The position numbers were made by a program, and so were the translations under genes. Positions 1 to 33,527 of a stretch of DNA of 33,527 nucleotides are shown one piece after another. The stretch comes from Pseudomonadota bacterium (GTDB lineage: Bacteria; Pseudomonadota; Gammaproteobacteria; Burkholderiales; Nitrosomonadaceae). Below the pieces are notes generated by a model. It made no database searches. It saw only the letters and a program-made list of their open reading frames with translations, and was not told the DNA's origin. The stretch's first letter is position 1. Every line of letters begins with the position of its first letter. The stretch lies in assembly GCA_018241205.1 (NCBI GenBank), contig JAFEEI010000047.1, positions 1 through 33,527 on the forward strand. The letters run 5' to 3'.

Positions 1-69
1 TGTGACGAGCAGCTCGATCATAGTAAAACCATTGTGGTACAGCCGACTAGCCAGCGATCTCTCTCTCAT
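1..69 (-). CDS. Type IV prepilin-like protein, N-terminus only (cut by window edge)
   Basis: Reading the reverse strand from an ATG at 69 gives MRERSLASRLYHNGFTMIELLVT, open to the window edge. This contains the class III prepilin signal: a short basic leader, Gly at -1, Phe at +1 and Glu at +5 (GFTMIELLVT), which PilD cleaves and N-methylates. The hydrophobic helix would continue outside the window. The motif fits a FimT/GspH-like minor pilin or another pseudopilin; which one cannot be decided from 23 codons. It is transcribed divergently from thiO, so the roughly 217 bases between them should carry both promoters. Function as a pilus or type II secretion component is known for the family; the specific role is inferred. 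Confidence 0.75.
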   Translation of the reverse strand, partial: MRERSLASRLYHNGFTMIELLVT

Positions 70-286
70 TTGAATATTTCCATACCATCTTTTAAGTTGA
101 TTTGCAGCTAACTACCGGCTAGATTTAGCGGCCACAATTTAGACAAACTTTAGCTTTTCAAGCACAATCTTATGTTTCAAACAATTTATTAATTCAGTAC
201 AAAACGTTATTACACGATCCGTGTGGAACAGCATTTTCCTTACCAAGACTTTTTCTCTCAGCGCAAACACAAGTAATTTGTTCGTT

Positions 287-1393
287 ATGAAACAAGATGT
301 CGTTATCATTGGTGCTGGAATCATAGGACTTGCAACCGCAGAACGCCTTTTAGTTCAGGGCGCTAAAGTTACAATCCTTGAATGCAATAAAGCTGGGAAG
401 GAGGCATCTTGGGCGGGTGGCGGCATTTTGTCTCCGCTTTACCCTTGGGATTATGCAGATGCGGTTACTCGTCTCACCCGCTACAGTGCGCAGCTATTCC
501 CAGCTTGGACTTCCGTTTTACACAATACAACCGGAATCGATCCCGAGTACGAAATATCCGGCATGCTGATATTGCCGCCGTTTGATGCAGAAACCGCGCA
601 GCAATGGTGTTCCAGACGAGAAATTAGAATTGAGCGGCGTTCAGCTGATGACATTCATTCAACCAATCAGAATGCCGAAGCTGATGCGCTAAAAACGCAA
701 AATCACACCTTATTTTTGCCGGATGTTGCGCAGATCCGCAATCCAAGACTCTTACGTGCGTTGCGAAGCCGTGTTGAACTATTAGGAGGAAAGATCATTG
801 AAAACTGCACAGTTAATCACCTTAAAACCGCACACCAACAAATACAAGCCATTGATTCATCGTGCGGTGAACATGTCGCCGACTACTATATTGTTTGTGC
901 TGGCGCATGGAGTAAAGAAATTTTAGGAATCTATGCGTCCGGATTGGACATCAGACCGGTCAAAGGACAAATGCTACTATTTAAATTTGACGCGCCGCCA
1001 ATACGCTCCATTATCGTGCAAAATAATGTCTATCTAATCCCGCGTCGTGATGGCCATTTACTAATCGGCAGCACTTTGGAAGATACCGGGTTTGATAAAC
1101 AAACAACGGCAAGTGCTCGAGATTATCTATTGCAGCACGCTCAAGCCATTTTGCCAGCGCTCCAAAGAATGCCGATTAAGCAGCACTGGTCAGGATTACG
1201 TCCGGCTTCGCCGGAAAATATTCCAACGATTGGGCGGCATCCCGATATTCATAATTTATTGATCAATAGCGGCCACTTTCGCTATGGCGTCACGATGGCC
1301 CCCGCCAGTGCCGAGATACTGGTAAATGAAATCACCGGAGCATCGCAACCCCTTGATACCACCCCTTACCAAACGGGATGGAATAAGCTCTAA
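287..1393 (+). CDS. thiO: Glycine oxidase ThiO / FAD-dependent D-amino-acid oxidase family
   Basis: The protein (368 aa from this start) opens with the FAD dinucleotide-binding fingerprint VVIIGAGIIGLATAERL. It ends with the DAO-family segment GHFRYGVTMAPASAEIL preceded by a WSGLRPASPENIP motif, which is typical of ThiO. ThiO oxidises glycine to iminoglycine (dehydroglycine) for the thiazole part of thiamine in the cytoplasm. The open frame extends 22 codons upstream, but that extension has no family resemblance and the Rossmann motif starts right after the Met at 287, so this start was chosen; no strong ribosome site is visible. No other thiamine gene is adjacent. A general D-amino-acid or sarcosine-type oxidase is the alternative. 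Confidence 0.85.
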   Translation: MKQDVVIIGAGIIGLATAERLLVQGAKVTILECNKAGKEASWAGGGILSPLYPWDYADAVTRLTRYSAQLFPAWTSVLHNTTGIDPEYEISGMLILPPFDAETAQQWCSRREIRIERRSADDIHSTNQNAEADALKTQNHTLFLPDVAQIRNPRLLRALRSRVELLGGKIIENCTVNHLKTAHQQIQAIDSSCGEHVADYYIVCAGAWSKEILGIYASGLDIRPVKGQMLLFKFDAPPIRSIIVQNNVYLIPRRDGHLLIGSTLEDTGFDKQTTASARDYLLQHAQAILPALQRMPIKQHWSGLRPASPENIPTIGRHPDIHNLLINSGHFRYGVTMAPASAEILVNEITGASQPLDTTPYQTGWNKL

Positions 1394-1525
1394 CTATTTA
1401 AGGAAGCACTGAAAAACTAACGTATTCAGTCATTCAGCGTCGAAATCAAGCTGTGACCCCTGGTAAACTGCATTTTTTCGCGTGGCTCCACCTGATTCAA
1501 CCGCATTTTGCTATCTTTATAGCTT

Positions 1526-2470
1526 CTAAGCTTTGGGTAGTGGAAATACAACCGACTCTACAACACCGCTCAATTCTTCAATTGTCACATCCTCACCGAT
1601 TTGTTCGGCGCCAATTTGTTTAAGACGGGCAATCACTTGCTGTACCAATATCTCCGGAGCAGAAGCACCGGCTGTAATACCGATATTTTTCTTCCCGACA
1701 AACCACGCTTCCTGTAATTGCTCAGCGCGGTCCACCATATATGCTTCCACATCGGCGTTTCTCGCCACTTCACAAAGCCGGTTAGAATTCGAACTATTGG
1801 GAGAGCCAACCACAATGACTAAATCGCATTGATTAACCATTTTCTTAACGGCATCCTGACGGTTTTGCGTGGCATAGCAAATATCGTCTTTCTTGGGTCC
1901 GATAATCATCGGAAATCTTCTCTTCAAAGCATCGACAATGCGGGCAGCATCGTCGACCGACAATGTCGTCTGCGTCACATATGCCAAATTGCTTTCATCC
2001 TTAACCCTCAAGGTTTCAACATCCATCTCGGTTTCGACCAGATACATACCTTTGTCGTCACCTTCAATTTGCCCCATCGTGCCTTCGACTTCCGGATGCC
2101 CCTGATGGCCGATCATGATGATCTCTTTTCCTTCCTTGCGCATTTTGGCAACTTCGACATGCACTTTGGTAACCAGCGGACAAGTGGCGTCAAATACTTT
2201 TAATTTCCGCTCGGCTGCTTCCCGCCGCACCGCATGCGAAACGCCATGCGCACTGAAAATCAGAATGCTGTCCTGCGGCACCTCATCGAGATTTTCAACA
2301 AATACAGCACCCTTCTTTTCGAGGTTCTCGACCACAAAACGGTTATGCACGACTTCATGGCGCACATAAATGGGTGCTCCATGCATGGTCAGTGCACGCT
2401 CAACGATTTCAATTGCACGGTCCACGCCGGCACAGAACCCTCTAGGGTTCGAGAGTAGTACTTTGATCAT
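1526..2470 (-). CDS. ispH: 4-hydroxy-3-methylbut-2-enyl diphosphate reductase
   Basis: The 314-aa length matches IspH (LytB). The enzyme carries out the last step of the MEP isoprenoid pathway, reducing HMBPP to IPP and DMAPP with an iron-sulfur cluster. The three cluster cysteines are visible: Cys13 in NPRGFCAGV, Cys97 in DATCPLV and Cys198 in [10 protein letters not shown]. The catalytic Glu/His context [13 protein letters not shown] and the phosphate-binding [12 protein letters not shown] are also present. It lies 80 bases downstream of the DAHP synthase gene on the same strand and converges on thiO. A pilin-like gene sits just beyond thiO. Nothing unusual is seen. Confidence 0.97.
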
Positions 2471-2550
2471 TTATTTATCCTCCGACAATGGATAGGCAAC
2501 CTGAACTCATTCATCAACACAAGTACAGGCAGTGAAATTTGACACAATAT

Positions 2551-3669
2551 TTACCCTTCTTGATAACGCCGGGCCAATGCGGCGCGTTTTTCGTAAGCTT
2601 CCCGGGCAATTTGAATGTCTTCCAGAAATAGTGGTAATTCTTTCAACAGCAAAGCTTGCGGACCATCAACCAACGCCTTGCTCGGCACCGGATGAAAATC
2701 AACCAGCACCATATTCGCCCCCGCCACGATACCTTGCGCCGTGACATGCATAATATCCAGAATACCATCGGGTGAGCCGGCACGAGTACCCACGGAATGG
2801 GATGGATCAATACAAACCGGCATGCGCGTCAGCCGTTTGACCACAGGAACATGGGAAAAATCGACAAAATTACGGTGCGGGTCTCCCATATTTGTTTTCA
2901 TGCCGCGCAAGCCGAACACCACTTTGCGATTGCCTTCCGAAGCCAGATATTCAGCGGCGTTTAATGATTCGTCCAAAGTAATGCCAAAACCGCGTTTAAT
3001 CAACACCGGAAAATTTTGTTGCCGGCCGACAATTTTCAACAACTCAAAATTCTGCGTATTCCTTGTTCCAATTTGCAACATGACACCGGTCGCATTCCCC
3101 GTTTGGTACAGCGCATTGCGTATCTCTTCCAAATGCGATTCGTGGGTAATCTCCATCGCAATCACTTTTATCCCGTATTTTCCCGCCAGATCGAAAACAT
3201 AAGGTAGGCAGGTTTTTCCATGCCCCTGGAACGAATAGGGACTGGTGCGCGGTTTGTACGCTCCCATGCGCGTACAAGCCTGTCCATGATCGCGCAGTGT
3301 TTTCATCATGATCTCAACATGCTCGATGGTATCCACTGCGCACAATCCGGCAAATACATTCAGTGAATCCTGTCCAAAACGGACACCGTTATAATCAAAA
3401 TGGGTTGGCCGGTCATCATTTTCGTGCCGCCCCAAAACCCGGTACTCCTCGGAAACTCTGACGACACGATCAACACAAGGAAGACAGCTGATATCCTCAA
3501 TCGACAGCACTTTGGTATTACCGATCAGATAGATTTCTGTGAGCGTTTGTTCAGTGCCCGCCTCGGTATGAATGCGCGCCGATATCCCTGAAAAATTGGC
3601 AAGATGCGCCATCAACTGTTTATATTCCGGACTATCGTGCCGGGTATTGGGAGTAAGGACTAGAATCAT
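2551..3669 (-). CDS. aroF: 3-deoxy-7-phosphoheptulonate (DAHP) synthase, type I-beta
   Basis: This 372-aa protein is a DAHP synthase of the I-beta (AroF / KDO8P-synthase-like) group. It condenses phosphoenolpyruvate with erythrose 4-phosphate at the entry to the shikimate pathway. An N-terminal ferredoxin-like domain of about 90 residues is followed by a TIM barrel. Recognisable barrel motifs are CTRMGAYKPRTSPYSFQG, PVLIKRGFG, VFGLRG and PVCIDPSHSVG; the cysteine of the first motif and the histidine of the last are expected metal ligands. The N-terminal domain suggests feedback control by an aromatic amino acid (inference). It is divergent to regB across a 238-base gap and upstream of ispH on the same strand. 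Confidence 0.93.
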   Translation of the reverse strand: MILVLTPNTRHDSPEYKQLMAHLANFSGISARIHTEAGTEQTLTEIYLIGNTKVLSIEDISCLPCVDRVVRVSEEYRVLGRHENDDRPTHFDYNGVRFGQDSLNVFAGLCAVDTIEHVEIMMKTLRDHGQACTRMGAYKPRTSPYSFQGHGKTCLPYVFDLAGKYGIKVIAMEITHESHLEEIRNALYQTGNATGVMLQIGTRNTQNFELLKIVGRQQNFPVLIKRGFGITLDESLNAAEYLASEGNRKVVFGLRGMKTNMGDPHRNFVDFSHVPVVKRLTRMPVCIDPSHSVGTRAGSPDGILDIMHVTAQGIVAGANMVLVDFHPVPSKALVDGPQALLLKELPLFLEDIQIAREAYEKRAALARRYQEG

Positions 3670-3825
3670 AAAATAATTTCAATAAGATGGTGCCAACTTC
3701 CGGTCTACCGTAAAACCGGCTCACGATTTTAACCGAAAACACCGCTACTTACCATGACTGCGACGCCTGCGGTAAAGCTTAACTGCCACAGTTTTTTTCC
3801 TGCTTAACCCCGGCAGGCTCTACCT

Positions 3826-3840
3826 GAGACAATTTGTCGC
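3826..3840. promoter_or_regulatory. Dyad resembling a RegA/PrrA site upstream of regB
   Basis: In the regB/aroF divergent gap the sequence GAGACAATTTGTCGC contains a perfect 11-bp palindrome (GACAA-T-TTGTC). Read on the other strand it is GCGAC-N5-GTCTC, one base away from a GCGGC/GCGAC-N5-GTCGC type of half-site arrangement described for RegA-family regulators. It lies about 70 bases before the regB start, a plausible place for autoregulation. The match is by eye and such short dyads arise by chance. Confidence 0.25.
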
Positions 3841-3907
3841 ATCGCCATGTTGTACAATTTAAGCTAAGTTATCAACTTCGCAGGTAATCAAAGCGACACC
3901 ATCGCAA

Positions 3908-5182
3908 ATGTTCAGTGATCTCAGTCAATCTCCCCTCAGTAAAAACTTGCAACGCTTGTTTCTCCTGCGAAACATTGCCATTGCCGCCCAGTGCCTGACC
4001 TTTGCACTAGTGCACTGGACCATCGATATCGTCATTCCCTGGGCGCAAATGATCACCGTTGTCGCAGTACTCGCTTTGTTGAATCTGTTGACATGGGTCC
4101 GGTTGCATCGGAATTGGCCGGTATCGCACCTGGAATTTTTTTTACAACTGCAGATCGATGTTCTGGCGCTCAGCACATTGCTGTATTTTAGCGGCGGCTC
4201 AACCAATCCGTTTATTTCGTTCTTTTTGTTGCCCATGACGATAGCGGCCGCCACACTACCGTGGCGCTATACCTGGATTATGGCCGTTATCACCATCGCC
4301 TGCTACACCTTGCTGTTGTTCAATTATGTGCCGTTACCGCACGACCACAACAAACACTTGATCGAATTTACGCTGCATGTGTCAGGCATGTGGTTGGCCT
4401 TTGTATTAAGCACCGTCATCATCGCATGGTTTGTTGTAAAAATGAGTTCATCCATTCGCGAACGCGATCAGGATCTGGCGAAAGCGCGGGAACATGCCTT
4501 ACGCAACGAACAAATTATTGCACTCGGTACATTGGCGGCGGGCGCCGCACACGAACTTGGCACACCGCTGTCAACCATGGCGGTTATCGCTGGAGAACTC
4601 CAGCAGGAATATACGCAGGATCAGGAATTCCAAAATAATGTGCACATCCTTCGGGATCAAATTGCGCATTGCAAACAAACCTTGACGCAACTATTGGCAA
4701 AAGTGGGACAGGCAAGAGCCGAGCATGGCAATGGATTACCCGTGGATGCATTCCTATCGCAGGTTCTTGATAAATGGAAACTGATACGCCCATCGGTCAA
4801 ATTTACTTATCAATGCACGGGAGAGCAGCCCGCACCCAGGATTATGGATAATCAATTATTGAGCCAATCCCTATTGAACTTGCTGAACAACGCCGCGGAT
4901 GCATCTTCCAAGTGCATTGAGATCAAAAGTCATTGGGACGAAAACCTGGAACTCAAACTCGAGATTATTGATGATGGTAAGGGTTTGTCTGCGGAAGTCA
5001 TGCAGCGCGCCGGTGAAGCCTTTTTTTCCACTAAAGCACCGGGACAGGGCTTCGGCATTGGTTTGTTCCTTGCCAATGCCAATATTGAACGATTCGGCGG
5101 CAGTGTGCGTTTATTTAATCTTGAAAATGGCGGTGCTTGCACCCAAGTGATTTTACCGCTGATAGGACAGAAGAATGATTGA
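3908..5182 (+). CDS. regB: Redox-responsive sensor histidine kinase RegB/PrrB
   Basis: A 424-aa membrane kinase. Residues of about 20-190 hold several hydrophobic segments, with the RegB quinone-site signature GGSTNPF between membrane helices. The HisKA H-box reads AAGAAHELGTPLST with phosphoacceptor His215. Cys255 lies in the following helix (AHCKQTL), in the region where RegB proteins carry the redox-active cysteine. The ATPase domain shows the N box LLNLLNNAADAS, G1 IDDGKGL and G2 GFGIGLFLA. RegB phosphorylates RegA according to respiratory redox state. Its stop overlaps the regA start (ATGATTGA), showing a translationally coupled pair. The family is known to control respiration, carbon and nitrogen genes; the local targets are not visible. 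Confidence 0.93.
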   Translation: MFSDLSQSPLSKNLQRLFLLRNIAIAAQCLTFALVHWTIDIVIPWAQMITVVAVLALLNLLTWVRLHRNWPVSHLEFFLQLQIDVLALSTLLYFSGGSTNPFISFFLLPMTIAAATLPWRYTWIMAVITIACYTLLLFNYVPLPHDHNKHLIEFTLHVSGMWLAFVLSTVIIAWFVVKMSSSIRERDQDLAKAREHALRNEQIIALGTLAAGAAHELGTPLSTMAVIAGELQQEYTQDQEFQNNVHILRDQIAHCKQTLTQLLAKVGQARAEHGNGLPVDAFLSQVLDKWKLIRPSVKFTYQCTGEQPAPRIMDNQLLSQSLLNLLNNAADASSKCIEIKSHWDENLELKLEIIDDGKGLSAEVMQRAGEAFFSTKAPGQGFGIGLFLANANIERFGGSVRLFNLENGGACTQVILPLIGQKND

Positions 5183-5735
5183 ATCCTCATTAACTGACGA
5201 TAGCGAATATCCTAGTTTACTCATTGTCGATGATGACTTGGTTTTTTGCGAGGTATTATCAAAAGCGCTCACCAAGCGCGGCTTTAGTATTTCCTGCGCG
5301 CATACGATCGAGGATGCGCTGAATCTGGCTGAAGCATCAACGCCTGAGTATGCCATTGTCGATCTCAAGTTATCCAGTGAATCCGGTTTGGTTTTGGTTG
5401 AGAAATTAAGAAACCTGGATCCAGGAACCCGTATCGTCATGCTGACCGGTTATGCCAGCATCGCCACCGCGGTGGAAGCGATCAAACTGGGTGCCACGCA
5501 TTATCTCGCGAAACCCGTCGACGCCGACGAAATCATGGCGGCCTTTGAACGCACAGTGGGGGAAGCGAATATCCCGATCAGCGCACATCCTTTATCGGTA
5601 GGCCGGTTGGAATGGGAATACATTCAGCGCATCCTGACCGAGAATGACAATAACATCTCGGTTACCGCCCGGATATTGAATATGCACCGCCGCACATTAC
5701 AACGCAAGCTCGCCAAACGGCCATTGCGCGAATAA
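5175..5735 (+). CDS. regA: Response regulator RegA/PrrA
   Basis: A 186-aa RegA-type regulator. The receiver domain has the acidic pocket DDD near residues 18-20, phosphoacceptor Asp63 in YAIVDLKL (the same number as in characterised RegA proteins) and the conserved Lys in YLAKP. A short linker leads to a Fis-type helix-turn-helix near the C-terminus (ARILNMHRRTLQRKLAKR). It overlaps regB by 8 bases and probably shares its transcript. It ends only 7 bases from the stop of convergent ribD, with no terminator between, so the two transcripts must overlap or stop inside the neighbouring gene. Confidence 0.94.
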   Translation: MIESSLTDDSEYPSLLIVDDDLVFCEVLSKALTKRGFSISCAHTIEDALNLAEASTPEYAIVDLKLSSESGLVLVEKLRNLDPGTRIVMLTGYASIATAVEAIKLGATHYLAKPVDADEIMAAFERTVGEANIPISAHPLSVGRLEWEYIQRILTENDNNISVTARILNMHRRTLQRKLAKRPLRE

Positions 5736-5742
5736 AAAAGCG

Positions 5743-6834
5743 CTATAAAAATTTCGCAATTAACCGGATATCTTGACCGATCATCCGCACATCCTGAATT
5801 TTAAGCGGCTTCTTGTACTCAAGATCGGTTAGCTCAGGCAATGCAATCATACCGCATGCATTGTCACCGATCAGGTGCGGAGCAAGATAAATAATTAATT
5901 CATCGGCTAACCCCGCATCAATCAAAGCACCATTGAGCCTGCTCCCGGCTTCTACCAAAACCTCATTGACTTCCAAATCAGCCAGCGTTGCCATCATTTC
6001 TTGCAGATCGACTGCGCCGCTTCCATTGGGAAAAACCATGACCCGGGCATTCAGTTGATCGAGCGCGGCTTTCTTTTCGGGATCTCCAAATTGAGCGGTA
6101 AAAATGAATGTTTCTGTACCATCTTGCAGCACGCGGGCATTCAATGGAATTGCCAGACGGCTATCTACCACGATTTTCTTTGGCTGGCGGTCTGTTTCGA
6201 CGTGGCGAACGGTTAACTGTGGATTATCGGATTCTACTGTGCCGATACCTGTCATGAGAGCGCAAGAACGCGCGCGCCAGCGATGCCCATCTTGACGCGC
6301 GGCTTCACCGGTAATCCATTGACTGGCGCCGTTGTTGAGTGCAGTCTTGCCATCCAGACTTGCCGCTATCTTTAATCGCACCCAAGGTTTCTTACGCGTC
6401 ATACGAGAAACAAAACCGGCATTCAGCGTAAGCGCTTCGGTTTGCATCAATCCCATCTGTACACTGATTCCCGCTTGTTGCAATAAGGTGCGCCCCCGTC
6501 CCGACACGAGCGGATTGGGATCCTCCATCGCCATCACAACCCGCGCGATACTTGCCGCGATCAAGGCATCTACACAAGGCGGTGTACGCCCGTGATGACT
6601 ACAGGGTTCCAATGTGACATACGCCGTCGCGCCGTGCGCCAATGCCCCTGCATCAGCCAAGGCATTAATTTCCGCATGCGACTGCCCGGCTTTCTCGTGC
6701 CAGCCGCTGCCGACAATCTGTTCATCGCGGACAATAACGCAGCCGACACGCGGATTGGGCGTCGTGCTGCACAGTCCCTGTTCGGCCAAGCGTAGAGCAT
6801 GCGACATGAAGACGTAATCTGCAGCGGAGAACAT
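5743..6834 (-). CDS. ribD: Riboflavin biosynthesis protein RibD (deaminase/reductase)
   Basis: This 363-aa bifunctional enzyme deaminates diaminohydroxyphosphoribosylaminopyrimidine and reduces the ribosyl side chain in riboflavin synthesis. The zinc deaminase half has His53 and catalytic Glu55 (SHAEINALA) with Cys78 and Cys87 (EPCSHHGRTPPC). The RibD_C reductase half follows from about residue 150, with VRLKIAASLDGKTA and the late motif EVLVEAGSRLNGALI. The frame runs 51 codons further upstream without family resemblance; the start at 6834 is supported because the deaminase domain begins at once (MFSAADYVFMSHAL). It lies 76 bases downstream of nrdR on the same strand, an arrangement common in proteobacteria. 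Confidence 0.95.
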   Translation of the reverse strand: MFSAADYVFMSHALRLAEQGLCSTTPNPRVGCVIVRDEQIVGSGWHEKAGQSHAEINALADAGALAHGATAYVTLEPCSHHGRTPPCVDALIAASIARVVMAMEDPNPLVSGRGRTLLQQAGISVQMGLMQTEALTLNAGFVSRMTRKKPWVRLKIAASLDGKTALNNGASQWITGEAARQDGHRWRARSCALMTGIGTVESDNPQLTVRHVETDRQPKKIVVDSRLAIPLNARVLQDGTETFIFTAQFGDPEKKAALDQLNARVMVFPNGSGAVDLQEMMATLADLEVNEVLVEAGSRLNGALIDAGLADELIIYLAPHLIGDNACGMIALPELTDLEYKKPLKIQDVRMIGQDIRLIAKFL

Positions 6835-6910
6835 CTTAGCTGTTATTGCTTTGGAATGATTGGGTTGAAAGCCCTGACAGATGGAAGCGCACTGATGATC
6901 ATTTACTGCT

Positions 6911-7393
6911 TCAGAATACTTTCTTGGAAGGCAAGGTCGAATGCGGTTTCTGCACTTCCTTGATCGCATCACGAAAATCATCCACATCCTGGAAGCTTTT
7001 GTAAACCGATGCGAAGCGGATATAGGCGACCTTATCGAGTTTATAGAGCTCTTCCATCACGCTCTCTCCAACACTGCGCGATGATACTTCGCGTTCGCCC
7101 ATTGCTAAAAACTTTTGCACGATGCGATCAATTGCCGCATCGACATAACTGGTAGGAACGGGGCGTTTATGCAGCGCCCGTTTAAAACCTGTCAGCAGTT
7201 TATTCCGATCAAATTCCGCTCGGCTGCCGTCGTGCTTTACCACTTGCGGTAAACGTAATTCGACCGTCTCATACGTCGTAAATCGCTTATCACAAGCAGG
7301 GCAGCGGCGGCGGCGGCGGATCTTGTGACCATCGTCACTGACCCTTGAATCAATGACATTGGTGTCATCGGCATTACAAAAAGGACATTTCAT
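6911..7393 (-). CDS. nrdR: Transcriptional repressor NrdR
   Basis: A 160-aa protein with the NrdR layout: an N-terminal zinc ribbon with Cys3, Cys6, Cys31 and Cys34 (MKCPFC and RCPAC), the basic stretch RRRRR just before the second pair, and an ATP-cone domain from about residue 47 ([16 protein letters not shown]). NrdR senses the ATP/dATP balance and represses ribonucleotide reductase operons by binding NrdR boxes. It stands between glyA and ribD on the same strand, 66 bases after glyA. No NrdR box was looked for beyond this window. Confidence 0.97.
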
Positions 7394-7459
7394 ACACAGC
7401 TAAAACCGCATTCACAGCCTGAACAGACAGTTATTCATTTCTGTTCACGCTAATGAGGT

Positions 7460-8707
7460 TTATCCATAAACCGGAAATTTTGCGCACAGTTTTTTTGCTT
7501 CGTCAGCCACACGCGATAAGACCGCTGAATCTTCCGGCGCCGCCAGGACATCAGCGATTAGATTCGCCAAATGCTCTGCTTCCAGCTCTTTGAAACCTCT
7601 CGTGGTTATCGCTGGTGAACCGACACGAACGCCGCTGGTTACGAACGGTTTCTGCGGATCGTTTGGAATCGCATTTTTGTTAACTGTAATATGAGCGTGC
7701 TCCAGCGACGCTTCCGCCTGTTTACCGGTCAGATTCATCGCCCGCAGATCAACCAGAAACATATGACAGTCCGTCTGCCCCGAAACAATGCGCAAACCGC
7801 GATTGGTTAGTACCTTCGCCATGACGCGCGCATTTTCGATGACCTGTTCTTGATAATCCTTGAACTCTTTGCTGGCTGCTTCCTTAAACGCGACTGCTTT
7901 TGCAGCAATGACATGCATCAAGGGGCCGCCCTGGGTTTGCGGAAAAATGGCGGAATTCAGCGTTTTCTCGTGCTCCGGCTTAGCCATGATGATCCCTCCG
8001 CGTGGACCGCGTAGGGTTTTATGAGTCGTGCTCGTAACAAAATCCGCAATACCTACCGGGTTGGGATAAAAACCGGCAGCCACTAATCCAGCATAATGTG
8101 CCATATCGACGAACAGATAAGCGCCCACTTCATCAGCAATTTTGCGGAAACGCTTCCAATCAATAATCCGCGCATAAGACGAAGCGCCTGCAACAATCAT
8201 TTTTGGTTTGTGCTCATGCGCTAACCGCTCCACTTCGTCATAATTCAGAATTTCAGTATCCGGATGCAAACCATACGAAATAGAATTAAAAATTTTTCCG
8301 CTCATGCTCACGCTGGAACCGTGCGTTAAATGACCTCCATGCGCCAATGACATGCCAAGCAGAGTATCGCCCGGCTTTAACACTGACAAATAGACGGCCG
8401 CGTTGGCTTGCGAGCCGGAATGGGGCTGCACATTGACATATTCAGCACCAAAAAGCGCTTTTAAGCGGTCAATCGCTAGCTGCTCTACCTGATCCGCGAA
8501 CATACAACCGCCGTAATAGCGTTTGAACGGATAGCCCTCCGCGTATTTATTCGTTAGAACAGAGCCCTGGGCTTGCATGACCGCAGGGCTGGCATAGTTC
8601 TCTGATGCAATCAGCTCGATATATTCCTCTTGGCGTTGCATCTCGCCTTTAATCGCCCGCCATAATTCTGGGTCGACATTTTCTATTGTGTGTTTCTGCG
8701 AAAACAT
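7460..8707 (-). CDS. glyA: Serine hydroxymethyltransferase
   Basis: The 415-aa length matches GlyA. The enzyme interconverts serine and glycine with tetrahydrofolate using pyridoxal phosphate. The PLP-binding lysine is in [14 protein letters not shown]; other signatures are the [14 protein letters not shown] and [14 protein letters not shown] segments. The open frame extends 29 codons upstream without similarity, and the chosen ATG is preceded by AAAGGA, a reasonable ribosome site. The roughly 100 bases upstream show no recognisable glycine riboswitch. It probably begins a glyA-nrdR-ribD transcription unit. Confidence 0.97.
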
Positions 8708-8805
8708 GGTGATACCAATCCTTTGAAATTTTTTGAGAACCAAGAAAATTTGTATATTACCATTACCTGAAGAAACGCTGATAGGTGATCTCAAGTTAAT
8801 GGAGT

Positions 8806-8849
8806 AAAAAATAAGGGAAGCTCATTTTTATGAGCACCTCCCTTATTTT
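8806..8849 (-). terminator. Rho-independent terminator after clpA
   Basis: On the reverse strand a long stem pairs AATAAGGGAGGTGCTCAT with ATGAGCTTCCCTTATT (small bulge) around an A-rich loop and runs into a T-rich tract. It sits about 75 bases beyond the clpA stop and ahead of glyA, so it should separate the clpSA and glyA units. The stem is long enough to work on both strands. Confidence 0.8.
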
Positions 8850-8922
8850 GCTTGCTTACAGGTAATCTACGCTGGATATTTTAGGCGGCTCTTCACTCTA
8901 TTGCAGAATGAGAGCCTTTTAA

Positions 8923-11178
8923 TCAAATGATTGCAGCTTCTTCTTCAAAAGTCAGGATTACTTTATCATTATCATCAATATCAACAGTCACCTTGCCGCC
9001 GTTGACCAATTGCCCAAACAGCAATTCATCCGCCAACGCGCTGCGAATGGTGTCTTGGATAAGCCGTTCCATCGGGCGCGCACCCATAAGAGGGTCGAAA
9101 CCGTGTTTCGCAAGATATTTGCGGAGCTTTTCCGTGAAGCTTGCTTCTACTTTCTTCTCATGCAGTTGAGTTTCCAGTTGAATTAAGAATTTATCGGTTA
9201 CCTGTAAAATAATTTCTTGATCCAGCGGAGCAAACGAAATGATGGCATCAAGCCTGTTACGAAACTCAGGCGTAAAAAGTTTCTTGATATCAACCAGCTC
9301 ATCACCAGATGACTTCGCTTTGGTAAACCCAATCGAAGATTTCGCCAGTGATTCGGCGCCCGCATTCGTAGTCATAATGATGATGACATTGCGGAAATCC
9401 GCTTTCCGGCCATTATTATCCGTCAGCGTACCATAATCCATAACTTGCAATAGGATATTGAAAATATCGGTATGTGCTTTCTCGATTTCATCCAATAATA
9501 ACACTGAGTAAGGATGCTTGATCACAGCTTCAGTCAACAATCCACCCTGATCATATCCCACATACCCTGGCGGCGCGCCGATTAAGCGAGATACTGCATG
9601 ACGCTCCATATATTCGGACATGTCAAAGCGATGCAAATGAATACCCAAAGCATAAGCTAGTTGTCGTGCTACTTCGGTTTTACCGACTCCGGTTGGTCCC
9701 GAAAAAAGGAAAGAACCCACCGGTTTTCTTGGATTGCCTAATCCACTTCGTGCCATTTTGATCGCAGCTGTCAACGCGGTGATGGCATTATCTTGCCCAA
9801 AAACGACCGCTTTCATATCACGACCCAAAGTTTTCAATCGATTACGATCGTTTGTCGAGATATTTTGCGGAGGAATTCGCGCAATCTTCGCTATCACGCT
9901 TTCTATTTCACTTTTACCGATGACCTTACGTTTCTTCGATTTCGGCAGCAAGCGCTGAGCAGCGCCTGCTTCATCAAGCACGTCGATGGCTTTGTCCGGC
10001 AAATGCCGGTCATTTATATAACGCTCAGAAAGTTCTGCAGCGGAGACTAATGCACCGACAGTATATTTAACCTTGTGGTGGTGCTCATAACGCGATTTCA
10101 GTCCACGCAAGATGGCCACAGTTTCATCAACACTGGGTTCATTAACCTCTATTTGCTGGAAGCGTCTTGATAATGCATGATCTTTCTCGAAAATTCCACG
10201 ATACTCGCTAAAAGTTGTAGCGCCAATACATCGCAATTGGCCTGAACTTAAAACTGGTTTTAACAAATTCGATGCATCCAGAACGCCACCTGATGCGGCA
10301 CCTGCGCCAATCAATGTATGAATCTCATCTATGAACAAAATTGCGTTTGGATTATCAGTCAACTGTTTCAGCAACGTTTTTAAGCGTTGCTCGAAATCAC
10401 CACGATATTTGGTGCCCGCCAATAAAGCTCCCATATCCAGCGAATAAATCTGGTGTTTTAAAAGAAGATCAGGTACATCTTTTTCAACGATACGCTTTGC
10501 CAAGCCCTCTGCAATTGCGGTTTTACCTACACCGGCTTCGCCTACCAACAAAGGATTATTTTTACGTCGTCTGCACAATGTCTGAATGACACGCTCGATT
10601 TCCTTTTCACGGCCAACTAATGGATCAATTTTATTAATAAGCGCCAAGTGATTGAGGTTCACTGTGTAACTTTCGAGTACTCCGCCAGAATTCGATTCAT
10701 GCTCGACGTCTCCTTCATTTCCAGGCTTGGCATCATTTTCCTGCGGCATCTTTCGAATATTATGTGAAATATAATTAACTACATCCAGGCGTGTCACACC
10801 CCTTTGATGCAAAAAATAAACAGCATGAGAATCCTTTTCGCCAAATATTGACACCAATACATTAGCACCCGTTACTTCTTTTTTCCCCGAAGACTGGACA
10901 TGCAATATGGCGCGCTGAATGACTCGCTGAAAACCTAATGTTGGCTGTGTATCAACATCCTCATTGCCTTTTATCACTGGAGTATGACGTGCAATGTGAT
11001 CGAGTAACACTGATCGCAATTCTTCGATATCAACCAAACAGGCATTCAATACTTCCGCAGCGCTTGCGTTATCTAGCATTGCCAACAGCAAATGCTCCAC
11101 TGTAATGAATTCATAGCGCTTCTGCCTGGATTCCACAAACGCCATATGCAAACTGACTTCTAAATCGGGTGCGATCAT
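8923..11178 (-). CDS. clpA: ATP-dependent Clp protease ATP-binding subunit ClpA
   Basis: This 751-aa AAA+ unfoldase feeds substrates to ClpP. It has an N-terminal Clp_N repeat domain (to about residue 145), then D1 with Walker A GEAGVGKT and Walker B LFIDEIHT, and D2 with Walker A GPTGVGKT and Walker [11 protein letters not shown]. An IGF tripeptide (SSIGFT) stands where ClpA proteins carry the ClpP-docking loop, and a ClpB_D2-small domain ends the protein. The start at 11178 is preceded by a good GGAGGA site inside the end of clpS. Only one base separates it from the clpS stop, so the two are coupled. No clpP gene is in the window. Confidence 0.96.
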
Positions 11179-11179
11179 T

Positions 11180-11488
11180 TCAGTTTTCCTCCATAACACA
11201 CCTTAGTGGATGTTCATTTTTCCTGGCAAAATCAATCACTTGTTTAACCTTCGTGCTTGCAATATCACTAGGATATACACCGCATACTCCGACCCCCTCC
11301 GTATGCACCCTTAACATTATTCGCGTTGCCTGTTCCTGGTTCATAGAAAAAAATAGCTTCAATACCTCAATCACGAACTCCATCGGTGTAAAATCATCAT
11401 TCAAAAGTAATATCTTATACAGTGGAGGCGGTTTTTGCTTTATCTTCTCTTCTGCGAGTATAACGGCTTCCGAACTACTTTCCGTCAT
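11180..11488 (-). CDS. clpS: ClpS, ATP-dependent Clp protease adaptor
   Basis: A 102-aa ClpS adaptor. It binds N-degrons (N-terminal Leu, Phe, Tyr, Trp) and delivers them to ClpA. The core motif [16 protein letters not shown] and the later helix around [17 protein letters not shown] are diagnostic. The flexible N-terminal arm is acidic and Glu/Lys rich, as expected for the segment that contacts ClpA. It lies directly upstream of clpA in the usual clpSA operon and is divergent to the first cold-shock gene. Confidence 0.97.
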
Positions 11489-11634
11489 CTTTCTTTTTCC
11501 TATTTGATTCCAATTATAAATAATTAGTACAAAAATATTTCATCATAGCATCGACATATTTGGCGATTACGACAAAATTTTCAAGTCTCTTAAGACAATT
11601 GCCAAGTCCAGATACACAAACACCCTGTAACCTC

Positions 11635-11663
11635 TTGACTTTAACCCTGGATTTGCGTAAAAC
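11635..11663 (+). promoter_or_regulatory. Candidate sigma-70 promoter of the first cold-shock gene
   Basis: TTGACT at 11635-11640 and TAAAAC at 11658-11663 are separated by 17 bases, a fair match to -35 and -10 boxes. Transcription from about 11670 would give a 5' leader of about 105 bases before the csp start. A long leader is usual for cold-shock genes, where it folds differently with temperature. This is predicted by eye only. Confidence 0.35.
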
Positions 11664-11774
11664 AGCAAATGGCGTTTGACTTCAAGTTTCAGCGGTACTG
11701 ATTTTATCCGTCAATAGTCTTGAAATTCAAATAGTATTAGGGTTTCCGGCCCAGTTTTTATATAGGAAGTAGAA

Positions 11775-11978
11775 ATGGCAACAGGTACAGTAAAATGGTT
11801 CAACGATTCCAAAGGTTTCGGTTTTATTACTCCAGATGATGGCAGCGAGGATTTATTCGCTCACTTCTCAGCAATCAACATGTCTGGTTTTAAAACCCTT
11901 AAAGAAGGTCAAAAAGTGAGTTTTGATGTCACGCAAGGACCAAAAGGAAAACAAGCCTCTAATATCCAATCCACTTAA
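11775..11978 (+). CDS. Cold-shock protein, CspA family (copy 1)
   Basis: A 67-aa single cold-shock domain. The RNA-binding motifs RNP1 (KGFGFI) and RNP2 (DLFAHFS) are intact, with the N-terminal [16 protein letters not shown] typical of CspA/CspD-like proteins. Such proteins bind single-stranded RNA and DNA and act as RNA chaperones. The ATG follows AGGAAG at suitable distance. It stands alone, with a strong terminator 55 bases downstream. It is closely related to a second copy at 19400-19603; whether it is cold-induced cannot be read from the sequence. Confidence 0.95.
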
Positions 11979-12033
11979 CTTTTATAAAATACTGGTTTGA
12001 TTTATTGACAATAATAAAGCTTTGTCCTGATGT

Positions 12034-12075
12034 AAAAAAATGCCTCTTCCTGTTTCAGGAAGAGGCATTTTTTCT
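12034..12075 (+). terminator. Rho-independent terminator after cold-shock gene 1
   Basis: A perfect stem ATGCCTCTTCCTG / CAGGAAGAGGCAT with a TTT loop is preceded by an A tract and followed by a T tract. It is bidirectional in principle. It marks the boundary between the conserved genes to the left and the mobile-element debris to the right. Confidence 0.92.
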
Positions 12076-12172
12076 TCATCTTACGAAGTATTAAGGTCTT
12101 AATAGATCAGGTTAAGTCTGAATCCAGAGTGTGAGTATTTTTGCTGTTGCTTAGTTGTTCAGTTGTTTAGTC

Positions 12173-12208
12173 TTACTTTGTGTGGATCAAACTCTGATAC
12201 TCTTTCAT
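12173..12208 (-). pseudogene. 5' remnant of an IS200/IS605-type transposase (TnpA)
   Basis: On the reverse strand an ATG at 12208 with a good AAGGAG site starts MKEYQSLIHTK and then stops. This resembles the first residues of IS200-like TnpA proteins, which commonly begin M-x-(E/D)YQSL-x-H followed by WDCKYHV; that continuation is absent. Upstream, near 12258-12280, lies an imperfect CCCTCG/CGGGGG hairpin that could be the subterminal structure of such an element. Only about 11 residues support the call, so it is tentative. Confidence 0.4.
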
Positions 12209-12482
12209 CTCGAATCTCCTTTTCTTGGTCGAGATAGATGATTCTCCAAACCACCGTGAGTCCCCCGGCAAAGTCGAGGGCTTACCTCACTGAGTTATCG
12301 GGTACGTTTATGGTCCACTCATCTACAGCATTCTCTTGAATACTGTAAACAATGTTAGAAATTCTTACATTTCTACCCAATCCGAATTGAAACCTGCTTA
12401 GCGCAAATAGATTGATATCGTTCGCCGGAAATCGTGAATCACAAAGTTCCGCACGCAACTTCCAGTGCCCGCACTGTAACAT

Positions 12483-12700
12483 TCAAAGTGCTTTTTGCAA
12501 TCGGTTGATCAAGACTCCCATGGCTTACCAGGACAACGAAACAAGGTGCGGCTTGTCTTTCTTCATACGTTCGTCGGGGATTTCCCATTTTGCTTTTTCA
12601 AAATCAAACTCTTCCCATCAGGCTTCGATCAGCTCCGATTTCCGCGCCATGCACAGAATCAACAAGTGCAAAGCAAGCTTGTGCCCCCGCTTCATACTGG
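12483..12700 (-). pseudogene. Fragment of a P4-type tyrosine recombinase (integrase)
   Basis: The reverse strand, read in one frame from 12700 down to a TGA at 12483-12485, gives a run with clear P4-integrase character: HKLALHLLILCMARKSELIEA, a stop, WEEFDFEKAKWEIPDERM, KKDKPHLVSLSW, a stop, then AMGVLINRLQKAL. This matches the core catalytic segment around the first active-site arginine (here Arg-Lys-Ser-Glu-Leu) and the WxIPxERMKxxxPHxVPLSxQA motif. The two in-frame stops (TGA at 12617-12619, TAA at 12525-12527) and the missing ends show it is dead. It stops exactly where the IS5-type element begins, suggesting interruption. Such integrases normally sit next to a tRNA or tmRNA gene; none is visible here. 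Confidence 0.7.
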
Positions 12701-13659
12701 GAGACCCTTGCACGATCAGAAGCAGATTTAGTTGCACGGGATGAAATAATTTACATTTGAAACATAATGTTAAATTAATTTAATGAGTTTCTCGGAATTT
12801 GATGTTACCCGCCGCACCCGCAAAGGGAGTTTTCTCAACCAAATAGATCACTGATTGACTGGAAACCGATAGAGTAAGCAGTCGCACAACATTATGCACC
12901 TGTATCGGATGCCACCGGTCGTCCGGCATATCCTGGATTGCTACTTTTCAAGATGCTGTTAGCAGGAATCTGGAGTGGTGGTCTCAGTGATGAGGCGGTA
13001 GAAGACATGGCTAACTCGAATCTGCACGTGATGCGATTCTTGGGTTTGAGCTTGGAAGATGATGTGAGGGACTCATTCCGTATTATCCCGCTTCAGGACC
13101 CGCCTGACAGTTGCTCGCGTATGGGATGGCTTGTTAGAACAAATTAATCACCAAATTCAGACACACAACATCACGGTTAAGAAGGGATGTCATGTGGATG
13201 CAAGCATCACGCAAAGTGCGCGTAAACCTAAGACCAACCATCCCATGAAGTGGTTAGCGATCGCGAAGACCGGGATGATGAATCAGATGCTCAAGCGGCT
13301 ATGCGCATCATTGAAGTTACCCAATCTGGTGTAGATACCAAGGCGCGCTGGGTTAAGAAGAACGGCAAGCCGGTGTTTGGCTATAAGCAGCATAACGCTG
13401 GTTGATAACAATGGTCTGGTACTGGCAGTGGAAACACGGCTGCCAATTGCCATGACAGCAAGCCGTTGCTGCTGTTGCTTGATAAAACCGGGATTGAGAC
13501 GGGCGCTCGGATTCATGCTGACAAGGCATGCTGTAGTCAGAAATGCCGCGATGCTTTGAGATCACGCGGTATTAAAACGATATTCAGGATAAAGCAATAA
13601 AGAACAAACCGCTGGCGCTGCGGCAATTACAGCGCAATCATTTATTTAGTCGTCCCTGA
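12701..13659 (+). mobile_element. Decayed IS5-family insertion element, right end missing
   Basis: The left end appears to be GAGACCCTTGCACGATC at 12701, which resembles the GAGACCTTTGCA-type ends of IS5-family elements. The transposase reading frame follows at 12783. No matching inverted end (GGGTCTC) is seen after 13659, so the right end and the transposase C-terminus are lost. The element seems to have inserted into the integrase remnant to its left. Confidence 0.6.
12783..13659 (+). pseudogene. IS5-family transposase pseudogene
   Basis: Translated pieces in changing frames rebuild an IS5-type transposase. From ATG 12783 come MSFSEFDVTRRTRKGS, then a one-base shift near 12850, then LIDWKPIE and a TAA at 12875 where Lys would be expected. 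HYAPVSDATGRPAYPGLLL, WSGGLSDEAVEDMANSN and MRFLGLSLEDDV follow. A shift near 13070 leads into DHSVLSRFRTRLTVARVWDG and INHQIQTHNITVKKG. Another near 13245 leads into ARWVKKNGKPVFGYKQHN, and later pieces give LLLLDKTGIETGARIHADK. At least four frameshifts, one nonsense codon and a missing C-terminal end (after about NKPLALRQLQRNHLFSRP) make it non-functional. DDE residues are therefore split among frames. Confidence 0.85.
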
Positions 13660-13781
13660 AAAAATGTCGCCAATAGTTATTATATTGTCATTTTTTCCGC
13701 AAACTGACTGGCTTGCTGCCAAATTTTGCTGCGCCCGCTCAGCGGGCGATGCGGTTGCGGCATCCGGTAATTGAGTATGGG

Positions 13782-14177
13782 TTATTTTAGATAAATCGGC
13801 AGCGTTTGATTTTTGTACGTGCACGCATAGCGGTGAATTTCCAGGCAATGTGACGTCACGGTGAATTGATAGCTGCCCGGTTTTTCGTTGCGGGTGTCGA
13901 ACTTGAATTCAAACAGCCCGCTCTGATCGCTCGGGTAGGATTGATCGGTTGCGACCGATCCGTCCGGGCGGGTCAGTTTGAGGTTGAGCAAGACATCCGG
14001 CGCGGGTTGTTCGTTGTAATCCACTCTGCCGCGCAGTACAACGGTTTCGCCAGTGGCGTATTGCGTTTGCGGATCGATCAGAACCGGTTGCGATATATGC
14101 GTGGCGAAGGCATTTCCGGTAAATCCGGTTGCGATTGTCAGCGCTGCCGTGAGAAACGGGCGTATTTTTTTAGTCAT
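13782..14177 (-). CDS. Small secreted protein with an Ig-like/MG2-like fold, function unknown
   Basis: A 131-aa protein not assigned to a named family. A signal peptide is clear: basic start MTKKIRP, a hydrophobic core and a GNAFA cleavage site before THISQP. The mature part resembles a macroglobulin-type or Ig-like beta-sandwich (ETVVLRGRVDYNEQPAPDV, then LKLTRPDGSVATDQSYPSDQ and GLFEFKF), a pattern used for substrate-independent periplasmic or surface domains. Two cysteines near the C-terminus (SHCLEIHRYACTYK) could form a disulfide. The frame extends six codons upstream, but the Met at 14177 gives the better signal peptide. It lies downstream of lpdA on the same strand, separated by 76 bases. 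It could be a minor periplasmic protein; no partner is identified. Confidence 0.65.
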   Translation of the reverse strand: MTKKIRPFLTAALTIATGFTGNAFATHISQPVLIDPQTQYATGETVVLRGRVDYNEQPAPDVLLNLKLTRPDGSVATDQSYPSDQSGLFEFKFDTRNEKPGSYQFTVTSHCLEIHRYACTYKNQTLPIYLK

Positions 14178-14231
14178 TATGATGAAGGGTGTCAATGCAG
14201 TAACGAGTTGGGATTATCTTAAATTGTAAGT

Positions 14232-14246
14232 AACCGGACTCCGGTT
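14232..14246 (-). terminator. Short hairpin just after lpdA, weak terminator candidate
   Basis: AACCGGA-C-TCCGGTT is a perfect 7-bp stem lying 8 bases past the lpdA stop. It lacks a proper T tract on the reverse strand, so termination is uncertain. Confidence 0.3.
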
Positions 14247-14253
14247 CCGGATA

Positions 14254-16014
14254 CTATTTCTTGGGTACAAAAAGGTCGGTGATAGTTCCTTCCGCTATTT
14301 CCGCGGCAAACAGCACGGTTTCCGAAAGTGTCGGGTGCGGGTGAATGGTCAGGCTGAGATCCTGCATATCTGCGCCCATCTCCAGCGCCAGCACCGTCTC
14401 GGCGATCAGTTCACCGGCATTGATGCCGCTCATGCCGGCGCCGAGTATGCGGCGTGTGCTTTTATCCAACAGCAGTTGCGTCAAGCCTTCCTCGCGCGCC
14501 ATCGATATCGCGCGGCCGCTGGCAGCCCACGGGAAGACGGCTTTCTCGTAATCGATACCTTGCTTGATCGCTTCTTTCTCGGTCAGGCCCATCCAGGCGA
14601 TTTCAGGATCGGTGTAGGCGACCGACGGAATCGTGCGCGCGTCGAAGACGGCTTTATGTCCGGCAATCACTTCGGCGGCCAGCTTGCCTTCATACGTGGC
14701 TTTATGCGCCAGCATCGGTTCTCCGGCGATGTCGCCGATGGCGAAAATATGCGGCAGATTGGTGCGCATTTGCGCATCGACCGGAATAAAGCCGCGCTCG
14801 TTGACCTGAATACCGATTGCTTCGGCGCCAATCTCACGCCCATTCGGACGGCGCCCGACCGCCAGCAGAATGCGGTCATACGTCTGCGGTTGCGGCGCAT
14901 TATCGCCATCGAACGTGGCGATCAACCCGGACTCAGCAGCTTCTATTTGGGTGACTTTGGTTTTCAGATAAATCGCTTCGTAGCGTTTACTAATGCGGCG
15001 CTGCAGCGGTTTGACCAGATCCGGATCGGCTCCTGGAATCAATTGATCCATCCATTCCACCACGCTGATTTTGCTGCCCAGCGCAGAATAAACCGTGGCC
15101 ATTTCCAGACCGATGATGCCGCCGCCGATGATCAGTATGCGTTGCGGCACGTCGCTCAACGCCAGCGCGCCGGTGGAATCGATCAGGCGCGGATCGTCGT
15201 ACGGAAAACCGGGAATGCGCGTGACGCTGGAACCCGCGGCGATAATGCAGTGCTCGAAAGAAACCGTTTTCGATCCTTCCGTCGTTTCGACTTGAATGCT
15301 ATGTGCCGTGGCAAACTTCCCGCTGCCGTGAATGACTTCGACCTTGCGCTGTTTAGCTAACGCTTTCAGCCCCTTGGTCAGTTTGCCGATGACCGATTCT
15401 TTCCAGCCGCGCAGCTTGTCGAGGTCGACTTGCGGTTTACCAAAAACAATCCCATGCGCTGCCACTTCATCCGCCTCGGTGATAACTTTGGCTGCATGCA
15501 GCAATGCTTTCGACGGGATGCAGCCGACATTCAGACACACGCCGCCGAGCGAAGGATAGCGTTCGATCAGAATGACTTTCTTGCCCAGATCGGCTGCGCG
15601 GAAAGCGGCGGTATAACCGCCCGGCCCGGCGCCGAGCACCACCACATCCGCGTGCATATCGCCCGGAACGATGGGTTGCGGGGATGCGGCGGGTGCTGGT
15701 GCAACAGGCGCAGCAGGTGCTTGTTCGCGTTTTTGAGTTGTTGCTTCCGAGCGCACCGGTTCGGTAGATTGCTCTGTGATTGCCAGAGTGAGGATGACGG
15801 TGCCTTCCGATACTTTATCGCCGACTTTAACCTTAAGGTCTTGCACCACGCCGGCTTGCGGCGCGGGCACTTCCAGCGAAGCTTTGTCCGTTTCCAGCGT
15901 GATTAGCGAAGTTTCCTTTTCAACCGCATCGCCGGGCGTAACAAGCACTTCGATGACGGGAACATCCTTGAAGTCGCCGATATCGGGAATTTTTATTTCA
16001 ACAACTTGCGTCAT
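14254..16014 (-). CDS. lpdA: Dihydrolipoyl dehydrogenase with N-terminal lipoyl domain (E3)
   Basis: A 586-aa E3 enzyme. Residues 1-80 form a biotinyl/lipoyl domain with the lipoylated Lys44 in ETDKASLEVP. An Ala/Pro-rich linker (about 94-124) follows, then the flavoprotein disulfide reductase. That part has an FAD site (VVLGAGPGGYTAAFRAADLG), the redox disulfide GGVCLNVGCIPSKALLH, an NAD site (ILIIGGGIIGLEMATVYSALG) and the catalytic HPHPTLSE near the C-terminus. E3 reoxidises dihydrolipoamide in the pyruvate dehydrogenase complex. The lipoyl-E3 fusion is common in betaproteobacteria and neisseriae. aceE and aceF are not in the window; proA lies 60 bases upstream on the same strand but is metabolically unrelated. 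Confidence 0.96.
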   Translation of the reverse strand: MTQVVEIKIPDIGDFKDVPVIEVLVTPGDAVEKETSLITLETDKASLEVPAPQAGVVQDLKVKVGDKVSEGTVILTLAITEQSTEPVRSEATTQKREQAPAAPVAPAPAASPQPIVPGDMHADVVVLGAGPGGYTAAFRAADLGKKVILIERYPSLGGVCLNVGCIPSKALLHAAKVITEADEVAAHGIVFGKPQVDLDKLRGWKESVIGKLTKGLKALAKQRKVEVIHGSGKFATAHSIQVETTEGSKTVSFEHCIIAAGSSVTRIPGFPYDDPRLIDSTGALALSDVPQRILIIGGGIIGLEMATVYSALGSKISVVEWMDQLIPGADPDLVKPLQRRISKRYEAIYLKTKVTQIEAAESGLIATFDGDNAPQPQTYDRILLAVGRRPNGREIGAEAIGIQVNERGFIPVDAQMRTNLPHIFAIGDIAGEPMLAHKATYEGKLAAEVIAGHKAVFDARTIPSVAYTDPEIAWMGLTEKEAIKQGIDYEKAVFPWAASGRAISMAREEGLTQLLLDKSTRRILGAGMSGINAGELIAETVLALEMGADMQDLSLTIHPHPTLSETVLFAAEIAEGTITDLFVPKK

Positions 16015-16074
16015 AGCATCCTTTGGCTGAAGTGAGCGCAGCGTTTGTTCTCCGCCACGCGGATATGCGCCGGG

Positions 16075-17340
16075 TTATTGCCGCAACTGACCGTCGCCCA
16101 GCACGATAAACTTCTGGCTGGTCAGTCCTTCCAGCCCGACCGGGCCGCGCGCGTGGATTTTGTCGGTCGAAATGCCGATCTCGGCACCGAGACCGTATTC
16201 GAAGCCGTCGGCAAAGCGCGTGGTGGTATTGACCATCACCGAGCTGGAATCGACTTCGCGCAGAAAACGGCGCGCGCGTGTGTAGTTTTCCGTGACGATC
16301 GCATCGGTGTGCTGCGAACCGTACTTCGTGATGTGATCGATCGCCTGATCCAATCCATCAACGATGCGGATGCTCAGAATCGGTGCAAGATATTCCTCGT
16401 ACCAATCCTGTTCGGTGGCTTCCTTGATTTGCGGAACGATGCCGCGCGCTGCGGCGTCGCCGCGCAATTCAACATGCTTATCGAAATAAATTTTGCTCAG
16501 CGCGGGCAGAATTTTCTCTGCGATGCCGACATGGATCAGCAATGTTTCCATCGTGTTGCAAGTGCCGTAGCGCTGCGTTTTGGCGTTGTCGGCAATGCGG
16601 ATCGCTTTGTCGAAATCCGCCTGATCGTCGATGTACACATGACAAACGCCATCCAGATGCTTGATTACCGGGATGCGCGCTTCGTTGGCGATGCGCTCGA
16701 TCAGTCCCTTGCCACCGCGCGGCACAATCACATCGACGAAATCCTTCATCGTAATCAGCTCGCCCACCGCGGCGCGATCAGTGGTTTCGATCACTTGCAC
16801 CGCGCTTTCCGGCAACCCGGCCACTCGCAAACCTTCCTTGACGCACGCGGCAATCGCCTGATTGCTGTGAATCGCTTCCGAACCGCCGCGCAAAATCGCC
16901 GCATTGCCCGCTTTCAGGCATAAACCGGCGGCATCGGCGGTCACATTCGGGCGCGCCTCATAAATAATGCCGATGACACCCAAAGGCACGCGCATTTTGC
17001 CGACCTGAATGCCGGACGGACGGTAATTCAACCCGCTGATCTCGCCCACCGGATCGGCCAGCGCGGTAATCTGCAACAAGCCTTCCGCCATCGTCGCCAC
17101 GCCCTTGGCGGACAAGGTCAGACGGTCGATCATCGACGCTTCCAAGCCTTTCGTGCGCGCATTGTCCAGATCCTTGGCGTTGGCTGCCAGCAAAAGCGCT
17201 TCGTCGCGCCGGATGGCGCTCGCCATCGCCGTCAGCGCGCGATTTTTCGCCGCCGTATCCGCTTTTGCAACCAGCCGTGACGCGGCACGCGCTTCCTGCC
17301 CGACGGACTGCATGTAACTTTTGATATCTGTGGTATTCAT
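16075..17340 (-). CDS. proA: Gamma-glutamyl phosphate reductase
   Basis: The 421-aa length fits ProA, which reduces glutamyl 5-phosphate to glutamate semialdehyde with NADPH in proline synthesis. Visible features are the aldehyde-dehydrogenase-like fold, the catalytic cysteine in [13 protein letters not shown], the cofactor region [20 protein letters not shown] and the C-terminal [15 protein letters not shown]. The frame extends 36 codons upstream without similarity; the start at 17340 ([14 protein letters not shown]) places the conserved core correctly and lies about 45 bases below a good promoter. proB is not adjacent. Confidence 0.96.
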
Positions 17341-17391
17341 GGATTTCACTTTGATACTTTGATAAGGATATGAATTTCCGGGTCGTGCGGC

Positions 17392-17421
17392 ATTATAGTA
17401 CAAGATGGAAGCGAGTGTAGA
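17392..17421 (-). promoter_or_regulatory. Candidate promoter of proA
   Basis: On the reverse strand TCTACA (17421-17416) and a perfect TATAAT (17397-17392) are 18 bases apart. Transcription would start near 17385, about 45 bases before the proA ATG. The -10 box is exact and the -35 box is a 4/6 match. Confidence 0.45.
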
Positions 17422-17594
17422 AGCTGCAATGGTTGTAACGATGTACAAAAGAATTTCGCGGGCATTTGCCTTGTTTTACCAGGCTTCAACTTTTGCTGCA
17501 TAAAGCGGAAACTCACTCCTTGGCGCAAGGGAAATATAAAAAACTTAGGTCAAAGTGCTGCGGTTGATCGAGTCAGTCAATAACCTATCCGGAA

Positions 17595-18354
17595 TTAGCG
17601 GACTGCAATATGACCGTCATCCCGTTTGTGAATCAGGAAGTAGACCACCGGAATCACCAACAGGGAAAATAATGTTGAAGCGAAGATGCCGAAGATGAAG
17701 TTCCAAGCCAGCCCCGAGAAGATTGGATCGAGAATCGTACAGGGTCGACGTAGATCGATACGCGGCGCTGTTCACCGCCAACCACCCAGCTTTTGCCGAT
17801 ATCGTCGATGCTCTTGAATGCGACGATCAGCTCATCGGCAACGTGGCGCAGCGTCATGGAATCATGCTGGCCGCTTTGCGACGACAGCGTCAGCATGACG
17901 ATCGGCACATTGTCGATTTCGACTGGATTGACCCGCCAGCCGGTCACACCCGGCGGAATCAGATGCTGATTGGATAGCAGTTTGTTCCAAGTTTTGATCA
18001 GGCTATTCTGGTAATTCTGGCCGACATAGTAGCGCACGGTAATCACCGCCGCGCCAGGGCGGGATACGGAATACACATATTCCACGCCCTCGATTTGCTT
18101 TAGCAGCACTTTCAATGGCGTGGCCGCGAGTTTTTCCACTTCCTTGCTCGACGCACCGGGGTACTCGAGCAGCACATCCATCACCGGCACGACGATTTGC
18201 GGATCTTCCTCGCGCGCGGCGTCAGTATCAGCGCAGCCGCGCCCGCCAGCATCGAGATAATCAGAAACAGTATGGAAAGCTGCGAAGTCGTGAAAACGTT
18301 GACGATCTTGGTCGTCAGGCTATGCCTGACGCTCCGGTTTTCGGTATTATCCAC
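17595..18354 (-). pseudogene. RND efflux pump remnant with large internal deletion
   Basis: Reverse-strand pieces of an RND (HAE1-like) inner-membrane pump. A GTG near 18354 begins an N-terminal piece with the first membrane helix (QLSILFLIISMLAGAAALIL). A frameshift in a GC run (CCGCGCGCGAGG, two extra bases) follows, then the porter segment PVMDVLLEYPGASSKEVEKL up to about SIYVDPVRF. The frame then switches to the extreme C-terminal tail (SGLAWNFIFGIFASTLFSLL, ending HKRDDGHIAVR). A normal protein is over 1000 aa, so roughly 800 residues including most membrane helices and the proton-relay residues are gone. It cannot function. The N-terminus overlaps the end of the upstream adaptor remnant. 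Confidence 0.85.
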
Positions 18355-18899
18355 CACTGCGCCTGCTGGGGATCGGTCATGACGATTTCACCCGCATGCA
18401 AGCCGGAAATGACTTCGACCCGGTCGCCGAAGGTTTTGCCGGTGCGGGTATGGTGCGTGGATTGCCGTCCGTTGGACAGCACCCGGACGATTTTCAGTTG
18501 GCCAAGATGCTGCACGGTGCTGGCCGGTATCAGCAATGCGGTATGTTCTTCGCACGCTTGTTTCAGCCAGCCAAAATATCCGGTTTCAGACCTTCAACCG
18601 CAGGTAGTGCAATCTTAATCAGTTGCGAGTACATTCGCGCATCCATTTCCGGAATGATCTCGTCGATCGTTGCGCTGAAAGTCTGATCGATCGTATCGAT
18701 CCGCACCACCACCGTTTCTCCGGAATCGAACGCTCCGGTGCAGGCGGCCGGCACTTCGGCTTCCAGCCTGAGACCGTGCGGCAACTTGCAGCATCACCAC
18801 CGGAACGCCCAGCATTCCCATGTCTCCCGGCTGTTTCAGGCGTTTAACGATGATACCATCGAAAGGCGCCAGCAAAAGCGCGTCGGCCAGTCGCGCCAA
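18315..18899 (-). pseudogene. RND membrane-fusion protein remnant
   Basis: Three frames rebuild the C-terminal part of a periplasmic adaptor. The first gives LLLAPFDGIIVKRLKQPGDM and GVPVVMLQVA, with the classic APFDG barrel motif. A shift near 18780 leads to PHGLRLEAEVPAACTGAFDS and IIPEMDARMYSQLIKIALPA. Another near 18560 leads to ALLIPASTVQHLGQLKIV and ISGLHAGEIVMTDPQQAQ before the stop at 18315. The N-terminal half is missing: the APFDG segment is joined directly to outer-membrane-factor sequence. It precedes the RND remnant as in a normal adaptor-pump operon. Confidence 0.8.
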
Positions 18900-19060
18900 T
18901 GCTTCTTGCAGTTTCAAGAAAGCGGTTTTGACTTCCTGCTCGATGGCTAGCTTGGTTTTTCGCTCCATTTCGCGCATTTCCTTTACCTTTCTTTCCGCAG
19001 CGCTGACCCGTTGCTTGGTATTGAGACCGGAAAACAGATTGGGGCTGTAGTGGATTAGCT
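18900..19060 (-). pseudogene. TolC-type outer-membrane factor remnant fused to the adaptor remnant
   Basis: Reverse-strand reading gives IHYSPNLFSGLNTKQRVSAA followed by a helical, Glu/Lys/Ala-rich run (about MREMERKTKLAIEQEVKTAF, LKLQEAL). A strand motif (LFSG) leading into a long amphipathic helix is the repeat of TolC-family channels, not of adaptors. It continues in frame into the adaptor piece at about 18900, which points to a deletion that joined the two genes. Everything upstream is lost at the inverted repeat 19041-19089. The family call is moderately certain, because only about 50 residues remain. Confidence 0.55.
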
Positions 19061-19089
19061 TAGATGCTAAGCTAATCCACTACAGCCCC
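19041..19089. repeat. Perfect 23-bp inverted repeat with 3-base loop
   Basis: Left arm 19041-19063 (GGGGCTGTAGTGG... ending TTAG), loop ATG, right arm 19067-19089 are exact reverse complements. No T tract flanks it on either strand, so it is not a typical terminator. It lies exactly at the broken upstream end of the efflux remnant, and the left arm doubles as coding sequence of the outer-membrane-factor fragment (DAKLIHYSP). It may be a fold-back duplication made when the deletion formed. Confidence 0.95.
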
Positions 19090-19159
19090 TAAAACAAAAT
19101 ATTTCAGAAAGAAATGACATTGTCCAATTCAGTCTGGCCGGCTTACCTACAGATGCTTA

Positions 19160-19303
19160 GGGAACGCTGATTAATTTACTATATGCGCGAATAGATTCGT
19201 TGCGCGGTACTCACTTTCTTGCCTATCTTGATGATATATCTAGGCCGCTTGCGTTCCGTGCGCCTATCGCCTCATTTCGCTCGCCGAATTAATCAGCGTT
19301 TCC
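19160..19303 (+). repeat. MITE-like palindromic element, copy 1
   Basis: The element is bounded by inverted ends GGAACGCTGATTAATT (19161-19176) and AATTAATCAGCGTTTCC (19287-19303). The interior aligns by eye with copy 2 (23404-23513, same orientation) and copy 3 (33371-33517, opposite orientation), including CGTTGCGCGG, TGCCTATCTTG and CTCGCCGAATTAATCA. It has no coding capacity. It lies between the efflux remnant and the second cold-shock gene. Confidence 0.85.
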
Positions 19304-19346
19304 GGCTTGTCGGGAGGTAGGGAGGTAATTTAACTGCCTCATTCAA

Positions 19347-19378
19347 ACAAAAACCCCGGTAGACCGGGGTTTTTGTTT
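19347..19378 (-). terminator. Rho-independent terminator after cold-shock gene 2
   Basis: AAAACCCCGGT-AGA-ACCGGGGTTTTT-type stem (AAAAACCCCGGT / ACCGGGGTTTTT with a short loop) with T-rich flank on both strands, 22 bases beyond the csp stop. Confidence 0.9.
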
Positions 19379-19399
19379 ATGCATTTGCCGTGCGCTAAC

Positions 19400-19603
19400 T
19401 TACAGCGGCACGATATTGGATGCCTGTTTACCTTTGGGGCCGGTGGTAATGTCAAAGGTAACGCGCTGAGCTTCGCGCAATGATTTGAAACCACTGCTGT
19501 TGATTGCGGAGAAGTGTGCGAATAAATCTTCTCCACCGTTATCTGGGGTAATAAAGCCAAAACCTTTGGCGTCATTGAACCATTTAACTACACCTGTTGC
19601 CAT
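19400..19603 (-). CDS. Cold-shock protein, CspA family (copy 2)
   Basis: A 67-aa single cold-shock domain with RNP1 KGFGFI and RNP2 DLFAHFS, highly similar to the copy at 11775-11978. Differences cluster in the middle and end (for example [14 protein letters not shown] against [14 protein letters not shown]). The frame could start 19 codons earlier, but the Met at 19603 matches copy 1 and follows an AAGGAAAT site. It is a separate transcription unit with its own terminator, divergent to katA across a 391-base gap. It likely acts as an RNA chaperone; the inducing condition is not visible. Confidence 0.95.
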
Positions 19604-19994
19604 GTTGATTTCCTTAATAATGAATGAATATATTTTTCTACAGCGAACCGTAGCGGCCATCGAATATCAAGGAAAAAGGTCAACTGTAAGCATCGCATTT
19701 CACAACTTGAATCCAAAAGACTCGTTTAAGATACACGTTTCCAAGCAAAGTTCAAGTATTTATTGAAAATGCCGGGTGCAGTAACTTAACAATTCAACAG
19801 AATTGGGCGATTCTGGCGGGTTGATCCAGATAACTTCTCAGACGCTCTTTGCGCGCTTCGGATTTTTGCGATTCCGCTTGGCATCCAATTTCCGTATTCT
19901 CAAATTTTTGTCCGGGAAATGTTTCTTTTGCTGGATTGTCTATTTGATTTTGTTGTGTTGTAACCTGCCGATTCACATTTACGAGGAGGATGCC
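19604..19994. other. Divergent csp2/katA intergenic region
   Basis: About 390 bases hold no convincing gene. The katA frame stays open leftwards to 19803 but that part has no family resemblance. A small perfect stem CAATTC-AACA-GAATTG is at 19790-19805. Both promoters should be here; no clear OxyR or PerR box was recognised by eye. Confidence 0.5.
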
Positions 19995-21452
19995 ATGAGC
20001 GATCAGAAGAAATTGACCACAGCCGCCGGTGCGCCAGTGCCGGATAATCAGAATACAATGACTGCAGGGCCGCGCGGTCCGGTGTTGTTGCAGGATGTTT
20101 GGTTGCTCGAAAAGCTGGCGCATTTCGACCGCGAAGTGATTCCGGAGCGGCGCATGCACGCGAAAGGTTCCGGCGCTTACGGTACGTTTACGGTGACGCA
20201 CGATATTACGAAATACACGCGCGCCAAAATTTTTTCGCAGATCGGCAAGAAAACCGAGTTGTTCGCGCGCTTCACCACGGTTGCCGGCGAGCGCGGCGCG
20301 GCGGATGCCGAGCGCGATATCCGCGGTTTCGCGGTTAAGTTTTATACCGAGGAGGGCAATTGGGATTTGGTCGGCAACAATACGCCGGTGTTTTTCCTGC
20401 GCGATCCATTGAAATTTCCCGACCTGAATCACGCTGTCAAACGCGATCCGCGTACCAACATGCGCAGCGCGAAGAATAACTGGGATTTCTGGACTTCACT
20501 GCCGGAAGCGCTGCATCAGATCACCATCGTCATGTCCGATCGCGGCATCCCGGCGAGTTACCGCACCATGCACGGCTTCGGCTCGCATACGTTCAGTTTC
20601 ATCAACGCGAACAACGAGCGCTTTTGGGTAAAATTTCATTTCAAGAGTCAGCAAGGCATCAAAAATTTGACCGATGCCGAAGCCGAGGCGATCATCGGCA
20701 AGGATCGTGAAAGCCACCAGCGCGATTTATACGAAGCCATCGAACGCGGCGAGTTTCCGAAATGGACGCTGTTTGTGCAGATCATGCCGGAAGTTGAAGC
20801 CTCCAAAGTGCCGTACAACCCGTTCGACCTGACCAAGGTGTGGCCGCATCGCGATTTTCCGTCGATCGAGGTGGGCGTGATGGAACTCAATCGCAATCCG
20901 GAGAATTTCTTCGCCGAAGTCGAGCAATCGGCGTTCAACCCCGCCAACGTCGTGCCTGGTATCGGTTTTTCGCCGGACAAAATGTTGCAAGCCCGGTTGT
21001 TCTCCTATGGCGATGCGCAACGGTACCGTCTGGGTGTCAATCACCATTTGATTCCGGTCAATGCGCCGCGTTGTCCGTTTCACAGCTATCACCGCGACGG
21101 TCAGATGCGGGTCGACGGTAATCACGGTGGCACACTGGGGTATGAACCCAACAGTTATGGTGAATGGCAGGAGCAGCCGGATTTCCGCGAACCGCCGCTG
21201 TCGATCGAAGGTGCGGCCGATCACTGGAATCACCGCGAGGATACGGATTACTACTCGCAGCCCGGCGCCTTGTTCCGGTTGATGACGCCAGCGCAGCAAC
21301 AAGCATTGTTCGCCAACACCGCTCGCTCTATCAGCGGTGCGCCGCGCGAAATCCAGATCCGCCATATCCGCAATTGCCTGAAAGCCGATCCGGCATATGG
21401 AAAAGGCATTGCGGATGCTTTGGCTATTGCATTGAACGAAGTTCCCGCGTAG
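19995..21452 (+). CDS. katA: Monofunctional haem catalase
   Basis: A 485-aa small-subunit catalase (clade 3-like) that breaks hydrogen peroxide into water and oxygen. The catalytic His55 is in [12 protein letters not shown], the distal Asn128 in VGNNTPVFF, and the proximal haem-ligand Tyr in [14 protein letters not shown] (near residue 338). No signal peptide is present, so it is cytoplasmic. The start follows a strong AGGAGGA site 5 bases upstream; the longer open frame to the left was rejected. Base composition is noticeably more GC-rich than the neighbouring regulator gene, so a different history is possible. An orphan response regulator follows on the same strand after 239 bases. Confidence 0.97.
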
Positions 21453-21691
21453 CGCTGCGGGGTTCCGGCTTCCGCTCAGAGGGAAGGTTTATCTGGTTTG
21501 AGTTTTGGGGTGGCTGCGTTCGGAGTTGGTTTACTAAATTTTAAAAATGCGTGCGTTTAGCTGTTCATACTCGATTCAAGAAATGCTCTGAATACCCGAT
21601 TACCAAACCAGCAAATTGCCGCACATTGAATGGTGCGGTAACCGGTACACCGGAAAATGGGTATCAACTTAAATCAATCGTATTAAATTCA

Positions 21692-22393
21692 ATGTCTATG
21701 CGTTTAGGAATTCTTGAAGACGAACCAACTCAAGTAGCTATTTATGAGCTGCTGCTTTCACCGAGTCAGTACCAATGTGAGTTCTTTGGGACCATTGCCT
21801 CGTTTCTCGATGCACTGCGGGATAAAAAATTCGATCTGCTCGTAATTGACTGGATATTGCCAGATGGAACCGCCGGGGAAGCGCTCAAGTGGATTCGCGA
21901 GAATCTGGATTGGCATATTCCAATCATTTGCGTTACGTCGTGCAGCAGTGAATCAGATGTCGTTAATGTTCTGCACATGGGCGCGGATGATTATTTCGTG
22001 AAGTCTTCGCGGCACTTCGAGCTGCTAGCCCGGATTGAAACTCTGGCGCGCCGCAGCAGGGAAAAACAGCCTGCGATATTACAGTTTGGGCCATACGAAA
22101 TCGACTCAGAAAATCAGGCGATCATTGTTGACGGCAAGAACGCAGGTCTTACTCAGAAAGAATTCGTGCTCGCATGCTATCTGTTCCAAAACATGAACAA
22201 ACTGTTGTCGCGAATTCACTTGCTAGAAAAAATATGGGGATTGTCGGCAGAAGTCGATACACGCACCGTGGATACGCACATCAGCCGTATTCGTCATAAA
22301 CTTAGCCTCTCGGCGCGAAGCGAATGGGATATTTTGACAATTTACGGTTATGGCTATCGCCTGCAACATGCCAAGGTTGTTGAACCGGCTTGA
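21692..22393 (+). CDS. OmpR/PhoB-family response regulator (orphan)
   Basis: A 233-aa regulator. Receiver domain: acidic pair in ILEDEP, phosphoacceptor Asp53 in LLVIDWILPDG, Ser/Thr switch in ICVTS and Lys104 in DYFVKSS. The C-terminal half is a winged helix (LTQKEFVLACYLFQNMNKLL, VDTRTVDTHISRIRHKL, ending IYGYGYRLQH). The Met at 21692 (or 21698) was chosen because the receiver begins there; 47 upstream codons show no similarity. No histidine kinase gene is beside it, so its partner must be elsewhere. Its target genes cannot be told from the sequence; the neighbours katA and a DUF5658-like gene are possible. Confidence 0.92.
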   Translation: MSMRLGILEDEPTQVAIYELLLSPSQYQCEFFGTIASFLDALRDKKFDLLVIDWILPDGTAGEALKWIRENLDWHIPIICVTSCSSESDVVNVLHMGADDYFVKSSRHFELLARIETLARRSREKQPAILQFGPYEIDSENQAIIVDGKNAGLTQKEFVLACYLFQNMNKLLSRIHLLEKIWGLSAEVDTRTVDTHISRIRHKLSLSARSEWDILTIYGYGYRLQHAKVVEPA

Positions 22394-22757
22394 TAATCAT
22401 ACGCATGATTCGCAAGTTCTCGCATCAGGATTATTTTTATTGATTCAGATTTTTCTCTGCAATTAAAACGGCTATTCTTCTCGAATCATAGGCGTCATTT
22501 CCTCCTTTTTTAGTAGCGATGTACCAGAAATCTAATCACTCCATTCTGATATGCTTGTGAAGCTTTGAATGATTGTTGACGCGAGCAATTCACCGTGTCC
22601 GATGGCGTGCATGATATGTTTAATTTCTTGCAGTCTTGCCGTGTGTTTTAACTGACTCAGTGAATTGTCCGGTGCTTCCCGCGCACACTGTGTGAGCATT
22701 GACCGGGAAGCCGGTATTCGTACGATGAAATGAATCAATAAGAGAAATGGAGTTGAT
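22394..22757. other. Intergenic region with a nested dyad
   Basis: About 360 bases without a convincing gene. An inverted repeat GCTTCCCG (22674-22681) / CGGGAAGC (22704-22711) encloses a perfect small palindrome CACAC-T-GTGTG. It lies roughly 50 bases before the DUF5658-like start and might be an operator or mRNA structure. A reverse-strand frame here lacks a ribosome site and family resemblance. Confidence 0.4.
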
Positions 22758-23231
22758 ATGGTTAATATCATTGTAACTACAGACAGTAGAAAACAGGATC
22801 GCCGCCAGGAAATGCCGTTTTTTTGCGTTTACCATTTGGGGATTAAAATGGGCAAGCGAAGCGCAGACCGGAGAGTTTCGGCGAGAGGGAAACCGGAATA
22901 TGTCGATCGTTATGCGGGAAGTTTGCTGTTTTGTGTCATTGCAATTTTATTTTTAAGCGCATTGGATGCTCATTTGACGCTTAACATCCTGATGAATGGC
23001 GGCGAAGAGATCAATTGGTTCATGGCGGTGCTGATTGAGGAAAGTGCGGAAAAGTTTGTCGCGATAAAACTCGCACTTACCTCGATGGCGCTCATTTTAC
23101 TGGTGATTCATCATAATGTGCGATTGGCTAAATTTTTACGCGTCAGGCATCTCAAGTACATGATCCTCACCGGTTATAGCACATTGATCGGATACGAATG
23201 GTATTTGCTGGAACTAGCTGCTGCACTTTAG
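22758..23231 (+). CDS. DUF5658-like small membrane protein
   Basis: A 157-aa protein. The first 50 residues are polar and basic, with ADRRVSARGKPEY typical of the lead-in to DUF5658. Three hydrophobic segments follow: about 53-78 (LLFCVIAILFLSALDAHLTL), 101-119 (AIKLALTSMALILLVIHHN) and 135-157. The LDAHLTLNILMNGGEEINWF segment matches the family pattern LDaxlTlxll..GgxExNP. The function of the family is not known. The ATG follows GGAG at good distance. It is preceded by an orphan response regulator and followed by a non-coding stretch with MITE-like copy 2. Confidence 0.7.
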   Translation: MVNIIVTTDSRKQDRRQEMPFFCVYHLGIKMGKRSADRRVSARGKPEYVDRYAGSLLFCVIAILFLSALDAHLTLNILMNGGEEINWFMAVLIEESAEKFVAIKLALTSMALILLVIHHNVRLAKFLRVRHLKYMILTGYSTLIGYEWYLLELAAAL

Positions 23232-23403
23232 CTAGCGGGCCGTTGATAAACTATCTGCGTTGCTGCTACAGTATTAAAACAGACTCAGAATGCTTCTTTT
23301 TTAAGTATGAACTGCACTTTTCGCCTGTTTTACCTTGCCCGGCCTCCTCGAAAATGTTTTTTAACAAGTTGTTACGTTGAGCAATCCGGTCGTGTAATCC
23401 CTC

Positions 23404-23513
23404 AGGAAACGCTGATTAATTGACTGTACGAGTAAATCGCTTCATTGCACGGTATTCGCTTCCTTGCCTATCTTGTTGATAGGTCTCGCTCGCCGAATTA
23501 ATCAACGTTTTCC
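23404..23513 (+). repeat. MITE-like palindromic element, copy 2 (internally shortened)
   Basis: Ends AGGAAACGCTGATTAATT (23404-23421) and AATTAATCAACGTTTTCC (23496-23513) are near-perfect inverted repeats. The interior matches copy 1 up to TTGATAGGTCTC, then lacks about 35 bases before GCTCGCCGAATT. It ends 6 bases from the stop of the TolC-like gene and could serve as its transcription end. Confidence 0.85.
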
Positions 23514-23519
23514 GAAGAA

Positions 23520-24875
23520 TCAATACGAATCCGCTTTAAAATAGCTGGCTATATTTCTTAAATCATCCAATACCAACGTGCCTGCGGCCAATTGCAGGCG
23601 TAGATAAGCCAGCAGGTAATCGTACCGCGCCTGCGAAAGATCGCGTTGGGCTGTGTACAGTTGTTGCTGTGCTTCCAGAAGGTTCAAATTGATCCGGATA
23701 CCGCCGCGGATACTTTTTTCTGTTGCAGCAACAAGCAACTCGGCTGACTTGACTGCCAGTTCCAATGATTCAATTTTTTTGACACCGCTTTTGAGTAAAT
23801 TATGTTGCTTTTTTAACTCAACTAGCACTTTGTCGGTCATTGCGTCGAGGTCGGCTTCAGCGCGCGCATAATTTGCTTTTGCTTGCGCCGTTAGCGCATT
23901 TACACGGCCACCCGTGTATAAAGGAAAATTGACTTCGACACCGATGGTGCCAAGCTCGGCATCTTGATTGCGCGTGATAAAAGACCCTCTATTATTCTTT
24001 GATAAGCTGGCGACCAAATCAACGCGCGGCACATGGCCTGCGAAATTCTTTCTGACTTCTTCCTTGCCGGATGTTACGGTGTGACGTTGCGTCACAATCT
24101 CGGCATTTCGTTCCAGAGCCATGGCATGCCATTCATCATAATCTTGCAACTGAATGGATCGGGTATTAAACGCATGAGACAATCGATCGAGTTGGGTTAT
24201 TTTTTGCCCTACGATGGCTCCAAGTGTAAGTTGAGCGGATTCCAGCTCGTCTCTTGCTTCAATCGCTTTAGCTTGTGCAATCGCGTGTTTCGATTGTGTT
24301 TCCAGGACATCGGTGGTGGTGCCTTCGCCTTTTATCAGCATGCGTTCATTGACGCGCTTGAGCTCATCAAGTGCATTTAATTGCGCTTCGGTGATTTTGA
24401 CATGATCCTGAGCCAGCAATGTTTCTACATAGGCTTCCACTAACCGCACCACCAGTTGCTGGCTGCGCCCGGTGAATTTAGCCCGGCTTGAGTCGGCTTG
24501 CGCTTTACCCATGCGGTAACTGGCCATAGCTTCTAAATTGATCAATGGCTGACGAAGTGTTAATGAGCTGATCTGACTATCGAAATGAGTATGTTGAGAA
24601 AAATTTGTAATATTTCCAGTCAGACTTTGTTGTTGTCCTGAAATGGTTCCCGCACTTTTACTTTGATTGTGAGTAATAGCCAAGTTAGGCAGCAAGCTTG
24701 CCAAGCCAATGGTTTCAGCTTGCTGTCCGGCTTCATTTTCATGATAAGCGGAGCGGTAAATCGGATCATGGTTGAGTGCAGCTTCATAAGCATCCAGCAG
24801 GTTCATTGCCTGAGCAGAGCTGAATAAACTGAACAAAAGCCAAACAGAAAACGAGATTTTAGGAATATTCATCAT
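23520..24875 (-). CDS. TolC-family outer-membrane channel of a type I secretion system
   Basis: A 451-aa TolC/PrtF-like protein. A signal peptide (MMNIPKISFSVWLLFSLFSSAQA) is followed by MNLLDAYEAALNHDPIYRSA, the usual start of type I outer-membrane proteins. Two outer-membrane-efflux repeats follow, with strand motifs SLTLRQPLINLEAM and VEVNFPLYTGGRVNAL each leading into a long helical hairpin. The C-terminal GGIRINLNLLEAQQQLYTAQ is typical of the family. The channel spans the outer membrane and periplasm and docks on the HlyD adaptor. Its gene lies 5 bases after the adaptor gene and closes the probable operon; MITE-like copy 2 begins 6 bases past its stop. Confidence 0.93.
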   Translation of the reverse strand: MMNIPKISFSVWLLFSLFSSAQAMNLLDAYEAALNHDPIYRSAYHENEAGQQAETIGLASLLPNLAITHNQSKSAGTISGQQQSLTGNITNFSQHTHFDSQISSLTLRQPLINLEAMASYRMGKAQADSSRAKFTGRSQQLVVRLVEAYVETLLAQDHVKITEAQLNALDELKRVNERMLIKGEGTTTDVLETQSKHAIAQAKAIEARDELESAQLTLGAIVGQKITQLDRLSHAFNTRSIQLQDYDEWHAMALERNAEIVTQRHTVTSGKEEVRKNFAGHVPRVDLVASLSKNNRGSFITRNQDAELGTIGVEVNFPLYTGGRVNALTAQAKANYARAEADLDAMTDKVLVELKKQHNLLKSGVKKIESLELAVKSAELLVAATEKSIRGGIRINLNLLEAQQQLYTAQRDLSQARYDYLLAYLRLQLAAGTLVLDDLRNIASYFKADSY

Positions 24876-24880
24876 TACCG

Positions 24881-26233
24881 CTACTCTTCACTCAAAGCGG
24901 AATGCACACGATCCAGGATCGGTTTGAATAGATAACTTAGTAACGAGCGCTCGCCTGTTTTGATAAATATTTCCACCGGCATGCCCGCGCGTATCTGTTC
25001 TTCGGCGAGTTTTTTCATGCCCTCCGGTGTTACGGCAGCCTTCATATTGTAGTACGGCAGCCCGCTTCGTTCATCAACGAGGCGATCCGCTGATACCTGG
25101 GTGACAATGCCCGGAATATTAGGTGCTTTCTTTTGATTCAGGGCAGAGAAAATAAGGTCGACCGGTAAGTCGAGATGCACCTTGTCAATTAAATGAACCG
25201 GAACTTCTCCGGTAACGATCAGGATATCGTTGCTTGGCACGATATCCATCAATTTGAATCCGGGGCTGATAACGCCACCTTCGGTAAACACATTCATGCC
25301 GACCACGATTCCGTCTACAGGCGCTTTAACTTCAATGTTGGCCAATTCGAAATCTTGTCCGTTCAGGCGATTGCGTAAGGAATCAACTTCCCGCTTCGTT
25401 TCGGTTAGCTGCTGTCCTACTTCCTTTTGATATTCCTGTTGACGATGAATGCGCCGTTGCTCCTGCTCGGCAATTTGCCGTTGAGTCCGGCCGATGTTTC
25501 CGGTTTCGGAAAAAATATCACCGGTCAATTGAGTATAGGTGCGTTCCAACTCCAATACGCGATTACGAGGTACAAAACCGTCGTGCTCCAGATCGCGCAT
25601 ATTGATTAATTGTTCTTCCAAAAACTTCAATTGCGTGTTTTTACTGGTTTTGGATGCTTCCAGTCCGCGCAATTGCATTTTTAAACCGGCAATATTCTCA
25701 TCCAGTGCGGCGATTTCATGCCGCAGAGCTAATTTGCGCGATGTAAAAAGCTGAGTTTGTATAGCGATATTGTTGGCGACGCGCGGATCATTTTGTTGTG
25801 CTAATAAATCTTGCGGAAACGTGATTTTGTCCACCCCATCACGCTCTGCCAGTAAGCGAGCCTCCATTGTCAGGGCGGTATAGAGTTGACTACGGGTGAT
25901 CTCGGCTTGTGCCTTGACTTGAGTATCGTTCATCCGCGCCAGCACTTGACCTACTGCAACATGATCGCCCTCCTTAACCAGGATGCTGTCGATGATTCCG
26001 CCGATTTGATGTTGAACAGCCTGCAGATGACTGGCGACTGTAACGGTGCCTGGAACCGGTACGCCTTTTTCCAGCGGTGCAAAAGCTGCCCAAAGCATGA
26101 ATCCGCCGAAGCCCGCCAGCACAATCCACCAGCCCAGCCGGGTATGCAGCGTTTCATCTGTCTCCACGTGATGCGCCGAATCGGCTGAGGCATTATCAAT
26201 AGCGGTTTTTTTTTCTTCTGCTGCGAGCTTCAT
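24881..26233 (-). CDS. HlyD-family periplasmic adaptor (type I secretion)
   Basis: A 450-aa membrane-fusion protein of the HlyD/PrtE type. A short cytoplasmic start is followed by one membrane helix (about 33-53, LGWWIVLAGFGGFMLWAAF). The lipoyl/barrel half-motif GTVTVASHLQAVQHQIGGII, a long coiled-coil hairpin (about 95-290) and the second barrel half (APVDGIVVGMNVFTEGGVIS) come next, and the HlyD family C-terminus AGMPVEIFIKTGERSLLSYL closes it. It links the ABC protein to the TolC-like channel. It starts 60 bases after the ABC gene and is followed after 5 bases by the channel gene, so the three form one system. Confidence 0.95.
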   Translation of the reverse strand: MKLAAEEKKTAIDNASADSAHHVETDETLHTRLGWWIVLAGFGGFMLWAAFAPLEKGVPVPGTVTVASHLQAVQHQIGGIIDSILVKEGDHVAVGQVLARMNDTQVKAQAEITRSQLYTALTMEARLLAERDGVDKITFPQDLLAQQNDPRVANNIAIQTQLFTSRKLALRHEIAALDENIAGLKMQLRGLEASKTSKNTQLKFLEEQLINMRDLEHDGFVPRNRVLELERTYTQLTGDIFSETGNIGRTQRQIAEQEQRRIHRQQEYQKEVGQQLTETKREVDSLRNRLNGQDFELANIEVKAPVDGIVVGMNVFTEGGVISPGFKLMDIVPSNDILIVTGEVPVHLIDKVHLDLPVDLIFSALNQKKAPNIPGIVTQVSADRLVDERSGLPYYNMKAAVTPEGMKKLAEEQIRAGMPVEIFIKTGERSLLSYLFKPILDRVHSALSEE

Positions 26234-26293
26234 TATTTTTCCTATCCGGTAATCAGTATTTTCTTAAGTGCAATGGAAAAGCCATGGCAAAAA

Positions 26294-28081
26294 TCAGCCG
26301 GTTTGGGAATTGACCGTATTGGCGGCCTGGGATGCTTGGTTTTGTGCAGCTTGTTGTTCGGCCTTTTGTTGCGCCAGCTGCGCCTGTTGAGTTTGTTGTT
26401 GCTTCTTAAGCGCTTCTACCACTTGATTGGTCGGTCCGAAAATTTTCGCTGTTCCTTCCTGCAGCAATAGTAATGTAGTGGTTGCGCTGAGGATGCTGGT
26501 GCGGTGCGTGATCAAGACAATGGTTTTGCCGCGTTTGTGCAGATCAACGATGGCGGCCAGCAACGCCTGTTCGCCCACGTCATCGAGGTTGGAGTTGGGT
26601 TCATCGAGCACGATCAGCGAGGGGTCGTCGTACATAGCACGCGCCAAACCGATGCGCTGCTTTTGTCCACCGGAAAGACCGGCGCCGCCATCACCCAAAA
26701 GCGTATCGTAACCCTCCGGCATGTTCAGGATCATTTCATGAACGCCGGCACGTTTGGCTGCCAGGATAACTTTCTCCGCATTGACTTCACCAAAGCGAGC
26801 GATATTTTCTGAAACCGATCCGGCGAAGAGTTCGATATCTTGCGGCAAATATCCGATATGCGGCCCCAGCTCGTCTTTGTTCCATTGATAAACGTCGGCG
26901 CCATCCAATCTGACTTTCCCCGCGGCAGCCGGCCATACGCCAACCAGCAAGCGCGCCAGTGTCGATTTCCCCGATCCGCTCGGACCGATGATGCCGAGCA
27001 CTTCACCGGCAGCCAGGGAAAAAGTCAATCCCTTGAGCACTGGAAGCTTGCTGCCGGGTGGGGCCGCCGTGACATTTTCGACAGCAATAGAACCTTGCGG
27101 TTTAGGCAGCGCCATCCCGGCTTTTCTTTCCGGGTGCTGGTCAAGTAATTTGATCAATCGTTCGTAGGCGCTGCGTGTACCGCCGATTTGCTTCCATACG
27201 CTGATCAGTAATTGCACCGGTGCAATGGCTCTACCCAATAGGATGGAACCGGCGATCATCATCCCCGGCGTAATACTGTCGTCCAGAACCAGCAAGGCGC
27301 CCAACCCCAGCATCAGCGATTGCAGCGCGACAGTGCAGGATTTTGACAGCGCGGTGACGATACCGGCTTTTTCGCTGGCCTCGGCTTGCAGATTGAGAAA
27401 ACGCCGGTGCAGTTTATACCAGCGCGCTTGGAGATTGGGCAGCATGCCCATTGCTTCGATGACTTCGGCATTGCGCAGATTATTGGAGGCGATATTGGTG
27501 GATGCAACCGCCATTGAATTGGCCTCGGCTAACGGCTTATGCGAAATTTTTTCATTGATATAGGCCAGCGCGATGAGTATGACTGTGCCGCACAAAGCAA
27601 AAACGCCCAAAACGGGATGAAACATGAAGATCACGAATAAATAAATCGGAAACCACGGCGCGTCAAAAAAAGCGAACAACGCATTGCCGGTGAGGAATTG
27701 CCGCAGGTTGGTCAGATCCTTTAAAGCTTGCCCGGCATTGCTGCCGCCTTGTTTCAGGCTCTCCTCGAAAGCAGCCGTGTATACGCGCTTATTCAATTTC
27801 ATATCGAGTTGCGCACCGACACGGATTAATACAAAGCTGCGCACATATTCCAACGCTCCCATGAACGTGTACGCGCCCAACATGATCAGCGTGAGCATGA
27901 GCAGTGTCATTTCGTTGCGGCCGGTTAATACGCTGTCATAAAGCTGCAGCATATAAATGGCCGGCATCAGCATCAGCACATTGATGACGGCACTGAAAAC
28001 GCCAATGTTTCTAAAGGTTTTCTTAAAGCTGGTCAGTACCTGTGCAATTTCATTCTGAGGCGCTTTAAATTTGAACTTCAT
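26294..28081 (-). CDS. Type I secretion ABC transporter, PrtD-like
   Basis: A 595-aa fused membrane/ATPase half-transporter. The N-terminal part has about six hydrophobic helices (for example LMLMPAIYMLQLYDSVL) and no C39 peptidase domain. The nucleotide domain has Walker A GPSGSGKST (near residue 370), signature LSGGQKQRIGLARAMY, Walker B LIVLDEPNSNLDD and switch His in LITHRTS. PrtD-like exporters without C39 move proteins with uncleaved C-terminal signals, often RTX repeats. The last 50 residues are a glutamine/alanine-rich tail (KKQQQTQQAQLAQQKAEQQ), longer than in the usual PrtD. No substrate gene is in the window. Confidence 0.94.
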   Translation of the reverse strand: MKFKFKAPQNEIAQVLTSFKKTFRNIGVFSAVINVLMLMPAIYMLQLYDSVLTGRNEMTLLMLTLIMLGAYTFMGALEYVRSFVLIRVGAQLDMKLNKRVYTAAFEESLKQGGSNAGQALKDLTNLRQFLTGNALFAFFDAPWFPIYLFVIFMFHPVLGVFALCGTVILIALAYINEKISHKPLAEANSMAVASTNIASNNLRNAEVIEAMGMLPNLQARWYKLHRRFLNLQAEASEKAGIVTALSKSCTVALQSLMLGLGALLVLDDSITPGMMIAGSILLGRAIAPVQLLISVWKQIGGTRSAYERLIKLLDQHPERKAGMALPKPQGSIAVENVTAAPPGSKLPVLKGLTFSLAAGEVLGIIGPSGSGKSTLARLLVGVWPAAAGKVRLDGADVYQWNKDELGPHIGYLPQDIELFAGSVSENIARFGEVNAEKVILAAKRAGVHEMILNMPEGYDTLLGDGGAGLSGGQKQRIGLARAMYDDPSLIVLDEPNSNLDDVGEQALLAAIVDLHKRGKTIVLITHRTSILSATTTLLLLQEGTAKIFGPTNQVVEALKKQQQTQQAQLAQQKAEQQAAQNQASQAANTVNSQTG

Positions 28082-28158
28082 CTGGTTATCAATACCGTGC
28101 TGTTGAGAGATTTATCGGTGAAAATGCAATCGATTGAATTAATTATAATTGCTGGTGG

Positions 28159-29049
28159 TCAGCTTTGACCAGGCAAATCGTTTATTGTCAGGTTGAACGG
28201 CCGCGGGCGAAAGTGTAAATCCTGTTTGGCTTCCGAACAGTCAAATTTTAAATCCTGATTCATTCTTTCCGCCATGGCCACAGTCCAGTTACGGTAATGC
28301 GGCAGCCATTTCAGTCCCCAGGCTGCTATTTGAAAAAGCCACAGTGGCACCGTGAATGTACGTACGGGATGATTCATCGCTTTAAATACGCGCTCCACCA
28401 TTGCGCGATAGGTCAAAGTTTCTCCGCCGCTTAAGTTATAGGCGCGACCGGATAGATTGGATGCACCAAGCGCGGCATAGCATGCCGCAGCGACATCTTC
28501 GCCATGCACCGGTTGCCGCAAGCCGAGCGCTGACCCCAGTAGAGGGAAAAATCCAAGGCGGCGAATAAATCGTGCAATTTCGGTGATATTTTTATCGCGT
28601 CCGTATCCGTAAATAAGTGTCGGGCGCAATATAATCCATTGTATGCCATGCGCAGCAGCCCACGTTTGTAAACATTCTTCGCCTTCAATCAATTGTTGTG
28701 CAATTTTTCTTTCATCGGGATCGGGTGAGGTAGCTTTGGTGAAACGGCTGGTGGAGGATAATACGACGATCCGCCGGGCGTTATAAGCTGATAAAAGATC
28801 AAAGTGTTCGGGTAATATCCAAATGGGTGCTACACATAACCAAGTGTGAATTTCGTTTTCCTCAATGCAATCTTTCACGTTGCCTATTGTATCAAATTGT
28901 TGCCATGTGATTTGCGAGTGCTGCATTACGTTTGTGATTGGCCGGCGGGAAAATGCAGCGATATGCCAGTTATTCTCGATCAGTTTTCTTAGCAAACATT
29001 CGCCGACCAGGCTTGTGGCGCCCAATAGGCCTACGTATTGCTTATTCAT
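28159..29049 (-). CDS. NAD-dependent epimerase/dehydratase-like protein (extended SDR)
   Basis: A 296-aa extended short-chain dehydrogenase. The nucleotide site is GLLGATSLVGECLLRKL (atypical GxxGxxG). The RRIVVLSSTSRFTKATSPDP segment holds the strand with catalytic Ser, but the usual YxxxK pair is not evident at the expected place, although LRPTLIYGYGRDKN resembles the family's RPxxxYGPG motif. This suggests a sugar-nucleotide epimerase/reductase relative or an NDUFA9-like non-catalytic protein. It overlaps the upstream glycosyltransferase gene by 8 bases and precedes the ABC gene, so it belongs to the same unit. Its substrate is not known. Confidence 0.8.
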   Translation of the reverse strand: MNKQYVGLLGATSLVGECLLRKLIENNWHIAAFSRRPITNVMQHSQITWQQFDTIGNVKDCIEENEIHTWLCVAPIWILPEHFDLLSAYNARRIVVLSSTSRFTKATSPDPDERKIAQQLIEGEECLQTWAAAHGIQWIILRPTLIYGYGRDKNITEIARFIRRLGFFPLLGSALGLRQPVHGEDVAAACYAALGASNLSGRAYNLSGGETLTYRAMVERVFKAMNHPVRTFTVPLWLFQIAAWGLKWLPHYRNWTVAMAERMNQDLKFDCSEAKQDLHFRPRPFNLTINDLPGQS

Positions 29050-29983
29050 GCTTGAATTTCAGCAGCCGGTAGCAGTTGCGCGCCGAATGGTACAGCACCG
29101 CTCCAGCGAAGCGCAGCCATACGCCTGCCGTAATTAATCCCATCAACGTGCCTGGATAGTGCTGACGGAAAAATTTCCGGTAGAAATGCAGCATGCCTCT
29201 GTGTTTATGCCAGGCGACGAAGAATGGCCGTGAGCGGCTGCAGGTGCCCTGAAAATGAACGACTGGGGCATCCGGCACAAAAACAATTTTCCAGTTTTTT
29301 TGTTTGAACCGCATACACCAATCCAGATCCTCGCAATGCAGAAAATACTGTTCGTCCCAGGGACCGACATCGTCAATGGCTTGCCGCCGGACCAGCATCA
29401 ATGCCCCGGATATCGCTTCAACTTCGACAGGAGTTTGGGGCAAGGGTTGTTTATTCAAATGAAAATCAAAAAACAATCGCGGCCAGTATTTCTCCAGATG
29501 ATACAAGCCGAAGGCGCGCACAAGAGCCCGCCACGGCGTCGGGATGGCTCGCCGTCCGCCACCTTGCTCGGAGCCATCTGGGTTAACAAGGTAACCGCCA
29601 ACCATACCGATAGTAGAATCGGATTCCATCACTTGCACCATACGCTGCAGCGATCCCTCATTCAAAATACAGTCAGGATTGAGGAAGAGAATATAGGGCT
29701 GGGTCGACGCAGAGAGGCCGGTATTGCAACCGGCGGCAAAACCGGCATTACTATTTAAGCGAATTATCTGGAGGTGATTATGTGCAAAAAAACTAGATTC
29801 AAGTTCTAACAGACTGGAATCAGATGAAGCATTGTCAATGACTAAAACTTGCTCAGCTTGTTGCAAAACTGCCTGAACACACTGGGTTAATATGGAACCG
29901 GCGTTATAGTTTACAATTATTGTAGATATGGACAGTTTGTATCGTTTTTTTATGGTGTGGCAGATTTCCTGTGGAGCGTGCAT
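29042..29983 (-). CDS. GT2 glycosyltransferase (rhamnosyltransferase-like)
   Basis: A 313-aa GT-A fold enzyme. Motifs in order: ISTIIVNYNAGSILTQCVQA, VIDNASSD, NSNAGFAAGCNTGL, FLNPDCIL (DxD-like site) and GALMLVRRQAIDDVGPWDEQ. FLHCEDLDWCMRF (catalytic ED region) follows, with a weakly hydrophobic C-terminal region after 265. It resembles WbbL-type rhamnosyltransferases acting on lipid- or protein-linked glycans. GAAGG stands 6 bases ahead of the start. It is the third glycosyltransferase in the seven-gene run and its stop overlaps the epimerase-like gene. Donor and acceptor cannot be read from the sequence. Confidence 0.9.
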   Translation of the reverse strand: MHAPQEICHTIKKRYKLSISTIIVNYNAGSILTQCVQAVLQQAEQVLVIDNASSDSSLLELESSFFAHNHLQIIRLNSNAGFAAGCNTGLSASTQPYILFLNPDCILNEGSLQRMVQVMESDSTIGMVGGYLVNPDGSEQGGGRRAIPTPWRALVRAFGLYHLEKYWPRLFFDFHLNKQPLPQTPVEVEAISGALMLVRRQAIDDVGPWDEQYFLHCEDLDWCMRFKQKNWKIVFVPDAPVVHFQGTCSRSRPFFVAWHKHRGMLHFYRKFFRQHYPGTLMGLITAGVWLRFAGAVLYHSARNCYRLLKFKHE

Positions 29984-30054
29984 TGTCTACCTTCAAATAA
30001 TTACTGATCAGTATTATCGGTAATGGTGTCGAGGTGTCAATAGGTTGTATTTTC

Positions 30055-31047
30055 TCATTTGGCGGATGCTTTAATAAAAGCCTTACGAGGCAACCAAACC
30101 ATCATTTGGAGTAAGCTTAAGCAAGAGCAAATCCGTTTACTCTGAATTTTTTTTCTTTGCGCTAATAGTGATCTGACATGCTTAAAGGCATCGATTTTAG
30201 CTTGTAAATAAAGTCCAAGACGGCCAGAAGCAGCATAAAAGAATCCCACGTAAAAAATCATGGCTAAATGGATCGGCAAGAGAATAAAAATTAGCGGACT
30301 GGGCATATTCTTGATAAATGTCCAAGTTAAGTTACGATGCCCATGATAAACAGAAAAGTCGCTCGAGCTTCCCGTGATACCTGAACCGACATGATGGACT
30401 TTTGCACTGGGTAATAACAGGCTTTTACCACCGATAAGCCGCAGACGAAAGCCAAGATCGACATCTTCGGAATAAGCGAAATAGGACTCATCGAATCCGC
30501 CCAACTGGCGGTATGTTTCGGCGCGATATACTGCAGCAGCTGCACATGCTGAAAAAACTTCTATCGGATGTGCTGGCGTGATATTGCAAGGATATCCATG
30601 ACCAGTGCGCCAATGTAGTCCGGATATGTGATAAGTATCACCCACCCCATCCAGGTGTGATGGTTTATTTGCGTCAATCAGTGCACAGGCAAAGCAATCG
30701 ACGTTGGGAATCCGATTAATATTTTTTACAATTTCTTCCAGGCATTCCGGCTCAGGATAAGCATCAGGGTTCAGAAAAAAAATCCAATCACTTTGAATAT
30801 AATCCGCTACGGCGAGGTTATTTGCAGCGGCGAAACCGGTATTTTCGTTGAGGCGAACAAGGCGGCATGGGAAGTTTGTTTTCTCGGCTGCCTGCCAAGA
30901 ATTATCCATGCTGTGATTATCTATTACGATGACCTCGAAATTTGAGTAAGTTTGCTCCGCTAATGCGGACAAAGCTTTGGACAGCATCTCTCCAGAATTG
31001 TAGTTGACAACGATAACAGAAATAAAAGGGTTTTGCGCGAGAGTCAT
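30055..31047 (-). CDS. GT2 glycosyltransferase
   Basis: A 330-aa GT-A enzyme related to the one at 29042-29983. Motifs: FISVIVVNYNSGEMLSKALS, VIDNHSMDNSW, NENTGFAAANNLAV, FFLNPDAYPEPECLEEI, ACAAAAVYRAETYRQLGGFD, FAYSEDVDLGFRLR and a short hydrophobic segment near residues 255-277 (ILLPIHLAMIFYVGFFYAAS) that could anchor it to the membrane. No strong ribosome site precedes the ATG. It lies between two other glycosyltransferase genes with gaps of 46 and 71 bases. A role in building a surface glycan is inferred from the neighbours. Confidence 0.9.
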   Translation of the reverse strand: MTLAQNPFISVIVVNYNSGEMLSKALSALAEQTYSNFEVIVIDNHSMDNSWQAAEKTNFPCRLVRLNENTGFAAANNLAVADYIQSDWIFFLNPDAYPEPECLEEIVKNINRIPNVDCFACALIDANKPSHLDGVGDTYHISGLHWRTGHGYPCNITPAHPIEVFSACAAAAVYRAETYRQLGGFDESYFAYSEDVDLGFRLRLIGGKSLLLPSAKVHHVGSGITGSSSDFSVYHGHRNLTWTFIKNMPSPLIFILLPIHLAMIFYVGFFYAASGRLGLYLQAKIDAFKHVRSLLAQRKKIQSKRICSCLSLLQMMVWLPRKAFIKASAK

Positions 31048-31093
31048 TAGTTTTGCAGATCATGATCAGGTTTCATGATTAAGTATGATTTAC

Positions 31094-33199
31094 TCACGCA
31101 TTGATTACTTGATTGATCGTATTTTTGAAATTCTGGCCATCTTGCAGAATATTACGCAGTTGGTGTTCGGCAGTAGCAAATGAGAAATGTTCCTCGATAT
31201 TAACTTTTCCGGAATTGGACAAACTTGCCCATAATTGTTCATCATCGTATGCGCGGACAATTTGTCTAGCGAAGTCTTCCGGAGCGTCTGCAATCAGGAT
31301 GTCTTTGCCGTGCGCGAGATTCATTCCTTCGGCTGCCACTGTGGTTGCGACTACCGGCACACCGTAAGTCATGCTGGTATTGATTTTGCCTTTAACACCC
31401 GCGCCATAACGAATGGGAGCGATAGATAGTCTGATACGATCAAAAATTGGTTTTATGTCTGATACAAAGCCTTTAATAATGATATGCGAAGAAGCATGAG
31501 CAGCAATTTTTTGGGGAATATGGGAGCCGATAATCAAAAGTTTTAAATCCGGTTTTAATGAATGGAGTATCGGGAAAATTTCGATAATAAAAAATTCCAT
31601 GGCATCAACATTAGGCAGGTGTTCAAAGCCGCCGATAAATAGAATATCTTCTCTTTCTTGATATCCGAAAACAGTTTCCTGGTTTTGATGAATATTCGAT
31701 AACAGCGCTACCGGAACATCGGGGGCTTCTTGTTTAAATAATTCAATTTCTACCGGGCTGACTAATAATGTTTTATCCGCTTTACGTGCAGTGCTTAATT
31801 CTTGCAGTTTTAGCCTTTCGGCCGCAGCCAATTGCTGCTTGTCCTGATTAATCAAAGCTTGCCGCTGTTCACGCAAAAAATGAAGATCCACCGTATCGAA
31901 CAGTATCATTGCATTCGTGCAGTATTTTTTTGCAGTATCTATAAATTGCTCAGCAACATTTACCCGGCTGAGTAGTACAACATCATATAGATGCCCATGT
32001 GCTGTCAAATGTGAATGAATTGATTCCAGATAAGGCAAATAAAAGCATTCGATACCGATAGATTGCATTTTTCGCGTATAAACCGGATGATATGCGAGAG
32101 TTTTTGCGATGAAACTGACTTTGTATCCTAATTTTTTGAAAATATGCAATAAATTGAACATGCGCAGTGAACCGGAGTTGTCGTCAGGCATTAGCACCCG
32201 CTCATCGAGGACAAGCGCACGCTTGATAACGTCACGTTCTTTTTCAAGGAGTGGCATGTCGCCGTTGATCCGGTGAGACTGTAGTGTTTCATGCCAGCGT
32301 TGATAAAACTTTTCATGATTAATAGTCTGGTAACGCTTGGTGCCTTGTGTAACATCAGTTCCAGAAGATATGCCTTCGAAATGAATGACGGTGGCGGCGG
32401 GTTGATAGTACACTTTCTTTCCAGCCTTCCTGACACGAAAAGCGAGATCGGTGTCTTCATAATAAGCGGGGGTATAGTAGTCATCCAATAATCCGAGATC
32501 GATAAGATCTTGCCGTTTAATCATTAAACAAGCTCCCGAACAATAATCAACTGTTCTGCAATAGGAATATTCCGGCTTTTCTGGATCATCGTAGCGCCCA
32601 TAATTCCAGGCTGAAGCATCCTGCCACACGATACCCCCGGCTTCTTGCAGCTTGCCATCAGGATAGACCAGTTTGACTCCCACCAATCCGGCATTTGGAA
32701 AGTCTAAGAATGTTTTTGTTAACGCATTCAACCAGCCGTGAGTGACGATAGTATCGTTGTTTAACAGTACGATAAAGCGCCCTTTTGCGACGTTAACCCC
32801 GGCATTGCAAGAATAGATGAATCCCTTGTTTTTTATATTGTGGATAACTGTAATTCCTTTGATATTATTGAGCATCTTGGAGGTGTCATCGGTTGATGCA
32901 TCATCCACGACAATAACTTCATAGGCACTTTCTCCACTATTTTCATAAATCGATTTAAGGCAGGTGAAAGTATACAAATGTTTGTTGTGAACCGGGATGA
33001 TAATAGAAATATCTGGATGGGTGGTCTCTGGAAAACTAAGTGGGTGATAGCGGGTTGCAGTTGAATAATGATTCTTCTGTGGATGGGCTTTCTGAGGGGT
33101 AGAAAAGCACTTTTTGTAGATTCGTGTGAGTAACGCACTTAATCCTTGTGTTTTTAGAATGCTTATTGCAACTGGAAAGTATTTAAATAGTTTGGTCAT
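31094..33199 (-). CDS. Two-domain glycosyltransferase (GT2 fused to GT4-like)
   Basis: A 701-aa fusion. Residues of about 60-300 are a GT2 domain: DISIIIPVHNKHLYTFTCLK, VVDDASTDDTS, NKGFIYSCNAGV, LLNNDTIVTHGWLNAL, GACLMIKRQDLIDLGLLDD and YEDTDLAFRVRK. Residues of about 340-690 resemble a GT-B (GT4-like) domain: DDNSGSLRMFNLLHIFKKLG, ILFIGGFEHLPNVDAMEFF, LLIIGSHIP, SIAPIRYGAGVKGKINTSMT and GVPVVATTVAAEGM. Such proteins can add two sugars in sequence. It is the first gene of the unit and is preceded by an AT-rich region with MITE-like copy 3. The specific sugars are unknown. Confidence 0.9.
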   Translation of the reverse strand: MTKLFKYFPVAISILKTQGLSALLTRIYKKCFSTPQKAHPQKNHYSTATRYHPLSFPETTHPDISIIIPVHNKHLYTFTCLKSIYENSGESAYEVIVVDDASTDDTSKMLNNIKGITVIHNIKNKGFIYSCNAGVNVAKGRFIVLLNNDTIVTHGWLNALTKTFLDFPNAGLVGVKLVYPDGKLQEAGGIVWQDASAWNYGRYDDPEKPEYSYCRTVDYCSGACLMIKRQDLIDLGLLDDYYTPAYYEDTDLAFRVRKAGKKVYYQPAATVIHFEGISSGTDVTQGTKRYQTINHEKFYQRWHETLQSHRINGDMPLLEKERDVIKRALVLDERVLMPDDNSGSLRMFNLLHIFKKLGYKVSFIAKTLAYHPVYTRKMQSIGIECFYLPYLESIHSHLTAHGHLYDVVLLSRVNVAEQFIDTAKKYCTNAMILFDTVDLHFLREQRQALINQDKQQLAAAERLKLQELSTARKADKTLLVSPVEIELFKQEAPDVPVALLSNIHQNQETVFGYQEREDILFIGGFEHLPNVDAMEFFIIEIFPILHSLKPDLKLLIIGSHIPQKIAAHASSHIIIKGFVSDIKPIFDRIRLSIAPIRYGAGVKGKINTSMTYGVPVVATTVAAEGMNLAHGKDILIADAPEDFARQIVRAYDDEQLWASLSNSGKVNIEEHFSFATAEHQLRNILQDGQNFKNTINQVINA

Positions 33200-33370
33200 T
33201 TGTAGGCTTGCTTTTGTTGGCTTTGATGTATTTCAAAATAATCTGAACAATTGGGTAACAAGAGTTGGTTAGCGAAATTAATGACTAATTGAAATACAAC
33301 GGTTTCTTATATCTATATTTTGTAGAACAACAATTGAACGGCATTTTATAGCATGCGGTGATCGTTTGTT

Positions 33371-33517
33371 AAGGAAGCGCTGATTAATTCGGCGAACGAG
33401 ATGAAGCACGAGGCGCACGGCACACAGCAACCGAGACATATCAACAAGATAGACGAGGGAGTGAGTGCCGCGCAACGAAGTGATTCGCTCGTATAGTCAA
33501 TTAATCAGCGTTTCCTT
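33371..33517 (-). repeat. MITE-like palindromic element, copy 3 (inverted)
   Basis: Ends AAGGAAGCGCTGATTAATT (33371-33389) and AATTAATCAGCGTTTCCTT (33499-33517) are inverted repeats with one mismatch. The reverse complement of the interior matches copy 1 nearly throughout. It sits about 170 bases before the first glycosyltransferase gene; the rest of 33200-33527 is AT-rich and shows no gene. Confidence 0.85.
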
Positions 33518-33527
33518 ACAATGTTTT

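Follow-up and report, generated by a model that had tools for sequence, protein, structure and literature searches.

Seven genes lie in an unbroken run on the reverse strand of the window, the whole 33,527-nucleotide stretch analyzed in the present study, which is the entire contig C152 of a genome from the family Nitrosomonadaceae (Table 1). The run spans 23520 to 33199, and the distances between successive genes are 5, 60, 77, -8, 71, and 46 bp, corresponding to gaps of 5–77 bp and a single 8-bp overlap. The gene order, gaps, overlap, and domain content reported in the initial annotation were all borne out. A search with Rfam at gathering cut-offs yielded no match anywhere in the window.

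Table 1. Genes and repeat elements at the locus (positions are those of the window).
Feature	Position	Strand	Evidence or remark
MITE-like palindromic element, copy 2, degenerate	23404..23524	.	Repeat match extends into final bases of TolC gene
TolC-family outer-membrane channel of type I exporter, 451 aa	23520..24875	-	PF02321 E 1.2e-49; TIGR01844 299.7 bits, over cut-off
HlyD-family periplasmic adaptor, 450 aa	24881..26233	-	TIGR01843 401.5 bits, over cut-off
PrtD-type ABC exporter, 595 aa	26294..28081	-	TIGR01842 773.7 bits, over cut-off
NAD-dependent epimerase/dehydratase-like protein, 296 aa	28159..29049	-	PF01370 E 7.5e-13
GT2 glycosyltransferase GT2b, 313 aa	29042..29983	-	PF00535 E 1e-21; constant locus member
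GT2 glycosyltransferase GT2a, 330 aa	30055..31047	-	PF00535 E 7.2e-26; variable cassette
GT2-GT4 fusion glycosyltransferase, 701 aa	31094..33199	-	PF00535 + PF13692; variable cassette
MITE-like palindromic element, copy 3, at contig end	33361..33516	.	Insertion, not locus boundary

The window encodes all three parts of a PrtD-type type I secretion system (ABC, HlyD, and TolC). Among 47 own-genome matches to TIGR01842, only the ABC protein of the window passed the cut-off. Its Pfam domains over cut-off were ABC_membrane and ABC_tran only; a C39 peptidase domain, which is present in another exporter of the same genome (L126), was not found by Pfam in this protein. The TIGR01842 score and the Pfam results confirmed the earlier description of a PrtD-like exporter without C39.

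The seven genes had also been regarded as a bounded unit, which was not sustained because the conserved cluster extends onto a second contig, C49. This contig carries genes for a giant RgpF/GT2/HAD protein, PIG-L, GT4, a methyltransferase-GNAT protein (MT-GNAT), Wzt with a Wzt_C domain, and Wzm, and the RgpF giant forms its extreme end. In relatives, the locus is contiguous and totals roughly 20–25 kb. An RgpF-domain giant precedes the GT2-GT4 gene on the same strand, the exporter occupies one far end of the locus, and a gene for an RTX-type protein of approximately 760–880 residues (some longer), hereafter the coat protein, is divergent from wzm. The source genome encodes its own S-layer-like protein (766 aa) at C128:25486-27786, on a separate contig from the exporter. 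Joining C152, C49, and C128 by end overlap gave zero overlap, and the sequences past the MITE-like copies differed; therefore, contiguity in this genome rests on the relatives.

Gene content was compared among 34 linked loci, which were selected because the coat protein and epimerase lie no more than 50 kb apart, such that the counts of those two carry no evidence; ORFs were longest-ORF calls with approximate start positions. Wzm, Wzt, and GT2b were each identified in 33/34 loci and MT-GNAT in 28/34, whereas RgpF (18/34), GT2a (13/34), and the GT2-GT4 fusion (8/34) were variable. The architecture is one of constant ends and a variable glycosyltransferase middle. The sole locus without GT2b (G047) is represented by a fetched stretch that ends before its epimerase and GT2b. 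The Wzt of G067 (49%) was just below the 50% threshold used for scoring, and the coat protein of G033, also below threshold in this scoring, was detected in the genus-wide search.

Copies 2 and 3 of the MITE-like element lie near both ends of the seven genes and are inverted relative to each other (90 nt, 83% complementary; repeat pair I2). Copy 3 is a predicted hairpin (folding z -4.98), and the contig stops 11 bases past it. Thus, the flanking by copies in opposite orientations stood, but the copies do not bound a seven-gene unit because the locus runs on past copy 3. The 3.08-Mb genome contains at least 40 scored full-length-like copies (155 first-look candidates, 40 of them scored), and at least 11 of these 40 begin no further than 100 bases from the start of a contig. 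Assuming uniform placement, the chance that a random 10-kb stretch has a copy no farther than 400 bp from each end is 5e-5 (40 copies) to 4.5e-4 (155), which, with the inverted arrangement, favors the copies carrying or mobilizing the seven genes as a mobile cassette. However, copy 3 sits within a locus that carries on in C49, and the element was absent from 11 orthologous, locus-bearing stretches of 10 relatives covering both flanks. On these grounds and that of synteny in relatives, we rejected a MITE-bounded cassette, which we regard as highly improbable. A further copy is located upstream of wzm on C49 and a partial copy at the end of C128; together with the lack of copies in those relatives, this indicates that the locus predates the insertion of the elements. 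Only one of the 34 linked loci (G096) contained element copies, inside the locus near the Wzm end and at neither end of the seven genes, in a scan that did not reach the TolC flank in most stretches.

An RTX- or S-layer-type cargo encoded outside the window was previously proposed, and the RsaA-like protein on C128 is its likely counterpart. A profile of 15 coat proteins matched four S-layer/RsaA chains in the PDB (3e-40 to 2.8e-33), with the next molecule at 3.4e-6; the best match was RsaA, the Caulobacter S-layer protein. When the own protein was searched alone, two chains were obtained at E≤0.01, both S-layer/RsaA, with weak scores (4.1e-5 and 6.4e-5) and heavy composition bias. The C-terminal ends of this protein and RsaA align (YGGNTYVV vs FGGDTYVV), through to KLTG. 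Two large RTX ORFs of the genome, C148 (2160 aa) and C23 (588 aa), served as controls; both matched CyaA and serralysins with RsaA unlisted (2/2), and they were rejected as the linked cargo. All 15 coat proteins lack Cys, with a pI of 4.05–4.28 and a T+A+G+S content of 45–54%, and the own protein contains 2 RTX motifs. A 26-sequence profile of the N-terminal domain (approximately 200–210 residues), examined for a relationship to the O-antigen-binding domain of RsaA, had no significant match in the PDB (best 0.55). In codon bias, the coat gene ranked 10th among 138 ORFs against a two-gene reference, which is too weak as a sign of high expression.

Among 85 genomes of Nitrosomonas, the exporter was present in 75 and the coat protein in 69. 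Weak coat protein matches were retained (e.g., 2.3e-7 in G031 and 2.9e-9 in G067), and G049 was scored as negative because its sole match (1.1e-4) was a short paralogue; the tally is 70 if it is counted. An S-layer-like protein was not detected in 6 of the 75 exporter-bearing genomes. The 10 genomes without the exporter, which may represent few lineages, were also without the coat protein and epimerase. The epimerase ortholog was scored at E ~1e-71 or better within the genus; weaker paralogues occur in 124/125 genomes. The distance between the coat protein and exporter was measured to the epimerase adjoining the exporter. When the coat protein and epimerase were on the same contig, 34/40 pairs were within 50 kb and 33 of these 34 were divergent; the exporter is encoded with the coat protein in these relatives, but on a different contig in the source genome. 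Fisher values computed alongside these pair counts and the element-placement probability take no account of common descent. In six genomes, the two genes were on the same contig, yet 1.1–2.1 Mb apart, and in 26 of the 66 genomes with both, they were on different contigs (mostly drafts, the source genome included). In G101, the coat protein is found alongside Wzt, MT-GNAT, GT4, and PIG-L, while GT2b and the epimerase accompany the exporter.

We also compared the best 80 of at least 549 confirmed exporter loci, comprising 51 close (exporter at least 77% identical) and 29 distant loci. Among these 80, GT2b was present in 47/51 close loci and the epimerase at 49.7% identity or more in 49/51. The neighborhood comparison suggested by the initial annotation thereby identified both as conserved neighbors of the exporter. 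In the same set, the epimerase gave no hit in 29/29 distant loci, neither it nor GT2b exceeded the 28% level in any of them, and an ORF with at least two RTX motifs was near the exporter in 11/29. Furthermore, several RTX-type ORFs are located on other contigs of the source genome, which has a single PrtD-type exporter, and a common C-terminal motif was found in 7/11 of its RTX ORFs (the S-layer-like one included) vs 25/128 other ORFs. Since this motif is common to other RTX-like proteins, the exporter probably has further cargo besides the S-layer-like protein. These results are consistent with a general RTX exporter, the proximity of which to the polysaccharide cluster is mostly historical, with the polysaccharide and exported proteins having separate jobs. 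However, one divergent arrangement is kept genus-wide, the exporter, coat protein, and epimerase are jointly missing in the same 10 genomes (possibly few lineages), and a small number of distant loci carry Wzm/Wzt-like genes in the vicinity of this exporter (L064, 55–56%; L073, 32–39%; L079, 39–51% identity). We consider separate jobs to be improbable. At locus L061, outside the genus, the exporter is 73% identical, and an 892-aa ORF situated approximately 7 kb upstream of it matched S-layer/RsaA chains only (1.7e-24).

We propose, with a probability of roughly 0.7, that the seven-gene run forms the exporter-bearing end of a locus for S-layer biogenesis, operating in the manner of RsaA/RsaDEF of Caulobacter. 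This proposal builds on gene content, linkage in relatives, co-occurrence, and the relationship to RsaA, all established from sequence data. The PrtD-type ABC/HlyD/TolC channel would export the RsaA-like protein from the cytoplasm to the outside via its C-terminal signal. The GT2-GT4 fusion, GT2a, GT2b, and probably the epimerase-like protein, with the RgpF/GT2/HAD giant, PIG-L, GT4, and MT-GNAT of C49, would build a polysaccharide, which Wzm/Wzt would export as an O-antigen or similar glycan. The conserved N-terminal domain of approximately 200 residues may hold this glycan, and the RsaA-like C-terminal part may form a Ca2+-dependent lattice. We infer that this exporter secretes this coat protein, that the glycan serves to anchor it, and that a lattice forms. 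On sequence grounds, the putative crystalline coat appears well supported for this locus, and most Nitrosomonas appear to use the locus to make, export, and moor an RsaA-related coat.

S-layer glycoproteins exist in other bacteria. The archaeal coat protein NmSLP bears glycans, according to the available part of one study (PMC11153153). GT2b and the epimerase adjoin the exporter and remain there when the Wzt half has a different location, as in G101. One alternative is that cytoplasmic glycosyltransferases add sugars to the RTX/S-layer protein, either ahead of its type I export or while this proceeds. However, the substrate of type I secretion does not enter the periplasm, and the frequency of Wzm, Wzt, and MT-GNAT in the linked loci points to a periplasm-exported polymer. 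Moreover, RsaA, the closest relative with a structure, is described as O-antigen-binding (PMC8828063; also PMC11026435, each in the part available). We regard glycosylation of the exported protein as unlikely. The earlier suggestion that the glycosyltransferases and exporter act on one product stood in that GT2b and the epimerase are conserved exporter neighbors, but not in that the glycosyltransferases modify the secreted protein. Since Wzm/Wzt and MT-GNAT are in keeping with an O-antigen-like polysaccharide exported by an ABC transporter and the protein cargo is RsaA-like, we prefer mooring of the coat protein by this polysaccharide. Covariation between the anchor and glycan showed no sign of coupling: N-terminal similarity did not track the RgpF cassette class after exporter divergence was removed (permutation p 0.45, 26 loci), and the partial correlation of the N-terminal domain was not larger with GT2b (0.35) than with HlyD (0.44; 22–28 of 34 loci).

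The S-layer of archaeal ammonia oxidizers has been proposed to concentrate ammonium, possibly explaining an affinity above that of ammonia-oxidizing bacteria, which are described as generally lacking S-layers (PMC11153153, available part). If 69/85 genomes encode an RsaA-type coat protein, this assumption calls for a test in Nitrosomonas, and the 10 genomes without the exporter, coat protein, and epimerase make a within-genus comparison possible. In cultured species, among them N. oligotropha and N. marina, the analysis provides a candidate for the coat protein together with genes for its assembly. We speculate, as a doubtful extension, that most Nitrosomonas wear an acidic RsaA-family S-layer on their own O-antigen, which may act as a cation-attracting sieve that aids ammonium capture and may have arisen independently as the bacterial equivalent of the S-layer in archaeal ammonia oxidizers.

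We found no description of an RsaA-type S-layer system in Nitrosomonas in the literature searched. NpdA S-layer proteins, which occur in beta- and gammaproteobacteria, Nitrosococcus among them, are another case of an ammonia oxidizer with a proposed S-layer protein tied to a secretion cluster; however, the genes concerned are those of type II secretion (gsp), and the word Nitrosomonas is absent from the main text of that paper in its available part (PMC10765051). The methanotroph hauberk S-layer proteins MEALZ_0971 and EQU24_15540 are likewise RsaA-related coats near type I secretion genes, but are from methane oxidizers, and the available part of the source contained no mention of a polysaccharide cluster (PMC11784148).

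A close parallel is the RsaA S-layer of Caulobacter crescentus, which has RsaDEF as its type I exporter and is anchored to O-antigen. The later two thirds of the Cys-free, acidic Nitrosomonas coat protein match the lattice part of RsaA (3e-40), and the locus combines a type I exporter with O-antigen-type polysaccharide genes; RTX motifs are the sequence sign of a putative Ca2+-dependent lattice. In contrast to RsaA, the N-terminal domain did not match any solved structure at the sequence level, and the locus differs in having the coat gene oriented divergently to wzm, the exporter at its distal end, and a variable glycosyltransferase middle. ABC-transporter-dependent O-antigen loci generally contain Wzm, Wzt with Wzt_C, a methyltransferase-containing protein, and several glycosyltransferases, with constant ends and a variable middle. 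The Nitrosomonas locus shares the Wzm, Wzt_C-bearing Wzt, methyltransferase protein, glycosyltransferases, constant ends, and variable middle of these loci; however, it adds a type I exporter for protein and a divergent coat protein gene.

The seven reverse-strand genes described in the initial annotation were confirmed, with spacings from TolC to GT2-GT4 of 5, 60, 77, -8 (the single overlap), 71, and 46 bp. The ABC protein was PrtD-type, as had been claimed (TIGR01842, 773.7 bits; cut-off, 510.15), and no C39 domain was found in it. The HlyD adaptor and TolC channel both exceeded the cut-offs of type I secretion models. The window ABC protein alone, among 47 matches in its genome, passed the PrtD cut-off. 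The exporter probably has further cargo besides the RsaA-like coat protein because a C-terminal motif was common to 7 of 11 RTX ORFs versus 25 of 128 other ORFs on the fetched contigs of this genome. Genes for a radical SAM protein, an HlyD-type adaptor, and a C39-peptidase ABC exporter are consecutive on another contig (C164; L126:5124-9637), a possible modified-peptide export cluster. A 178-aa ORF in the window (17654-18190) aligned to positions 41-192 alone of the AcrB/AcrD/AcrF family (1021 positions) and is likely the remnant of an RND pump gene.

Positions of the genes and palindromic element copies in the window and on contigs C49 and C128 of the same genome
Feature	Position	Strand	Remarks
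TolC	23520-24875	reverse	
HlyD	24881-26233	reverse	
ABC exporter	26294-28081	reverse	
Epimerase-like	28159-29049	reverse	
GT2b	29042-29983	reverse	
GT2a	30055-31047	reverse	
GT2-GT4	31094-33199	reverse	
Coat protein	C128:25486-27786		766 residues; 5' end faces contig end lying in element
Element	19159-19303		
Element (copy 2)	23404-23524		
Element (copy 3)	33361-33516		
Element	C49:10022-10173		
Element	end of C128		partial

The two element copies flanking the seven genes are mutually inverted, as initially annotated. Their proposed role as boundaries was not upheld: the window comprises an entire contig (C152) that ends 11 bases beyond copy 3, and the locus continues on C49. In relatives, a gene for a giant RgpF-domain protein precedes GT2-GT4 on the same strand. 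Its counterpart starts at base 24 of C49, is 88% identical to residues 214-1530 of a relative's protein (L015), and is followed, on one strand, by genes for a PIG-L deacetylase, GT4, methyltransferase-GNAT, Wzt with Wzt_C, and Wzm. Because no overlap joins the contig ends and the sequences past the elements are not the same, the gene order across contigs was inferred from synteny with relatives. In G085 (L236-L237) and G033 (L238-L239), a group of genes, one of them encoding a 3462-3464-aa protein, is located within the locus between methyltransferase-GNAT and RgpF.

The hairpin-forming element (approximately 145 bp) often lies at contig ends. The 3.08-Mb genome has at least 40 copies (40 scored out of 155 first-look candidates); 11 or more of the 40 start no further than 100 bases from the beginning of a contig. 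Local density is high, with single copies beside GT2-GT4, upstream of wzm, and after TolC, and a partial copy at the C128 end. Eleven stretches of 10 relatives that correspond to this region yielded no copy of the element, and a repeat search at a less strict cut-off, in which the positive control worked, gave the same result. G096 alone among 34 loci chosen for linkage (coat protein and epimerase within 50 kb on one contig) has copies; these lie within the locus, close to the Wzm end. A second, longer pair of inverted repeats (209 nt; 73% complementarity) occupies 11758-11966 and 19412-19620 of the window.

An RTX/S-layer-type gene had been predicted outside the window, and a search of the rest of the genome yielded a candidate on C128. 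In relatives, an RTX-type protein gene with a conserved start is divergent from wzm, and most complete coat proteins have approximately 760-880 residues, some being longer. Mean column identity was 62% for the N-terminal domains (26 sequences) and 41% at full length (15 sequences). All 15 coat proteins lacked cysteine, with a pI of 4.05-4.28 and a Thr+Ala+Gly+Ser content of 45-54%; the C128 protein also lacked arginine. They are net negative, with an acidic-residue excess of 30-116 in the 14 relatives; in 11 of the 15 proteins, this excess peaks in the C-terminal third. The 15-sequence profile matched 6p5t, 5n97, 5n8p, and 6z7p in the PDB (3e-40 to 2.8e-33), labelled S-layer protein or rsaA (6p5t is also Caulobacter RsaA), followed by alginate epimerases (3.4e-6). 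The C128 protein alone matched only two of these four chains; both matches were weak (4.1e-5 and 6.4e-5) and carried a large term for composition bias. The C-terminal end of the C128 protein aligned with that of RsaA. Two further RTX proteins from the same genome served as controls; they matched CyaA, serralysins, and lipases (33 sequences for one, 32 for the other), and RsaA was not among their PDB matches. The N-terminal domain alone gave no significant PDB match.

A 300-aa protein of this genome (C155; L158:6144-7046) carries a coat-type N-terminal domain (1.5e-19), and similar short paralogues occur in other genus genomes. In the assembly, the G004 coat-protein gene (L147:11971-14351) reads as two separate ORFs. 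In G045 and G044 (L194:14098-15633 and L195:4611-6146), the coat gene adjoins that of a 511-aa methyltransferase containing a MethyTransf_Reg domain, and 511-516-aa ORFs take this position in G053, G035, G050, and G023.

The 80 loci fetched by exporter were the best 80 of 549, with exporter identity of at least 77% in 51 and at most 75% in 29. The proposed glycosyltransferase-exporter linkage recurred in relatives: among these best 80 of 549, GT2b (at least 60%) was present in 47 of 51 close loci, two of the other four being cut by a contig end, and the epimerase (at least 49.7%) was present in 49. The 29 distant loci of this set had no epimerase match and two GT2 matches, both at 28%. This distribution makes the link characteristic of Nitrosomonas and its nearest relatives. 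None of the best 80 of 549 loci was labelled N. europaea or N. eutropha. The coat protein was found in N. oligotropha Nm45 (G033), Nm75 (G034), N. marina Nm22 (G029), and Nm71 (G030), names and genus membership being inferred.

Of 85 genus genomes, including this one, 75 have the exporter, 69 the coat protein, and 72 the epimerase ortholog; all 10 genomes without the exporter also lacked the other two (Fisher, ancestry ignored: 2.6e-9 for the coat protein and 9e-11 for the epimerase). Where both occurred (66 genomes), they were on different contigs in 26, within 50 kb on one contig in 34, and more than 1 Mb apart on one contig in 6; 33 of the 34 linked pairs were divergent. At the script's thresholds, the linked loci contained Wzm (33), Wzt (33), GT2b (33), methyltransferase-GNAT (28), RgpF (18), GT2a (13), GT2-GT4 (8), GT4 (7), and PIG-L (7). 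The locus thus has constant ends and a variable middle, similar to O-antigen loci. In G101, the locus is in two parts, with the break between PIG-L and GT2b.

Outside the genus, an ORF with at least two RTX motifs lay near the exporter in 11 of the 29 distant loci (best 80 of 549). The PDB matches of an 892-residue ORF approximately 7 kb upstream in L061 were all S-layer/RsaA chains (1.7e-24). L073 encodes a 1209-residue protein that matched the coat profile (2.3e-13, high bias), and its exporter has Wzm/Wzt-like genes nearby (32-39% identity). The N-terminal domain is rare in the order (11 of 300 genomes, six being the genus itself).

In Caulobacter, the rsa genes have O-antigen genes nearby, and the secretion signal of RsaA is its C-terminus. 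RsaDEF secretes RsaA, the N-terminal domain of which binds the LPS O-antigen, while the C-terminal domain forms a Ca2+-dependent lattice (PMC8828063, PMC11026435). By analogy, the window exporter would secrete the coat protein, and the glycosyltransferases may build its anchor. The initial annotation assigned both to one product; its RTX/S-layer-type cargo gained support, whereas the presence of Wzm/Wzt spoke against protein glycosylation as the main role of the glycosyltransferases: Wzm/Wzt transport polymers to the periplasm, which type I substrates bypass. A test for coupling between anchor and glycan was negative: N-terminal similarity showed no association with cassette class (p 0.45). 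Its partial correlations with six locus genes were 0.31-0.44 (all p <=0.002), those of pathway genes being no larger than that of HlyD, and, therefore, reflect shared history. The anchor may recognize a glycan portion that does not vary, or the N-terminal domain may not be the anchor.

RsaA-type S-layers are already known as a kind. What appears to be new is their genes in most Nitrosomonas genomes, a coat N-terminal domain without a detected solved relative, and one locus in which the glycan genes in the middle are exchangeable. No description of an RsaA-type S-layer in Nitrosomonas was found in the largely open-access literature searched; ammonia-oxidizing bacteria are said to generally lack S-layers in PMC11153153. 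The coat as an ammonium sieve remains speculative because its acidic C-terminal third would face outward if oriented like RsaA, in contrast to the archaeal S-layer, in which the charge gradient runs towards the cell. PMC10765051 assigns NpdA, a type II-linked protein, to Nitrosococcus, whereas the Nitrosomonas coat-protein locus has a type I exporter.
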